From Candidatus Nomurabacteria bacterium (GTDB taxonomy: Bacteria; Patescibacteriota; Minisyncoccia; Phycocordibacterales; CAIJYI01), in assembly GCA_943356445.1 (NCBI GenBank), contig CALREZ010000002.1, positions 1 to 54,462 of the forward strand: a stretch of DNA of 54,462 nt, in the 5' to 3' direction. Position 1 is the stretch's first letter; each line of letters starts with the position of its first letter. Both the position numbers and the translations under genes were made by a program. The notes beneath the pieces were generated by a model. That model was not told the DNA's origin. It ran no database searches and saw nothing but the letters and a program-made list of their open reading frames with translations. Of this stretch, positions 1-54,462 are shown piece by piece.

Positions 1-1101
1 CAAGAAAGCAATGATAACCGCAAACTGCAATCCGAGTTTTATAAACGCATCAATTCCTACAGTGTCCGTCGCGAAATTTTGGAGGATCCAACTATTGCCG
101 TTAGCGATTTTTGCGGCGAGGTAAATAAAGAACAGGAAAATGGCCGGGAAAAAGCTGTTGCTTATTAACTCCCCCTTCCATCTGCTCCATACGCTTGCTC
201 CTGAAACTTCCGATGGAAGCGTCCATGAAAAGAAAGCGATTGGAGAAGTGATCATAATGATCCAAAGCGTTACCACTCGGCCTACAAGATAAAAAGAAGA
301 AAGAAGGAAAACAAAAGTAACCACTAAAAATTCAATTCCCGTCAAGGCGATAAGAGAAGCCTGTACTCCGAAAGAACCGCTGTGGTTCGGAATGTCTTGT
401 ATGATATTTTCAAGCGGGCTTTCCAAAGCTTTCATGAAACCGCTTCCGATCCGGTGCTGTTCTATCCCGGGGATGTTAACGAGCGGATTATCATTCACGG
501 GAAAAGAGGAATAAAACTCAAGAGCGAAGATATTTCCCACATCAATCACGAATTTCGTGATATACATACTGAAGTTTATAAGAAGCGCTACGACGATTAG
601 GGTGGAAAGAAGCTGTTTCTTTTGCGACTGGAATATCGTCATGATGGCGATATACAGAAGAATGAAGATGAAGAACGTGTTGGCAACATCGCGGCAGACC
701 ACCCACCCGGCGTTGATAAAACTATCCGGAGAATTTCCCAGAGTAAAGGTTTCACTGCTGAGTCCGAATGCCCACATGGTATCAAAGACATTTGAAGCAA
801 AAAGAAGGAGCTGTCTTGGTATACTCACTATGAGGTAATACTCTAACAAGAGAACGCATCCGGAAAATCCGTCTGATCCTCCCAGAAGACTGCATTTTTC
901 TGTGATTGCGTCCGCAGTGGTTCCTACGTGAGAAGTGGTCGGTGTTGGCGTTGTTGTTTCTGTTGCCGGAGCCGGATCCTCGGCATAAGCAATGCTTGTT
1001 ATTTTTGTATGTATCTCAATCGGCAAAAGGAAAAGAACCGACGACAGTGTGGCCGTCAAGAAAAAGGAAGAAATGATTTTTTTTGCCGTGGAAGAGAACA
1101 T
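1..1101 (-). CDS. VirB6/TrbL-like polytopic membrane protein (partial, C-terminus outside window)
   Basis: The reading frame starts at ATG 1101 and stays open for 367 codons to the window edge, so the C-terminus is missing. A signal-like N-terminus (basic KK, then a hydrophobic stretch ending near AYA-ED) is followed by a Thr/Pro-rich linker and at least five long hydrophobic segments, for example around VANTFFIFILLYIAIM and ALLINFSMYITKF. This layout matches the VirB6/TrbL family of polytopic type IV secretion channel components, which span the inner membrane. It is the last visible gene of a minus-strand run with the two genes upstream (31-nt and 27-nt spacers). Family assignment rests on topology and on my knowledge of similar loci in Parcubacteria, not on an alignment. 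Confidence 0.6.
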   Translation of the reverse strand, partial: MFSSTAKKIISSFFLTATLSSVLFLLPIEIHTKITSIAYAEDPAPATETTTPTPTTSHVGTTADAITEKCSLLGGSDGFSGCVLLLEYYLIVSIPRQLLLFASNVFDTMWAFGLSSETFTLGNSPDSFINAGWVVCRDVANTFFIFILLYIAIMTIFQSQKKQLLSTLIVVALLINFSMYITKFVIDVGNIFALEFYSSFPVNDNPLVNIPGIEQHRIGSGFMKALESPLENIIQDIPNHSGSFGVQASLIALTGIEFLVVTFVFLLSSFYLVGRVVTLWIIMITSPIAFFSWTLPSEVSGASVWSRWKGELISNSFFPAIFLFFIYLAAKIANGNSWILQNFATDTVGIDAFIKLGLQFAVIIAFL

Positions 1102-1132
1102 TATTTACAAATCTCGTTGTTTTACTCGTTTT

Positions 1133-2158
1133 TTATTGTCCGAACGTTGATAACCAATCGTTGTTTGCCTGAGGTATATTAAGAAGGTTCTGGTCGTTGA
1201 GCCATGTAGAAACAGAATTAAAAAGACCGCCGGATACCGCAATAACAGAATCGTCCAGTTCTTTTGCTTGCGTAAGTTCATCAAAAGAAGAAGAGAGATA
1301 TTGATTGACTTGCTGTTGCACGTTGCTTCCGGGAGTATATGCGGAACACCCAACCCATTTATTATACTCTTTTGTTGGATCGTTTGGGTCAGGAGTACAT
1401 CCCTCCCCCGCTTTCAGATTGAAGTAACCGCCCCCCGCAGTAACTTCGTTGGTTGCTTGTTGTAAACCTTCTTTTTGCGCCTTTGCGAGTTCTGTTGAAA
1501 CGGCATATTCGGTAAGGAATGGGTCATTCTTTGTTTCTGCTAAGGCTTTATAGCAATCCCATCCATTTCCTGTCGGGCAAGAATCCCAGTTGTTTTGGAA
1601 AGCATCCAAACCGGACTGTCCTCCTGGAAAATCAGCGCCCTGGTCAAGAACATTCTGGTAAGGAGTATATTGATTTTGAAGAATGCGTGATTTTACATTT
1701 TTGACGGAATCCAGCATATTCGGCTTATCCGTGTCAAAACCTTTTAAGAAGTTTTGCGTTATTTCACTGTTTACGTCGTGATAATAGCTATTCGGGTCGG
1801 TGAGAAAAGCGGTATCCCCAAAAAAACCTCCTTTTACCATATTCATCATGGAACTGAACTCTGTCGTAACAACGCCTCTGGCCGCAATGCGCGCGAGCGA
1901 GTCCAGGCTGCAAGGATTGCTTACGTCGCCGAGACTCATGTCTCCGCTTAGAACCCCACCCGCTTGCGAAGCGAGACCTTTAATGCAGGAATTGAGATCT
2001 TTTTCTTCCACGAGAGGAGTTCTCAGTTCTGCCGTCGGGATAAGCGTTTGATAAGAAGCTTTGCTGCTTGAATCATATTGCGCGGCGTGTGCGGATGTGT
2101 TGGCTGTAAAAAACGCCAACAGAGAGAAAAGGAGCGCAGCGGTGAAGTTTTTTTTCAT
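1133..2158 (-). CDS. Secreted protein of unknown function (341 aa)
   Basis: The N-terminus is a clear signal peptide: MKKN, a hydrophobic core LLFSLLAFF, and a cleavage-like AHA-AQ near residue 26. The mature part is soluble-looking, rich in Asn, Asp, Gly and Ser, with scattered cysteines (for example in DSCPTGNGWDC and EGCTPDPNDP) that could form disulphides outside the membrane. I do not recognise a family. It lies between the VirB6/TrbL-like gene and the Ca-motif protein in one apparent operon, so a role in the same envelope or secretion structure is likely but inferred. No Shine-Dalgarno sequence is visible before the ATG. Confidence 0.6.
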   Translation of the reverse strand: MKKNFTAALLFSLLAFFTANTSAHAAQYDSSSKASYQTLIPTAELRTPLVEEKDLNSCIKGLASQAGGVLSGDMSLGDVSNPCSLDSLARIAARGVVTTEFSSMMNMVKGGFFGDTAFLTDPNSYYHDVNSEITQNFLKGFDTDKPNMLDSVKNVKSRILQNQYTPYQNVLDQGADFPGGQSGLDAFQNNWDSCPTGNGWDCYKALAETKNDPFLTEYAVSTELAKAQKEGLQQATNEVTAGGGYFNLKAGEGCTPDPNDPTKEYNKWVGCSAYTPGSNVQQQVNQYLSSSFDELTQAKELDDSVIAVSGGLFNSVSTWLNDQNLLNIPQANNDWLSTFGQ

Positions 2159-2185
2159 AAAAATAAAAAAGATGCGTATAAAAGC

Positions 2186-3160
2186 TTATATCGTTAAACC
2201 GGCTTCTCCTTCATTAAAAACAATGCCGGAATTTACCAAGTGATTGCTTACTTTTTCTCTGGCGGTTGTTCTGTTTTGAAGGGAGGTCTTGTATTGTTGC
2301 ATACCGATAAGCCCCTTGAGAGGATCTGATATAAGGAACTTGAGGTTTCCGATAGAAAAGGAAACGTTTTCCATGCTGTTAAGAAGAAAAACGTGAAGCT
2401 GCGCCATATCTTCCGGAACGGATACTTTCAGCAGGGCGGAAATTTGGTCTTTATTGGATTTGATAATAGGGTCAAAGCCGTCAAAAGTGCTTGTCTTCCC
2501 GTCTTTTAATCCTTGCGCGATAACCAAAAGGACGGCGTTATTTTCTTTTTCCAGTTCTTTGGAATTCTTTAAAATACCCCCAACGGTATTTCCATAAGTT
2601 TTGAGATTTGCTTCGGTTTCCGGAACCGTCTTTATTTGAGAAAGAGAATAGATGTTGGGAAATTCCTGACCTTTTTCTTTTATGCTGTTGGCAATCCCCT
2701 GGGTTATTTTATTGGCGATGTTTTTATCGGTCGGATTCGGATTGTATATGATCGCCGTTAACATTCCCCGTATTAATTTTTCGCTCTCGGTAAGTTCTTC
2801 TTTTGATACGGTTGCGAGCTGATCCGGTTCTCCGAAAGTCCTTACATAATCATTTGGTGCCGGAATGAGAGGGTTTCTTCTCAACTCAATTTCTTTTCCG
2901 TCCGGGGTTCCGTCTCCATCAGTATCGGCTTTTTTGGGATCAGTACCGCGAAAAACCTCTTCCCAATCAAGAAGCCCGTCTCCATCCGAGTCTATGTTTT
3001 CATGGCTTATTGCTTGGGCTAAAATTTTCTCCCTAGCCTGTTTGTTTCTCTCGGCCGTGACTTTGTCGTGCCATGTTTTATATCCGAAGACTCCTCCGGA
3101 TAAAAGAACTATTGATAAAATAACGATAAAAAAGTTTCTGCTGGGAAGATATTGTTTCAT
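2186..3160 (-). CDS. Membrane-anchored protein with two calcium-binding DxDGDG motifs (324 aa)
   Basis: An N-terminal hydrophobic segment (residues 10-26) should anchor the protein with the rest outside the cytoplasm. Residues 57-68 (DSDGDGLLDWEE) and 79-90 (DTDGDGTPDGKE) are thrombospondin type-3/EF-hand-like DxDxDG calcium loops. The remaining 230 residues are mostly helical-looking with no family I recognise. It is the first gene of the minus-strand envelope run; a TATAAT lies about 22 nt upstream of its ATG in the divergent spacer shared with the plus-strand gene at 3303. Confidence 0.65.
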   Translation of the reverse strand: MKQYLPSRNFFIVILSIVLLSGGVFGYKTWHDKVTAERNKQAREKILAQAISHENIDSDGDGLLDWEEVFRGTDPKKADTDGDGTPDGKEIELRRNPLIPAPNDYVRTFGEPDQLATVSKEELTESEKLIRGMLTAIIYNPNPTDKNIANKITQGIANSIKEKGQEFPNIYSLSQIKTVPETEANLKTYGNTVGGILKNSKELEKENNAVLLVIAQGLKDGKTSTFDGFDPIIKSNKDQISALLKVSVPEDMAQLHVFLLNSMENVSFSIGNLKFLISDPLKGLIGMQQYKTSLQNRTTAREKVSNHLVNSGIVFNEGEAGLTI

Positions 3161-3302
3161 ATAAAAAAATAGTCTGCACCTTATTATATAAGTATAGCAG
3201 TATCTCCACTTTATAAAAATAAAATGTGTGGATAAAACATATTTATTTGATTTTATTCCGTGTTACTATGAAGGTATACTTATTTACCTTCTTTTATATC
3301 GC

Positions 3303-4253
3303 ATGAAAAAGAAAATTATTTTTATTATCCTTGCTTTTGTTTTTTCCGGAACATCTTTTGTTTTTGGACAATCGGCAACGACGACCGATTTTTTGCCGAA
3401 CATTGAAATGATAGATGTTCAAAAAGAGTCTCAAGCGAGTTTGCTGCTTGAGCGTTTTCGCGGGCTGATCCCGGATTCCGCGATCGGTTCTCTTGGCGGC
3501 AGAAAAAGCCCTTCTTCTGCCCCGGGCGTCACTATTACCAATTCTTCCGCAAGTCCTACGGATATCTTTACAAAAACCTTAAAGCTTGGAGATACTGATC
3601 CGGAAGTCCTTTTGCTTCAAAAAGCGTTGAACGAAGATATTGATACGGTTATTACCGCAAGCGGCGCCGGTTCACCCGGTAATGAAACCACTTATTTCGG
3701 GCAAAAAACCAAACTGGCGGTAATAAAATTGCAGAATAAGCATTATGGCGAGGTTTTGGCACCGAACGGTCTTTCTGTCGGTACGGGTGTTTTTGGGCCT
3801 TCAACCAGGGCGATGATGAATAATATGCAGAAAAATAAAGGCAAAACAAGCGTTCAAACGCTTGGCGCTGACGTTTCCACCAGTATTCCAACCGGCCCGA
3901 TTTCCGGCCTTGGGGAAAAAGTGAAGATAGAGTATCTTGACCCGTCGCACGGAAAAGATGGCACGCTTGTGACGATTCACGGAACGGGAATGACGAGAAC
4001 CGCCAATAGCGTTATTGCCGGTGGGGATACTTTTTATAATCTGGCTTCTTCTGATGGCAGAACCCTCTCTTTTACTATCAAATCTCCCGCTTCTTTTATA
4101 GATGATCCTTCTTTGTCGGCCGCAAGCAGTACCGAAGCTCAAAATGATCTTATTTCTCTTAAAACAGCTGATTTTCCGGTAATGAAGTATCCTGTTTGCG
4201 TATCAAACGATTCCGGCATGAGTAATTGCGCCTTCTTTACTATCGATATTTAA
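3303..4253 (+). CDS. Secreted peptidoglycan-binding-domain protein with TIG-like module (316 aa)
   Basis: ATG 3303 gives a textbook signal peptide (MKKK, hydrophobic core, FVFG-QS); an upstream in-frame ATG at 3228 would bury it, so 3303 is preferred. Residues about 90-180 resemble PG_binding_1: KLGDTDPEVLLLQKALN, a YFGQKTKLAVIKLQ stretch, and GVFGPSTRAMMN. Residues about 210-270 (VKIEYLDPSHGKDGTLVTIH) look like an IPT/TIG immunoglobulin-like fold. It probably binds the cell wall or an appendage outside the membrane. It is followed after 7 nt by another small envelope gene. A TATACT at 3274 could be its -10. Confidence 0.7.
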   Translation: MKKKIIFIILAFVFSGTSFVFGQSATTTDFLPNIEMIDVQKESQASLLLERFRGLIPDSAIGSLGGRKSPSSAPGVTITNSSASPTDIFTKTLKLGDTDPEVLLLQKALNEDIDTVITASGAGSPGNETTYFGQKTKLAVIKLQNKHYGEVLAPNGLSVGTGVFGPSTRAMMNNMQKNKGKTSVQTLGADVSTSIPTGPISGLGEKVKIEYLDPSHGKDGTLVTIHGTGMTRTANSVIAGGDTFYNLASSDGRTLSFTIKSPASFIDDPSLSAASSTEAQNDLISLKTADFPVMKYPVCVSNDSGMSNCAFFTIDI

Positions 4254-4260
4254 GATTTTT

Positions 4261-4707
4261 ATGACTGAAAAAATAAAAAAAATAGCAGCATCAAAAACAT
4301 TTTTCTTTGTTTTTGCCTTTATCATCGGTTTTGCTTCCGTTTCCGGAGCCTTTGTTTATAAAACGAAGAAAGCGGAGGGATATTGTACGACAACCGGAGG
4401 GTTATATTGTTTTGCCGGGACCATAACGCAGGTGAAGTATTGTTGCAATGGAGTAAAAATAAAAGTGAGCGAGCCTCGCGATGGCACGTTTTTGCTGACA
4501 GCCAGTTCAAAAGTGTATATGTGGTGGAATGTAACAAAAGACCAATGTGTTATGGGAGATGCAAATCCCGGAGGAGTGTGTAAATACGGAGCAAAATGCG
4601 CTCAAACAGATCAGGTAGACGGAATCATACGGCAGATCGGAACAACACTTAAAGGCCCGCCGAAAGGAACATGCAAAGGATCAATGAGTGGCGGCGCAGG
4701 TATTTAA
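4261..4707 (+). CDS. Small Cys-rich membrane-anchored protein (148 aa)
   Basis: Residues 13-32 form one hydrophobic segment after a Lys-rich start, so the protein is anchored or exported. The exposed domain has eight cysteines (including CTTTGGLYC, YCCNG, GVCKYGAKC, GTCKG), suggesting disulphides. I do not recognise the family. It begins 7 nt after the peptidoglycan-binding protein and shares its transcript, which ends at the hairpin at 4711-4744. Confidence 0.6.
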   Translation: MTEKIKKIAASKTFFFVFAFIIGFASVSGAFVYKTKKAEGYCTTTGGLYCFAGTITQVKYCCNGVKIKVSEPRDGTFLLTASSKVYMWWNVTKDQCVMGDANPGGVCKYGAKCAQTDQVDGIIRQIGTTLKGPPKGTCKGSMSGGAGI

Positions 4708-4710
4708 AAT

Positions 4711-4744
4711 AAAAAAAATGGCGAAATAATTTCGCCATTTTTTT
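4711..4744. terminator. Bidirectional intrinsic terminator
   Basis: A-rich tract, stem ATGGCGAAA / TTTCGCCAT with a 3-nt loop, then a T tract. Because the stem is flanked by A and T runs it can stop both the plus-strand envelope transcript and the convergent rsmA transcript. Confidence 0.85.
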
Positions 4745-5513
4745 ATTCTTTAGAAAGCCCTGCCCATTTTTCTAAAAGCAGATCTTCTGCTCTTGTATTT
4801 TCAGGAATTCCAAGCTTTTTCATTTTTTCTTTCAGTTCTTTTTCCTCAAAAATCGCTTTAAGATTGCCGAAAAGCTGTTTTCTTTTATGCGCGAATCCGG
4901 CATGAAGGACTTCAAAAAAGCGTTCTTCTGAAATTCCTTTGAAAAAATCGCGAGAAATGTTATCTATAAGCAAGATTGCCGAATCAACTTTTGGCGCCGG
5001 AGTGAAGCTTCCCGCTTTGACTGTTTTTATATAAGTCGGCGTTCCATACGCTTTGACGCTTACCGAAAGCAAACTTTCTTTTCCGTCTCTCGCGATAATT
5101 CTTTCCGCCACCTCTTTTTGCACCAAAAGCACCATTTTTTCAGGTTGTTTTTCTTCCGTAAGGAATTTCCGTATAATTTGTCCCGTGATGTAATATGGTA
5201 TATTCGCAATCAATTTATATTTTTCTTCAGGAGAAAAATGAAAATTCAAGATATCCTCATTAATAAGCATAAAACGTTTTTCTATGAGTTCATCTCTGAA
5301 TTTTTCTTGCAAAAGAGGTATAAGTTCCGCGTCTTTTTCAATCGCAATAACTTTGGCGCCCCGTTTCAGCAGTTCTTCCGTCAAAACCCCCCTTCCCGGC
5401 CCTATTTCAAGAATGGTATCATCTTGAGAAACAAAACCCGCGTCGGCAATAGATGCGACGATACCGGTATTGGTTAAGAAGTTTTGTCCCAGAGATTTTT
5501 TAGCAAAAACCAT
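4743..5513 (-). CDS. rsmA: 16S rRNA (adenine1518/1519-N6)-dimethyltransferase
   Basis: RsmA (KsgA) uses S-adenosylmethionine to dimethylate two adjacent adenines in helix 45 of 16S rRNA during 30S maturation. The 256-aa product shows the KSLGQNFL start, the SAM-binding EIGPGRGVLTEELL loop (residues about 36-49), the acidic IAIEKD strand, and the catalytic NIPYYI motif near residue 105; the C-terminal domain with SFTPAPKVDSA is present. Length is normal for the family. It sits 12 nt downstream of the helicase gene; a TATAAT 11 nt before the ATG suggests it also has its own very short-leader promoter. Confidence 0.95.
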   Translation of the reverse strand: MVFAKKSLGQNFLTNTGIVASIADAGFVSQDDTILEIGPGRGVLTEELLKRGAKVIAIEKDAELIPLLQEKFRDELIEKRFMLINEDILNFHFSPEEKYKLIANIPYYITGQIIRKFLTEEKQPEKMVLLVQKEVAERIIARDGKESLLSVSVKAYGTPTYIKTVKAGSFTPAPKVDSAILLIDNISRDFFKGISEERFFEVLHAGFAHKRKQLFGNLKAIFEEKELKEKMKKLGIPENTRAEDLLLEKWAGLSKE

Positions 5514-5525
5514 GGTTAAATTCTA

Positions 5526-7469
5526 TTATAAATAAACAATTTTTCCCACCCCAAACTCCTTCGTCCTCCCTTCTTCCGCTTCTATCAATTCCTCCGGTAT
5601 ATCGCTCAAAAACTCAGATGGAACCGTCATGTTTCTTGACCCGAATATCGTTCTTACGGAAGCATAGGTAAGAAAAAGACGTTTTTTTGCTCTGGTAATG
5701 GCGACGTAAAAAAGTCGGCGTTCTTCTTCCTTGTGTTCTTGAGATACTCCCGACTCCCCGAAACTTTTATGGGGAAAAAGTCCATCCTCAAGTCCGGTGA
5801 TGAAAACATTTCCGAATTCCAGTCCTTTTGCGGCGTGAACAGTCATAAGTCTTACTCGCGATCCGTCATTTTTATGCATGAGAGAATCTTGATCGCTCGC
5901 AAGCGCGGCATCTTCCAGAAGTTTCTGTATCCCCTCTTCTTCGGGAAGCATATCGTATTTTGTGGCGAGGGTAACCAATTCGTAAAGGTTTTCAATACGC
6001 TCTTGTTCTTCTTCTCCTCCCAAAGACAGGCCGTTTTCCATTCCTGTTTCTTTGAGAATATATTTTATGGTATCGCTCGGTTTGTTTTTTAGCGCCGTTT
6101 CTTTTATTTTTCCCAACAGAGTCTTAAATTCCAATACTTTTTTCTTGGCAGTTGCGGGAAGTGATTCTGTTTCTCCTGCAAGTATTTTTTTGAGCGTTAC
6201 CTCTCCTATTCCCCTCGGAGGAACATTGATAATACGCTTCATATCTATCGCTCCGTCCGGATTGAGCGCCGCTCGGAGGAAAGAAAGAACATCTTTTACT
6301 TCTTTTCTCTCAAAGAATTTTACTCCGAGTACTTGGTACGGGATATCTGCCGAAAGCATAGCCTCCTCAATGGCGCGCGATTGGTAGTTTGCGCGGAAAA
6401 GTATCGCAATATCCTGATAAGAAACGTCTTTTTTGACAAGATCGCGTATTTTTTCAGCGACAAAAGAGGCTTCGTCGTTCTCGTCATACCCTTCATAAAG
6501 AGATATTTTTTCTCCTCCTTGGCTTTTGGTAAAGAGGTTCTTGGGAACACGTATCTTGTTTTTTTGGATCACGCTATTTGCCGCCGAAAGGATATTCTGA
6601 GTTGATCGGTAATTTTCTTCCAAAAGCACGACTTTTGCGCCCGGATAATCTTTTTCAAAATGAAGGATATTTCGGATATTTGCGCCTCTCCACGAATATA
6701 TATTTTGGTCTGCATCTCCGACGACGCAGATATTGCGTTCTTTTCCGGAAAGAATCCGTGAAAGTTCGTATTGTACCGTGTTTGTGTCCTGGTACTCGTC
6801 AATGTGAATAAAACGCCAAATATCTTGGTATTTTTCGCGAACAGACTGATTTTCTTTCAGAAGCATAAGCGTTTTGAGAAGCAGGTCGTCAAAATCAAAA
6901 GCGCCTTCTTTTCTCGCTTTTTTTTCGTAATCCAGCCATACTTCTGCCACAATGCGCGGGAAATATCCGGTATTTGATATCGGATAAAATGCTTCGGCGG
7001 TCATGCATTCCCCTTTTTGTTTTGAGATAATGCTCTGGATCTTTTTCGGGTCAAACTGCTTCGGATCCAAATTCTTCGCCTTAACGGAATCTTTAATGAA
7101 ATTACGCGAATCCGTTTGGTCTAAAACGGTAAAATGGCTTGGTATTCCCAGTATTTTGTGTTCATTTCGGAGAATATGAATTCCGAGGGAATGAAATGTT
7201 CCGATAAAGGGAGTTTTTTGATAATTCGTATTTTGGTCGTTTTCCAACAGCGCATAAACTCTTTCTTTCATTTCTTGCGCCGCTTTATTCGTGAAGGTTA
7301 CCGCAAGAATGTTGTTTGCCGGTATCCCGTTTTGTATCAAATGAAGAATCCTATGAGTAAGCGTTTTTGTTTTTCCCGCTCCCGCTCCCGCGATAATCAA
7401 AAGCGGGCCGTTTGTATGAAGAACCGCTTCTTTTTGGGGCTCATTAAGCCCGAGAGTGTAATCTTGCAT
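5526..7469 (-). CDS. uvrD: UvrD/PcrA/Rep-family superfamily 1 DNA helicase
   Basis: A 3'-5' SF1A helicase acting in nucleotide excision repair, replication restart or mismatch repair. In the 647 aa one sees the Q motif (LNEPQKEAV), Walker A (AGAGAGKT, residues 27-34), motif Ia (TFTNKAAQEM), Walker B (DEYQDTN), motif III (GDADQNIYSWRGA), motif IV (LEENYRS), and motif VI (VAITRAKK). The length is slightly short for UvrD/PcrA (about 720), with a short C-terminal tail. A TATGAT -10 lies 6 nt before ATG 7469, so the message is predicted to be leaderless. PcrA and Rep cannot be separated by eye. Confidence 0.93.
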   Translation of the reverse strand: MQDYTLGLNEPQKEAVLHTNGPLLIIAGAGAGKTKTLTHRILHLIQNGIPANNILAVTFTNKAAQEMKERVYALLENDQNTNYQKTPFIGTFHSLGIHILRNEHKILGIPSHFTVLDQTDSRNFIKDSVKAKNLDPKQFDPKKIQSIISKQKGECMTAEAFYPISNTGYFPRIVAEVWLDYEKKARKEGAFDFDDLLLKTLMLLKENQSVREKYQDIWRFIHIDEYQDTNTVQYELSRILSGKERNICVVGDADQNIYSWRGANIRNILHFEKDYPGAKVVLLEENYRSTQNILSAANSVIQKNKIRVPKNLFTKSQGGEKISLYEGYDENDEASFVAEKIRDLVKKDVSYQDIAILFRANYQSRAIEEAMLSADIPYQVLGVKFFERKEVKDVLSFLRAALNPDGAIDMKRIINVPPRGIGEVTLKKILAGETESLPATAKKKVLEFKTLLGKIKETALKNKPSDTIKYILKETGMENGLSLGGEEEQERIENLYELVTLATKYDMLPEEEGIQKLLEDAALASDQDSLMHKNDGSRVRLMTVHAAKGLEFGNVFITGLEDGLFPHKSFGESGVSQEHKEEERRLFYVAITRAKKRLFLTYASVRTIFGSRNMTVPSEFLSDIPEELIEAEEGRTKEFGVGKIVYL

Positions 7470-7501
7470 CGCACTATCATATCATAAAGGAACGATAAAT
7501 T

Positions 7502-7527
7502 AAAAAGCGCTCGTGTGAGCGCTTTTT
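7502..7527 (-). terminator. Intrinsic terminator of the 7535-10027 operon
   Basis: Perfect 11-bp stem AAAAAGCGCTC / GAGCGCTTTTT with loop GTGT, ending 8 nt past the stop codon of the last operon gene. Confidence 0.85.
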
Positions 7528-7534
7528 AATGTTT

Positions 7535-8707
7535 TTATTTTTCTCTTACCCTCTCCAATAATCGGTACGCATTCGTATTTCTGTTGAAAAGGGGTTCTAA
7601 TTTTAGCGTCTCGCCTTTATGGATATGATCCGCATCTTTTACTACCCCCATTTTTTGAATTTGTTCTTTTGAAGACCTTTTTACCGCATCATTCAGACTA
7701 TCTAAAACAAAATTTTGTTCGCGGGTCGTAAGCTTATTGAAAAAAACATTATTTCCGAGACGAAGTTTGATAATATTCCCTAACGTACTGTCATTTTCCA
7801 CTTCGTACGGATCTGTTAGTTTTTTCATCGCTTCTTCAAAAGTTTCTTTTTTTTGTTCTTTTATTTCCTGAGACGGTATTGGTTTTTCGGTAATCTTTGG
7901 TTTTACCGGGATACTTTTTGGTATATTAAGTTTTGAAAGGATCAGGTCGGAAATAGTTTTATCGGTTTCTTTTTTGGGTACATTGGATATTTTAATCTGT
8001 ACCGGCGCTATTTTTTTAGCGGGAACCTCCGGAATATCTTTGTGAGAATCAATCATTTTCTCCAGCTGTTTCTTAATTTCAGCAACCTTTTTCTGTTCTT
8101 TCTCGTCTTTTTCTTTTTCGGTTTCTTGCGACGGTTCCGGAATGAGAATATCTTTTTCGTTTTCTTTTGTTTCTTCAGGCGAAGTCGCTGTTTTTTCCGG
8201 AATAAAGGAATGTTCTTTGTTCTCTTCCGGCAATGGATACCCCAGTCGTCGTTTGAATTTTTCTATGACCATGTCGGGCGTATCTATTGGAAGAATAGCG
8301 ATACTGAGCGATTCCGCTACCTTTTTTATATGATTGGATACGAAGAGAGGGACTCCTCTTTCTGCCGAGTGGACGATGTCAGCCGCTTCTTGTTCTGATT
8401 TGGTTAATTCCGGAGCCTTTTTTTCTTCTTGTTTTGATATGTCTGTTTGTTTGAAAGCTATTTTTTCGCGAAGGTCTTTAAGTTTTTTCAGTATCTCCCT
8501 CTCTGTTAGTTGTCCTTGTATTATTTCTGAAGCCTCTTTTGCGAATTTTTCGTTTTTTTCAATTTCTTCCTTCTCTTCCGTTTGCTGCAGTTTTTCGTTT
8601 AAAAGCGACTGAATATCGTCTATTTCTTTGTTTATTTCCGCAACAATGCCACCCTCTTTTTCCGCAGAGGTCGCTACTGATGTTTTTGGATTGTTGTGTA
8701 TTTCCAT
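7535..8707 (-). CDS. Glu/Lys-rich coiled-coil protein of unknown function (390 aa)
   Basis: Residues about 20-100 and 170-220 are dominated by Glu, Lys and Gln with heptad-like spacing, so long coiled coils are likely. There is no signal peptide or membrane segment, so it is probably cytoplasmic. The C-terminal third (GNIIKLRLGNNVFFNKLTTR to the end) looks like a compact folded domain. I do not recognise a family. Third gene of a tight operon (10-nt spacer to the gene before), ended by the hairpin at 7502. Confidence 0.6.
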   Translation of the reverse strand: MEIHNNPKTSVATSAEKEGGIVAEINKEIDDIQSLLNEKLQQTEEKEEIEKNEKFAKEASEIIQGQLTEREILKKLKDLREKIAFKQTDISKQEEKKAPELTKSEQEAADIVHSAERGVPLFVSNHIKKVAESLSIAILPIDTPDMVIEKFKRRLGYPLPEENKEHSFIPEKTATSPEETKENEKDILIPEPSQETEKEKDEKEQKKVAEIKKQLEKMIDSHKDIPEVPAKKIAPVQIKISNVPKKETDKTISDLILSKLNIPKSIPVKPKITEKPIPSQEIKEQKKETFEEAMKKLTDPYEVENDSTLGNIIKLRLGNNVFFNKLTTREQNFVLDSLNDAVKRSSKEQIQKMGVVKDADHIHKGETLKLEPLFNRNTNAYRLLERVREK

Positions 8708-8717
8708 TTTTCGCTTT

Positions 8718-9080
8718 TTAGTTTTTCGGCCCGTAAATAAAACGTAAGTTTTTCGGAATATCGTCTTCTTCCGGGAAATCCGAAGACTCGTGATTTGGAA
8801 GTATGGTGACGCCGTCTTTGCTTTCTTTTTGCGGATATTCTCTTTTATCTTCTTCTTTACCCTCTTTTATTGGCGGAAATTGCATTTCTAGGCTTTGTTC
8901 GGCGTCCTCCAGTTCTATTCCTTTATCGGCAGAAGAAATTTCCGCGCGAAGAGATGTTCGGTCTTTACAGTTTGGGTCGTCGCATTCTGTTTCCGGAACT
9001 TTCACAAAAATAATGCCGTGTTCCGAATTTTCGGTATCTTCTCCGAGCTTTTGTTCTTTTGTTTTTAGGAGTGAGTTCAT
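8718..9080 (-). CDS. Small acidic protein of unknown function (120 aa)
   Basis: A soluble, strongly acidic protein, probably largely disordered, with one Cys pair in ECDDPNCKD. The C-terminal DIPKNLRFIYGPKN is the only stretch that looks folded. Middle gene of the three-gene operon (11-nt spacers on both sides), so it probably works with the two flanking proteins. No family recognised. Confidence 0.55.
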   Translation of the reverse strand: MNSLLKTKEQKLGEDTENSEHGIIFVKVPETECDDPNCKDRTSLRAEISSADKGIELEDAEQSLEMQFPPIKEGKEEDKREYPQKESKDGVTILPNHESSDFPEEDDIPKNLRFIYGPKN

Positions 9081-9091
9081 ACAAGTGGAAA

Positions 9092-10027
9092 CTACTCTTT
9101 TTTTGTTTCGTTTTTCCCTATCGTCGGATATATTCTCTGAATAAATTCAGAAATTGTTTCGTTCTCTTTTGGTTCAATCTCTTCTGATGGGTTTTTCATC
9201 GTCATTTTTCTTTGTCTTTTGACTTTTGATAGGTAATCGCGAAGCCGTCTTTTCCAAATATCATTTGAGTTTTGACCCGCATCCTCTTCCTTTTCTGATA
9301 AAATGTCGGTCGCCGGCAATTTTTCCATTGTTTCTCTTGTTCCCGCGGGGGCATTCTCAAAAACCCCTCTCATTTGTCCTTCAATAATTTTCTTTTGAAA
9401 GGTTTCCTCTATGTTATTTCTCGTTGAAACCGCAATGGTTGTCGGTTGGTCTGATTTTTCAGAGAAAGTTTGCGTTTTTTGCGGAATAAAACGAGGAAGC
9501 ACAATCGTTTTTGGGTGAATCTCTATCGGGGCTCCCATGCTTTTTATCGGTTCAATTTCTTCGTTGGCGAGAATTTGGTTTGGGAAGACATTTTCCGCTA
9601 CTGTTGCCGGCTTTTTGGGGATAACCACCGTATCTTTTTCTGAAATCCGTATTTCTTTAGGGATATTTCCACCCGGATAAATTCCTAAGAGAAGGGCTTT
9701 ATCCCAATCATCCATCTCTTGCGGAGTTTCAATTTTTTTTGTCGTATCGGTGCTTTTTTGTTGAGCAAAAGCAACAAAAGCCGAACTATTGGCCTCAAAA
9801 TGATCCCGAACATGAGAAGGAAGGGTCTTTTTCCCAGAAGAAAGGCCTCCTTCCTCGTTTTGTTTATCAAGAAGCATTGCAGGAAGAAAACTGCCGCGAT
9901 GCGGCACGGTGGAGTTTTGCGCTGTTTTTGTCTCGTCGCCTGTTTTGAGTGTCAATTGAATGTCAACAGGCGGAACATTTTGTTTTGTTAATGTGGTATC
10001 TTGCACAGAGATAGTTTTTAGATTCAA
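9092..10027 (-). CDS. Unrecognised cytoplasmic protein with basic C-terminal segment (311 aa)
   Basis: First gene of the operon. The frame begins at a TTG (10025-10027); no ATG occurs in the first 45 codons, so a non-ATG start is needed (an in-frame GTG is codon 8). The protein is low in hydrophobics, rich in Lys, Glu, Thr and Pro, and probably disordered apart from a basic stretch RDYLSKVKRQRKMTMKN near residue 265. No family recognised. The start lies inside a hairpin (10025-10050). Confidence 0.5.
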   Translation of the reverse strand: MNLKTISVQDTTLTKQNVPPVDIQLTLKTGDETKTAQNSTVPHRGSFLPAMLLDKQNEEGGLSSGKKTLPSHVRDHFEANSSAFVAFAQQKSTDTTKKIETPQEMDDWDKALLLGIYPGGNIPKEIRISEKDTVVIPKKPATVAENVFPNQILANEEIEPIKSMGAPIEIHPKTIVLPRFIPQKTQTFSEKSDQPTTIAVSTRNNIEETFQKKIIEGQMRGVFENAPAGTRETMEKLPATDILSEKEEDAGQNSNDIWKRRLRDYLSKVKRQRKMTMKNPSEEIEPKENETISEFIQRIYPTIGKNETKKE

Positions 10028-10050
10028 TTATTTTTGTAGAAAAATAATTG
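10025..10050 (-). promoter_or_regulatory. Hairpin covering the start of the 10027 operon
   Basis: Perfect 11-bp inverted repeat CAATTATTTTT / AAAAATAATTG with a 4-nt loop. The TTG start codon is in the 3' arm of the minus-strand transcript, so the fold could limit access to the start. Confidence 0.45.
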
Positions 10051-10067
10051 AGTATCCTACATAGTCC

Positions 10068-10096
10068 ATTTTACCCCCAACCTCTGTGAATGACAA
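10068..10096 (-). promoter_or_regulatory. Promoter of the 7535-10027 operon
   Basis: On the minus strand: -35 TTGTCA (10096-10091), 17-nt spacer, -10 TAAAAT (10073-10068). This puts transcription start about 35 nt before the TTG start. Confidence 0.6.
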
Positions 10097-10142
10097 TCAA
10101 GGGTTGTGCGTAACTCGGTTAGGATTCTTGCCGACTTCTTGA

Positions 10143-10171
10143 TTGACTTATCTTGCGTTGTTTTCTATACT
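10143..10171 (+). promoter_or_regulatory. Near-consensus sigma-70 promoter of the LysM/M23 gene
   Basis: TTGACT (10143-10148), 17-nt spacer, TATACT (10166-10171). Predicted start near 10178 gives a 5' leader of about 170 nt. Confidence 0.75.
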
Positions 10172-10177
10172 ATATAT

Positions 10178-10349
10178 GTGGAAGTACGGAAGCAAAAGAA
10201 TGATATAAGGCTCTAAATTAGCCTTATTCTCAAGAAAAGACCGAAACGATTAATCTATTTGGCTTATTGCTACTCTCAAACAAGACCCCGACCCTGTTTC
10301 AACAGGTTCCTCATCGGAAGTAAAGAATCGGGCGATATATAGCGGTATT
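10178..10349 (+). other. Long structured 5' leader of the LysM/M23 gene
   Basis: The leader holds a hairpin ATAAGGCT / AGCCTTAT (about 10204-10226) and a second one, CCTGT / ACAGG (10293-10306). It has no Shine-Dalgarno sequence near the start. The fold does not match the c-di-AMP riboswitch that often precedes such hydrolases, as far as I can tell by eye. Confidence 0.35.
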
Positions 10350-11408
10350 TTGGCTTTTTGCCGAAACGGACGCTTGTCTGGTTTTTTTGTTGCGCTTATT
10401 GTGACCTTTTTCCCTACCTCGTATGCTCACGCCAGCGTTTTCTCTGATATTACCGATTTCGTCGGCAACATGCTTCAGCCGGCAAGTACGGGGCAAAAAA
10501 CAGTAAATACGGTTTATAAAAACTCTCAAATGGGGGCCGCTTTGGAGGCGCCTCTTAATCACGACCTTAATCAGTCTTCCGTTGAAGAAATTCCCGTGGA
10601 AGTGGACGGCTCTGCCGTTTCGGCCAATCTTTCCGTTACTCCGGCAACAAGCGACGACAAAAACAAGATAAATAACTCAAACGACCAGATCAGTGTTTAT
10701 GTGGTTCATGAAGGCGATACTCTGTCACAGATAGCGAAAATGTTTGATGTAAGCCCTAACACTATTCTTTGGGCGAACGATATTCCCCGAAAAAGCGCTC
10801 TTAAGGTGGGACAAAAACTCGTTATTCTTCCTGTTTCCGGAATTCAGTATACGGTTAGGAAAGGAGATACCATCAATAAAATAGCCAAGAATTTTTCTGC
10901 CGATGCCGGTGATATACGAGATTTTAACGATATTCAAGACAGTACGCTTTCGGTTGGAGACGTGATTATTATTCCCGATGGTATGGAAGCCCCGACTCCG
11001 GTTGTTACGCCAATCAAGAAATTTATCAATTCCATTATTTCACCTGAACCTTCCGGTGTTGATACGAGCGGATACTTCATTCGCCCGGCAAAAGGCCCGA
11101 AGACGCAAGGCGTTCATGGGCACAACGGTATTGATATCAGCGGTCGCGGAGGGCTTTCTGTGGTTGCTGCCGCTGAAGGAAGGGTTCTTATCAGCCTCAG
11201 TTCCGGTTATAACGGCGGATACGGAAGCTATATCGTTATCAACCACCCGAACGGAACCCAGACGCTCTACGGACATCTAAGCGCCAACTTTGTTTCAGCC
11301 GGCGATTATGTTTCTCAAGGTCAGCTCATCGGAAACATCGGAAATACCGGAAAATCAACCGGCCCGCATCTCCATTTTGAAATTCACGGAGCAAAAAATC
11401 CATTTTAA
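10350..11408 (+). CDS. Secreted LysM-LysM-M23 peptidoglycan endopeptidase
   Basis: A zinc endopeptidase that cleaves peptide cross-links in peptidoglycan outside the membrane. A signal peptide (RNGRLSG, core FFVALIVTFF, SYAHA-S) is followed by two LysM cell-wall-binding modules: residues about 112-155 (VVHEGDTLSQIAKMF) and about 160-205 (YTVRKGDTINKIAKNF). The M23 (LytM) domain, from about residue 250, has HGHNGIDISG carrying the first His/Asp zinc ligands, LYGHLS, and the HLHFEIH motif. No ATG is available; TTG 10350 is the first start that preserves the signal peptide. It ends at the hairpin at 11407. Confidence 0.9.
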   Translation: MAFCRNGRLSGFFVALIVTFFPTSYAHASVFSDITDFVGNMLQPASTGQKTVNTVYKNSQMGAALEAPLNHDLNQSSVEEIPVEVDGSAVSANLSVTPATSDDKNKINNSNDQISVYVVHEGDTLSQIAKMFDVSPNTILWANDIPRKSALKVGQKLVILPVSGIQYTVRKGDTINKIAKNFSADAGDIRDFNDIQDSTLSVGDVIIIPDGMEAPTPVVTPIKKFINSIISPEPSGVDTSGYFIRPAKGPKTQGVHGHNGIDISGRGGLSVVAAAEGRVLISLSSGYNGGYGSYIVINHPNGTQTLYGHLSANFVSAGDYVSQGQLIGNIGNTGKSTGPHLHFEIHGAKNPF

Positions 11409-11436
11409 AAAACCGCTTCATTTGAAGCGGTTTTTT
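11407..11436. terminator. Bidirectional intrinsic terminator
   Basis: Perfect 14-bp stem AAAAAACCGCTTCA / TGAAGCGGTTTTTT with a 2-nt loop between the convergent M23 gene and the membrane protein gene. Confidence 0.9.
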
Positions 11437-11725
11437 ATGCAGTCATTTGTTCTCTTTCTTTCATATTCTTTCGGTTCTTCGTGAAAGACATAATCATAAA
11501 AATACTGGAACCGGGCGTAATGGGAAGCATTTCCAGTAGCGCGTTCACGCCGGTCATAACACCGGTACCCCTCATATCATATCGCGCCAGCCAAAAAGTG
11601 ATTTTCATGAAGCCGATAAACATTGTCCCAATAAAAGGCAAGAGAATTCCCGCCACATCAACAAAAATAGCGCAGCACATTCCGCCGGCAAAAGCGACTC
11701 CAGACATTTTTTGATCGCCATCCAT
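11435..11725 (-). CDS. Small membrane protein (96 aa)
   Basis: Two hydrophobic segments (VAGILLPFIGTMFIGFMKITFW, split here as residues about 22-40, and a weaker one near LLEMLPITPG) and a basic C-terminal tail (FTKNRKNMKER) suggest a small inner-membrane protein. No family recognised. ATG 11725 is chosen because a perfect TATAAT (11740-11735) sits 9 nt upstream; the seven-codon longer frame would begin at a TTG inside that promoter. The message would be nearly leaderless. Confidence 0.5.
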   Translation of the reverse strand: MDGDQKMSGVAFAGGMCCAIFVDVAGILLPFIGTMFIGFMKITFWLARYDMRGTGVMTGVNALLEMLPITPGSSIFMIMSFTKNRKNMKEREQMTA

Positions 11726-11786
11726 AGTAACTTCATTATACCGCAAAAGAGAAAAAAATTACCATTTTTCTGTGAATAGAGATTTC

Positions 11787-11831
11787 TCAATTCTTCTTCT
11801 CCCTATACCCCAGCGCTTCCAAAAGGTGTCT
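11787..11831 (-). pseudogene. Remnant of a second comM 3' end
   Basis: On the minus strand this reads R-H-L-L-E-A-L-G-Y-R-E-K-K-N-stop. The intact comM (12437-13981) ends K-H-L-A-E-A-L-G-Y-R-E-K-K-N-stop. The two share 12 of 14 final residues and are in the same orientation, with the toxin-antitoxin pair between them. The DNA differs at several third positions (27 of 30 identical over 11791-11820), so it is a diverged copy, not an assembly duplicate. Its 5' end abuts the toxin stop codon. Confidence 0.75.
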
Positions 11832-12109
11832 TATTCAAACAAATCCGAATGTGTGCCAATATCGTATAAAAAAATAACCTGTTCAGCCTCGTGTTTTTTG
11901 TAAATCAAAAGCAAATCATTGTGAATATGACATTCTTCGAACTCTGATAATTCTCCTGACAGAAAATGATTTTTGAATTTTTGAGCGAGTTTTTGTTCTG
12001 ACAATATCATTTCCAACACATCTTGAATTGCAGAAATATCATATTTTCCGCTTTTTGCGATTCTTTTGAGCGACTTCTTAAAACGTTTCCCTGGTACGAG
12101 TGAATACAT
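11831..12109 (-). CDS. yafQ: YafQ/RelE-type mRNA interferase toxin
   Basis: A 92-aa basic protein of the YafQ branch of the RelE/ParE superfamily; such toxins cut mRNA on the ribosome. It shows KRFKKSLKRIAKSGKYD at the start, the central LAQKFKNHFLSGEL, and the conserved tail CHIHNDLLLIYKKHE with the catalytic-type His cluster, ending with TGTHSDLFE-like GTHSDLF. It follows the antitoxin by 3 nt, as expected for a type II pair. It lies between comM and the comM remnant, which suggests horizontal arrival. Confidence 0.88.
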   Translation of the reverse strand: MYSLVPGKRFKKSLKRIAKSGKYDISAIQDVLEMILSEQKLAQKFKNHFLSGELSEFEECHIHNDLLLIYKKHEAEQVIFLYDIGTHSDLFE

Positions 12110-12112
12110 GGG

Positions 12113-12382
12113 TTATTTTAAAATATCGCGAAACAGTTCTTTTGATGTGGAATACTGTTTTCCGTGTTTTATACTATGTACTGTTTCGGCAAGTATTTTC
12201 CTTTCTTTTTCAACAGTAAAACCGTTCGCTGTACGCAAAGGAAAAGGAATTGATTCGGTATTTACGACTTGCTGCAAAAAAAGCTTCATACCGGAAGACA
12301 TATCCAAACCAAGTTCTTTAAAAACCCTTTGCGCGTCCGTTTTTGTTTTGCTATCTATACGTATTTGAAGTGTTGTATTCAT
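12113..12382 (-). CDS. dinJ: RelB/DinJ-type antitoxin
   Basis: An 89-aa ribbon-helix-helix antitoxin that neutralises the toxin encoded just downstream and represses the operon. The N-terminal strand TTLQIRIDSKTKTDAQRVF and the helix ELGLDMSSGMKLFLQQVV are typical of DinJ. The promoter (-35 TTGACA at 12417-12412, 17-nt spacer, -10 TACGCT at 12394-12389) leaves only 6 nt between -10 and ATG, so the message should be leaderless. Confidence 0.88.
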   Translation of the reverse strand: MNTTLQIRIDSKTKTDAQRVFKELGLDMSSGMKLFLQQVVNTESIPFPLRTANGFTVEKERKILAETVHSIKHGKQYSTSKELFRDILK

Positions 12383-12388
12383 AATAAT

Positions 12389-12417
12389 AGCGTATATGAA
12401 CGTAATGACAATGTCAA
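12389..12417 (-). promoter_or_regulatory. Promoter of the dinJ-yafQ operon
   Basis: Minus strand TTGACA, 17-nt spacer, TACGCT. Transcription should begin at or within 1-2 nt of the dinJ ATG. Confidence 0.65.
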
Positions 12418-12436
12418 TACGACAAAATATAAGGGA

Positions 12437-13981
12437 TTAATTCTTCTTCTCTCTATACCCCAACGCCTCCGCGAGATGTTTATCTTGAATGTTTTCACTT
12501 CCAGCGAGGTCTGCGATTGTTCGCGCGAGTTTAATAATGCGATGATACGCGCGTGGCGAAAGGCCCATTCTTGTTGCTGCGGAATTGAGTAAATTCTTCT
12601 CTTTTTCACCAAGCGGAGCGAATTTTTCGAGATCTTTGGCGGACATTTCAGAGTTGGTGTTTATGCGTTTCCCTACAAACCTTTTTTCTTGAATTTCTCT
12701 CGCTTTCAATACCCTGTCTCGAATGTTTTTTGATGTGTCGGTTCCTTCCGGTACTTTGTCCGATAATTTTTTGTAATCAATTTCGGCAACCGGAAGGAAA
12801 ATGTCAATTCTATCCATAATCGGGCCGGAAAGTTTTCGTTCGTATTTGTAAATATCGCCGGCAGAACAGACACACTCCTTTTTTGTCCCCTTAAAACCGC
12901 ACGGACAAGGGTTCATTGCGGCGACCAAAATGAAATTTGCGGGAAACACTTCGGTTCCTTTTGCTCGGGAAATGCTCACGAATTTTTCTTCCAGTGGTTC
13001 TCGTAAACTTTCCAAAACGCGTTTTTCAAATTCGGGGAATTCATCCAAGAACAATACGCCTCTGTGCGCGAGGGTTACTTCTCCCGGTTTTGGAAAAGCG
13101 CCGCCGCCGATCAGTGAAACATAGGAGGAAGTGTGATGCGGGGCGCGAAACGGTGCGGATGTCACGAGCGGTTCTTTGAGGGTGCCGGAAATGGAATGGA
13201 TGCCGGTTATTTCCAAAGCTTCCTCAAAAGAAAGTTCGGGGAGCAGTTGCGAAAAAGCTCTCGCCAGCATGGTTTTTCCGGTACCGGGAGGGCCGAACAT
13301 GAGAACATTATGTCTTCCCGCGGCGGCAATTTCCAGACCGCGTTTTGCGGTTTCTTGACCTCGTATATCTTCAAAACCATACTCATGAATTTTTTCTCTT
13401 TTTTCAACCCTTCCCGGAACATGAGGTGAAATGGTTTTCGAATACTTTTCTTCTTCTGAAACCATCGTATTCAGGTGTTTGATAACCTGAGAAAGCGTTT
13501 TACACCCGTAAATAGTAATACCCTCAATAATAGATGCTTCGTCAGCATTCTCGTAAGGCAAGAAAACTTCAGTGAACCCTTTTTCTTTGGCTTTTTGTAC
13601 GAGCGGAAGCGTTCCGTGAATCGGACGAAGTTCCCCATTTAAACCGAGTTCTCCCAAGAAAAGTCTCTCTTTGGTATCAAATTTTATTTCCCCGCCCGCG
13701 AGAAGATAAGTTAAGGCGCAAGCAAGATCAAACAATGTTCCCTCTTTTTTGATATTTGCCGGAGTGAGAGAAATTATTATTTTTTGATTTTTAGCTTTTG
13801 GTGATTTATATCCTGAGTTCTTTATGGCGGCGGAAATCCGATCTTTTGATTCGTCAACCGACTTGTCGGGAAGTCCCACTACCGAAAAAGAGGCCATTCC
13901 TTTGGAAATGTCCACTTCTACACAGACAATATGAGCGTGCAGTCCGACGGATTGAGCGCTGTAACTTTTTGCGAAACCCAT
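12437..13981 (-). CDS. comM: ComM/YifB-family AAA+ helicase (Mg-chelatase-like)
   Basis: ComM is a hexameric helicase that promotes branch migration during natural transformation in several bacteria. The 514 aa begin with a Lon-protease-like S5 fold (HIVCVEVDISKGMASFSVVG), followed by AAA+ Walker A (FGPPGTGKT, near residue 220), the LFLDEFPEF Walker B, a four-Cys zinc loop (CPCGFKGTKKECVC), and the C-terminal MCM-like lid ending LAEALGYREKKN. Length is normal. It would suit DNA uptake by an organism that also carries a pilB-type pilus ATPase. The comM 3' end is also the site where the TA pair sits. Confidence 0.93.
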   Translation of the reverse strand: MGFAKSYSAQSVGLHAHIVCVEVDISKGMASFSVVGLPDKSVDESKDRISAAIKNSGYKSPKAKNQKIIISLTPANIKKEGTLFDLACALTYLLAGGEIKFDTKERLFLGELGLNGELRPIHGTLPLVQKAKEKGFTEVFLPYENADEASIIEGITIYGCKTLSQVIKHLNTMVSEEEKYSKTISPHVPGRVEKREKIHEYGFEDIRGQETAKRGLEIAAAGRHNVLMFGPPGTGKTMLARAFSQLLPELSFEEALEITGIHSISGTLKEPLVTSAPFRAPHHTSSYVSLIGGGAFPKPGEVTLAHRGVLFLDEFPEFEKRVLESLREPLEEKFVSISRAKGTEVFPANFILVAAMNPCPCGFKGTKKECVCSAGDIYKYERKLSGPIMDRIDIFLPVAEIDYKKLSDKVPEGTDTSKNIRDRVLKAREIQEKRFVGKRINTNSEMSAKDLEKFAPLGEKEKNLLNSAATRMGLSPRAYHRIIKLARTIADLAGSENIQDKHLAEALGYREKKN

Positions 13982-13995
13982 GACGGTTAAGATGA

Positions 13996-14067
13996 AAGAA
14001 AAAAGTAAAAAGTTGAAAGTAAAAGCATGAGCTTATTTACTTTTTTCTTTTTACTTTCAACTTTTTT
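13996..14067. repeat. Purine-arm hairpin repeat, copy A
   Basis: A long imperfect hairpin with a purine-only arm (AAAAAGTTGAAAGTAAAA, 14009-14026) and a pyrimidine-only arm (TTTTACTTTCAACTTTTT, near 14049-14066). It sits 3' of the DksA-like gene, where a terminator would be expected. It belongs with similar hairpins at 42.77, 52.24 and 52.98 kb. Confidence 0.55.
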
Positions 14068-14071
14068 CTAT

Positions 14072-14434
14072 TTAGTTGTTAATATGCTCCTTACACGTTT
14101 CGGCTGCAGGATTTGCTTCTAAACGATCATCCTCTATTTCTTTTTTGCATATTCGGCAAATTCCGTAGGTTCCCTCTTCTATCCTTTTGAGAGCGCCTTT
14201 TACTTCATTGAAACGGACTTCTAACTCGGTTTCAACGGCGCTTCTTTCTTCAAATTCTTCAAATTTATCAGCGAGAGAGTTCTCGTCTTCCGTATCAATA
14301 TCTTGCGTATCTCCCGGAGTCGCCTCCCAATCGTCAGGATTTGACGGATTAATCCGACCGACATCTTTTAATTCTTCCTCAAGCTGTTTCTTTTCGGTTA
14401 AAAGCGTTTCTTTAAAGTGTTCCAGGTTTTTCAT
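14072..14434 (-). CDS. DksA/TraR-family zinc-finger protein
   Basis: A 120-aa protein with an N-terminal coiled coil (residues 1-30 and 55-85) and the C-terminal DksA zinc finger: C93-x2-C96 then C114-x2-H117, within GICRICKKEI and AETCKEH. DksA proteins enter the RNA polymerase secondary channel and modify initiation, often with (p)ppGpp; a predicted (p)ppGpp hydrolase lies 4 kb away. The finger's last ligand is His rather than Cys. TACTAT lies 8 nt before the ATG, so the leader is very short or absent. Confidence 0.85.
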   Translation of the reverse strand: MKNLEHFKETLLTEKKQLEEELKDVGRINPSNPDDWEATPGDTQDIDTEDENSLADKFEEFEERSAVETELEVRFNEVKGALKRIEEGTYGICRICKKEIEDDRLEANPAAETCKEHINN

Positions 14435-14468
14435 ATGTGCTTATAGTAACAAATTTCTTCTACCAATA

Positions 14469-15752
14469 CTATTTCTTTTTAAGTTCCACATCAAGCCTTC
14501 GTGAGATTTCAAAAAGAGTGTTGTTGTTGGTGGTAATGATAAGGGTTTTTTGATCTTTGAACATATAGACCAGGGCGATGCTTTTATCGGAATTGTATAA
14601 AACCCGCGTGTCTTTATTGTTGGTAACCAAGTCTCCCCACGTCCTTTGTCCCAGTTCTCCTTTCCCTATCGTTCCGAAAAGAGGTTTCAAATCTTCCGCT
14701 ACGGTTCCTTCCCAGCCAAGCATGCCGACAAAAGCATTGTCATAATAGTCCGTTTTGAGGATAAGAAACGGCTGATTTCCTTCAAAGGCGTGATATCCGA
14801 ACATGAAATCATCTTTGATGGTGCGGAGGATTATTTGTGGAACGGGAATTTGAAGCTTGTTAAAGAGTTCGCTTGCTCCGACCAGATTTTTCTTTTGGAT
14901 AAGCCCGGAATCTGTTTTTATCGGGAAGGTTTTTGTGAAAAAGAGATCTTTAATGGTATCAAGTTTTGGTGTTGCGGTAGTAATCTCTTCTTGTATTTCT
15001 TTCGCAAGAACTTTTTCATTTTTTCCGTCAATCGGCACTTCTTGCAGTGTTTCAACGCTGATGAGCGGGACGATTCTTATCTCTGTAAGGAGTTGTTCCC
15101 CTTTTGAGGGTATAAAAAACGTATAATAGACGACGCCGGCGGTAAGGAGAGCAAAGAGGATGGAAAAAATGATAAGCGTCATATTCTTTCGCGTTTTTGG
15201 AGATGTCTGTTCTTCTTTTTTATACTTCACTTTTTGTTCCTCAAGAACCATGCGGACGAGAGAAGTTTTTTGGTCAGTAATCGCTCCCGCTACGTCTTTT
15301 TTATAAGTGCGAAGTGTGGGGATATCGGATTGACCTACTTTTGCTTCGGTTTTTTGCTCTTCCTCATTTTTTTTTGAATCAATGGATATTTTTTTTGCCG
15401 CAATAATTTGGGTCGCGTCAACGGTCTTTTGAGGAGTATAATCAATTGTGCTTGCGGATTCTTCAGATTTTTCAATCGGCGCGATCTCATTTATGTCTAT
15501 CGTCGGTTCAAGGACTTTGTTTTGTTCCGGAAGATGCGCCGTTTTTATAACATCTGCCAGTTCTTCTTTGCTTTTTTGAGGTATGTCGGAAATCTTTATT
15601 TCTTGAGACGCCTGTTCTTTTTTGGGGACGTCAAAAACAATACCTTCGCTAACCGATGGTATCGGTTTTTTTTGAGGAATGTTAAAAGGAAGAGTTTTCT
15701 TTGTCGCGGAATCCTCTAAAATTCCTTTTTTCGGAATTTTGTCTTCGTCCAT
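14469..15752 (-). CDS. Single-pass membrane protein of unknown function (427 aa)
   Basis: The first ~190 residues are a Pro/Lys/Glu-rich, probably disordered cytoplasmic region with repeated short motifs of the PQKKPIP and DIPQK kind. A transmembrane helix follows (TLIIFSILFALLTAGVVYYTFF), then an extracytoplasmic domain of ~205 residues. ATG 15752 is chosen because TATGAT (15765-15760) ends 7 nt before it; the frame extends 4 codons further to another ATG that would lie within the promoter. No family recognised; proteins of this layout are common in Parcubacteria. Confidence 0.55.
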   Translation of the reverse strand: MDEDKIPKKGILEDSATKKTLPFNIPQKKPIPSVSEGIVFDVPKKEQASQEIKISDIPQKSKEELADVIKTAHLPEQNKVLEPTIDINEIAPIEKSEESASTIDYTPQKTVDATQIIAAKKISIDSKKNEEEQKTEAKVGQSDIPTLRTYKKDVAGAITDQKTSLVRMVLEEQKVKYKKEEQTSPKTRKNMTLIIFSILFALLTAGVVYYTFFIPSKGEQLLTEIRIVPLISVETLQEVPIDGKNEKVLAKEIQEEITTATPKLDTIKDLFFTKTFPIKTDSGLIQKKNLVGASELFNKLQIPVPQIILRTIKDDFMFGYHAFEGNQPFLILKTDYYDNAFVGMLGWEGTVAEDLKPLFGTIGKGELGQRTWGDLVTNNKDTRVLYNSDKSIALVYMFKDQKTLIITTNNNTLFEISRRLDVELKKK

Positions 15753-15840
15753 ATAAAATATCATATCACTTCCTTTGCTCTCGCGAAACGGAAGAATTTT
15801 TTACATGTGGACAAGTCGCGTTATCTTTTTCTCTTTATGA

Positions 15841-15868
15841 AAAGTCCCGGAAAATTTCCGGGACTTTT
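15841..15868 (-). terminator. Intrinsic terminator of pnp
   Basis: Stem AAAGTCCCGGAAA / TTTCCGGGACTTT with a 1-nt centre, followed on the minus strand by T residues, 6 nt after the pnp stop. Confidence 0.88.
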
Positions 15869-15873
15869 TACTG

Positions 15874-18099
15874 CTAAGATCTGTCTGTTCGCGGCGTATA
15901 AGGTCGGTCGTGTCCGCCTCTGAACGATCCGCGGTCTCCGCCAAAAGTTCTTCCATGAGATCCGCTTGGTCCAACACCCGGCGCCGCCGGTTTAATTCCC
16001 TTTCTTGCCGCAAATTCAGAGTCGGCTTGTTTGATGGAAAGTTTCATTTTTCCGCGGTCATCAACTTCACGGATAACGACGGGTACTTCCTCCCCTTCTT
16101 TTACTACGTCGCTTACCTTATTTACACGGAAAGGAGCCAATTCTGAAATATGAACAAGGCCTTCGTTATTTATGCCGAACTGTACCACCGCGCCGATATC
16201 ATCCAGAACCTTGATGACTTTTCCGGTATATTTTTCTCCGGGTTTATAGACATGAGTCATTCCTTCAATGAATTTTTTCGCTTTTTCCGCTCCGATTCCT
16301 TTTCCGGTGATAAATACCGTGCCGTCATCGTCAATATCTATTTCCGTACCGGTTGCTTCGCGTATTTTATTGATTATCTTCCCTCCGGGGCCTATAACGG
16401 CGCCAATTTGCTCGGGGAGGATTTTAACGGAAAGAATCTTCGGCGCGAATTCTGAAATATCGGCACGGGGAGCGTTCAGTTCTTTTTCAATGACATCAAG
16501 AATCTGAAGTCGGGCGGTTTTTGCTTTTACAAAAGATTCCGCAAGGATCTTTACCGGGATTCCGTCTACTTTAACATCCATCTGTATCGCCGTGATTCCT
16601 TCGCGGGTTCCCGCAACTTTCAAGTCCATATCTCCGTGGTGGTCTTCCGGCCCTTGAATATCCATGAGAATTTTATAGGTTTTCTCGTCTTCCATCATAA
16701 GACCCATCGCGATGCCGGCTACCGGCGCCTTGATAGGCACTCCGCCGTCCATAAGGGCCAAGGTTGAACCGCAGACCGACGCCATAGAGGTTGATCCATT
16801 TGACGCCATAGATTCGGATACGACGCGAATCGTGTACGGGAAAATATCTTTGGTCGGGAGTACCGGAATAAGCGCTTTTTCCGCGAGCGCTCCGTGACCG
16901 ATCATTCTTCTGTTTGTTCCACCCATTCTTCCTGTCTCACCTCCGGAATACGGAGGGAAATTGTAGTGATGCATGTAGGTCTTTTCTTTTTCCGAACCGT
17001 CTATAGTCTGAGAATCTTTCGGGCCGCCAAGCGTAAGAACAGAGAGAACATGCGTTCCTCCGCGGTAAAATACGCCAGTTCCATGAAGAACAGGGGAAAT
17101 TCCACCTGCTTTTGCGGAAAGATTTCTTAATTCATCCATTCCTCGTCCGTCCGGGCGGCTGTTGTTTTTAATCGCTTCTCGGTGAAGAAGCTCATTTACT
17201 TGATGATGAAAATACTCTTTTGCTTTACCGACATCTTCCCCTGGAAGTTTTTCTTCTACCAGTTTTCCCCATTCAGCCTCCAATTCATAGCCGATCTTGC
17301 TTCCCGGACCGACATAGAGTTTTTCTTTTAAGGTTTTCCCCACTTCTTCTTCAAAAAGCGCTTTAACAACCGCGGAATGACCGGTTGCCGGAATAACCAA
17401 TTTTTTCTTTCCGATCTCTTTTACGATCATCTTTTGGAAATTCTGGAGTTTTTCAAGTTCTTCTTTTGCGGTTTCTAAGGCCTTGGTTGCTGTTTCTTCG
17501 TTTATTTCTTTTCCTCCGAGTTCTATCATGTTGATATTGCCGTCTTTTCCGCAGACCGTCATATCCATTTCATATTCGGGAAGTTCTCTTTCTGCATTGG
17601 ATGGATTGATGAGAAATTCCGTTGTTTCTTTTTTCTTTCCCAGTCTTAAGGCTGAAACTGGGCCGTTGAAAGGAATATCAGATGTGGCAAGCGCCAGAGA
17701 ACCGGCGACAACGGAAAGAACGTCGGTTTCACATTCGCCGAGAGCCAATACCGTAATAACCACCTGAATTTCTTTGCGAATATGCTGATCAAAAAGAGGT
17801 CTGATCGTGCGATCTACGACGCGCCCGGAAAGTATGCCTTCATTGGAAGGTTTCCCTTCTCTTCTCACATAACGGCTTCCGAGGATTTTTCCCGAAGCGT
17901 AAAAACGTTCTTCGTAATCAACCGTGAGAGGCAAGTAATCAATACCTTCCCTTTCATCGCCGCCAATAACGGCCGTTGCAAGTACGACGGTATCGTTATA
18001 TCTCACAATAACCGAACCATTCGTCTGGTCGGCAAGATCAGTAAATTGAGCAACCAACGGTTTCCCCCCTATTTCTACGGAGTATTCTTTGCTTTGCAT
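15874..18099 (-). CDS. pnp: Polyribonucleotide nucleotidyltransferase (PNPase)
   Basis: PNPase degrades RNA 3'-5' by phosphorolysis and is the core of many degradosomes. The 741 aa show two RNase PH domains (first with EERFYASGKILGSRYVRREG; second with SRPDGRGMDELR and the catalytic SMASVCGSTLALMDGGVP segment), a KH domain (IGAVIGPGGKIINKIRE, about residue 575), and an S1 domain (GEKYTGKVIKVLDDIGAVV). A Gly/Arg-rich tail (GSHGRTFGGDRGSFRGG) ends the protein. rny, its usual partner in mRNA decay, is encoded at 36-37 kb. Confidence 0.97.
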   Translation of the reverse strand: MQSKEYSVEIGGKPLVAQFTDLADQTNGSVIVRYNDTVVLATAVIGGDEREGIDYLPLTVDYEERFYASGKILGSRYVRREGKPSNEGILSGRVVDRTIRPLFDQHIRKEIQVVITVLALGECETDVLSVVAGSLALATSDIPFNGPVSALRLGKKKETTEFLINPSNAERELPEYEMDMTVCGKDGNINMIELGGKEINEETATKALETAKEELEKLQNFQKMIVKEIGKKKLVIPATGHSAVVKALFEEEVGKTLKEKLYVGPGSKIGYELEAEWGKLVEEKLPGEDVGKAKEYFHHQVNELLHREAIKNNSRPDGRGMDELRNLSAKAGGISPVLHGTGVFYRGGTHVLSVLTLGGPKDSQTIDGSEKEKTYMHHYNFPPYSGGETGRMGGTNRRMIGHGALAEKALIPVLPTKDIFPYTIRVVSESMASNGSTSMASVCGSTLALMDGGVPIKAPVAGIAMGLMMEDEKTYKILMDIQGPEDHHGDMDLKVAGTREGITAIQMDVKVDGIPVKILAESFVKAKTARLQILDVIEKELNAPRADISEFAPKILSVKILPEQIGAVIGPGGKIINKIREATGTEIDIDDDGTVFITGKGIGAEKAKKFIEGMTHVYKPGEKYTGKVIKVLDDIGAVVQFGINNEGLVHISELAPFRVNKVSDVVKEGEEVPVVIREVDDRGKMKLSIKQADSEFAARKGIKPAAPGVGPSGSHGRTFGGDRGSFRGGHDRPYTPRTDRS

Positions 18100-18235
18100 A
18101 TTTTTACGGCGTGGTCGTCAGATTCTAGTACTGAAACAGAAAAACTCATATTTCAATGCTAACATCCGCCGATCACCGCTATTTTTATAATGAATAATGC
18201 AAACACTATATCAATGTTTGAAAAAGAAAACAAAG

Positions 18236-18264
18236 TTGACAGAAAAAAGAAAATGGTTTACATT
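18236..18264 (+). promoter_or_regulatory. Promoter of the 88-aa protein gene
   Basis: TTGACA (18236-18241), 17-nt spacer, TACATT (18259-18264); the start near 18271 gives a 26-nt leader that includes an AAGGAGA ribosome binding site. Confidence 0.65.
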
Positions 18265-18296
18265 GAGCCTTGGAATTGTCCCATAAGGAGAGAAAA

Positions 18297-18563
18297 ATGC
18301 CATTCGTTGAAGTTACCGAAGAAGAACAAAAAGTATTGGATTTGCACCGATTTGAAAAACTGGTCGCCCACAGAGCGGAAATCTTGGGTGAGATTTCCAT
18401 AATGGAAAAGTTTCAAGAATTTGCCGCAAGTACCGTAATTCAAGACGCCCTTCTTGATGAATTGGACGCTAAAGAAAAAGAGTTATCTGCTGCGGAAGAA
18501 GACCTTAAGATTCTGCGTCAAAAACTCGGCATAGAAACGCCGACTATCCACACGGAATTGTAA
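18297..18563 (+). CDS. Small coiled-coil protein (88 aa)
   Basis: ATG 18297 follows AAGGAGAG at optimal distance and fixes the start. The protein is soluble, acidic and almost entirely helical, with a coiled coil over residues about 40-75 (LLDELDAKEKELSAAEEDLK). I do not recognise a family. It has its own promoter and terminator, so it is a single-gene transcript. Confidence 0.6.
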   Translation: MPFVEVTEEEQKVLDLHRFEKLVAHRAEILGEISIMEKFQEFAASTVIQDALLDELDAKEKELSAAEEDLKILRQKLGIETPTIHTEL

Positions 18564-18571
18564 AATTTCGC

Positions 18572-18597
18572 AAAACGCCCCGATTCGGGGCGTTTTT
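18572..18597 (+). terminator. Intrinsic terminator
   Basis: Stem ACGCCCCGA / TTCGGGGCGT followed by T5, 9 nt after the small coiled-coil gene. Its T tract touches the -35 element of the next promoter. Confidence 0.88.
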
Positions 18598-18598
18598 C

Positions 18599-18627
18599 TT
18601 GACATAAATAAACTATATGGGTATGGT
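18599..18627 (+). promoter_or_regulatory. Promoter of the HD-domain gene
   Basis: TTGACA (18599-18604), 17-nt spacer, TATGGT (18622-18627); predicted start near 18634, leader about 34 nt with AAGAGG before the ATG. Confidence 0.65.
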
Positions 18628-18667
18628 AAAAACAGAGCTTCATTGACAGAGAACAAGAGGAAAAACC

Positions 18668-19549
18668 ATGATTGAAATCAAAAAAGATATTCAAAAATGC
18701 ATACAATGCCCGCATCATAATATAGAACCTGACCCGGATCCCAATGACTGGTTCTGTGATGATGATATAAAAATTCGTTGCACTCTTTCTCCCGATCCTT
18801 ATCGGGGTAACTGTTACCGAGAACCTTATATTACCGTCGGTTGTCGTCCTTATCGCGCCAAAAAGGAGTCGGATGTCCCCGTTTGGTGCCCTCTTAAAAA
18901 CGAAAGTATAGAAAAAGAAAATCTTTTAAACAAAAAAGTTACGAATCGCGAGCTTTTTTTAGAAAGATTCACCCCATTTTTGAGCGCCTTTGGGATGGAA
19001 CGCATCTATGATGCTTATAGATTTGCAAAATACGCTCATAAAGAACAGTATCGTTCCGATGGTTGCCGGTATGTTGAACACCCTCGCGCGGTAGTTAAAA
19101 TCATTGCCGACGAACTTGGTATTGTTAATAACTGGAAACTTATTGTTGCCGCGCTCCTTCATGACGTTTGGGAAGATACATGGCTTTTAACCCCATGTTT
19201 GACCGGGAAAATCTTTGGAAAAGATATTGCACTTTGGCTTTCTTTTTTAACGAGAGAAAAAGAACACAATAAGGAAGAATTTCCTAAATATATCGGTAAA
19301 ATATCGGAATCTGGTATTTGGCAAGTCGTTTTGATTAAGGTTTGCGATCGTTTGCATAATCTCCGCACCTTGAAAAAACTTGATATTGAGAGACAAAAAA
19401 GATATTTGCGCGAAACCGAGACTTATTTTTACGATCTTGCAAAAACACTGATCCGGATATCCCCACCGCGCATGGAAGAGAAAATGATTTTGTTAGAAAG
19501 CTTGCTTATTTCAGAAATAAGCAAACTTAAAGACATTTTATCTGAATAG
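18668..19549 (+). CDS. Single-domain (p)ppGpp hydrolase-like HD protein with Cys-rich N-terminus
   Basis: Residues 110-240 match the hydrolase domain of RelA/SpoT homologues: FAKYAHKEQYRSDG (H124), RYVEHPRAV (H138), ALLHDVWEDT (H165, D166) and the diagnostic KVCDRLHNLRTL (D227), all positions that bind Mn or line the (p)ppGpp site. No synthetase, TGS or ACT domain follows, so it resembles small alarmone hydrolases (SAH/Mesh1). The first 75 residues carry seven cysteines (C11, C14, C30, C38, C49, C59, C74), suggesting a metal-binding module I have not seen on SAHs. The ATG has an AAGAGG ribosome binding site. It has its own promoter and terminator. Confidence 0.8.
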   Translation: MIEIKKDIQKCIQCPHHNIEPDPDPNDWFCDDDIKIRCTLSPDPYRGNCYREPYITVGCRPYRAKKESDVPVWCPLKNESIEKENLLNKKVTNRELFLERFTPFLSAFGMERIYDAYRFAKYAHKEQYRSDGCRYVEHPRAVVKIIADELGIVNNWKLIVAALLHDVWEDTWLLTPCLTGKIFGKDIALWLSFLTREKEHNKEEFPKYIGKISESGIWQVVLIKVCDRLHNLRTLKKLDIERQKRYLRETETYFYDLAKTLIRISPPRMEEKMILLESLLISEISKLKDILSE

Positions 19550-19570
19550 AGAGAAGAATCTTATAATACC

Positions 19571-19598
19571 TCCCGCACAAAACCGTGCGGGATTTTTT
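19571..19598 (+). terminator. Intrinsic terminator of the HD gene
   Basis: Stem TCCCGCAC / GTGCGGGA, 6-nt loop, then T6. Confidence 0.88.
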
Positions 19599-19638
19599 GC
19601 ACCTTGCTCAATCCTCTTCTCTCTATTATTCTTACTAT

Positions 19639-20412
19639 ATGAAAATCATTTCTTGGAACATCAACGGGATTCGTTCTACTCACGATAAAAAACTTTTTCT
19701 CCCTTTTGTGGAGCAAACCAAACCGGATATTCTTTGTTTGCAAGAAACAAAAGCGATAGAAGAACAGCTTCCGGAAGAAATTGCTAAAATACCGGGATAT
19801 TTCTCGTATTTTGCTTCGCCGGAAACAAAAAAGGGTTATAGCGGCGTGGCAATTTACACAAAAGAAGAACCGAAAAAGGTGGAATATAGTATTGGTAACC
19901 CGGAGTTTGACAAAGAGGGCCGTGTACTCGTCGCTTATTACCCCGAATTCGTACTCTTAAACGTATATTTCCCTAACGGAGGAGGCGGAGAAGAGCGATT
20001 AAAGTATAAAATGGGCTTTTATGATGCGTTCCTCTCTTTTGTTGATCGTTTAAAAAAGAACGGACATAAAGTTATTTTTTGCGGAGATGTTAATACCGCG
20101 CATGAAGAAATAGATCTTGCTCGGCCGAAACAAAATGAAGACAATACCGGTTTTCTTCCTGAAGAACGCGCGTGGATTGATGAAGTTGTTTCTCATGGCT
20201 ACACGGATACGTTTCGCAACGAACATCCGAATAAAAAAGACGCCTATACTTTTTGGGATAGGAAGAGCCGCGCGCGCGACAGAAATGTCGGTTGGAGAAT
20301 AGATTATTTTTTCGTCAGCAATAATCTTTTACCGAAAATAAAGTCAACACATATTTTATCCGATATTCTCGGTTCTGATCACTGCCCAATTTCGCTTTCA
20401 TTAGAGCCGTAG
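19639..20412 (+). CDS. xth: Exodeoxyribonuclease III / AP endonuclease
   Basis: An EEP-family enzyme that incises abasic sites in base excision repair. The 257 aa show WNINGIRS (Asn ligand), LCLQETK (metal Glu), NVYFPNGGG, the FCGDVNTAHEEIDLA catalytic Asp/Asn pair, and the C-terminal WRIDYFFVS and SDHCPI motifs with the catalytic His. Length is normal for the Exo III class. ATG 19639 is preferred over the longer frame because TATTAT ends 9 nt upstream and the family begins MKIISWN. Confidence 0.95.
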   Translation: MKIISWNINGIRSTHDKKLFLPFVEQTKPDILCLQETKAIEEQLPEEIAKIPGYFSYFASPETKKGYSGVAIYTKEEPKKVEYSIGNPEFDKEGRVLVAYYPEFVLLNVYFPNGGGGEERLKYKMGFYDAFLSFVDRLKKNGHKVIFCGDVNTAHEEIDLARPKQNEDNTGFLPEERAWIDEVVSHGYTDTFRNEHPNKKDAYTFWDRKSRARDRNVGWRIDYFFVSNNLLPKIKSTHILSDILGSDHCPISLSLEP

Positions 20413-20439
20413 TTTGGCGTGTCCTTTAAGGAAATTTAG

Positions 20440-20458
20440 TTATCCACAGTTATCCACA
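20440..20458 (+). other. Tandem DnaA boxes
   Basis: Two perfect TTATCCACA boxes in direct repeat, 1 nt apart (20440-20448, 20450-20458), in a gene-free AT-rich stretch. Copies of ATAAAGGAC lie just downstream (about 20460 and 20475), and the same motif follows the DnaA boxes at 24.24 kb. Confidence 0.7.
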
Positions 20459-20467
20459 ATAAAGGAC

Positions 20468-20495
20468 TTGCATATAAAGGACAAGAAAGTATAAT
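20468..20495 (+). promoter_or_regulatory. Promoter-like sequence in the gene-free region
   Basis: TTGCAT (20468-20473), 16-nt spacer, TATAAT (20490-20495). There is no coding sequence downstream before the terminator at 20640. Confidence 0.55.
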
Positions 20496-20501
20496 AATAA
20501 T

Positions 20502-20666
20502 CAGATAGTGATTCAATAAATAGATAACCAAGGGAACATATTTGTTCCATCGCCTCAACAAAGGTAAACATCTATAAAAACATTATCATAGTTAGTCACA
20601 TTTGTTCTTTCCTCGCACAAGAAAAATAGAATATACCCCAAGGGCCGCACATGCGGCCCTTTCTTT
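20502..20666 (+). ncRNA. Candidate small non-coding RNA (~160 nt)
   Basis: The segment is bounded by a promoter-like pair and a strong terminator and has no open frame of useful length. It holds a hairpin GGAACA / TGTTCC (about 20533-20548). It does not resemble tmRNA, 6S or RNase P RNA by eye. Alternatively the whole region is origin DNA and the promoter match is accidental. Confidence 0.35.
20640..20666 (+). terminator. Intrinsic terminator with no gene directly upstream
   Basis: Stem AAGGGCCGC / GCGGCCCTT followed by a T-rich tract. The nearest upstream gene (xth) ends 228 nt earlier. Confidence 0.8.
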
Positions 20667-20682
20667 ATAATGAGTGCTAACA

Positions 20683-20806
20683 GAGCGGTCTTTTCCGCGA
20701 TCTTCGCGTTAAATTTCAGAAAAAATCGTGGAGCAGTACTTTTGTACAGCTTCGCGATTTTTTCTGAAATTTAACGCGAAGGAGGGTCATCGGAAAATCC
20801 TCGCTC
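20683..20806. repeat. 124-bp composite palindrome
   Basis: A perfect 27-bp inverted repeat (20702-20728 with 20755-20781; arm begins CTTCGCGTTAAATTTCAG) encloses a smaller hairpin GTAC-TTTT-GTAC flanked by GGAGC / GCTTC. Outside the perfect arms an imperfect match continues to GAGCG (20683) and CGCTC (20806). No coding sequence or long T tract is associated with it. Confidence 0.8.
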
Positions 20807-20918
20807 TTTATTTTGGTGGTAAATTTAATTCTGAAACACTGTTTTTTGACTTATTGTGTCGCATCAAGTAGTGTTTACTCTGGAAACACTGTTATTTTTA
20901 TTGTCAAAAGGAACTATT

Positions 20919-21212
20919 ATGCAACTTGCTATAGATCTTCTGAAACGAATCAATCTGTTCTATATAAACTTTGGAAGAAGTTCAAACGAAAAAGTGCTTA
21001 TTACCTATTTTAATATGACGCAAGGTGAAAGCGCTGAAAGTGTTCAAAGTTCCCTCTCCCGGTTGTTTCAAAAGAGTCTGATTATGCGAATACCTCAAGA
21101 AGGAAAAGAGGGACCATGTACGGAAATTATTCCCACTGAGTACACGCTTGGGTTGCTGGATAATTATTCTGTTGAAGAAATTTTCTTCAACAGGATGCAA
21201 AAACAAGACTAA
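20919..21212 (+). CDS. Small protein of unknown function, possibly winged-helix (97 aa)
   Basis: ATG 20919 follows AAAGGA at a suitable distance; a longer in-frame start at 20856 has no such site. Residues 20-60 (NEKVLITYFNMTQGESAESVQSSLSRLFQKSL split across helices) are compatible with a winged helix-turn-helix, but this is a weak impression. Two GAAACACTGTT direct repeats (about 20833 and 20872) and a TTGACT precede it and could be an operator and promoter. Ends at the hairpin at 21218. Confidence 0.5.
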   Translation: MQLAIDLLKRINLFYINFGRSSNEKVLITYFNMTQGESAESVQSSLSRLFQKSLIMRIPQEGKEGPCTEIIPTEYTLGLLDNYSVEEIFFNRMQKQD

Positions 21213-21217
21213 AATAC

Positions 21218-21247
21218 AAAAACGCGGCCAAATAGCCGCGTTTTTTT
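21218..21247. terminator. Bidirectional intrinsic terminator
   Basis: Stem AAAAACGCGGC / GCCGCGTTTTT with a 6-nt loop between the plus-strand small gene and the convergent TA operon. Confidence 0.9.
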
Positions 21248-21269
21248 AAACAAGAAAGAAGATATTTTA

Positions 21270-21533
21270 TTATTGATAGATTTCGTGCGAACCTATTTTT
21301 AATAAAAATACCGTATTTCCTTCCCCGTATTCAAAAATGATTCGGAATTTGTAATTTACGGAAAAACTATAAAAACCGGATAATTGCCCGCTAAGTTTAT
21401 GAACTTTTAACAGTTTATGATTTTCTTGGTTCTTAAAAAGTTCAATTTTTTCAATAGTCTCATCTTGAAGCGGTGTCGGAAGCGATTTCCACTGACGGAT
21501 GAATATGGGGGCATAAGCAATATCTAATTCCAT
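21270..21533 (-). CDS. RelE/ParE-superfamily toxin
   Basis: An 87-aa protein with the fold-defining pattern of RelE/ParE toxins: YAPIFIRQWKSLPTPLQ, then the conserved KLLKVHKLSGQLSGFYSFSV (the L-x-G-x-x-G-x-Y/W-x-x-R-like core) and YKFRIIFEYGEGNTVFLLKIG. It could cut mRNA or poison gyrase; the sequence does not decide. It follows the antitoxin by 13 nt and is last in its operon. Confidence 0.85.
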   Translation of the reverse strand: MELDIAYAPIFIRQWKSLPTPLQDETIEKIELFKNQENHKLLKVHKLSGQLSGFYSFSVNYKFRIIFEYGEGNTVFLLKIGSHEIYQ

Positions 21534-21546
21534 AGAAAAAAGAGGG

Positions 21547-21768
21547 TTATCCTAATTGCCGAGCAATATCTCTTATATCTCCGCGTATTGCCTTCCCTGC
21601 GCGAATTTCTTGTTGCGCTTTAAGGATGTCGCCAATAGCTTCATCTTCTGCAAGAAGGTGAAGCGCCTGCCTCACCACTTCGGCTTTATTTGAAGCCTTC
21701 CCTCTTTTTATAAAGGAATCAATAAACTCTTCAAGTGTTTGGTTTAATGGAACAGAAAGTGTACTCAT
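21547..21768 (-). CDS. ParD/CopG-type ribbon-helix-helix antitoxin
   Basis: A 73-aa protein starting with the RHH strand STLSVPLNQTLEEFIDSFI, followed by KASNKAEVVRQALHLL, the classic ParD dimer helix; the C-terminal part (IRAGKAIRGDIRDIARQL) would wrap the toxin. RHH antitoxins repress their own operon, and a perfect operator-like palindrome overlaps the promoter region at 21777-21802. Confidence 0.85.
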   Translation of the reverse strand: MSTLSVPLNQTLEEFIDSFIKRGKASNKAEVVRQALHLLAEDEAIGDILKAQQEIRAGKAIRGDIRDIARQLG

Positions 21769-21776
21769 AATAATGT

Positions 21777-21802
21777 ATGATATTATACTATGATAATATC
21801 AT
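21777..21802 (-). promoter_or_regulatory. Operator-like palindrome of the parD-type operon
   Basis: Perfect 10-bp inverted repeat ATGATATTAT / ATAATATCAT with 6-nt spacer, lying 9 nt upstream of the antitoxin ATG and overlapping -10-like hexamers (TATAAT at 21787-21782). Fits autorepression by a ribbon-helix-helix dimer pair. Confidence 0.7.
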
Positions 21803-21839
21803 ATTTTATTTTTTCACCATAGTCAAGACAAGTAAAATC

Positions 21840-23492
21840 TTATTTTACCCCGTGTTTCTTGCGTATTTCGGTAAGTTCTTGTTGTTCGGCTTCTGCTTTG
21901 GCTTCTTTTCCCTCTTCACCAAGCTTTTTGAGCTCTGATTCCGGGAGTTTTATAAGTTCTAATGTGCGTTTCTCAAGATATTCCGCGGTATTGAGATTTG
22001 GATCTTCCAAAACTTCTTCCAAAAGCGCGTGCAGGATAAGTCCAAGTTTTGGTCCCGGTGTTTCATGTGTAACCTCCATAATCCTCGTTCCGTCTATTTT
22101 GAGCATCCCAACAGATACCGGGGCCCTCATAGCCTCGTCTATCATTGCCTCGTATTTTCGCAAGCGATAAGGCTTTTCAACCGGTCTTCCCATCCCGATA
22201 CGGTCACAGGCCCTTATTTTCATAAGATCCCAGACGTTTTCCGCTCCGACATTCGCTACAATCCTTCTTACGGCAGAAAGCGTTATTTTTTCCACATCCG
22301 AGAAGAAAAGATGGTACCTTACCAGTGATGAAACACTATCCGTAAGTTTCACGGGAAACCTGAGACGTTCCATTACCTTCTTGGAAACCCTTCCTCCGAC
22401 AACGTCATGGCCGTAAAACGTCCAATTATCCTTCTCTTTTGACCATCTGCGGGTATCCGGTTTGGCAATATCATGGAAAAGGGCCCCTAAACGAATGTGG
22501 AGAGGCCAGTGGTTTCTAGCAGAATGATCAAGCGCTCGGATATTATGCTCCCAGACGGTATAGATATGACTGCCATTTTGTTCCACCCCGATACCATTTT
22601 CCAATTCCGGAGCTATAAAACGAAGCAAGTTGAGTTGATGGGTCAGGATAATACCCTCCATGGCATTATCCGACATAATCATTTTTGTGAATTCGTCACG
22701 TATTCTTTCGTATGAAACATGTTTTAGGTTATCGGAAAGCCTTTTTATGGCATCTTCCGTCTCTTTTTCTATGGTAAAACCCAATTCCGTAGCAAAACGA
22801 GCGGCACGAAGCAGACGGAGCGCGTCTTCATTGAAACGGTCTTCAGGATTCCCTATGGCTCTGACTATTTTGTCCTTTATATCCTCTTGTCCTTTATAAA
22901 GATCAATAATAACCCTCTCTTTTGGGTTGTATGCCAGCGCATTTATCGTAAAATCACGGCGTTTGAGGTCATCTTCCAGTTTTTTACTGAAAGTTACCTC
23001 ATTTGGATGCCGTTTATCGCTATATTCGGACTCCATACGGTAAGGGGTAACTTCTATGATGACTGTTTCATGTGTAACTATCTGATTGATCGCTCCCGCG
23101 GGTCGCTGGGGTGTAGGGGCCTGTCCAGTGACAGGCGGATGAAAACCAATGGTTTTCATACTTTCCTTTGTTTCACATGTAACATTTTCGTCACCATCAT
23201 CTGATGTTTCATGTGCAACACTCTGCCGGATGGGGTTTGTAACCCCATCCGGAACGTTTGTGTCCACCACTACCCCCACCGTTCCAAACGTATTCTCGTA
23301 GAAGGTTTTTTCAAAAAGGCCGATTATTTCTTCCGGAACGGCATTTGTGGTAACATCCCAGTCTTTCGGTTCTCTCCCTAAGATAAGGTCTCTTACGCAG
23401 CCGCCGACCAAATAAGCTTCAAAACCGGCGTCTTGAAGAGTTTCTGTTACACGTGTAACATATGATGGAATATGGCTTTGCAAGTCTTTCAT
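21840..23492 (-). CDS. cca: CCA-adding tRNA nucleotidyltransferase with a 65-aa extra segment
   Basis: Adds or repairs the 3' CCA of tRNAs; needed here because several tRNA genes in the window (Arg, both Gly, Pro-TGG) do not encode CCA. Residues 26-50 hold the class II nucleotidyltransferase motif LVGGCVRDL and the DWDVTT metal Asp pair; RRDFTINALAYN, the RRLLRAARF-type segment ALRLLRAARFATEL, and an HD domain (LFHDIAKPDTR) follow. At 550 aa it is long. Residues about 77-142, between FGTVGVV and IIEVTPYR, are an extra segment not expected in the palm domain; it is encoded by parS-like sites and hairpins. TACAAT ends 7 nt before ATG, predicting a leaderless message. Confidence 0.93.
   Translation of the reverse strand: MKDLQSHIPSYVTRVTETLQDAGFEAYLVGGCVRDLILGREPKDWDVTTNAVPEEIIGLFEKTFYENTFGTVGVVVDTNVPDGVTNPIRQSVAHETSDDGDENVTCETKESMKTIGFHPPVTGQAPTPQRPAGAINQIVTHETVIIEVTPYRMESEYSDKRHPNEVTFSKKLEDDLKRRDFTINALAYNPKERVIIDLYKGQEDIKDKIVRAIGNPEDRFNEDALRLLRAARFATELGFTIEKETEDAIKRLSDNLKHVSYERIRDEFTKMIMSDNAMEGIILTHQLNLLRFIAPELENGIGVEQNGSHIYTVWEHNIRALDHSARNHWPLHIRLGALFHDIAKPDTRRWSKEKDNWTFYGHDVVGGRVSKKVMERLRFPVKLTDSVSSLVRYHLFFSDVEKITLSAVRRIVANVGAENVWDLMKIRACDRIGMGRPVEKPYRLRKYEAMIDEAMRAPVSVGMLKIDGTRIMEVTHETPGPKLGLILHALLEEVLEDPNLNTAEYLEKRTLELIKLPESELKKLGEEGKEAKAEAEQQELTEIRKKHGVK
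22059..22074. promoter_or_regulatory. parS-like site 1 (inside cca)
   Basis: TGTTTCATGTGTAACC matches the bacterial parS consensus TGTTTCACGTGAAACA at 13 of 16 positions. Read on the cca strand it encodes V-T-H-E-T. Confidence 0.5.
23064..23079. promoter_or_regulatory. parS-like site 2 (inside cca extra segment)
   Basis: TGTTTCATGTGTAACT, 13 of 16 matches to parS; encodes V-T-H-E-T (residues 139-143). Confidence 0.5.
23169..23184. promoter_or_regulatory. parS-like site 3 (inside cca extra segment)
   Basis: TGTTTCACATGTAACA, 14 of 16 matches to parS; encodes V-T-C-E-T. Confidence 0.55.
23205..23220. promoter_or_regulatory. parS-like site 4 (inside cca extra segment)
   Basis: TGTTTCATGTGCAACA, 14 of 16 matches to parS; encodes V-A-H-E-T. 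Confidence 0.55.
23445..23460. promoter_or_regulatory. parS-like site 5, perfect palindrome (5' end of cca)
   Basis: TGTTACACGTGTAACA is a perfect 16-bp palindrome with the CACGTG core; 14 of 16 matches to parS, the two differences being the symmetric positions 5 and 12. Encodes residues 12-16 of the CCA enzyme. Confidence 0.65.
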
Positions 23493-23513
23493 AAACGTAA
23501 TTGTAACAAATTT

Positions 23514-23542
23514 TTGATATTTTGCGAATTTTAGTGTAGTAT
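23514..23542 (+). promoter_or_regulatory. Promoter of tRNA-Arg
   Basis: TTGATA (23514-23519), 17-nt spacer, TAGTAT (23537-23542), ending 10 nt before the tRNA. Confidence 0.55.
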
Positions 23543-23552
23543 ACGGTTATAA

Positions 23553-23624
23553 GCGCCCGTAGTGAAACGGATATCACTTCAGTCTTCGAAACTGACAGTC
23601 CAGGTTCGAGTCCTGGCGGGCGCA
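23553..23624 (+). tRNA. tRNA-Arg (anticodon TCG)
   Basis: Acceptor GCGCCCG / CGGGCGC, anticodon loop CTTCGAA in stem TCAGT / ACTGA, T-arm CCAGG-TTCGAGT-CCTGG. CCA is not encoded. Confidence 0.95.
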
Positions 23625-23650
23625 CAGGAGATATATAGATATTTTTTCTA

Positions 23651-23678
23651 TTGAAAAAACTTTTATTTTTCGTATAAT
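23651..23678 (+). promoter_or_regulatory. Promoter of tRNA-Gly(GCC)
   Basis: TTGAAA (23651-23656), 16-nt spacer, TATAAT (23673-23678). Confidence 0.7.
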
Positions 23679-23687
23679 GGCTACATC

Positions 23688-23758
23688 GCGGGTATAGTTT
23701 AGTGGTAGAATATGACATTGCCAATGTTAAGGCGAGAGTTCGATTCTCTCTACCCGCA
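23688..23758 (+). tRNA. tRNA-Gly (anticodon GCC)
   Basis: Acceptor GCGGGTA / TACCCGC, anticodon loop TTGCCAA, T-arm GAGAG-TTCGATT-CTCTC. CCA is not encoded. Confidence 0.95.
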
Positions 23759-23765
23759 CAAGGAG

Positions 23766-23793
23766 AAAATACCGCCTAAAATGGCGGTATTTT
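23766..23793 (+). terminator. Intrinsic terminator after the tRNA pair
   Basis: Stem AAAATACCGCC / GGCGGTATTTT with a 6-nt loop, 7 nt after tRNA-Gly. Confidence 0.8.
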
Positions 23794-23843
23794 CTTTGCA
23801 TTCTTGCTTTGTTTTTGCAAACTTTTTTGTGTATACTATGAAT

Positions 23844-24152
23844 ATGGAAATTAAAACCGAGTTTGAATCCGCTCTTATTTTGCACAATATGCGCGAGTTT
23901 GTGATGGATAAACGAAAGTTTGACGAATGTATCCCGGAAAACATGAAAGAAGATCGAGAATATGGGTTTCTTGTGTCAGGACAACGCAATTATTGGCTTT
24001 TGGGAAAGTTTCCATTGCACGAAAAACGAGAAGATGGAGTGGTTTCGGAAGACCCTCGCGCTATTATCAATATCTTTGAAGTAACGCATTTCATTGATAA
24101 TGGGCAAATTTGCACGCGCGGAAAATACAAAATACTTCAGATCGTCGGATAA
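23844..24152 (+). CDS. Small protein of unknown function (102 aa)
   Basis: A soluble protein with no signal or membrane segment, rich in charged residues (REFVMDKRKFDECIPENMKE) and with an aromatic strand YWLLGKFPL. No family recognised. ATG 23844 is chosen because TATACT (23832-23837) ends 6 nt before it; the ATG at 23838 touches the -10, and the longer frame would overlap tRNA-Gly. Predicted leaderless. Confidence 0.55.
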   Translation: MEIKTEFESALILHNMREFVMDKRKFDECIPENMKEDREYGFLVSGQRNYWLLGKFPLHEKREDGVVSEDPRAIINIFEVTHFIDNGQICTRGKYKILQIVG

Positions 24153-24176
24153 ATACTCATTCATTATGACTTTTAC

Positions 24177-24199
24177 ATGCCTCTTATGAGGCATTTTTT
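24177..24199 (+). terminator. Intrinsic terminator
   Basis: Stem ATGCCTC / GAGGCAT, loop TTAT, T6. Confidence 0.85.
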
Positions 24200-24220
24200 A
24201 TTCCCATAAATATGTAAAAC

Positions 24221-24249
24221 TGTGGATAACTCTGTGTACATGTGTATAA
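24221..24249 (-). other. Pair of DnaA boxes
   Basis: TGTGGATAA (24221-24229) and TGTGTATAA (24241-24249) are the complements of TTATCCACA and TTATACACA. They lie in a 280-bp AT-rich gene-free spacer, followed by an AAAGGAC motif as at 20.46 kb. Confidence 0.6.
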
Positions 24250-24368
24250 AGGACACCTTTTTTAATCATCAGCAAGCATTCTTTTTTTGACCTTTTGTCA
24301 ATAAATGTGGCTTAAAATAACGTTATTTGTTTAGGTCGTCAAGGAAAAAATAAGAAAATATAAAGGAA

Positions 24369-24402
24369 ACAAAACAACGTTTCACATGAAACGTTGTTTT
24401 GT
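24369..24402. promoter_or_regulatory. parS-like site 6 within a 34-bp palindrome
   Basis: The core CGTTTCACATGAAACG (24378-24393) matches parS at 13 of 16 positions and is embedded in a palindrome with 16-bp arms (ACAAAACAACGTTTCA / TGAAACGTTGTTTTGT) and a 2-nt centre, just upstream of yraN. Confidence 0.6.
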
Positions 24403-24433
24403 GGATTTCCTTTAAAAGGGGTATTATCTTTTT

Positions 24434-24943
24434 ATGCCAAAGACAGAAAAACAAGAAACCGGGGATATTGGAGAGAAAATTGCGGGACTTTTCTTGAAAT
24501 CTAGAGGATTTGAAATTGCGGGGACGAACTACCGAAAACCCTGGGGAGAAATTGATATTATTGTTCGCAAAAAAGGGAAGATTCATTTTATAGAAGTAAA
24601 GACGGTAAAATTACGAGAAAAAACATCGTCTGTTTCTTGTGAAACAAACATCGGCTTTTTTAGAAAGAGCGGGGAAGTTATTTTAGAAAAGTTTTCACCT
24701 CCGGAAAAGTCTTATGCTATCAAAGAAATTTTAAACGGAGATGAAACCAGTGGCAATGGGTATCGCCCAGAGGATAATTTGCACCCATGGAAACTGAAAC
24801 GATTAAAAAAGGCTATCTTGTCGTATCTGGAAGAAAAACGCATGACAGAAGAAGACGACTGGCAATTTGACGCCGTTACGGTTCGTCTTGATGAAAAAGG
24901 GAAGATTGCTATGGTTGAATACCTTGAGGATATAATACTCTAA
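24434..24943 (+). CDS. yraN: YraN/UPF0102-family nuclease-like protein
   Basis: Members share a restriction-endonuclease-like fold. Visible: GDIGEKIAGLFLKSRGFEI, NYRKPWGEIDIIV and HFIEVKTV, i.e. the E-x-D-x(n)-E-x-K catalytic pattern, then RPEDNLHPWKLKRLKKAI and WQFDAVTV. At 169 aa it is longer than the usual ~120: residues about 57-105 form an extra segment which contains V-S-C-E-T, the translation of parS-like site 7. TATTAT ends 6 nt before ATG, so it should be leaderless. Confidence 0.85.
   Translation: MPKTEKQETGDIGEKIAGLFLKSRGFEIAGTNYRKPWGEIDIIVRKKGKIHFIEVKTVKLREKTSSVSCETNIGFFRKSGEVILEKFSPPEKSYAIKEILNGDETSGNGYRPEDNLHPWKLKRLKKAILSYLEEKRMTEEDDWQFDAVTVRLDEKGKIAMVEYLEDIIL
24631..24646. promoter_or_regulatory. 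parS-like site 7 (inside yraN)
   Basis: TGTTTCTTGTGAAACA, 14 of 16 matches to parS; read on the yraN strand it encodes V-S-C-E-T. Confidence 0.55.
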
Positions 24944-24993
24944 AAATTTTTACACAAGAGGGAGTCCTGTATAAAATCTGTTTTTTATTTTAG

Positions 24994-25064
24994 TCGGGGC
25001 GCCGAGAATCGAACTCGGTCTATCTGCTCCCAAAGCAGACGTACTGCCGGTATACTACGCCCCG
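24994..25064 (-). tRNA. tRNA-Pro (anticodon TGG)
   Basis: Minus strand: acceptor CGGGGCG / CGCCCCG, anticodon loop TTTGGGA in stem TCTGC / GCAGA, T-arm CCGAG-TTCGATT-CTCGG. CCA is not encoded. Confidence 0.95.
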
Positions 25065-25113
25065 ATATCCAATACTCTAGCACAAATCAAATAAAAAATC
25101 ACGTAAAAATAAT

Positions 25114-25142
25114 TTGACTATACGTGTCTGGTTTGCTATTAT
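25114..25142 (+). promoter_or_regulatory. Promoter of the RlmN-like gene
   Basis: TTGACT (25114-25119), 17-nt spacer, TATTAT (25137-25142); start near 25149 gives a 72-nt leader. Confidence 0.75.
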
Positions 25143-25154
25143 CAGCGGTGTCAC

Positions 25155-25186
25155 TCCGCGGCACTGTCCGCGGAATTTTGTTTTTT
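25155..25186 (+). promoter_or_regulatory. Terminator-like attenuator in the RlmN-like leader
   Basis: Stem TCCGCGG / CCGCGGA with a 6-nt loop followed by ATTTTGTTTTTT, placed between the promoter and the start codon. It could stop transcription before the gene unless another fold forms. Confidence 0.55.
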
Positions 25187-25220
25187 GAAAATCAACATTC
25201 TCGCAAAAAAGGAGAAATAT

Positions 25221-26123
25221 ATGGAAAAACAGCAAAATCCTCAGTTTTTTAAAGAGGTGCGGTCTCAAGAAGATGCGACGGTAAAATTTATTTTCCGTGC
25301 GCCGGAAATAATTGAATTCAGCTATATTAACAAAAACGACGGCAAAGATATTATTTGTGCGCCGACGCAGACCTCGTGTAATCTTGGCTGCAAATTTTGT
25401 TTTTTGTCTGACTATAAGCTTAAAGTAAGGAATCTTCGTCTGGAAGAAATAATCGGCCCGATAGATCACGTTACAGAAAGCCTCGGTTTACTTTCTCATG
25501 AAAAACGCAATAAAGTGCTCCTTATTTCGTTTATGGGGTGCGGAGAACCGTTGTTGAATCTGAAAAACGTTATTTCTGCGGCAAAAAAGATACGCGAAAA
25601 GTATGCAAAGGAATATAACGTTGTTCGTTTTGCTATCGCGACCCTCGTACCAAAACCCTCGCTCCTTGTTCATCTTACAGAAGAAGTACAAAAAAACAGT
25701 CTTGCCGTTAAACTGCATTTATCACTCCATTCGCCGTTTGATGAAAAAAGAAAAGAGATTATGCCCTCTGCTTCCGGTATAAAGGAAAGCGTGGAGCTTT
25801 TAGAACAATTTCGCAAAGAAACGGGAAATTCCGCTGAGATTCACTATGCGATGATAGACGGCGTGAACGATAGAGATGAAGATCTTTTTGGTCTTATGGC
25901 TCTTTTTGAAGGAAGAGACATTCCGATAAAGTTTCTGATTTACAACGAAAAACCTTCGCTTGAATTGAAAGAATCCATGCGTGTGGCTTTCTTTCGCGAA
26001 GAACTTGCTAAACGGGGTATCGTTACAGAGTTCTATATTCCGCCCGGACGGGACGTTGGTAGCAGTTGCGGTCAGTTCCTTATGGAATACTACTTGGAAT
26101 TCAACCAGAATAAGAAGAAATAG
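25221..26123 (+). CDS. RlmN/Cfr-family radical SAM methyltransferase
   Basis: RlmN methylates C2 of A2503 in 23S rRNA (and A37 of some tRNAs); Cfr methylates C8. The 300 aa carry the radical SAM cluster C53-x3-C57-x2-C60 (SCNLGCKFC) and, seven residues before it, C46, the position of the second catalytic Cys in RlmN; the methyl-carrier Cys near the end is present in SSCGQF. The SLHSPFDEKRKEIMP and MIDGVNDRDED motifs are family hallmarks. The usual N-terminal accessory domain of ~60 residues is missing and the rest is divergent, so substrate is uncertain. ATG 25221 follows AAGGAG. Translation is preceded by a possible attenuator. Confidence 0.82.
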   Translation: MEKQQNPQFFKEVRSQEDATVKFIFRAPEIIEFSYINKNDGKDIICAPTQTSCNLGCKFCFLSDYKLKVRNLRLEEIIGPIDHVTESLGLLSHEKRNKVLLISFMGCGEPLLNLKNVISAAKKIREKYAKEYNVVRFAIATLVPKPSLLVHLTEEVQKNSLAVKLHLSLHSPFDEKRKEIMPSASGIKESVELLEQFRKETGNSAEIHYAMIDGVNDRDEDLFGLMALFEGRDIPIKFLIYNEKPSLELKESMRVAFFREELAKRGIVTEFYIPPGRDVGSSCGQFLMEYYLEFNQNKKK

Positions 26124-26131
26124 TTTTATAC

Positions 26132-26160
26132 AACCCCCGGAATTTTCCGGGGGTTATTTT
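26132..26160 (+). terminator. Intrinsic terminator
   Basis: Perfect 11-bp stem AACCCCCGGAA / TTCCGGGGGTT with 2-nt loop, then ATTTTT. Confidence 0.9.
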
Positions 26161-26207
26161 TAACGGAAGTTTGCAAAAAGAAATTTGCGTATGGTATTAT
26201 AACAAAT

Positions 26208-26510
26208 ATGAATACTTACAAAGAAACGCTTGAAACAGCGAAAAGAGTAATAGATGGATTGGATATTTCCGCGGAAGACAAGGCTCTGCTCCATGAACGC
26301 GTACCACGCCTTTCTTTTGATGCGTTGGAGATATTCGTGTGGACGCTGGAAAAAGAACCGGCGGATGTCGCTACGCTTATTCAGAAAACCCGTCAATGGA
26401 TGGAATCACAAAACGATCCCATTGCGATCCAAAAAGCGATAGAAAAAGACAAAAAAGAACTTGAAGAGGCGATGGTCGCAGCCGAGGAGGAACAACCGTT
26501 AACTATTTAA
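26208..26510 (+). CDS. Small helical protein of unknown function (100 aa)
   Basis: All-helical soluble protein ending in an acidic tail (ELEEAMVAAEEEQP). No family recognised. TATTAT (26195-26200) ends 7 nt before the ATG and TTGCAA lies 18 nt further upstream, so the message should be leaderless. The next gene starts 5 nt after its end, so the two are cotranscribed. Confidence 0.55.
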   Translation: MNTYKETLETAKRVIDGLDISAEDKALLHERVPRLSFDALEIFVWTLEKEPADVATLIQKTRQWMESQNDPIAIQKAIEKDKKELEEAMVAAEEEQPLTI

Positions 26511-26514
26511 TTTT

Positions 26515-27483
26515 ATGGAAAAATTTCCTGGAGCAGAAGAAACAAATAAAGAGGAAGAAAAAGGGAAGGGGTATGATCTTCCGGCTGAATCATATCTGAA
26601 TCCGAATGAAATGCCTCAAATCAGCGAAAACAATACGGCAGAGAAGAAAGAAATGATACAGACCCATATCTCTTACTCAAACATGATAGGAGATACCTTG
26701 GAAAATCAGGCTCTTCGCAAGAATATGAGCAATGAGGAGATTGAAGCGCTGGCAACGGCCATGGTTAAGCAATACGAAGAAACAAGTATTGAAGAGGAAG
26801 AAGCGCAAGTTTCCGAGATTTTTGAGATGACCGAAACGGAAAACAGAGAGGAAATTAAAAAACTGGAAGAAAAAAAAGATACCTCTATTTTTACCCGAGC
26901 GGTAGAAGCGATGAAAGAATATCTGGTAAAGTATCCGAAAGTGGCAAAACTGGCAATGATAGGCGTCGTTGCGTATGAAATGGGGAATAACCCGGCCATG
27001 GCGGATGATACTTTCGGGCAAATGATTTATTCCGGTACCGAGGGGGCGTCGCGATACGCGTATTCTCAACAGGCGGGTCAAGAGCGATTGCAGTATAATG
27101 CAATGTATGGAGACCAGAGAGCTCGTTTGCAGTATCAAGCGGATACGCAAAGGGCAGAGCAGCAACGCCAACGGGAATACAGTCAACTGGATGATGCCAT
27201 TTTGCGGGCTCAGTCGTCAGAAAAGTATAAAGGAACACCGGAACAGGAAAAAAGTATCGCCAATCAGGTATATAGAATAAGACAGCAAATAGAGCAACGG
27301 TATCAGCTTAATGTTTCCAATGCTCAAATGAGAGCCCAAACAACTCAGCAGAATACGCAAATGAGGGCGCAGGAAATAGAGATGCAGAATAAAATGAGAC
27401 AGCAAGAGATTGCGGTGGGAGTAGGTTCCCAAATAGCGAATCAGGCCATCAATGGGATAATAAGGGGTGCTCTTGGACGCTAA
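26515..27483 (+). CDS. Gln/Arg-rich protein with a central hydrophobic segment (322 aa)
   Basis: Residues 1-140 are acidic and probably partly disordered. Residues about 143-165 (VAKLAMIGVVAYEMGNNPAM) are hydrophobic and may form one membrane helix. The C-terminal half is rich in Gln, Arg, Tyr and Met with repeated QMRAQ-type words (NAQMRAQTTQQNTQMRAQEI), probably a long helix or coiled coil, ending in a Gly/Ile-rich tail. No family recognised. Second gene of a two-gene operon that ends at the hairpin at 27504. Confidence 0.55.
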   Translation: MEKFPGAEETNKEEEKGKGYDLPAESYLNPNEMPQISENNTAEKKEMIQTHISYSNMIGDTLENQALRKNMSNEEIEALATAMVKQYEETSIEEEEAQVSEIFEMTETENREEIKKLEEKKDTSIFTRAVEAMKEYLVKYPKVAKLAMIGVVAYEMGNNPAMADDTFGQMIYSGTEGASRYAYSQQAGQERLQYNAMYGDQRARLQYQADTQRAEQQRQREYSQLDDAILRAQSSEKYKGTPEQEKSIANQVYRIRQQIEQRYQLNVSNAQMRAQTTQQNTQMRAQEIEMQNKMRQQEIAVGVGSQIANQAINGIIRGALGR

Positions 27484-27503
27484 ATCCTCGTTTATTTAGT
27501 CTG

Positions 27504-27540
27504 AAAAACAAGATCCGGTCTTTCGGGTCTTGTTTTTTTA
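27504..27540 (+). terminator. Intrinsic terminator
   Basis: AAAAACAAGA pairs with TCTTGTTTTT around CCG / CGG, then T7. Confidence 0.85.
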
Positions 27541-27593
27541 TTGTTGTTATGTTGGATTTTGTTATGCACACCCTGTTTTTAAAACAAAGAGAG

Positions 27594-27763
27594 TATAATA
27601 AAAACATAGAAGGAAGGGGTACTATACAAAACAAATACATCCCGCAGATACTCTGTAGAACGAGAATCGTAAGCATGGCGGGTTTTTTGGTGACCCGGAG
27701 CTGTGTAGCGAGTTGTATTATTTAGCGAAAAGAGTAAAAAATTATTAGTTTTTGAAGGAAATT
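27594..27763 (+). promoter_or_regulatory. nrdD promoter -10 and structured leader
   Basis: TATAAT at 27594-27599 with no clear -35 starts a leader of about 160 nt. Within it CCCG / CGGG (27641-27644, 27679-27682) closes two small hairpins (CAGA-TAC-TCTG and ACGA-GAA-TCGT), a three-way junction followed at once by T6. A later AAATACA / TTGTATT pairing could form an alternative. The leader ends with GAAGGA before the ATG. Confidence 0.4.
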
Positions 27764-29908
27764 ATGCAACCAAAAACAAAATCGCTTTTTGTCGTAAAAA
27801 GAAACGGTGAAAAAGTTGTGTTTGACAGTGAAAAGATATTTCAGGCGATATTGAAAGCGGGTATTGCGACGAATGATTTTGGAGAAAAAAAAGCGCGCGC
27901 TATTGCGGAAGGAGTTTCTCAATTTTTAAGCAAATCCAGAAAAGAAGAGCTCCCGATTGAGGAGATACAGGACGTGATTGAGTTCGCTATCATGAACGCG
28001 GGATTTTACAAGACCGCTCGCGCCTATATTACTTATCGGGATTCTCGCGCTCGAGAGAGAGATACGGAAAAAACATTTATTGAAGTAGAAAAAACCATAA
28101 CCGAGTACTTAAATAAAGCCGACTGGAGAGTCAATGCGAATGCCAATCAAGGATACTCGCTTGGCGGAATGATTTTGAACGCTTCCGGGAAAATAATTGC
28201 CAATTACTGGCTTTCTTCTGTTTATCCGAGAGAAATCGGCGAAGCGCACCGAGAAGGAGACATTCATATCCATGACCTTGATATGTTTTCCGGTTATTGC
28301 GCCGGCTGGAGCCTGCGGGCTCTTATAGAAGAAGGCTTTAACGGTGTGCCGGGAAAAGTTGAATCCGATCCGCCGAAACATTTGGAGACGGTTGTGGCGC
28401 AGATGGTGAATTTCTTGGGAACGCTTCAGAATGAGTGGGCTGGCGCGCAGGCATTTTCTTCTTTTGACACCTATATGGCCCCGTTTGTAAGAAAAGACAA
28501 TTTGAATTACAAAGAAGTAAAACAATCAGTACAGCAATTCGTCTTTAATCTGAACGTTCCGTCACGGTGGGGAACACAGACCCCTTTCACCAACATTACG
28601 CTTGATTGGGTTTGTCCGGAAGATATGAAGAAAAAACAGCCGATTATCGGCGGAGAGATCATGAATTTTACCTATGGAGACTGCCAGAAAGAAATGGATA
28701 TGGTCAACAAGGCCTTTATTGAAGTAATGACTTCCGGCGACAGAAACGGACGCGTCTTTACTTTTCCGATTCCGACCTACAACATTACCAGGGATTTTGA
28801 CTGGGACAATGAAAATGCGCAGGCTTTGTTTGAAATGGCGGCAAAGTTCGGCACCCCGTATTTCCAAAACTTTTTGAACTCATCTTTAAAACCAAGCGAT
28901 GTACGCAGTATGTGCTGCCGTCTCCAGTTGGATCTTCGCGAGCTTCGCGCCAGAGGAGGAGGTCTCTTCGGTTCTGCCGAAATGACCGGCTCTATCGGCG
29001 TTGTTACCGTCAATCTTCCGAGAATCGGCTATATTTCCGACACAAAAGAACAATTCTTCGCTCGTCTTGGAAAACTCATGGATCTGGCAAAAAATTCTTT
29101 GGAACTGAAAAGAAAAGTGGTAGGCGATAATATAGAAAGAGGATTGTTGCCATATACAAAAAGATATTTGCCGAGTTTGCACGCGCATTTCAGCACCATC
29201 GGTTTGAATGGAATGAATGAAGCGGTACGAAATTTTCTTGGGAAAGATATAGACATTTCATCCAAAGAGGGAAGAGAATTCGCTCTTGAAATTTTGAATT
29301 TTATGCGCGACCGTCTTGCCGACTACCAAGAGGAAACGGGAAATATGTACAACCTTGAAGCAACGCCGGCAGAAGGAACCACTTATCGTTTCGCAAAAGA
29401 AGATCAGAAGCGTTTTCCCGGAATTCTTCAAGCGGGAACGAGAGAAGCGCCGTATTACACCAACTCTTCACATCTTCATGTCGGACACACCGATAACCCT
29501 CTTGATGCGTTGGATCACCAAGATGAATTGCAGACCAAATATACCGGAGGTACGGTTCTTCATCTGTTCTTGGGAGAAAGGCTTCGTGATTGGAAGACGG
29601 CAAGAAATTTTGTGAAAAAAGTCGCCGAAAATTATCGTTTGCCGTACTTTACGCTTACTCCGACATTCTCTGTTTGCCCGACTCACGGTTATCTGAATGG
29701 TGAAGTGCCGAAATGTCCGACCTGTGACGCCGAATGCGAGGTTTGGTCGCGCATCATGGGATATCATCGTCCGGTTTCACAATGGAATCATGGAAAGAAA
29801 AGCGAATATGCAGAAAGAAAAGAGTATATTCCTCCGATGGTAACGCATAAAACAGAAGATTGTTTGCCAAAAGCGGTAAAAGGTAAGAAAGCCGAAATGG
29901 TCAAGTAA
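27764..29908 (+). CDS. nrdD: Anaerobic (class III) ribonucleoside-triphosphate reductase
   Basis: Reduces ribonucleoside triphosphates to deoxy forms using a glycyl radical; the only ribonucleotide reductase in the window. An N-terminal ATP-cone (VKRNGEKVVFDSEKIF) is followed by the NrdD barrel with catalytic-type Cys in SMCCRL-like VRSMCCRLQ, and the C-terminal zinc site (VCPTHGYLNGEVPKC with CPTC and later C). The radical glycine is in SRIMGYHRPV. ATG 27764 has GAAGGA upstream and is preferred over a TTG four codons earlier. Length 714 aa is normal. nrdG is 0.6 kb downstream. Confidence 0.95.
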   Translation: MQPKTKSLFVVKRNGEKVVFDSEKIFQAILKAGIATNDFGEKKARAIAEGVSQFLSKSRKEELPIEEIQDVIEFAIMNAGFYKTARAYITYRDSRARERDTEKTFIEVEKTITEYLNKADWRVNANANQGYSLGGMILNASGKIIANYWLSSVYPREIGEAHREGDIHIHDLDMFSGYCAGWSLRALIEEGFNGVPGKVESDPPKHLETVVAQMVNFLGTLQNEWAGAQAFSSFDTYMAPFVRKDNLNYKEVKQSVQQFVFNLNVPSRWGTQTPFTNITLDWVCPEDMKKKQPIIGGEIMNFTYGDCQKEMDMVNKAFIEVMTSGDRNGRVFTFPIPTYNITRDFDWDNENAQALFEMAAKFGTPYFQNFLNSSLKPSDVRSMCCRLQLDLRELRARGGGLFGSAEMTGSIGVVTVNLPRIGYISDTKEQFFARLGKLMDLAKNSLELKRKVVGDNIERGLLPYTKRYLPSLHAHFSTIGLNGMNEAVRNFLGKDIDISSKEGREFALEILNFMRDRLADYQEETGNMYNLEATPAEGTTYRFAKEDQKRFPGILQAGTREAPYYTNSSHLHVGHTDNPLDALDHQDELQTKYTGGTVLHLFLGERLRDWKTARNFVKKVAENYRLPYFTLTPTFSVCPTHGYLNGEVPKCPTCDAECEVWSRIMGYHRPVSQWNHGKKSEYAERKEYIPPMVTHKTEDCLPKAVKGKKAEMVK

Positions 29909-29957
29909 TAAAGCTTTTAGGCGTTAGGTTTCAGTTTTAACGACTATTATAAAAAAT

Positions 29958-29988
29958 AACCGCCCTGACATTTGTCGGGGCGGTTTTG
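29958..29988. terminator. Bidirectional intrinsic terminator
   Basis: AACCGCCCTGACA / GTCGGGGCGGTT with one wobble, then TTTTGTTTTTT; lies between nrdD and a convergent gene. Confidence 0.85.
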
Positions 29989-29994
29989 TTTTTT

Positions 29995-30396
29995 CTAGAG
30001 CAAGAGGTTCGCTAAAAATATAGCTACGTTCGCGGTGTGAAACTGCTGTTCTTGTGTTGTGTGTTCAAGATCTTTTTCTTCAAACCAACCGCCTTGATCA
30101 AGTACTTTTTTAAGAAAAACACTTACAGACGGATATCTATTGTCATTACTTTTTACGGTGATTGGTTCACATGATTCACAACAGATACATCTTGGAGGAT
30201 CTTTGACGGGAACCGCTCCTGAAACACGCATATGAATCAAAAGAACCTGTGTAAAGACCACTTTCACGGGGGATTCGTAATGACTATCCCCAAGAATTGT
30301 TTCTGATGACATAAGATCTTCTGATTCGTCTGTCAGGAAACTTTCGTAAAGGGTACGATATTGTTCCAGAGTAAGGTACGGTATTTTTTTTGGCAC
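29995..30396 (-). CDS. Small protein with CxxC motif, function unknown (133 aa)
   Basis: GTG 30396 is preferred because AGGAG lies 6 nt upstream; the longer frame begins at GTG 30426 without such a site. The protein has a short Cys cluster (RCICCESC, near residue 80) that could bind metal, an N-terminal helical part (LTLEQYRTLYESF) and a C-terminal hydrophobic helix (HTANVAIFLANLLL). No family recognised. It lies between nrdD and nrdG on the opposite strand. Confidence 0.5.
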   Translation of the reverse strand: MPKKIPYLTLEQYRTLYESFLTDESEDLMSSETILGDSHYESPVKVVFTQVLLIHMRVSGAVPVKDPPRCICCESCEPITVKSNDNRYPSVSVFLKKVLDQGGWFEEKDLEHTTQEQQFHTANVAIFLANLLL

Positions 30397-30491
30397 TGCT
30401 TTCTCCTGTTGGTAAAGTCCGTTCACTACTTTATATCATAAAATATGTTTTGTCAATAAAAGAAAATCCGTTATTCGGGTATACTGTTCTT

Positions 30492-31184
30492 ATGCTTATC
30501 GGAGGATTTCAAAAATTAACGCTTCTGGATTATCCGGAAAAAACCGCCGCGATGATATTTACGCGCGGATGCACTTTTTTATGCCCGTTTTGTCATAACC
30601 CCGAACTTATTTACGTCGATCAGGATACGGAAAATATCTCAGAGGAAGAGGTTTTGGATTACTTGAGAAAAAAGAAGAAAATGATAGACGGATTGGTAAT
30701 CACCGGCGGAGAACCGACTATCCATAAAGACTTGGGTGATTTTATCAAAAAAGTTCGCGATATCGGCATGGTGGTGAAACTGGATACGAATGGAACTTCC
30801 CCCGAAATCGTGGAAAGGTTTCTCAAAGAAAAGATCGTAGACTACTTCGCCATGGATATGAAACATTCATGGGAGAAATATAATCTGATTGGAAGGTCAA
30901 AAAAAGAGGGGATGATAGACGATGTGAAAAAAACTTTCTCGCTTATCCAGAATTCCGGCCTGCCCCACGAGTTTCGTACCACTGTTTTTCCCGGGTGCCA
31001 CAGTGAAGAAGACTTTTTCACGATGGCGGGATATTTATTGCCGGGTGAAACCTATTTTCTGCAAAATATACGGTATGGGAAAACTTTGGAAAAGAATTTG
31101 GATGAAAGCAAGAAATTGAATGTTTCGCGCATCGTTTCCGGATTGAAAGAAAAGTTTCCGAGACTTATAATAGAAGAGAGATAA
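30492..31184 (+). CDS. nrdG: Anaerobic ribonucleotide reductase activating enzyme
   Basis: A radical SAM activase that installs the glycyl radical on NrdD. The 231 aa show GFQKLTLLDYPEKTA, the cluster C27-x3-C31-x2-C34 (GCTFLCPFC), HNPEL, and TGGEPTIHKDL. It belongs to the PflA-like NrdG group with a larger C-terminus than E. coli NrdG. ATG 30492 is fixed by TATACT (30480-30485) ending 6 nt upstream, so it is predicted leaderless and independent of nrdD. Confidence 0.92.
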   Translation: MLIGGFQKLTLLDYPEKTAAMIFTRGCTFLCPFCHNPELIYVDQDTENISEEEVLDYLRKKKKMIDGLVITGGEPTIHKDLGDFIKKVRDIGMVVKLDTNGTSPEIVERFLKEKIVDYFAMDMKHSWEKYNLIGRSKKEGMIDDVKKTFSLIQNSGLPHEFRTTVFPGCHSEEDFFTMAGYLLPGETYFLQNIRYGKTLEKNLDESKKLNVSRIVSGLKEKFPRLIIEER

Positions 31185-31216
31185 TAAATAAATTATTAAA
31201 TTAAACCTATAAATAT

Positions 31217-31480
31217 ATGATGGGATATTATGATTATGGTTATGAACCTCGTTTCAATGGATTTGGAATGATTATTGCCATTCTTTGTTGGGTCGCGGTT
31301 ATTTCATTCGTTGTCTTTCTTGTGAAACGATTCGGAATGTGCCACGGACGGCATTGTGGGCATATGGGTATGGGAGGGTTTCATGGAAATTCAGCCATGG
31401 ATATTTTGAAAGAACGGTACGCTAAAGGAGAAATTGACAAGAAAGAGTTTGAATCAATGAAAAAAGACCTGGAGGATTAG
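31217..31480 (+). CDS. Small membrane protein with C-terminal SHOCT domain (87 aa)
   Basis: One membrane helix (residues about 17-38), a His/Met/Gly-rich linker (MCHGRHCGHMGMGGFHG) that might bind copper or another metal, and the SHOCT motif DILKERYAKGEIDKKEFESM at the C-terminus. SHOCT proteins are widespread and of uncertain role. It lies 32 nt after nrdG. Confidence 0.8.
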   Translation: MMGYYDYGYEPRFNGFGMIIAILCWVAVISFVVFLVKRFGMCHGRHCGHMGMGGFHGNSAMDILKERYAKGEIDKKEFESMKKDLED

Positions 31481-31538
31481 TTTCACAAAAATAATATCAT
31501 TTCTAAAAAACTCATTAATGCTTAAGAAATCGCGGACA

Positions 31539-31651
31539 AAGGTCTTTCCTTAAGGAGGAGTGCAGCGAAGCGTAACGACAGGGAAAGGAGCACCACAAGA
31601 GTATTTCCATTTTTATAGTCGCTCCACTCCTTAAAAATTAGGTCAGACCTT
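31539..31651. other. Structured intergenic element
   Basis: Nested inverted repeats: AAGGTCT / AGACCTT (31539-31545, 31645-31651) outside TTAAGGAG / CTCCTTAA (31550-31557, 31627-31634), separated by about 70 nt with no open frame. Could be a small RNA or a mobile repeat; no promoter is obvious. Confidence 0.35.
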
Positions 31652-31704
31652 GGGTAGCGATTTCGGTTAGTAGAAGTAAAATAGTTTTTTAGAAATGGTA
31701 TAAC

Positions 31705-31740
31705 AAACAAAAAACCGATGTTTTCATCGGTTTTTTGTTT
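31705..31740. terminator. Terminator of tRNA-Gly(TCC)
   Basis: Perfect 16-bp stem AAACAAAAAACCGATG / CATCGGTTTTTTGTTT with TTTT loop, 3 nt beyond the tRNA 3' end. Confidence 0.85.
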
Positions 31741-31743
31741 TTC

Positions 31744-31816
31744 TGTGCGGGTACGGAGAATCGAACTCCGGTATGCACTTTGGAAGAGTGCCATTCTACC
31801 ATTAAATTATACCCGC
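31744..31816 (-). tRNA. tRNA-Gly (anticodon TCC)
   Basis: Minus strand: acceptor GCGGGTA / TACCCGC, anticodon loop CTTCCAA, T-arm CGGAG-TTCGATT-CTCCG. CCA is not encoded. Confidence 0.95.
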
Positions 31817-31850
31817 CTCCGTTGAAGCTATGGCGGGCGAAGCCCGCTTT
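31812..31850. repeat. Inverted repeat flanking hicBA, left copy
   Basis: 39 nt that reappear inverted at 32366-32404 with 37 of 39 identities. It overlaps the first five bases of tRNA-Gly(TCC) and contains the hairpin GCGGGC-TTC-GCCCGC (read on the minus strand). Confidence 0.8.
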
Positions 31851-31920
31851 GCAAAGTTGAGTACTTGGATAATATACCAAAACGTATGACTTTTTGCAAA
31901 TCTTATGCTACTATTGGTGT

Positions 31921-32139
31921 ATGAAAAATAATTTTACGGCTGTATATAAAAAAACAGGAAGATGGTATTCCGCATGGATAGAGGAGATTTCCGGAATAAA
32001 TACCCAAGGGAAAACATTGACTGAGGCTCGAGAAAACCTGAAAGATGCCATTCTTCTTACTATTGAAGCGAATAGATATGCCAATCAACCGAAGAAAAAT
32101 GAAAAGGTAAGGAAAGAGCAAATTGCCATCTTGGTTTAG
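31921..32139 (+). CDS. hicB: HicB-type antitoxin
   Basis: A 72-aa protein with the partial RNase H fold of HicB: TAVYKKTGRWYSAWIEEISG, then TQGKTLTEARENLKDAI. It lacks a C-terminal DNA-binding domain, so repression of the operon may depend on the complex. ATG 31921 is fixed by TACTAT ending 6 nt upstream. hicA starts 2 nt after its stop. The pair lies between two inverted repeats and two tRNA genes. Confidence 0.88.
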   Translation: MKNNFTAVYKKTGRWYSAWIEEISGINTQGKTLTEARENLKDAILLTIEANRYANQPKKNEKVRKEQIAILV

Positions 32140-32140
32140 C

Positions 32141-32323
32141 ATGAAACGAGTTGATTTCATAAAGTTTTTGAAAGAAAATAACTGTACTTTAGAAAGAGAA
32201 GGAGCGAAACATAGCTTATTTTTCAATAAAATGACAAGAAAATCTTCTACTGTACCACGGCATGCAGAAATAAACGATTTTCTTTGTAAGAAAATCTCAC
32301 GAGATTTGGGAATAAAATTTTAG
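32141..32323 (+). CDS. hicA: HicA-type mRNA interferase toxin
   Basis: A 60-aa double-stranded-RNA-binding-fold toxin that cleaves mRNA. Visible: VDFIKFLKENNCTLEREGAKHS with the catalytic His in GAKHSLF, and the TVPRHAEINDFLCKKI segment. ATG 32141 is preferred over an in-frame start inside hicB because HicA begins M-K-R-x-x-F. Confidence 0.88.
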   Translation: MKRVDFIKFLKENNCTLEREGAKHSLFFNKMTRKSSTVPRHAEINDFLCKKISRDLGIKF

Positions 32324-32365
32324 TTTCCAAAAAACGAAATTTCTGATAGAGTATAAAACAAAGAG

Positions 32366-32404
32366 AAAGCGGGCTTCGCCCGCCATAGCTTCAGTGGAGG
32401 CGGG
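32366..32404. repeat. Inverted repeat flanking hicBA, right copy
   Basis: Mirror copy of 31812-31850. It overlaps the first four bases of tRNA-Pro(GGG). TATAAA at about 32352 could be the tRNA -10, making the repeat the transcribed tRNA leader. Confidence 0.8.
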
Positions 32405-32474
32405 CTGTAGTATACCGGTAGTACGTGTCCATGGGGTGGATATAGACCGGGTTCGATTCCCGGCAGCCCGACCA
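32401..32474 (+). tRNA. tRNA-Pro (anticodon GGG), CCA encoded
   Basis: Acceptor CGGGCTG / CAGCCCG, anticodon loop ATGGGGT in stem TGTCC / GGATA, T-arm CCGGG-TTCGATT-CCCGG, followed by A-CCA. Confidence 0.95.
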
Positions 32475-32526
32475 AACAAAAACCAGTCAAAGTTCGCATA
32501 TGCGAACTTTGACTGGTTTTTGTTTG
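32473..32526. terminator. 54-bp perfect palindrome / terminator at the tRNA-Pro 3' end
   Basis: Two 27-bp arms with no loop, centred at 32499/32500 (GCATATGC); it begins inside the encoded CCA. As RNA the stem ends in T-rich sequence, so it can act as terminator in both directions. Confidence 0.85.
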
Positions 32527-32555
32527 TTGCGGGTCTTTTTGTTATACTGGTTCAT

Positions 32556-33764
32556 ATGAAAGAAAACTTTGAAGAATCGCTTTTACAAACAAACGAAGAA
32601 ATTAAAAAATATAAAACAGCTGAAACCGATACTGAAAAAGAGAGTATTTTGAAAGAGATGGAAAGAATGGAAAAAGAGTATGTTCGCGATGACATCTGGA
32701 GCCGGGAAACCAGTAAAGAGGTCGTTTCCTTACAGATGAAAAAACACAAAGTAATGGAGGAACTTCATGAAAAGATCCAAGCGCTTGAAAAAGGAGAGGC
32801 TGTTTCCGGCTTTACAGAAGGCGAGCCGCGATCTGTTGAGTGGAATAAGGCGGGTCATCGCGCAATGGTGGCGCTTCCTTCTGGCAAGCGAGCTCCAGCT
32901 ACTGTCGGGGAGTTGGTGACCGATGGAGAGTGGGGAATCGCTTATACTCTCGGGAAAGACATCCCGAAAGACATTAAAAAACGTTTTGTTGTCGCGGAAG
33001 CGCGCCGAAAAATCCTTGCGCTTGCCGACGAACAGATAATAGAAACCGAAAGAGTAAAAAAGAAAACAACAAACACTTCCTACCGAAACATTTTTGAAGA
33101 TGTTGATAAAGAAAAGAAAACCGGTTTTATCGCGGAGAAGTTGGTAAAAACTTTTTTCCAAAAAAATATTATTGACCATGAACTCAAAATCCGTATGGAA
33201 GAAGTCGATGTACAGAGAGACGTTGACCAGAAAATAGATTTTATTCTTCGTCTTCCACACCACACAAGAGGTGTTGGGACAGAAAGTTCCAGAGATAAAG
33301 AAAATATTGGAATACAATTGACTATTGATAATAGAGTAAGCGCTCAAGAAAGAAAAAATAGGCAGATAACAGAAGCAAAAAAACATTTAGGAGAAGATGT
33401 TGACGATATTGTTCTCGTCACTTTGCCATTAACCGAATTAAGTTTATTGGTTCACCAGTGGAAGGAAGATGAAATGCGCCCGGGCGGACCGATAAAAAGA
33501 TGGGATGATTCAAGAAAAGAACAGGTATTCCGCGGAGTTTTACAGGGACTTTTTTCAGAGAATGAAATCACTGGTATGTGGGAAAGTGTCTTAGGTGAAA
33601 CACCGGAGGTTATACGTGCGAACCACGAGGAATTTGTTGCTAAATCAGAAGAAAGATTGGCAGTTGCTCAAAAAACAGAACCAAAACTTCCCGACGAAGG
33701 GGGGCAAGAGAATCTGGATAAATTTGCGAATAAATACGGCAAGTGGTTTGGGAAGAAAAAGTAG
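32556..33764 (+). CDS. Unrecognised protein with possible PD-(D/E)XK nuclease-like core (402 aa)
   Basis: The first 90 residues are a Lys/Glu coiled coil. Residues 95-160 (GHRAMVALPSGKRAPATVG) look like a separate small domain. Residues about 225-300 hold EKLVKTFFQKN, DVDQKIDFIL and IGIQLTID, reminiscent of the E...D-x(n)-Q/E-x-K/T core of PD-(D/E)XK folds, but the final Lys is not clear. No family recognised. ATG 32556 is fixed by TATACT (32543-32548) ending 7 nt upstream; the longer frame runs through tRNA-Pro and is rejected. Confidence 0.55.
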   Translation: MKENFEESLLQTNEEIKKYKTAETDTEKESILKEMERMEKEYVRDDIWSRETSKEVVSLQMKKHKVMEELHEKIQALEKGEAVSGFTEGEPRSVEWNKAGHRAMVALPSGKRAPATVGELVTDGEWGIAYTLGKDIPKDIKKRFVVAEARRKILALADEQIIETERVKKKTTNTSYRNIFEDVDKEKKTGFIAEKLVKTFFQKNIIDHELKIRMEEVDVQRDVDQKIDFILRLPHHTRGVGTESSRDKENIGIQLTIDNRVSAQERKNRQITEAKKHLGEDVDDIVLVTLPLTELSLLVHQWKEDEMRPGGPIKRWDDSRKEQVFRGVLQGLFSENEITGMWESVLGETPEVIRANHEEFVAKSEERLAVAQKTEPKLPDEGGQENLDKFANKYGKWFGKKK

Positions 33765-33813
33765 TATTTTGCGGTGATATTTGATATAACATACAAATAA
33801 CACCGCAAAACAA

Positions 33814-33898
33814 GCCCGGGTGGCGAAATTGGTAGACGCGTACGCTTCAGGTGCGTATGTCGCAAGACATGGAGGTTCAAGTCCTCTCCCGGGCACCA
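33814..33898 (+). tRNA. tRNA-Leu (anticodon CAG), CCA encoded
   Basis: Acceptor GCCCGGG / CCCGGGC, anticodon loop TTCAGGT in stem TACGC / GCGTA, a long variable arm (TGTCGCAAGACA), T-arm GAGG-TTCAAGT-CCTC, then A-CCA. Confidence 0.95.
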
Positions 33899-34073
33899 TA
33901 AAAAAAGACCTTTTCGTTTGGTCTTTTTTTATGGTGCCCGGGAAGAAAGTGAACTGCTTCACTTTCGGGAGGACTTGAAGCCTTTCTCCTGTATTTGTGA
34001 ACGGCGAGGCCGCCGTGAACAAATAGGAAAAGGGTACTGCGGCAGTAAGCCGAAAGATTCCTCTCCCGGGCAC
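33887..34073. repeat. tRNA-Leu 3'-end palindromic scramble
   Basis: A 24-bp perfect hairpin (33887-33910 with 33920-33943) includes the tRNA acceptor end and CCA. The inverted copy continues with GAGGACTTGAA (33969-33979), but is interrupted by the hairpin GAAAGTGAA / TTCACTTTC. A further hairpin (33992-34025) follows, then a direct 15-nt copy of the tRNA end, TCCTCTCCCGGGCAC (34059-34073). So three pieces of the same tRNA end lie within 190 bp. Confidence 0.8.
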
Positions 34074-34102
34074 AAAAAATCATCCGCTTCTGCGGATTTT
34101 TT
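34074..34102 (+). terminator. Intrinsic terminator
   Basis: ATCCGC-TTCT-GCGGAT stem preceded by A6 and followed by T5; ends the palindromic region before alr. Confidence 0.75.
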
Positions 34103-34164
34103 GTGTATTTCTTGTTGTTTTGTCAATGTAACCCTCTTTTTGTTTTTCGGTTATACTATTTATA

Positions 34165-35298
34165 ATGAATAACAAAACTCAACCGGTGAAACTCCGTACC
34201 TGGATAGAAATAGACAAGCGGGCGGCGGCTCAAAACTATAAGGTTTTTCGGAGTATTCTGAAACCGAAAACGAAACTGATGGCCGTTGTGAAATCCAATG
34301 CCTACGGGAATGAACTTATCGGTTTTTCCAAAATGCAGGATCAGTTCGGAGCTGACGCTTTCGGAGTGGACTCTATTACCGAGGGGTTGGCGCTTCGGGA
34401 AGCGGGAATAGTGAAACCGATTTTGGTTTTGGGTTATACTATTCACGAAAATGTCCACATTGCTTCAGAAAAGAATATCAGCATTACACTTTCTAATTTT
34501 GAGGCACTTTCTTTGTTGGTAAAAGAAAAAATACCGATTACGGTTCACATAAAAATTGATAGCGGTATGCATCGGCAGGGATTCTTCCTGAAAGATGTAA
34601 AAAAACTCGCCGATATTCTTTTGAAGAATAAACACATTACGGTAGAAGGAATGTATACCCATTTTGCCAATGCGAAAAATCCGAGCTTTACCGCTGATAC
34701 CGACAAACAAGCGATGGAATTCAAACAAGCCACGGATATTTTTGAAAAAGCTGGTTTCCGTTTTATAAAACACGCGAGCGCGACATCAGGCGCTTTGCTT
34801 TTTCCGGAGTATCACTTTGATATGGTTCGCATCGGTATCGGTTTGTCTGGTTTATGGCCGGCAAAGGAAGTGGAGAGGGCGCTGGAGAAAAAAATAAAAC
34901 TGACCCCGATACTTTCTTGGAAAACGGTCGTTGCGGAGACGAAAACAATTCCGAAAGGTGATCGGATCGGTTACAACTTCACAGAAACTTTTTCCCATGA
35001 TACAGGGATCGCCATTTGTCCGATTGGTTACTGGCATGGATTTCCAAGATCTCTTTCTTCCATTGGTCATGCGCTGGTAGCAGGAAAGCGCGCAAGAGTG
35101 CTCGGTAGAGTTTCTATGGACATGATTACGGTTGACGTGAGTGATATAAAAAATATAAAAATAGGCGATGAGGTCGTTCTTATCGGAAAAATGAACAAAG
35201 AAGAAATTACTGCCGACGAATTCGCCGCTTATGCCGATACCTCAAGCTATGAGATTGTGACAAGAATCAACCCGAAAATTCAGCGAGTATTTTTATAA
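34165..35298 (+). CDS. alr: Alanine racemase
   Basis: A PLP enzyme making D-alanine for peptidoglycan. The 377 aa show the PLP lysine in VVKSNAYGNE (K43), the HIKIDSGMHRQGF segment, YTHFANA, RIGIGLSGLWP, the second catalytic Tyr in RIGYNFTETF, and SMDMITVDVS. Length is normal. TATACT (34152-34157) ends 7 nt before ATG, so it is predicted leaderless. It is convergent with the HU gene across a palindromic terminator. Confidence 0.95.
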   Translation: MNNKTQPVKLRTWIEIDKRAAAQNYKVFRSILKPKTKLMAVVKSNAYGNELIGFSKMQDQFGADAFGVDSITEGLALREAGIVKPILVLGYTIHENVHIASEKNISITLSNFEALSLLVKEKIPITVHIKIDSGMHRQGFFLKDVKKLADILLKNKHITVEGMYTHFANAKNPSFTADTDKQAMEFKQATDIFEKAGFRFIKHASATSGALLFPEYHFDMVRIGIGLSGLWPAKEVERALEKKIKLTPILSWKTVVAETKTIPKGDRIGYNFTETFSHDTGIAICPIGYWHGFPRSLSSIGHALVAGKRARVLGRVSMDMITVDVSDIKNIKIGDEVVLIGKMNKEEITADEFAAYADTSSYEIVTRINPKIQRVFL

Positions 35299-35308
35299 AG
35301 TTAGTGAA

Positions 35309-35350
35309 AAACAAAACTCCCTCCAATGGCCATTGGAGGGAGTTTTGTTT
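35309..35350. terminator. Bidirectional intrinsic terminator
   Basis: Perfect 21-bp arms without loop (AAACAAAACTCCCTCCAATGG and its complement) between convergent alr and hup. Confidence 0.92.
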
Positions 35351-35365
35351 GATGGTAAGTAAAAA

Positions 35366-35638
35366 CTATTTTACTGCGTCTTTGAGAGCCTTGGCTGCGC
35401 GGAATTTCGGAACTTTCATGGCGGCAACCTGGATCAATTCTCCTGTTTTCGGGTTTCTTGCGGTGCGAGCCTTGCGGGCTTTTACGGCGAAAATTCCGAG
35501 ACCGGCGATGGAGACATCGTCGCCTTTTTTGAGGCTTCCGATAATAGAGGAGACTACGGTTTCCACTACGTCCTCAGCCTGTTTCTTTGTGGTTCCGAGA
35601 ACTCCGTGTACCGCTTCAATTATATCTTGTTTGTTCAT
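35366..35638 (-). CDS. hup: HU-family nucleoid protein
   Basis: A 90-aa dimeric DNA-bending protein. Visible: NKQDIIEAV start, GLGIFAVKARKARTARNPKTGE (the beta arm that enters the minor groove, with the RNPKTG motif), and a C-terminal helix KFRAAKALKDAV. Complete and typical. It has a 326-bp upstream spacer holding two hairpin repeats. Confidence 0.97.
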   Translation of the reverse strand: MNKQDIIEAVHGVLGTTKKQAEDVVETVVSSIIGSLKKGDDVSIAGLGIFAVKARKARTARNPKTGELIQVAAMKVPKFRAAKALKDAVK

Positions 35639-35803
35639 AGTTATTATGCGTTTACTTTTAATGACGTCTACTTATACATTACGATTTTTGTATTAAGTTG
35701 ATCGACCAAATATGCTTGTATTTATTATATATTATAGAACTTTTAATGCAATAGAGCCGTGGAATGGCACAATAGTAAAATAATTTTCAATTTCATTGTT
35801 ATC

Positions 35804-35841
35804 TCCAGACGGGGTCTCTGACCCCGTCTGGAACGTTTTAG
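35804..35841. repeat. Dispersed hairpin repeat, copy 1
   Basis: 13-bp stem TCCAGACGGGGTC / GACCCCGTCTGGA, loop TCT, followed by ACGTTT. The hairpin inside cca (23224-23250) has the same architecture and the same GGAACGTTT tail with compensating C/T changes in both arms. Confidence 0.75.
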
Positions 35842-35876
35842 CTTTTGAAAATTTCATTGCTTTCTCTAAATATCAT

Positions 35877-35903
35877 GGACGGGGGTCAGAGACACCGTCC
35901 GGT
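35877..35903. repeat. Dispersed hairpin repeat, copy 2 (inverted, degenerate)
   Basis: GGACGGGGGTC-AGA-GACACCGTCC followed by GG. Its complement reads GACGGTGTCTCTGACCCCCG, nearly the same as copy 1, so the two copies are in opposite orientation 70 bp apart. Confidence 0.65.
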
Positions 35904-35916
35904 CACGAGGAAAACG

Positions 35917-35954
35917 AAAACTAGCCCTTTTCTTTTCAGAAAAGGGCTAGTTTT
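35917..35954 (-). terminator. Intrinsic terminator of rny
   Basis: 17-bp stem AAAACTAGCCCTTTTCT / AGAAAAGGGCTAGTTTT, loop TTTC, 11 nt after the rny stop. Confidence 0.9.
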
Positions 35955-35964
35955 ATAGGTTTTT

Positions 35965-37488
35965 CTATCTCGCGTATTCTATCACTCTGGATTCTCTGAT
36001 GACGTTCACTTTAATTTCTCCCGGATATTTGAGCTCGTTCTCAATGCGAATGGCAATTTCTCGGGCGAGTTTTTTGGACTCCAGATCGGTTACCGCTTCA
36101 GGGTAAACGAAGATTCTGATTTCTCGTCCCGCTTGCAAAGCGTAGGCTTTTTCCACACCCCCGAAAGACGTTGCGATCTTTTCCAATTCTTCAAGACGCT
36201 TGATATAGTTCTCAACGGAATCGCGGCGAGCGCCCGGACGTCCTCCGGAAATGGCATCGGCAACCTGCACTAAAATAGATTCAACCGTCTCGTACGGATA
36301 TTCCTCATGGTGCGCTTCCATAGCCTTGATAATCTTTTCATTCGCTCCGAATTTCTGAAGAATTCTTCTTCCGATATCAACGTGCGTTCCTTGAATTTCA
36401 TGATCAACCGCTTTTCCGATGTCATGGAGAAGTGCGCCGGCTTTGGCGATTTGGATATCCGCGCCGAGCTCTGTGGCGAGCATTCCGGCAATATGCGCCA
36501 TCTCAACAGAGTGCCGCAAAACATTTTGTCCGTAGCTGGTTCGGAAATGAAGTCGTCCCAAAATGGAAACGATTCTCGGATCAAGATTGAAGACCCCGCA
36601 TTCGTATACGGCTTTTTCTCCCTGATCTTTTATGATCTTGTTTATTTCATTCTTCGCCTTCTCCACCATCTCCTCAATTTTAACCGGCTGAATGCGTCCG
36701 TCGGCGATGAGGTTTTCAAGGGCGAGTTTGGCGATATTTCTTCGTACCGGATCAAAAGCGGAAATCGTGATGGAGCCCGGAGTATCGTCAACGATAAGCT
36801 CTACGCCCGCGGCTCTTTCAAACGCGCGAATGTTTCGTCCTTCTTTTCCGATTATTTTTCCTTTGATCTCGTCGGAGGGAATAGTGACCGCAGTGGTCAG
36901 CACATCCGAAGCGACGGAATTTCCGAGGCGATGAATGGCGGTCGTGAGAATTTCTCTCGCTTTTCTTTCCAGTTTTTCATTGCCGGTATGTTCCAGTTTT
37001 TGCATGCGAACGAGAATATCTTCTTCGTTCTGTTTTTCAACTTTCACCATGAGCTCTTCCTTCGCCTCCTCTTGAGAAAGCTTGGCGATGCGTGCGAGAT
37101 CTTTTTCCACTCCTTTTTTAAGATCCTCGGATTCTTCGCGTATCTTTTTGATCTCTACGACTTTTTGCTTGAGAGATTCAACTTCGCGATCAATATCCTG
37201 TTGGCGCTTGTCCAACAGTTCTTCTTTTTTGATAAACCGATCTTCCGTTTTTTGGAGGATCTCTTTTTTCTCTTTCTCCTCTTTTTTTATTTCTTCAACC
37301 TTTCGCGCGGCTTCTTTCTCCGCTTGCGCCGTAATCTTTTGAGCCTCTTCCTTTGCGGAAAGGAGCATCTGTTTGATCTGGATCTCCATGGAGCCCTTTT
37401 TCCCGAGGGAGACCAGAAGACGCAGATAGTACCCGAAAGCCACTCCCGCTAAGGTTATGACCACGAGCAATAAAATTTGTAATGACAT
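35965..37488 (-). CDS. rny: Ribonuclease Y
   Basis: A membrane-bound endoribonuclease that starts mRNA decay. The 507 aa have an N-terminal membrane helix (residues 3-25), a long charged coiled coil (residues 40-190), a KH domain (GKIIGKEGRNIRAFERAAG) and an HD phosphohydrolase-type domain (LLHDIGKAVDHE; HHEEYPYE). Length and order match the family. With pnp in the same window it suggests a Gram-positive-like decay machinery. Confidence 0.97.
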   Translation of the reverse strand: MSLQILLLVVITLAGVAFGYYLRLLVSLGKKGSMEIQIKQMLLSAKEEAQKITAQAEKEAARKVEEIKKEEKEKKEILQKTEDRFIKKEELLDKRQQDIDREVESLKQKVVEIKKIREESEDLKKGVEKDLARIAKLSQEEAKEELMVKVEKQNEEDILVRMQKLEHTGNEKLERKAREILTTAIHRLGNSVASDVLTTAVTIPSDEIKGKIIGKEGRNIRAFERAAGVELIVDDTPGSITISAFDPVRRNIAKLALENLIADGRIQPVKIEEMVEKAKNEINKIIKDQGEKAVYECGVFNLDPRIVSILGRLHFRTSYGQNVLRHSVEMAHIAGMLATELGADIQIAKAGALLHDIGKAVDHEIQGTHVDIGRRILQKFGANEKIIKAMEAHHEEYPYETVESILVQVADAISGGRPGARRDSVENYIKRLEELEKIATSFGGVEKAYALQAGREIRIFVYPEAVTDLESKKLAREIAIRIENELKYPGEIKVNVIRESRVIEYAR

Positions 37489-37724
37489 TTTGGGTGTTTC
37501 GCTGTACGCAAAAACCCCTACCAGTTAGGCGTTTCCCTAAAAAATATAGATAAAGATAGATATTTTCGTGTTTGAGAGCGCATAATCAAGATAATTTGGG
37601 TTTTCTTTGAACGAAACCGGAACCATCATCCTTTGACAACGGTATTTAACTCATAACGATACCCGTAATGATAGCAGAAGAGGGGTGAAAAGTCTACCGT
37701 GAGGGCAAAAGAGCTATAAAAAAA
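37489..37724. other. Gene-free leader region of rny
   Basis: About 235 bp between rny and the hicAB operon. On the minus strand a short hairpin CCTA / TAGG followed by GGTTTTT lies 30 nt before the rny start and could be a weak attenuator. I see no convincing promoter or gene. Confidence 0.3.
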
Positions 37725-37747
37725 GTGAGTCTTCTTTTTTGACTCAC
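37725..37747 (-). terminator. Intrinsic terminator of hicBA (37.7 kb)
   Basis: Stem GTGAGTC / GACTCAC with a 9-nt loop, followed on the minus strand by T7. Confidence 0.8.
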
Positions 37748-37751
37748 CCTT

Positions 37752-37979
37752 TTATAAATTATTGAATTCCTCTATTGATAATCCAGCCTGTTTTACTACG
37801 ATGTTGTAGAGAGTTCCTATGGGTATATCTTTTGAGCCATGAACCGGAATAGTAACAATTTTTGTGTTTTCCTCATTCTTCAGATACAAATGACTTCCTC
37901 TTTGATGCGTTTCAACAAAACCGATCTGTTTCAGTTTTTGTATCAACTTTTTTGCAGATAATCGTGCTAGTTTCGGCAT
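37752..37979 (-). CDS. hicA: HicA-type mRNA interferase toxin (second pair)
   Basis: A 75-aa toxin with SAKKLIQKLKQIGFVETHQRGSH (catalytic His after RGS), LYLKNEE and the IPIGTLYNIVVKQAGLS tail: the canonical HicA, better conserved than the 60-aa one at 32.1 kb. It follows the antitoxin by 12 nt. Confidence 0.92.
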   Translation of the reverse strand: MPKLARLSAKKLIQKLKQIGFVETHQRGSHLYLKNEENTKIVTIPVHGSKDIPIGTLYNIVVKQAGLSIEEFNNL

Positions 37980-37991
37980 ATTAAAAAGAAA

Positions 37992-38240
37992 TTATACCGT
38001 TTGCGGAACAAAGATTTTGAGATATGTTCCTTCTGTGTGAAAAACAGAACGGGGAATTTCCTTTTTTTCCTTAACAAGCACCTCTAAATAACCAAGCGCC
38101 GCTTCGCGCACATTTGACTCAGCCTCCGCAAAAGAATCTCCGAAAGAAGAAATATGGTTTAGTTCAGGAATGGTTGCCGTTATTTGACCGCTTTCCTTGT
38201 CTGCTTCGTATTCAATTTTGTACTCAAATTCATTTGACAT
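37992..38240 (-). CDS. hicB: HicB-type antitoxin (second pair)
   Basis: An 82-aa HicB with the E-x-D-x-x-S-G-Q-I-T-A-T-I-P-E-L pattern (EADKESGQITATIPELN) and GDSFAEAESNVREAALGYLE. Encoded upstream of the toxin. TATAAT (38252-38247) ends 6 nt before the ATG, predicting a leaderless message. Confidence 0.9.
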   Translation of the reverse strand: MSNEFEYKIEYEADKESGQITATIPELNHISSFGDSFAEAESNVREAALGYLEVLVKEKKEIPRSVFHTEGTYLKIFVPQTV

Positions 38241-38370
38241 ATTTGTATTATATAACTTTATTTTAAATAAAACAAGATTTCACTTTTTCTTCATTCTTTC
38301 TATTTATCCACTTTGTTCTCACCCCCCCGATACGGTATACTATACTCATGATTCATAATCTCCATGTCAT

Positions 38371-40301
38371 ATGTTAGCCGATCGTATGAGAATGGCGGCT
38401 GCTTGGCTTGCCGCGAATCCGAGACTCTATGTGGAAGATGTTTTTTCAACGTATCTGTATACGGGAAATGGGAGTACTCAGACGATAACGAATGGAATTG
38501 ACTTGGCTGGGAAGGGAGGGATGGTGTGGGGAAAAGTGCGTGATTTGGATGGAAGAGACCATGAATTGGTAGATACAGTACGTGGGGGTGGTAATGCGTT
38601 ATACACAAATTCTATATACAAAACCGCGTCCTCAGACCTTTTATCTTTCACCTCATCGGGATATAACCTAGGCTACAATAGCCAGGGACAAAACGTAAAT
38701 ACCAAAAAATACGTCTCATGGACATTCCGCAAAGCTAACAAATTCTTTGACGTGCAAACCGTCACGGTCTCCGGCGGAGTAACCGCAACCGTTGATCTAT
38801 CTTCTCTTAGCGTAGTAGGAATGGTGGCATTAAGAAGAACAGACGCGGATGCTGGTTTGTCTATCATCGTTCTTGTACCTCAGGAAAACTGGTGTATCTC
38901 AATACTACCGCCGCCGAAACGACTGACGGAAGCGTAACTCTTTCCGGCACGACGCTTTCGCTTATAGGAGGAACGATTGCGAACGGAACGTATGTGGTGT
39001 ATGCATGGGCACATGATACGAGTACGAACGGAATGATACAGTGCGGGAGTTATACGGGGAATGGGGCTCAGCCGGGCGGACCGACCATAACTCTTGGGTG
39101 GGAACCGCAGTATCTCATGGTTAAGCGAGCTACTACCGGTACAGGGGATTGGTTTGTTAATGATAATTTGCGTGAAGGATTAAGATCAGTGGATGGAGTA
39201 GGCTCCGAGCTTTCACCTGATTCAACCGGGGCTGAAGGGAGTGTTGCCGGTTTTGGAAAAGGTTTTACGGTTAAGTCCACCGGATTTAATGTCGTGCATG
39301 GGGCGGCGACCATAAACAATAACGGTGACACTTATATTTATATGGCCATCCGCCGTCCCAATAAACCACCGACGAGCGGGACACAAGTGTATAATGCGAT
39401 TGCAAGGACGGGAACAGGGTCGGCTGGGACGGTAACGGGAGTGGGGTTTGCTCTGGATTTATTGATCACTTCCGATAGAAGCCAAAGTTTTTTTACTTGT
39501 CCAGAGGATAGACTTCGTGGTGCTGGTAATTACTTAATAACTGGTGGGACAAATTCATCGGGCGTTGAAGGAACAAATGCCGGAATTTCTGGATTTGACA
39601 CCATGGATGGATTCCGTGTCGGTGTTGGAAATATCGGAAACGCAAGCACTTACAATTTTATCAACTGGTGCTTCAAACGCGCCCCCGAGGTGTTTGATCA
39701 GATTTGCTATACAGGAACAGGAGGTGCGCATACAGAAACACATAATTTAGGTGCTGCGCCGGAATTTTGGATTGTAAAGATTCGGACGCCGTATCAGCAA
39801 TATTGGGTTGTCGGTTCAACGCAAATGGCAAATACTGATTTTATTCTAATGGACGATTTCGCGAAACAATATACGGACAGTTCTTATTGGAATAGTACTT
39901 ATCCGACTTCTTCTGGGATTACTTTTGGTACTAACGCAAGAGTAAATTACAGTGGTTCCAGTTATGTCGCCTATCTTTTCGCGACGAAAGCAGGCGTTTC
40001 TAAAGTTGGTTCTTATACTGGTGATGGCACTGCCGGAAAAATAATTGATTGCGGTTTTTCTGCCGGGGCAAGATTTATTCTCATAAAACGTACTGACGAT
40101 GCTGGGCATTGGTATGTGTTTGATTCGGCGCGAGGAATAGTTGCTGCCAATGATCCGCATCTCTCTATTAACTCAACCTCTGCAGAAGTAACCGATGATG
40201 ACTCTGTTGATCCAACCGCTTCAGGGTTTATCGTGAATCAAGTGGCCGCAACGAATATCAATGTGACGAATGCGACCTATATCTTTTTAGCGTTTGCGTA
40301 A
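38371..40301 (+). pseudogene. Phage-tail-like repeat protein split by a frameshift
   Basis: Two overlapping frames (38371-38937 and 38892-40301) encode one repetitive protein. About five modules share a Y-T-G-x-G start, a hydrophobic P-x-F/Y-L-(I/M)-V-K-R strand and a W-x-V-x-D strand (YTGNGAQPGG, PQYLMVKR, DWFVNDN; YTGTGGAHTE, PEFWIVKI; YTGDGTAG, ARFILIKR, HWYVFDS). This resembles modules in phage tail or receptor-binding proteins (DUF7483-like, from memory). The frame changes near 38875-38895, where SGKLVYLNTTAAETTDG in the second frame continues the module begun in the first. No classical slippery heptamer is seen, so decay or a sequence error is likelier than programmed shifting. No other phage gene is nearby. 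Confidence 0.65.
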
Positions 40302-40317
40302 TCATCGCTTGATCAAC

Positions 40318-40353
40318 AAAAAAAAGGAACGATTATTATCGTTCCTTTTTTTT
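40318..40353. terminator. Bidirectional intrinsic terminator
   Basis: 16-bp stem with A-run/T-run flanks (AAAGGAACGAT / ATCGTTCCTTT core), loop TATT, between the phage-like gene and convergent clpP. Confidence 0.9.
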
Positions 40354-40375
40354 ATTGCTTAATTCTTATTTCTTT

Positions 40376-40957
40376 TTATACCTTCGGTTTCATGACTGCA
40401 TCCACCAGTCCGTAGTCTTTCGCTTCTTCCGCGCTCATGTAATAGTCGCGGTCGGAGTCTTTGGTGAGTTGAACAGTCGTCTTTTTGGTGTTTTTGGCGA
40501 GGATTCGGTTCAAGTTTTCTTTGGTTTTGAGAATATGACGAGCGGTAATCTCAATGTCAGAAGCTTGTCCTTCCGCGCCTCCCATGACCTGATGAATCAT
40601 GATTTCCGCATTCGGGAGAGCGAAACGTTTTCCTTTGGCGCCGGAAGAGAGAAGTACGGCTCCCATGGAAGCGGCGATACCGACGCAGATAGTCGCGACA
40701 TCGGGTTTAATGTGTTCCATGGTGTCATAAATGGCAAGACCGGCGGTGACGGAACCTCCGGGGCTGTTGATATAGAGAGAAATATCTTTTTTCGGATCTT
40801 CCGCTTCAAGGAAAAGAAGCTGGGCGATAACGATATTCGCCGTGTAGTCATCAATCGGGCCGGCGAGAAAGACGATACGTTCGCGAAGCAAGCGAGAATA
40901 AATGTCGTAGGCGCGTTCGCCGAATTGGGATTTTTCAATAACGGTGGGTATAAGCAT
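40376..40957 (-). CDS. clpP: ATP-dependent Clp protease proteolytic subunit
   Basis: A serine protease forming the tetradecameric core used with ClpX or ClpA/C. The 193 aa show [13 protein letters not shown], catalytic Ser97 in GIAASMGA, catalytic His122 in IMIHQ, and the Asp-containing [11 protein letters not shown] region. Complete and typical. No Clp ATPase is encoded nearby. The trigger factor gene, often adjacent to clpP, is 2 kb away. Confidence 0.97.
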
Positions 40958-41008
40958 GATTTTTGATATTGTTTACTAACGGAAAAAGTATACCACAGTG
41001 AGGGTTGG

Positions 41009-41037
41009 TTGACAATAGCTTCTAAAATAGGTATATT
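41009..41037 (+). promoter_or_regulatory. Promoter of the 61-aa membrane protein gene
   Basis: TTGACA (41009-41014), 17-nt spacer, TATATT (41032-41037). Confidence 0.7.
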
Positions 41038-41070
41038 TACGACAGATAAGTTCTTTTGAAAGGAGATTTT

Positions 41071-41256
41071 ATGGTTATCTGGTATGCTTTATTAGCAATC
41101 ATTTCCGTCGGTTTCTTGATAGCGGCCTGTATCGTGGAAGCCGAACAAGGCTTTTATAAGGCGATTCCGCTGGGTCTTATCGGTTTTGCCGGCATTATCC
41201 ATGCATTCTATTTATATAGTATGCACCTGCTTTCCGTTTATATGTCCATAAATTAA
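41071..41256 (+). CDS. Small membrane protein (61 aa)
   Basis: ATG 41071 follows AAAGGAGA at the right distance. Two hydrophobic segments (YALLAIISVGFLIAACIV and AIPLGLIGFAGIIHAFYLYS) span nearly the whole protein, so it should be a two-pass membrane protein. No family recognised. Own promoter and terminator. Confidence 0.6.
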   Translation: MVIWYALLAIISVGFLIAACIVEAEQGFYKAIPLGLIGFAGIIHAFYLYSMHLLSVYMSIN

Positions 41257-41269
41257 ATGGTCACGACAA

Positions 41270-41301
41270 CCCCATCCTTGAAAAAAGGGCGGGGTTTTTT
41301 G
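41270..41301 (+). terminator. Intrinsic terminator
   Basis: CCCC-(A)-TCCTT pairs with AAGGG-(C)-GGGG across a GAAAA loop, then T6; the T tract overlaps the -35 of the next promoter. Confidence 0.7.
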
Positions 41302-41327
41302 ACAAAAAATATGAACGGTGGTATTTT
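41299..41327 (+). promoter_or_regulatory. Promoter of the malic enzyme gene
   Basis: TTGACA (41299-41304), 17-nt spacer, TATTTT (41322-41327); leader of about 60 nt with AAGAGGA before the ATG. Confidence 0.6.
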
Positions 41328-41394
41328 TAAAAACGGACTCGGCTGATTTTTGGAAAGACCAGTCTTTACTAAACTAAAAAGAGGACTTTGACAT

Positions 41395-42609
41395 ATGGAT
41401 AAAATTTCCGAAAAGTCTCTCGCGCTTCACGCGGAGCTCGGGGGAAAAATTGAAACAGGACTAAAAAAGAAAATTCGCAACCCAAACGATCTTTCTTTGC
41501 TGTACACCCCCGGCGTTGCCGCCGCATGTTCGGCAATCGGGAAAGATAAAAAACTTGCTCGTACTCTCACGATAAAAAAGAATACCGTGGCGGTCATTTC
41601 GGACGGTTCGGCGATTCTCGGACTTGGCAATCTCGGCCCGGAAGCGGCGTTGCCCGTTATGGAGGGGAAAGCGGTAATTTTCAAACAGCTCGGAGGGGTG
41701 GATGCTTTTCCTCTCTGTATCAATGCTCATGAAGTGGACGATATCGTAAAATTTGTAAAACAGATCGCTCCCACTTTTGGCGGTATCAATTTGGAAGACA
41801 TTTCGGCTCCGCGTTGTTTTGAAATAGAACAGCGACTGAGAGATGAATTGGATATTCCCGTTATGCACGATGACCAGTGGGGAACAGCAACGATCGTTCT
41901 CGCCGGGCTTATCAATGCGATACGTTTGCGCGGCATTGAAAAAGAAAAAGCGAAAATCGTTATCAACGGGGCTGGCGCGGCCGGTATTGCTATTGCAAAA
42001 TTGCTTCTCTTTTACGGTTTCAAACACCTTATCGTTGTTGACAGAAAAGGCGCGATTTACGCATCAAGGGCTGATCTGAAATCAGACGGCGACACCAGAG
42101 AAAAATATCTGATCTCAAAAAGAACGAATCGTTCTTACGTTACCGAAGGACTTGCCGAGGCGGTTCGCGGTTCTGATATTTTTATCGGAGTTTCCGGACC
42201 GGACATTCTTTCTGCAGAAATGGTTCGCAGCATGAATGAAAATCCGATCATTTTTGCGTTGGCTAATCCTATCCCCGAAATTATGCCGGATAAAGCGCAT
42301 GACGCGGGAGCATTTATCGTCGCAACCGGAAGTTCTCAGTTTCCGAATCAATGCAACAACTGCTTGGTGTTCCCGGGAGTTTTTCGCGGAGCGTTGGATC
42401 ATCATGTCACAAAGATCACGGAAGAAATGCTCGTTTGCGTGGCTCATGCTATCGCCGGAATAGTGAAACGTCCCAAAAAAGACAACATCCTTCCGCATTC
42501 TTTAGACCGAAGGGTTCCCGTTATTGTTGCGCGAGCCATCGGCGAGTATTCCAAAAACCCGGAATCGTCTTGTTGTCCGCCCGTCGTCGGTTGGGAATGC
42601 GTAGCGTAA
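41395..42609 (+). CDS. NAD(P)-dependent malic enzyme
   Basis: Oxidatively decarboxylates malate to pyruvate. The 404 aa match the short bacterial type without a phosphotransacetylase domain: LLYTPGVAAAC with the catalytic Tyr, GKAVIFKQLGGVDAFP with the catalytic Lys, metal ligands in NLEDISAPRCFEIE and MHDDQWGTA, and the Rossmann loop INGAGAAGIAIAK. Cofactor preference is not clear. AAGAGGA precedes the ATG. A 46-codon gene follows after 28 nt. Confidence 0.93.
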   Translation: MDKISEKSLALHAELGGKIETGLKKKIRNPNDLSLLYTPGVAAACSAIGKDKKLARTLTIKKNTVAVISDGSAILGLGNLGPEAALPVMEGKAVIFKQLGGVDAFPLCINAHEVDDIVKFVKQIAPTFGGINLEDISAPRCFEIEQRLRDELDIPVMHDDQWGTATIVLAGLINAIRLRGIEKEKAKIVINGAGAAGIAIAKLLLFYGFKHLIVVDRKGAIYASRADLKSDGDTREKYLISKRTNRSYVTEGLAEAVRGSDIFIGVSGPDILSAEMVRSMNENPIIFALANPIPEIMPDKAHDAGAFIVATGSSQFPNQCNNCLVFPGVFRGALDHHVTKITEEMLVCVAHAIAGIVKRPKKDNILPHSLDRRVPVIVARAIGEYSKNPESSCCPPVVGWECVA

Positions 42610-42637
42610 TAACTCATCTTTCAGAGGAGAAAATATA

Positions 42638-42778
42638 ATGCCATTCGGCCCGTTAATTGTTCGTTTATTGATCGCCCTTGGAGCGATGTTCTACGGTTTT
42701 CACAAGGTTGGCCCGCCAACCTCTTCAAGTTCAACTACCGCGAAGAAAAAGTGGCTTCAAAAAAGCAAAAAGCAATAA
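42638..42778 (+). CDS. Small membrane protein (46 aa)
   Basis: ATG 42638 is preceded by AGAGGAGA, a good ribosome binding site. It encodes one hydrophobic helix (PLIVRLLIALGAMFYGF), a Ser/Thr linker and a Lys-rich tail (KKKWLQKSKKQ). The last codons and stop lie inside the purine-arm repeat copy D, so the repeat contributes the basic tail. It is too short for most gene callers, but the site and composition support it. Confidence 0.55.
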   Translation: MPFGPLIVRLLIALGAMFYGFHKVGPPTSSSSTTAKKKWLQKSKKQ

Positions 42779-42850
42779 GAAAAAAGGAAATAGGATACAA
42801 AAAAGCCCGAACGCTATGCGTCGGGCTTTTCTTTTTCCTTTATTCTTTCA
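42765..42850. repeat. Purine-arm hairpin repeat, copy D
   Basis: Contains GCAATAAGAAAAAAG (42772-42786) within a 25-nt stretch (42765-42789) that matches copy C (52981-53005) at 24 positions. Its pyrimidine partner is TTTTTCCTTTATTCTTTC (about 42833-42850), which is in the 3' end of tig. A standard terminator is nested in the loop. Confidence 0.6.
42801..42830. terminator. Bidirectional intrinsic terminator
   Basis: AAAAGCCCGA / TCGGGCTTTT with inner CGC-TAT-GCG, between the malic enzyme operon and convergent tig. Confidence 0.85.
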
Positions 42851-43886
42851 CGGGTGTTTCCAGAAATTCCAAAACTTTTTCGTTCGTCATGACCATTTCC
42901 ACATACGAGCGCGTTCGGTCTTGGTCGGCATCGGTATAGTGTTCCATGATGTGTTCCACTTCTTTGGTGACGAGGTCTTTTTCTGGAGAGAGTTTTTCCG
43001 TTTCCGCGATTTTATCAATAATGAGTTGTGTTTTTGCGCGAGCTTCGGCATCTTTCTCCCATTCTTTTCTCATGTCTTCCTCTGTTTTTTTCAGGTGCTT
43101 CAGGTAATCTTCAAATTTAATTCCCATTTGCGAGACATCGTGCTTGAATTGAGCGATCATTCTGTTCTGTTCGCTTTGGACGAGAACATCCGGGAGATCC
43201 GCTTTTGTTTCTTCGCTGATGGCTTTGATAATCTCCATTCTCCTTTTTTCTTTCGCCTGCTGTTCCTTCTCTTTGGCCATGTTGTCTTTCAGAAGTTTTT
43301 TGAGATCGTCAACGCTTTTGAAATCACCGAGAGATTTCAAAAATTCTTCATCTATCGGAGGCAGATCCGCGTCTTTTACTTCCTGAACTTCCGCGTTTTC
43401 TCCTTCAACCCCCTCCACTTTTGGCGCGCGCTGTTTTCTGATATTCATAACGACTTTCTCTACTTCTTCGTCGGATACTTCCGTTTCAATCGGTTCTTTA
43501 GTGAATTTTGCGGCGAGTTTTTTGTAATCGGGAAGTTCAATTTCCGGAAGAACGGCAACAACGATTTTGAATTCAAAAGGATTTCCTTTGGCAAGTTTGG
43601 TGATGCTGATGGTCGGATGGCCGATGGCGTCAATTTTATTGACCATGATAATCTCCGGGAATTTTGATTCAATGGCAATTTCCGCCATTTCCTCCAGAAT
43701 GGTCATTTCTCCCGCTGAAGTTTCTATAACTTTCTCCGGAACATGGCCTTTTCTGAACCCCGGAAGTTCGGCGTGTTCACCCAGGTGGGTAAGCGCTTTT
43801 CCTCGAAAAGTTTCAAACTCCTCCGCATCTATGGTGCCCATAATTTCAACCAGGGACTTTGGTAATTTTTTAATTTCAGTTTTCAT
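42840..43886 (-). CDS. tig: Trigger factor lacking the PPIase domain
   Basis: A ribosome-bound chaperone at the nascent-chain exit. The N-terminal ribosome-binding domain carries the signature PGFRKGHVPEKVIE; the C-terminal chaperone arms follow directly after VSDEEVEKVVMNIRKQRAP and the LPPIDEEFLKSLGDFKSVDDLKKLL segment. The FKBP-type domain (~90 residues) normally between them is absent, giving 348 aa. ATG 43886 is fixed by TTGACA, 17-nt spacer, TATGCT ending 7 nt before it; the upstream ATG (43898) lies inside the -10. Predicted leaderless. Confidence 0.9.
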   Translation of the reverse strand: MKTEIKKLPKSLVEIMGTIDAEEFETFRGKALTHLGEHAELPGFRKGHVPEKVIETSAGEMTILEEMAEIAIESKFPEIIMVNKIDAIGHPTISITKLAKGNPFEFKIVVAVLPEIELPDYKKLAAKFTKEPIETEVSDEEVEKVVMNIRKQRAPKVEGVEGENAEVQEVKDADLPPIDEEFLKSLGDFKSVDDLKKLLKDNMAKEKEQQAKEKRRMEIIKAISEETKADLPDVLVQSEQNRMIAQFKHDVSQMGIKFEDYLKHLKKTEEDMRKEWEKDAEARAKTQLIIDKIAETEKLSPEKDLVTKEVEHIMEHYTDADQDRTRSYVEMVMTNEKVLEFLETPVKE

Positions 43887-43922
43887 GCCCATAAGCATAG
43901 AGGTTTTTTATCTATTTGTCAA

Positions 43923-43957
43923 AAACCCCGCGGAAGCATGTTGCTTCCGCGGGGTTT
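43923..43957 (-). terminator. Intrinsic terminator
   Basis: 16-bp stem AACCCCGCGGAAGCA / TGCTTCCGCGGGGTT with 3-nt loop, 15 nt after the 114-aa membrane protein gene. Confidence 0.9.
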
Positions 43958-43971
43958 GATTTTTGTCCGGT

Positions 43972-44316
43972 CTATATGGATTGCAATTCTTTATCAATGG
44001 AATTCAAATCGGTTGCGTTGAGGTCAGCCTCAATGGAAGTTACTTCATCGGAGGAACTTTGACTCGTCAACGTGTCTATCATCGTGTCGGGAGCGGTCGC
44101 TGATTCCTCCAGCGCGGCGGTGTTGTCTGCTACCGTTTGTGCATTTTCCGGTGCGGTAATTTGCGGCTGGATTCTCGTACTCCAGACGTATATTCCTCCC
44201 GCAATAAGAAGGATGATAACGATTATTGCGCCGATAAGAGCCCCCATCGGTTTGCTTTCTTTTTGCGGAACAATCGGGTTTCCTTGCGGCATCGGGGTAA
44301 CGTTTTCATTTTCCAT
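43972..44316 (-). CDS. Single-pass membrane protein (114 aa)
   Basis: A Pro-rich cytoplasmic start, one membrane helix (ALIGAIIVIILLIAGGIYVW, residues about 25-45) and a Ser/Thr/Ala/Asp-rich exterior of ~65 residues with no cysteines. No family recognised. It follows the 257-aa secreted coiled-coil gene by 31 nt and is probably cotranscribed with it. Confidence 0.6.
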   Translation of the reverse strand: MENENVTPMPQGNPIVPQKESKPMGALIGAIIVIILLIAGGIYVWSTRIQPQITAPENAQTVADNTAALEESATAPDTMIDTLTSQSSSDEVTSIEADLNATDLNSIDKELQSI

Positions 44317-44347
44317 AATTTTATTGATGTTTTAAGTAGTTAAGAAA

Positions 44348-45121
44348 TTAATTGGACGGCGTCGCGCTTATCGGAGCCTCCGGAGTTTTTTTAACGCCTT
44401 CTTTTCCTTTTAGATCCGTAATGGTTTGGATAAGGGCTTGGTGAGCTTCTTTTAATGAATCATTTACCGCACGAACTTGTTCTTTTATTTTCGGAAGCGT
44501 TTGGCCCACAATGTTTTTTGCTGCATTGGCATCGGTCGCTGCGGCCGCTTGAGTTCCAATCTCGGCAATGGCCATCTTTGCGGCCTCAAGACTGGTTTTT
44601 GCCTCCGTAATTTTTTGTTTTGCTGTTACGAGAGATGTGTCGGCCGTTGTCGTATCTATTTTATTCGCCTTCATTTTTGCGATTCGGGCCTCTATACGGG
44701 CGGTAATTTTTTCAAGACGGGCAATTGCCTCCTCAAACCTTTTTATTGTTTTTGCGCCCCACTGTTTCGCAAGTTCCACTTTTCTGTTTTCAATCGTATT
44801 TCTGAGCTCGTCTCTTTTACTTTGTATTTCTTGGCGGGCGGTTTGCATTTGCTGTTTTATTTCGCCCTTCGTTGAAGAAGCCGCTTCGCGAATGCCTTCT
44901 ATTTTTGTTTTCAGTTCTCCTCTTGTTGCGGAAGTTGTTTCTTGAACTTTATTTTTGATCGTTTTTATTTCCGCCTGCGTTCTTTCTCTGAGCTGTCGGA
45001 CGTTTGATACGGCTTCCGTCGGAGTATTTGAAGTACTCGGTTCGGTTGTTTGCGCAAAAGCAGTCTGTATTCCCGCGAGGGTAATCAGAGCCAAAGCGAA
45101 AAATTTTGATATATTTTTCAT
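44348..45121 (-). CDS. Secreted coiled-coil protein (257 aa)
   Basis: Signal peptide (MKNISKF, core FALALITLAGIQ, TAFA-QT). The mature part is almost wholly helical, Ala/Lys/Glu/Thr-rich, with heptads over residues about 45-185 (RERTQAEIKTIKNKVQ, RFEEAIARLEKITARIEARI). Such proteins may line the cell surface; no enzyme motif is seen. No family recognised beyond this composition. Confidence 0.6.
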   Translation of the reverse strand: MKNISKFFALALITLAGIQTAFAQTTEPSTSNTPTEAVSNVRQLRERTQAEIKTIKNKVQETTSATRGELKTKIEGIREAASSTKGEIKQQMQTARQEIQSKRDELRNTIENRKVELAKQWGAKTIKRFEEAIARLEKITARIEARIAKMKANKIDTTTADTSLVTAKQKITEAKTSLEAAKMAIAEIGTQAAAATDANAAKNIVGQTLPKIKEQVRAVNDSLKEAHQALIQTITDLKGKEGVKKTPEAPISATPSN

Positions 45122-45167
45122 TTTTTTGAAAAAATTTTCTAATAATCTTATTTACAGTATATACCAA

Positions 45168-45195
45168 AACTCCTCATCGCACGCGATGAGGAGTT
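45168..45195 (-). terminator. Intrinsic terminator of hppA
   Basis: 13-bp stem AACTCCTCATCGC / GCGATGAGGAGTT, 2-nt loop; the following T run is short, so strength is moderate. Confidence 0.7.
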
Positions 45196-45221
45196 GTTGA
45201 TAACCTGTGTTTTTCTCGGAA

Positions 45222-47222
45222 TTACAAGAATTTAACGAGAAGCAACGCCACGATGTTGATGATCTTGATCATCGGGTTGATGGCGGGGCCGGCGGTATCT
45301 TTGTAAGGATCTCCGACGGTGTCTCCTGTGACGGCGGCTTTGTGGGCTTCGGAACCTTTGCCTCCGAAGTTTCCTTCTTCAATATACTTCTTGGAATTGT
45401 CCCAAGCGGCGCCTCCGGTGGTCATGGAAATTCCGACGAAGAGTCCGGTAATGATGGCTCCGACGAGCAATCCGGCGAGAGCGGCGGCTCCGAGGAAGAT
45501 TCCGACGAGAATCGGAATGATAACCGGAATCAGGGCGGGTACGATCATTTCTTTGATGGCGGCTTTGGTGACGATATCAACGCATTTTGAGTATTCCGGT
45601 TTCGCGGTTCCTTGCATAATGCCTTTAATCTCGTGGAACTGTCGGCGAACTTCTTCCACGACGGCTTTCGCGGCGTTTCCGACGGCTGACATAGCGATGG
45701 AAGCGAAGAGGTAAGGCAAAAGTCCTCCGATCAAAAGACCGACGAGTACTTTCGGATCAGAAAGATCAAAGACGGATGAAATGCTTCTTTCTCTCAAAGC
45801 TTCGGTGTAAGCGGCGAACAAAACCATAGCGGCAAGTCCGGCGGAAGCGATGGCATAACCTTTGGTTACGGCCTTGGTGGTGTTTCCCACGGCATCAAGC
45901 GCGTCGGTAACATGTCGGACGGATTTATCCAAACCTGACATTTCGGCAATTCCTCCGGCGTTGTCGGTAATCGGGCCGAAAGCGTCAATGGCAACGACGA
46001 TTCCCGTGAGAGAAAGCATGCTCATGACCGCGAGGGCGATACCGTACAGACCGGCAAGATTGAAAGCGACCAAGATCGCGATGACGATAACGAGAATCGG
46101 CATGGCGGTTGACTGCATTCCTACGGCCAAACCTTTAATGATGTTGGTTCCGTGTCCGGTGGTGCTGGCTTCAGCAATGCTTTTGACCGGGGAATAGTTG
46201 CTGGCAGTATAGTATTCAGTAATCAAAACAACCGCTCCGGTAACTACGAGTCCGATAAGGGAAGCGAAGTAGAGATTCATAACGGAATAAATTCCGTTGC
46301 CGGTCATAAGAGTGGTGGTAACCGGGTAGAAAGCGGCTGCGGATAAAACGCCGGTAACGATCAAGCTTTTATAGAGCGCGCCCATGATATTCTGTGATTT
46401 GCCGAGGCGGGCGAACCAGGTACCGATAATGGTGGTAAAAATGGAAACGGCTCCGATTGCCAGAGGATAAACAATCGCGTTGCCGAAGTTCGCGAAGACG
46501 GCTCCTCCGAGCAAAATGATAGCGATAGCGGAAACCGCGTAGGTTTCAAAGAGGTCGGCGGCCATTCCGGCGCAATCTCCGACGTTGTCTCCGACGTTAT
46601 CGGCGATAACTCCCGGGTTGCGAGGATCGTCTTCGGGAATTCCGGCTTCAATTTTTCCGACCATGTCGGTACCGACGTCAGCGCCTTTGGTGAAAATTCC
46701 TCCTCCGAGACGAGCAAAAACAGAAATGAGAGACGCTCCGAATCCGAGTCCGATCAAAGCGTTCACATCTTTGGTCGCAAAGTAGAAACCGGCGACAGAG
46801 AGAAGTCCGAGACCGACGACGAAGAGTCCGGTAACCGTACCTCCTTCAAAAGCGAGCGTTAAAGCCGGACCCATGCCCTTTTTTGCGGCTTCCGCGGTGC
46901 GAACATTCGCGCGAACGGAAACATTCATGCCGATAAAACCGGCCAAAGCGGAGAATACGGCGCCGACAATAAAGGCGAAGACCGTATTATTGGAAAAACC
47001 GGTGGCAACCATGATGGCGACCACAACGAGCGCGACCATTCCAACGGTCTGGTATTGGCGAGAAAGGTAAGCCGAGGCCCCTTCCTGAATAGCCGAAGCG
47101 ATTTCCTGCATTTTGGAATTTCCCGCAGGCTGCTTCATGATCTTGTAAATAAGGAACGCTCCATAAACGAGAGCGACAACGCCGGCGATAAGGGCGTACA
47201 TCAAAATTTGATTCTCCGACAT
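45222..47222 (-). CDS. hppA: Membrane-bound proton-translocating pyrophosphatase
   Basis: Couples pyrophosphate hydrolysis to ion export, helping energise the membrane. The 666 aa contain about 16 hydrophobic segments, the substrate-binding [20 protein letters not shown], the [19 protein letters not shown] metal site, and the C-terminal [15 protein letters not shown]. The [12 protein letters not shown] motif carries Lys where K+-dependent enzymes have Ala, so this should be the K+-independent H+-pump type (family knowledge). A TTGTTT-17-TATAGT promoter (-10 at 47270-47265) lies about 43 nt upstream. Confidence 0.96.
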
Positions 47223-47264
47223 AAGTTAAATTGACTTTACTATTAGTAATTGAATAATTTTCAA

Positions 47265-47293
47265 ACTATACTATGTTTTAACGAAAAAAACAA
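47265..47293 (-). promoter_or_regulatory. Promoter of hppA
   Basis: Minus strand TTGTTT, 17-nt spacer, TATAGT (47270-47265). Confidence 0.5.
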
Positions 47294-47332
47294 GGAAAAA
47301 CGTGGTATATCCTTACCCCTACGTCGCCGGTT

Positions 47333-47353
47333 GTTCCGGGTTGTACCCGGAAC
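47333..47353. repeat. Hairpin upstream of hppA
   Basis: Perfect inverted repeat GTTCCGGGT / ACCCGGAAC with TGT loop. Confidence 0.6.
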
Positions 47354-47389
47354 CGAAACATTTGAATAAAAATGCCAGTTTATCGGTAG

Positions 47390-47417
47390 ATCTTTTTGTT
47401 GACGTCAACAAAAAGAT
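47390..47417. promoter_or_regulatory. 28-bp perfect palindrome in the nusA-hppA spacer
   Basis: A perfect palindrome with core GTTGACGTCAAC and arms ATCTTTTT / AAAAAGAT. It has no loop and lies about 120 bp upstream of the hppA -10, so it is more like a dimer-binding operator than a terminator. Confidence 0.5.
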
Positions 47418-47471
47418 AGATTTCGCAAAAGGCCCAAAGCGAGAAAACGATGATATTTATTCTCATTTGCC

Positions 47472-47517
47472 TAAAAATAAAGATAACTCCGCAATTGCGG
47501 AGTTATCTTTATTTTTA
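47472..47517. terminator. Intrinsic terminator of nusA
   Basis: 46-bp perfect palindrome (23-bp arms, GATAACTCCGCAA core arm) ending in A/T runs, 8 nt past the nusA stop. Confidence 0.88.
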
Positions 47518-47524
47518 TCTTTTG

Positions 47525-48886
47525 TTATTCTTCCGAAGCAGCTTCTTCTTTCTCTTCTTTTTTCTTCTTTGTTTTCTTGGGTTTCTCTTCTTCTTTTTCG
47601 GCTTCGGCGGAGGCGGATTCTACTTCTCCTTTCAATACTTCCTCCACGACCTCTTTTTCGGTGATTACTTCTTCTGTCGGGGTTTCTCCGGTTGATTCTT
47701 CAAATTCTTTCACTTCCTTTTCTTTTTCAATCTCTTCCTCATCTTCTTCTATTTTTTCTTCCGTATCTTTCGTGGAGTGGATATCTATTTTCCAGCCGGT
47801 CAATTTAGCGGCAAGTCTCGCGTTTTGGCCTCCTTTGCCGATAGCGAGAGAGAGTTGGTCTTCCGTAACGACGACTGAAGCGCGTTTTTCTTCGGGGCGA
47901 AGTTCTACCGAGAGGATTTTGGCGGGAGCCAGTGAATCGGAAATGAATTTTTTGGCATCTTCCGACCATTCTATAATATCAATCTTTTCTCCCCCGAGTT
48001 CGCTCATGACCGTGGTAACGCGAACTCCTCTTTGTCCGACGCAGGAACCGATCGGATCAATGTGCTCGTCATTTGAATATACGGCAATCTTTGCTCGGGA
48101 ACCCGGTTCGCGGGCGATATTTTTAATCTCAACGACTCCGCTCATGACTTCTGGCGCTTCCATTTTAAAGAATTCTTCAATGAGTTTCGGATGAGTACGG
48201 GAAAGGCGGAGGTTGATTCCTCTCGGTGTGTCTTCAACGCGATAAAGGAAAGCTTTAATGCGTTCTCCTTGACGATATTTTTCGCGGGAGATCTGTTCTT
48301 CATAGGGAAGGATGGCGGTCGTTTTTCCAAGGTCTACGAAGATATTCCCTTTTTCAATTCTTTGAACCATACCGTTGACGACCTCGCCTTCTTTTTTGCC
48401 GAATTCGTCCATGGTCGTGCTTTTCTCCGCTTCGCGAATCTTCTGAATAATGACCTGCTTTGCGGTTTGCGCGGCAATGCGTCCGAAATCTTCTTTCGTT
48501 TCAAGAGGAAAGACGAGTTCTTCTTCAATGGCGGCATCGCGTTTAATCTTCTTGGCGTCTTCCAGAAGAATGTGGTGTTCACTGTTAAAACGGGTGCGAA
48601 GGTCGTTCTCGTCTTTTTCTTCTTCCATCGGCTCGCCATTTTCGTCAAGCGGGGCCGGCATTTTCACGATGGATTCATCAACGATGACCTTTACCTGCGA
48701 GAAATCGGTCGCTCCGGTGTCCAAATCAAATTTAGCGCGGACGATCTGTCCCTTTTTTCCGTATTCTTTTTTATAGGCCGCGGCAAGAGACATTTCTATC
48801 GCTTCCAAGATCTTTTCTTTGGAAATGCCTTTTTCCTCCTCCATCTGTTCAAGAGCGGAACGAAGTGTTTTGAGATCAAATAACAT
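47525..48886 (-). CDS. nusA: Transcription termination/antitermination factor NusA
   Basis: Binds RNA polymerase and nascent RNA and modulates pausing and intrinsic termination. The 453 aa have the N-terminal polymerase-binding domain (MLFDLKTLRSALEQMEEEKG), S1 (GMVQRIEKGNIFVDLGKT), KH1 (SCVGQRGVRVTTVMSELGGE) and KH2 (LAIGKGGQNARLAAKLTGW). The C-terminus is a ~75-residue Glu/Lys tail instead of the acidic repeats of Proteobacteria. A terminator hairpin lies in its own leader (48924-48944), which could give autoregulation. Confidence 0.96.
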   Translation of the reverse strand: MLFDLKTLRSALEQMEEEKGISKEKILEAIEMSLAAAYKKEYGKKGQIVRAKFDLDTGATDFSQVKVIVDESIVKMPAPLDENGEPMEEEKDENDLRTRFNSEHHILLEDAKKIKRDAAIEEELVFPLETKEDFGRIAAQTAKQVIIQKIREAEKSTTMDEFGKKEGEVVNGMVQRIEKGNIFVDLGKTTAILPYEEQISREKYRQGERIKAFLYRVEDTPRGINLRLSRTHPKLIEEFFKMEAPEVMSGVVEIKNIAREPGSRAKIAVYSNDEHIDPIGSCVGQRGVRVTTVMSELGGEKIDIIEWSEDAKKFISDSLAPAKILSVELRPEEKRASVVVTEDQLSLAIGKGGQNARLAAKLTGWKIDIHSTKDTEEKIEEDEEEIEKEKEVKEFEESTGETPTEEVITEKEVVEEVLKGEVESASAEAEKEEEKPKKTKKKKEEKEEAASEE

Positions 48887-48916
48887 ATATTTGTTAGTTA
48901 TTTTTGTAATTTTTTA

Positions 48917-48944
48917 AAAAAATGAGCCCGTACGGGACGGACTC
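48917..48944 (-). promoter_or_regulatory. Terminator-like attenuator in the nusA leader
   Basis: As minus-strand RNA: GAGUCCG / CGGGCUC (7 bp with one U-G pair), loop UCCCGUA, followed by AUUUUUUU. It starts ~7 nt after the predicted transcription start and ends ~30 nt before the nusA ATG. Confidence 0.65.
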
Positions 48945-48957
48945 AAGGTATGACTCT

Positions 48958-48985
48958 ATATTACTCCTCTTGCCTGTTTTGTCAA
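48958..48985 (-). promoter_or_regulatory. Promoter of nusA
   Basis: Minus strand TTGACA (48985-48980), 16-nt spacer, TAATAT (48963-48958). Confidence 0.7.
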
Positions 48986-49072
48986 CCGGCACGGTTTTTT
49001 TGTCTATTGTGTCAAGAGTTATCCACTGTTTGTATTATTGACGATAAAAAGACAGAAGGTATAATAATAGAC

Positions 49073-49822
49073 ATGCACCCCATACAACAAAAGATACTCT
49101 CTCTGGCGAAGAGTCAAAATATCGCCGGGCTTACGCTCCGGAAGATCGGTGAACTTATCAACGAGCCGAATGCTCCGCAAAAGATAAAACACCATATTGA
49201 TAAGCTTAAAGAAAAAGGGCTATTGCTCTCAGGTGAGGACGGCAAACATTTGAAACCCGCTTCGGGCGGAATTGATAAAGTGTCTCATCTCATCTCTTTG
49301 CCAATTCTCGGATCTGCGAATTGCGGGGAAGCGACGATGTACGCCGACGGAGCGATTGAGGGCTATCTGAAGGTGTCGCTTCGCATTTTGGGAGAGAAGT
49401 TCAGAAATAAATTGGATGATCTCTTTGTTTTGCGAGCGTCCGGAAATTCCATGAATCGAGCCAACGTTCACGGAAAGACCATTGACGATGGCGACTACGT
49501 CATTGCGGAAAGAATTCATGAAGCGCCAAAAAGCGGGGAGTATATCATATCTATTATTGAAGGCTTGGCGAACATCAAAAAATTCTTGATTGATACCAAA
49601 AACGAACATATTATTCTCGCCCCCGAATCAAGTTTGGATTTTTCCCCAATCTATATACACAAAGAAGACTATTCCGGCTATTTTGTCGGCGGCCGCGTGG
49701 TAGATGTCATCAAAAAACCCGAAGAATTCATAGATTCCTCCGCCGGAGAAATCCTCAAATACGGCAAACCGATCAGAAAAGTGGATTATGTCAGTAAGAA
49801 AAAGAAAAATAATGAAAAATAA
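49073..49822 (+). CDS. LexA-like S24 autocleaving repressor
   Basis: A DNA-damage-type repressor with an N-terminal winged helix (HPIQQKILSLAKSQNI, GELINEPNAPQKIKHHIDKL) and a C-terminal S24 domain. The catalytic Ser is in LRASGNSMNRANV, the catalytic Lys in GLANIKKF, and the probable self-cleavage site is Cys-Gly in SANCGEAT, as in UmuD, rather than the Ala-Gly of LexA. At 249 aa it is longer than LexA (~200), the extra part being C-terminal. TTGACG, 16-nt spacer and TATAAT ending 7 nt before ATG 49073 predict a leaderless message. dinD follows. Confidence 0.85.
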   Translation: MHPIQQKILSLAKSQNIAGLTLRKIGELINEPNAPQKIKHHIDKLKEKGLLLSGEDGKHLKPASGGIDKVSHLISLPILGSANCGEATMYADGAIEGYLKVSLRILGEKFRNKLDDLFVLRASGNSMNRANVHGKTIDDGDYVIAERIHEAPKSGEYIISIIEGLANIKKFLIDTKNEHIILAPESSLDFSPIYIHKEDYSGYFVGGRVVDVIKKPEEFIDSSAGEILKYGKPIRKVDYVSKKKKNNEK

Positions 49823-49926
49823 CAACTGAAAACATTTTTGAAAGCGGTGAATTGCATGAAAATGCAGTTACTGAGGAATTCTCGGTAACTGCCGATGATG
49901 GTAAAAAGTACAAGACAAAAACCATA
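49816..49926 (+). pseudogene. Remnant of a RhuM-family gene
   Basis: The frame reads KITTENIFESGELHENAV, then TEEFSVTADDGKKYK. This resembles a conserved stretch of RhuM-family proteins (...NIFESGEL-x-E-x-S-V...TAADGK-x-Y...), from memory. Only ~37 residues remain and they run straight into the 5' region of dinD, so a deletion probably removed the rest. Confidence 0.45.
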
Positions 49927-49974
49927 TTTCTGATTTTTGATAGAGAAGTGAAGAAAATTTTAGAGGTAAAAAAA

Positions 49975-50865
49975 ATGACAAATAAACCAAAAAATCTTGC
50001 TATTTTTGAAGGGAATCATATTCGCCGGCAATGGGACGGGGAAAAAGAATTGTGGTATTTTTCAGTTTCCGATATTATCGCGGTTCTTACAAAGAGTATT
50101 GATGCTGGAGCTTATTGGAGAAAGATGAAACAAAGATTGAGGGAAGAAGGGAGTGAGGTCGTGACAAAATGTCACGAACTGAAATTTATGGCTACTGATG
50201 GGAAATATTATACCTCCGATGCTGCTGATACTGAAACAATGCTTCGTCTTATTCAATCCATTCCATCACCGAATGCCGAGCCTTTTAAACTTTGGCTGGC
50301 GAAAGTCGGATATGAGCGATTGGAAGAAACGGCGGATCCTGAGCTTGCCATCAATCGCGCGTTGAGAACATATTTTCAGAAAGGGTATACGAGAGAGTGG
50401 ATCAACTTGCGTTTAAAAAGCATTGAACTTCGCAAGGGGCTGACTGATGAATGGGAAAAACGCGGAGTAAAGGAAGGATTAGAGTTTGCTATTCTTACTG
50501 ACGAAATAACGAAAGCTTGGGCGGGGATGACGACGAAGCAATACAAACAACATAAAGATCTGAAAAAAGAAAATCTGCGAGACAATATGACCAATATGGA
50601 GCTTGTTCTAAATATGTTGGCAGAAACGGCGACGGTGGAAATTTCTGAAAAGATAGAACCGAAGAATCTGGAAGAAAACAAAAAGGTTGCGCGTGACGGA
50701 GGAGGCATTGCCGGAAATGCTCGCAAAGAAATAGAATTAAAAACCGGTAAAAAGGTTATCACTAAAAAGAATTTTAAAGATTTTCAGGAAGGAAAAAAGA
50801 GGATAGAAGAAGCGAAAAAAGATATACAGGCGAGAAGGGTCTCCCTTGGAGATTTGAAAACATAA
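49975..50865 (+). CDS. dinD: DinD-like BRO-N domain protein
   Basis: DinD is an SOS-induced protein in E. coli that inhibits RecA activities. The 296 aa show the BRO-N (antirepressor-like) domain: IFEGNHIRRQWDGEKELWYFSV, SDIIAVLT, EGSEVVTKCHELKF, then the DinD-specific AEPFKLWLAKVGYERLEE, INRALRTYFQKGYT and KENLRDNMTNMELVLNMLAE. ATG 49975 is preferred because family members begin close to NLAIFEGN; the upstream extension comes from the RhuM remnant. Lying just behind a LexA-like repressor, it is probably in the same damage-inducible operon. Confidence 0.85.
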   Translation: MTNKPKNLAIFEGNHIRRQWDGEKELWYFSVSDIIAVLTKSIDAGAYWRKMKQRLREEGSEVVTKCHELKFMATDGKYYTSDAADTETMLRLIQSIPSPNAEPFKLWLAKVGYERLEETADPELAINRALRTYFQKGYTREWINLRLKSIELRKGLTDEWEKRGVKEGLEFAILTDEITKAWAGMTTKQYKQHKDLKKENLRDNMTNMELVLNMLAETATVEISEKIEPKNLEENKKVARDGGGIAGNARKEIELKTGKKVITKKNFKDFQEGKKRIEEAKKDIQARRVSLGDLKT

Positions 50866-50894
50866 AAATACACAGGGTAGTCCTGTGTATTTTT
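50864..50894. terminator. Bidirectional intrinsic terminator
   Basis: Stem AAAAATACACAGG / CCTGTGTATTTTT with a 5-nt loop between convergent dinD and xer. Confidence 0.9.
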
Positions 50895-51826
50895 TATCGT
50901 TTCTTTCCGTGGAAGTTTTTGTGGATCTCTTTGAGGCCTTTGTCGGTTACGTGGGTGTAGATTTGAGTGGTGGAAATGTTGGAATGACCGAGCATAACTT
51001 GGACGCTTCTCAAATCGGCGCCGTTTTCAAGAAGATCGGTGGCGAAGCTGTGACGGATGACGTGCGGAGTGACTTTTTTTGAAATGCCGGCCTTGATGGC
51101 GTAATGCGCGGCGAGACGTTCAACGCTTCGCGGCGTTAAACGGAGCGATTTTGCGTCGGTCGCGCCGCCATTCGTGTGTTTGATGAAAAGCGCTTCGTCA
51201 ACGTCGCCGCGTTTGTCCAGATATTTTTTGATAGCGTCCTTCGCTTCTTGCGAAAGGAAAACCACGCGGATCTTCTCGCCCTTTCCTCGGACAGAAAGCT
51301 CATCTTTTTTGAGGTCTATATATCGGGAAAGAGAGCAAAGTTCGGAAACGCGGAGTCCGGTAGAGAAAAGAAGTTCAAGAATGGCTCGGTCTCGGAGTTG
51401 TTGAAGACTATCGCCTGTCGGAGCCGCTAACAATCTCGCGAGTTCTTCCGATGAAATAAGGTCAAGCGAGCGTTCGCTGGTTTTGGCGAGGTCTATTCGG
51501 TCGGGCTGGAGAGAACGAACTTCTCTTCGGACAAGGTATTTGAGAAACGCGCGGAGAGCAATAAGGTAGTAATTTTGCGTTTTTTTCTTAAGGGTAGCAG
51601 AAAGTCCTTCGTCCATACCCCGCCTTGTCTTCCCCGCGAGCTGTCTATTGAGCCAGATGCGGTACTTTCGGACGAGTTCGTCGGTGATGTCTTCCGGTTT
51701 GGAAATTTGAGCAAATTCCAAGAAACGCGATAAATAATGGTCATAATTGGTAATCGTCTTCAAAGAACGACCCCTTTCTATCTCCAAATGCTCCAAAAAA
51801 TCGGTTTTCAGGTCGGAAAGTTTCAT
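50894..51826 (-). CDS. xerC: Xer-family tyrosine recombinase
   Basis: Resolves chromosome dimers at dif in most bacteria. The 310 aa have the SAM-like N-terminal core-binding domain (FLEHLEIERGRSLKTITNYDHYL) and a catalytic domain with Arg in STGLRVSELCSL, Lys in VRGKGEKIRVV, HxxR in PHVIRHSFA, His in LGHSNISTT and the nucleophile Tyr in QIYTHV. XerC versus XerD, or a single XerH/XerS-like system, cannot be decided. No dif site was recognised in the window. Confidence 0.93.
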   Translation of the reverse strand: MKLSDLKTDFLEHLEIERGRSLKTITNYDHYLSRFLEFAQISKPEDITDELVRKYRIWLNRQLAGKTRRGMDEGLSATLKKKTQNYYLIALRAFLKYLVRREVRSLQPDRIDLAKTSERSLDLISSEELARLLAAPTGDSLQQLRDRAILELLFSTGLRVSELCSLSRYIDLKKDELSVRGKGEKIRVVFLSQEAKDAIKKYLDKRGDVDEALFIKHTNGGATDAKSLRLTPRSVERLAAHYAIKAGISKKVTPHVIRHSFATDLLENGADLRSVQVMLGHSNISTTQIYTHVTDKGLKEIHKNFHGKKR

Positions 51827-51860
51827 AATATATCCCCATTTTACAATGAAACGAGGGGTC

Positions 51861-51889
51861 TTGCAAAAAAAGCTGATTTATGCTAGGAT
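51861..51889 (+). promoter_or_regulatory. Promoter of rpsO
   Basis: TTGCAA (51861-51866), 17-nt spacer, TAGGAT (51884-51889). The -10 directly touches an in-frame ATG at 51890, which decides for the ATG at 51896. Confidence 0.7.
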
Positions 51890-51895
51890 ATGGCT

Positions 51896-52162
51896 ATGTT
51901 AAAGAAAAAACAAAAAGAAACATTAATTAAAAAGGTTCGGATCCACGAGACCGATACCGGGTCTCCCGAGGTGCAGATCGCTCTTTTGACGAAGAAAATT
52001 GATGCGCTCGCCGAGCATTTGAAAGAAAACAAAAAAGACAATCACTCCAGAAAAGGTCTTCTTCAGATGGTTGCCGACAGACGTTCCCACACCAAATATC
52101 TCAAGAAAAAAGATGCGGCGCGTTTTGAAGGAGTGGCGAAGAAGCTCGGTATTAAAGGATAA
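51896..52162 (+). CDS. rpsO: 30S ribosomal protein uS15
   Basis: Binds 16S rRNA early in 30S assembly. The 88 aa show the family pattern HETDTGSPEVQIALLT, the HLKENKKDNHSRKGLLQMV loop and RRSHTKYLKKKD. Start 51896 leaves 6 nt after the -10, so even this highly expressed gene is predicted to be translated from a leaderless message. The classical rpsO-pnp pairing is absent here (pnp is at 16-18 kb). Confidence 0.97.
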   Translation: MLKKKQKETLIKKVRIHETDTGSPEVQIALLTKKIDALAEHLKENKKDNHSRKGLLQMVADRRSHTKYLKKKDAARFEGVAKKLGIKG

Positions 52163-52189
52163 GGATCTCTATTAAGTTTTAAACAAAGG

Positions 52190-52216
52190 CGAAGAGATGA
52201 AAATCTCTTCGTTTTT
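52190..52216 (+). terminator. Intrinsic terminator of rpsO
   Basis: Stem CGAAGAGAT / ATCTCTTCG, 4-nt loop, T5. Confidence 0.88.
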
Positions 52217-52235
52217 GTGTATAATGAACGTAAGG

Positions 52236-52320
52236 AACAAGCAATAAGAAAAAAGAAAAAAGGCCAACAACGACGACGTCTTCCTTTTTTCTTATTTCTT
52301 ACTTCTTTTTGCTTTTATTT
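52236..52320. repeat. Purine-arm hairpin repeat, copy B
   Basis: Purine arm with GCAATAAGAAAAAAG (52241-52255, identical to copy D) and pyrimidine arm with TTCCTTTTTTCTTATT (near 52283-52298). It follows rpsO's normal terminator, so termination is not its only possible role. Confidence 0.6.
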
Positions 52321-52386
52321 TAAAAATGATTTTCAGTAAGGTATTAAGAGATTTTTTATAAGAAACAAGTATTATTTATATAATTT

Positions 52387-52968
52387 ATGGCCGTTATCAA
52401 ACATTCACACCAGCGCGTCGGCGTTTTTATAGACACGCAAAACATTTATCACAGCGCTCGCAATCTGTATCAAGCTCGCGCCAATTTTGAGAACATTTTG
52501 AAAGAAACCGTAGGCGATAGGGCGCTCATTCGCGCTTTGGCTTATGTCATTACCACGGAATCAGGAGAAGAAAAAAACTTTTTTGACGCTCTGGAAAAAC
52601 TGGGTATTGAAATAAAAACCAAAGATTTGCAGATCTTTTTCGGAGGAGCAAAAAAAGCCGACTGGGATGTCGGACTCGCGGTTGACGCGATTTCTCTTGC
52701 TCCGAAATTAGACGTGGTTATCTTGGTTTCCGGAGACGGGGACTTCGTACCGCTCGTTCAATTCTTGCGTCTAAATATGGGTATTCGCGTTGAAGTCGCT
52801 TCATTCGGAAAATCCACCTCAGGAAAATTGCGAGAAGAAGCCGACGACTTTGTAGACCTCTGCGAAAACCCCGACAAATATCTGATCCGTCCGAGAGCTT
52901 TGACGGGACACAGAAAAGTCTCTTCCCAAAAACCCATACAGAACCACGGAAAGAAAGAAGGAGAATAA
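52387..52968 (+). CDS. NYN-domain (LabA/DUF88) putative ribonuclease
   Basis: NYN domains have a PIN-like fold with a metal-binding acidic site and usually act on RNA. Visible: RVGVFIDTQNIYHSA (first Asp), KKADWDVGLAVDAI and LVSGDGDFVPLVQFLR (the SGDGDF metal motif), then REEADDFVDL. The 193-aa length is usual for the stand-alone family. It is flanked on both sides by purine-arm repeats (copies B and C). Confidence 0.9.
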   Translation: MAVIKHSHQRVGVFIDTQNIYHSARNLYQARANFENILKETVGDRALIRALAYVITTESGEEKNFFDALEKLGIEIKTKDLQIFFGGAKKADWDVGLAVDAISLAPKLDVVILVSGDGDFVPLVQFLRLNMGIRVEVASFGKSTSGKLREEADDFVDLCENPDKYLIRPRALTGHRKVSSQKPIQNHGKKEGE

Positions 52969-53060
52969 AAAAAGAATAAAGCAAAAAGCAACAAGAAAAA
53001 AGGAATGGCTTTCCGTCGTTTCTTTTTTCTTGTTGCTTCATTCTTTTTGCTTTTTCTTCC
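52968..53060. repeat. Purine-arm hairpin repeat, copy C
   Basis: Purine arm 52970-53005 containing AGCAACAAGAAAAAAGG, loop TGGCTTTCCGTCG, pyrimidine arm 53019-53060 containing TTTTTTCTTGTTGCTT. 24 of 25 nt at 52981-53005 match copy D. Confidence 0.65.
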
Positions 53061-53118
53061 ATCTATCCACACTTTTTATACGTGGATTTTTATTTTGTGG
53101 TGTATAATAAATACATCT

Positions 53119-54462
53119 ATGCACGTGAACAGCGAACAATTGAAAAAGTTTATTCTTGATACGAATCTTGTTTCGCCGAAAGACATTGAACTTGCCGAAA
53201 AGAATACGGCGGGTACCGATTCAACCTTTGATGAAGTGCTTATTCAGGAGGGAAAACTTACCGTAGACGATCTTCGTCAGATGAAAGGATACATCATGGG
53301 CGTTCCTTTTATAAATCTCAAAACCGAAAAAATTGAACCCGCGGTTCTTTCTCTTATTCCCGAGCCGATCGCCAGAAATCACAATATCATCGCCTTCAAA
53401 AAAAACGATACGGTTCTTGAAGTGGCGATGCTTGATACGGATGATTTGGAAGCAATAAACTTTGTAAAGAAGAAAACGGGACTAAAGATCCTGCCCCGCC
53501 TCACCGACACGGTTTCCATGAAAAGCGCTTTGCTTCAGTATCAAAAAAGCTTAAAGGCGGAGTTTGGGGACATCATCCAGCAAGAAGCCAGTTCTCTTAA
53601 GACCATACCTCTGGAAAAAGAAGGAAGCGAGGAAACATCAGAAGCCGACCTAAAGAAACTCGCGCAAGATTTGCCGGTAGTCCGAATCGTGGATACGCTT
53701 TTAAATCATGCTATTCTTCAAGGCGCTTCCGATATTCATATAGAACCGATGGAGAATCAGGTATTGGTGCGTTACCGCATTGATGGTCTTTTGCATGATG
53801 CCATGATTTTGCCGAAAAATACCGCATCCGGCATTATCGCCCGCATTAAAGTGCTTGCAAACTTAAAACTGGATGAAAAGCGTCTTCCTCAAGACGGACG
53901 CTTCAAAATTCAGACTTCTTCCACGAATGTCGCTTTTCGTGTTTCCGTTTTGCCTACCTATTACGGCGAAAAGACCGTTATGCGTCTTTTGAAAGAAGGC
54001 GGCGGCGGTTTTTCTTTGGAAGGACTCGGATTTCACGGTGAAGGTTTGGAGAAAATTCATGCGGCGTCAAAACAGAAAACGGGAATGATCCTCGTTACCG
54101 GGCCGACCGGTTCCGGAAAATCCACGACCCTGTATACCATTCTTGATCTTTTGAACACTCCGGAGGTAAATATCTCCACTATTGAAGATCCGGTAGAATA
54201 TCAGATGGCGAGAGTAAATCAATCGCAGGTTCGCCCAGACATCGGCTTTACTTTTTCGGAAGGTATTCGCACACTTGTCCGCCAAGACCCCGATATCATC
54301 ATGGTTGGAGAGGTTCGCGATCACGAAACAGCCGCTCTTGCGGTGAACGCTGCACTTACCGGGCACTTGGTGCTTTCTACGCTTCATACCAACTCCGCAG
54401 CCGGAGCTATTCCGCGCCTTATTGATATGCAGGTAGAGCCGTTTCTTCTTACTTCTACTATC
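53119..54462 (+). CDS. pilB: Type IV pilus assembly ATPase PilB/GspE (partial, C-terminus outside window)
   Basis: Powers pilus extension at the cytoplasmic membrane. 448 codons are visible before the window edge. An N-terminal MshEN-type domain (SPKDIELAEKNTAG, GVPFINLKTEKIEPAVLSLI) is followed by the ATPase: the GASDIHIEP segment, Walker A GPTGSGKSTT (near residue 330), Asp box TIEDPVEY, Walker B DPDIIMVGEVRD and His box LVLSTLHTN. The frame is intact. TATAAT ends 10 nt before the ATG. Pili with ComM suggest DNA uptake or host attachment. Confidence 0.94.
   Translation, partial: MHVNSEQLKKFILDTNLVSPKDIELAEKNTAGTDSTFDEVLIQEGKLTVDDLRQMKGYIMGVPFINLKTEKIEPAVLSLIPEPIARNHNIIAFKKNDTVLEVAMLDTDDLEAINFVKKKTGLKILPRLTDTVSMKSALLQYQKSLKAEFGDIIQQEASSLKTIPLEKEGSEETSEADLKKLAQDLPVVRIVDTLLNHAILQGASDIHIEPMENQVLVRYRIDGLLHDAMILPKNTASGIIARIKVLANLKLDEKRLPQDGRFKIQTSSTNVAFRVSVLPTYYGEKTVMRLLKEGGGGFSLEGLGFHGEGLEKIHAASKQKTGMILVTGPTGSGKSTTLYTILDLLNTPEVNISTIEDPVEYQMARVNQSQVRPDIGFTFSEGIRTLVRQDPDIIMVGEVRDHETAALAVNAALTGHLVLSTLHTNSAAGAIPRLIDMQVEPFLLTSTI

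Follow-up and report, generated by a model that had tools for sequence, protein, structure and literature searches.

The element at positions 20683-20806 of the window, by which we mean the whole stretch of 54,462 nucleotides of Candidatus Nomurabacteria DNA analysed here, belongs to a family of hairpins that is dispersed through genomes of its order. Its members have a fixed architecture in which pairing is maintained, a preference for the site directly behind a stop codon, a pattern of presence and absence among related genomes and a bias in the strand that folds. On balance, we consider the element to be a dispersed palindromic repeat that is similar in kind to the REP and ERIC repeats. A limited literature search found no account of it, and the family is absent from Rfam as searched here.

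Anatomy and fold of the window element

The copy in the window is a two-part hairpin of 124 nt composed of an outer stem, an internal loop, an inner stem and a tip. Its ends were read from the sequence, from 20683 (GAGCG) to 20806 (CGCTC), and its coordinates are exact. The plus strand is defined by the other copies, most of which, read in this direction, come after a co-oriented gene. The features are as follows:

20683..20806, plus strand: whole element, 124 nt; the family model R2 matches 20683-20805
20683..20697, plus strand: outer stem, 5′ arm, GAGCGGTCTTTTCCG; the inner part TTTTCCG is paired, with a TC/TC mismatch inside
20698..20701, plus strand: lower internal loop, 5′ side, CGAT; the family motif is CGAWCT
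20702..20734, plus strand: inner stem, 5′ arm, from the DNA fold and the inverted-repeat arms
20735..20748, plus strand: tip A-GTAC-TTTT-GTAC-A with an A.A mismatch, common to the genus-level copies
20749..20781, plus strand: inner stem, 3′ arm, with two plus-strand G.U pairs near the tip, unlike most copies
20782..20790, plus strand: lower internal loop, 3′ side, GAGGGTCAT; TCTCAT in other copies, altered here
20791..20806, plus strand: outer stem, 3′ arm, CGGAAAATCCTCGCTC

The inner arms, 20702-20739 and 20744-20781, are 38 nt each and 92% complementary around a 4-nt loop, and their 27 outermost bases (20702-20728 with 20755-20781) pair perfectly. A preliminary description of this DNA had reported a 124-bp composite palindrome with a 27-bp perfect arm, and the claim is confirmed and was, if anything, understated. 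As DNA, the segment 20660-20830 folds at -47.7 kcal/mol compared with a shuffle mean of -16.9 (z -11.3), and none of 200 shuffles equalled it. As RNA, the 124-mer folds with a z of -12.9, and the two strands give -12.9 and -11.5. The nested GTAC-TTTT-GTAC hairpin lies within the perfect arms, as had been described.

The absence of a T tract, which had also been remarked upon, agrees with the terminator scan, which scored no terminator where the window copy ends and found no T tract after it. The terminator-like calls in the window lie upstream of the element (20640-20661), inside its 5′ arm (20696-20708, 5 bp) and elsewhere on the minus strand. Membership in a known RNA family was rejected because no Rfam model scored at the gathering cut-off; the scan of the window at these cut-offs returned six tRNAs only and nothing on the element. 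At a relaxed threshold, the matches to the element among nine loci were microRNA and other models, far below the cut-offs. A likeness of the tip to domain V of group II introns was dropped because no Rfam match supported it.

Copies in the genome and in relatives

The genome of the window (G000; 1.05 Mb in 34 contigs) carries five copies in total. A DNA search, patterns and covariance models place the other four on contigs C1, C3 (two copies) and C12, and the C1 copy is 92% identical to the window copy in the DNA search. The same search of 60 relatives matched three genomes, namely G000 itself and two of the same genus. The preliminary description had named the lack of conservation in close relatives and of a second copy as grounds for refutation; conservation and a second copy both exist.

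A covariance model built from seven copies (R1) matches 15 of 247 genomes of the same order. A second model built from nine more distant copies (R2) finds the element in 117 of 397 genomes of the order, spread over 55 of 179 genera, and in a phylum-wide draw it matches 14 of 379 genomes, five of which lie outside the class; the ranks of order, genus and class are those assigned by the genome collection. Fuller scoring of five genomes with R2 gave 8, 15, 22, 24 and 18 rows, some of which are one palindrome read on both strands: the 8 rows of G000 are its 5 copies, and the 15 rows of the single-contig genome G108 are 15 separate places. The copy number per genome is several to about 20, and the length is 116-125 nt in 98 of 101 copies. 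A pattern scan of the genome collection gave at least 119 loci, mostly by chance. R2 was applied to 80 of them together with 20 loci from a viral scan and found five matches in four loci, none of them viral; the remaining 39 were screened by a script in place of R2.

Conservation of the structure

Two-sided changes occur at 29 of the 49 predicted pairs among the seven genus-level copies, and the covariation that the preliminary description had proposed to look for in relatives is present. Among 13 distant copies, two-sided changes occur at 46 of the 49 pairs, a count from an alignment that was fitted to the model and is thus biased towards it. In these 13 copies, 85% of the cells are paired; the figure falls to 57% in shuffles and does not exceed 52% when the partner is shifted. 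The sequence alignments A3 and A5 have their inner stems out of register.

The shared architecture is an outer stem, an internal loop and an inner stem of approximately 30 bp, followed by a small upper loop or mismatch and then the tip, in approximately 120 nt. Three parts stay constant: the lower loop (CGAWCT facing TYTCAT), the upper loop, which is TCA facing CTC outside the genus and an A.A mismatch within it, and the GTAC-type pairs of the tip. The outer arms vary between genomes, and their ends are not conserved there. A natural short variant of 76 nt in G108 consists of the outer stem and the lower loop only.

Template switching in replication might keep the arms of a palindrome complementary with no selection on the fold. 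Such neutral homogenisation would suit the xth locus, where the inner hairpin has changed faster than the flank between G000 and the congener G001 (77.5% vs. 92.7% identity) and yet has kept its pairing. However, the conserved loops and tip across families, the fixed length, the position at stop codons and the strand bias would all be left unexplained, and loop motifs that stay conserved between genomes lacking a recently shared copy, which also speak against homogenisation, are largely seen already. We regard this explanation as very improbable.

Several copies have irregular neighbours. In G108, extra element halves stand beside complete copies (C1, 353050-353250 and 690890-691054; L118 and L135), as if one spot had been hit repeatedly. 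A scan of G108 for unpaired halves, as a trace of an autonomous partner, found tandem or partial neighbours and further candidates and no transposon-like arrangement. In G001, a second repeat, CCCTGCCGTAGCTTTAGCGAAGGAGGG, lies inside the 3′ arm of two copies (L006 on C4 and L009/L315 on C6), and the window copy retains a remnant of it, GAAGGAGGGTCATC.

Position at stop codons and host genes

In the first batch, 62 of 78 distinct copies start within -16 to +11 nt of the end of a co-oriented stop codon, and 13 of the 23 copies in the second batch lie within 10 nt of one. Counted by row, the first batch gives 63 of 80; its 78 distinct copies are what is left of 81 rows once two duplicates (L088, identical with G108:690936, and L082, identical with G301:C4:36417) and one empty row (L096) are set aside. 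Because R2 contains no stop-codon information, this position also validates the hits. In G108, whose genes are simple longest-ORF calls, 12 of the 15 copies sit between -5 and +7 nt from a stop codon, and every one of the 15 is co-oriented with its 5′ neighbour. Random intergenic insertion would place 5.2% of copies that close, and 2.6% when the orientation is included; even when the count is set low on purpose, at 10 of 15, P is 3e-13 under this assumption.

The host genes of 63 rows fall into clusters of rpsG (nine rows), pilus-ATPase-like genes (four), lepA/fusA (three), mreB-like genes (three), gyrB-like genes (three rows, two copies), pilin-like genes (two), nusG-like genes (two) and tuf (two), and the rest are single. 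The identities of lepA, fusA, the response regulator and the T4SS coupling protein are backed by Pfam, and the other host names were read from the sequences. rpsG and similar orthologous sites are occupied repeatedly across families, a recurrence that fits long retention as well as insertion. The stop codons in these 63 rows are TAA in 44, TAG in 17 and TGA in 2; a preference for a particular triplet was rejected because the G108 ORFs of at least 150 aa have a similar usage (TAA 348, TAG 79, TGA 34). The outer arm often extends to the stop codon, and in one case (G138:C11) it pairs with the last codons.

An element that stands at gene ends could be a transcription terminator of unusual size. 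However, rpsG in G001 and G002 and lepA in G000 each have a separate terminator behind the element, a copy in G108 is embedded in a ribosomal protein operon with the next gene 29 nt downstream, and the window copy has no T tract. We find such a role scarcely credible.

Presence and absence among congeners

The same sites are occupied in some congeners and free in others. The element is present at the rpsG stop codon in G001 and G002 and absent in G000; it follows one of the two fusA genes of G002 and is absent at fusA in G000 and G001; and it is present at lepA in G000 and G002 and absent in G001. At the response regulator gene, G000 carries the element, G001 a broken remnant and G002 none. 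Comparison of the occupied and free rpsG sites reveals a clean insertion just behind the TAA with no clear duplication, and a target duplication could not be established for this bacterial group. In addition, G000 carries near-identical copies on C1 and in the window within unrelated flanks. Between G001 and G002 at rpsG, the element is 91% identical, compared with 82.5% for the coding end and 59% for the 3′ flank, and this better conservation of the element than of its surroundings hints at a function.

The strand that folds

The mismatches that are C.A and U.C on the gene strand become U.G and tandem G.A on the opposite strand, and the lower-loop pair on the minus strand is U.G in 17 of 18 cases and U-A in one. 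Isolated stem mismatches on the plus strand comprise 44 A.C and 9 G.T in 79 sequences, and 29 and 10, respectively, when counted by distinct context in a larger set; the copies are related rather than independent, kinship inflates these numbers, and a C-rich top strand would by composition alone slightly favour A.C. Furthermore, folding as RNA favours the strand opposite the gene in 99 of 101 copies, with a mean gain of 10.9 kcal/mol, and folding as DNA favours it in 98 of 101 (the folding counts, like the tag and box counts given below, are from 102 rows representing 101 elements, with one row empty). The window copy is a clear exception, as its plus strand is more stable by virtue of its own G.U pairs and altered 3′ loop.

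These data bear on two roles that the preliminary description had suggested. A recombination site with a folded single strand gains from the stem mismatches and energies, which favour one strand, antisense to the adjacent gene, and from the presence and absence at one site among congeners, which fits mobility; on the other side, the analysis identified no recombinase, and the element lacks attC boxes. A structured RNA may gain from the abundant two-sided changes, but the strand that would be transcribed together with the upstream gene forms the less stable fold.

The structured RNA could take two forms. The first is a cis-acting 3′-UTR RNA, in which a top-strand hairpin at the stop codon would control ribosome release, translation or 3′-5′ decay of well-expressed mRNAs and would be kept by vertical descent. 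The strict position and orientation at stop codons, the recurrence of housekeeping hosts across families, with rpsG in nine rows, and the better conservation of the element than of its surroundings at rpsG all agree with this proposal, and the terminator behind the element at rpsG in G001 and G002 would place the element inside the transcript. However, the top strand has the weaker fold in 99 of 101 copies, its stem mismatches avoid G.U, and essential genes carry the element in one congener and lack it in another. We judge the 3′-UTR RNA to be rather unlikely. The second form, which we think quite improbable, is an antisense structured RNA that is read from the bottom strand and terminates where the upstream gene has its stop codon. 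The better fold of the bottom strand and its tolerance of G.U would be expected of such an RNA, but a promoter scan at the window copy found a chance-level number of promoter-like sites (5 vs. 2.6 expected), and most neighbours on both sides run the opposite way.

Surroundings of the window copy

The preliminary description had placed the element between DnaA boxes and a parS-like cluster, and this location is correct. Two perfect DnaA-box 9-mers lie at 20440-20458. Nine near-matches to the parS 16-mer (consensus sequence, at most three mismatches) occur in the window compared with 0.42 expected, and eight of them, with two to three mismatches, form the cluster at 22059-24646. The cumulative GC skew has its minimum in windows around 22-24 kb. 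Judged by these motifs, 22059-24646 is likely an origin-proximal ParB region, though the dnaA gene of this genome is on another contig, C4.

A cruciform extruded at an origin, which had been proposed from this location, would draw on the DnaA-box pair, the parS-like cluster and the skew minimum. However, the element also occurs elsewhere in the same genome, as the copies on C1, C3 and C12 demonstrate, and in relatives it recurs as many as about 20 times, with at least 15 copies spread across the genome, mostly behind housekeeping genes. Moreover, dnaA is on a different contig, and the fold is strand-asymmetric, unlike a cruciform. As a general role, the origin cruciform is largely refuted by the dispersed copies, and we consider it extremely improbable at the window locus; the skew dip and the parS-like cluster bear on the address of the window copy only.

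The window copy follows no stop codon closely. It stands 270 nt behind xth (Exo_endo_phos) and 21 nt behind the terminator-like hairpin at 20640-20661. The spacer between xth and the element (20413-20669) shows 92.7% identity in a comparison of G000 with G001 and contains no notable ORF, and for this reason our guess is that the immediate neighbour of the window copy is a small transcript or an unlisted small RNA gene; a relaxed Rfam search of the spacer gave weak, chance-level matches only. Downstream, 20824-20897 holds two 24-nt direct repeats with GAAACACTGT, ahead of a small ORF (20919-21209) without a Pfam match. These repeats look like an operator pair, and a similar word precedes a relative of the small ORF in G001. 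On the minus strand, 21270-21768 contains two small ORFs that by Pfam resemble a toxin-antitoxin pair: one is similar to a ParD-type antitoxin, and the other, which scores just below its cut-off, to a HigB/ParE-like partner.

Spread and possible mechanism

We propose that the dispersed repeat may have spread as a non-autonomous element, either through transposition or because it is copied from site to site. The form that is recognised would be the hairpin of the bottom strand, where the conserved mismatches would become tandem G.A and G.U pairs. The spot behind the stop codon would be either targeted or the place where insertions survive selection. The transcribed strand would add a strong hairpin to the 3′ UTR and may affect termination or mRNA decay, as has been reported for REPs near stop codons. 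No mobilising enzyme was found, and Y1 transposases are weakly associated with the element in a comparison of 117 genomes that carry it with 280 others.

Similar hairpins occur outside the order. An Omnitrophota MAG has three copies with shared ends and the same loops and tip; two of these are at a gene end, where the first base of the element appears to complete a TAG stop codon, and one of the two is in the opposite orientation. The Desulfobacterales MAG Bpl_7 harbours a MITE whose core is similar and whose many copies are near-identical (L174, L175, L207, L211, L231, L252, L264), with clear GGGAATCTCTAATAA-type ends and 4-bp target duplications. The core with the same lower-loop words, the long hairpin and the dispersed copies are shared with our element, whereas the terminal repeats and 4-bp duplications are not seen in this group. 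The kinship is uncertain because the search pattern itself contained the motif. A bolder proposal, which we put forward tentatively and hold to be rather unlikely, is a mobile hairpin of several bacterial phyla whose folded bottom strand is recognised, which enters exactly behind stop codons, whose outer arm pairs with the host stop codon and whose mobiliser lies outside the known partners of REPs and integrons.

If the dispersed-repeat reading is true, the repeat marks the 3′ ends of many of the most-used genes, including those of S7, EF-G, EF-Tu, LepA and GyrB- and MreB-like proteins, in a large, poorly cultivable and genome-reduced group. It would then offer a handle on how transcripts are ended or protected, or on a mobile element with stop codons as its targets. 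Because the position is so strict, the function can be tested directly.

Comparison with known systems

In integron attC sites, a hairpin lies directly behind a stop codon and the bottom strand is the folded form. Our element likewise places a hairpin behind the stop codon and folds better on the bottom strand; it differs in having no R″/R′ boxes and in standing outside cassette arrays. The boxes R″ (RYYYAAC) and R′ (GTTRRRY) occur together in 0 of 102 rows, compared with 0.085 expected from shuffles, and an identity with attC was therefore rejected.

According to excerpts of PMC3733652, REPs are intergenic dispersed palindromes that typically lie less than 20 bp from the 3′ end of the upstream ORF, and the CGTC families have no dedicated transposase. 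Excerpts of PMC12306157, which cites Liang et al. (2015), report that REPs within 15 nt of a stop codon stall ribosomes. REPs measure 20-40 bp and bear a GTAG or CGTC tag, whereas our element is about 120 nt, two-storeyed and without GTAG at its base: GTAG occurs near the 5′ base in 3 of 102 rows and GTAG/CTAC near the 3′ base in 5 of 102, one row being empty. With so rare a tag and a length of 116-125 nt in 98 of 101 copies, we do not assign the element to the GTAG-tagged REPs. Mobilisation by a RAYT (Y1 transposase) was also rejected, as the association is weak and does not explain the distribution; Y1_Tnp is found in 86 of 117 genomes with the element and 163 of 280 without it (odds ratio 2.0), and 5 of 24 genomes with at least eight listed copies lack it.

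ERIC and MITE-like repeats are, like our element, imperfect palindromes of approximately 120-130 bp that are intergenic and present in few to many copies, according to excerpts of PMC10969869 and PMC2759123. In the former, some ERIC copies at the 3′ ends of genes are described as altering mRNA decay. Their sequence is unrelated as far as seen, the ends of our element vary between genomes, and the excerpts of these sources contain no description of a bottom-strand bias or of abutment on stop codons. As multiple dispersed intergenic palindromes near the 3′ ends of ORFs, the copies described here have the features of the broad REP/ERIC-like kind.
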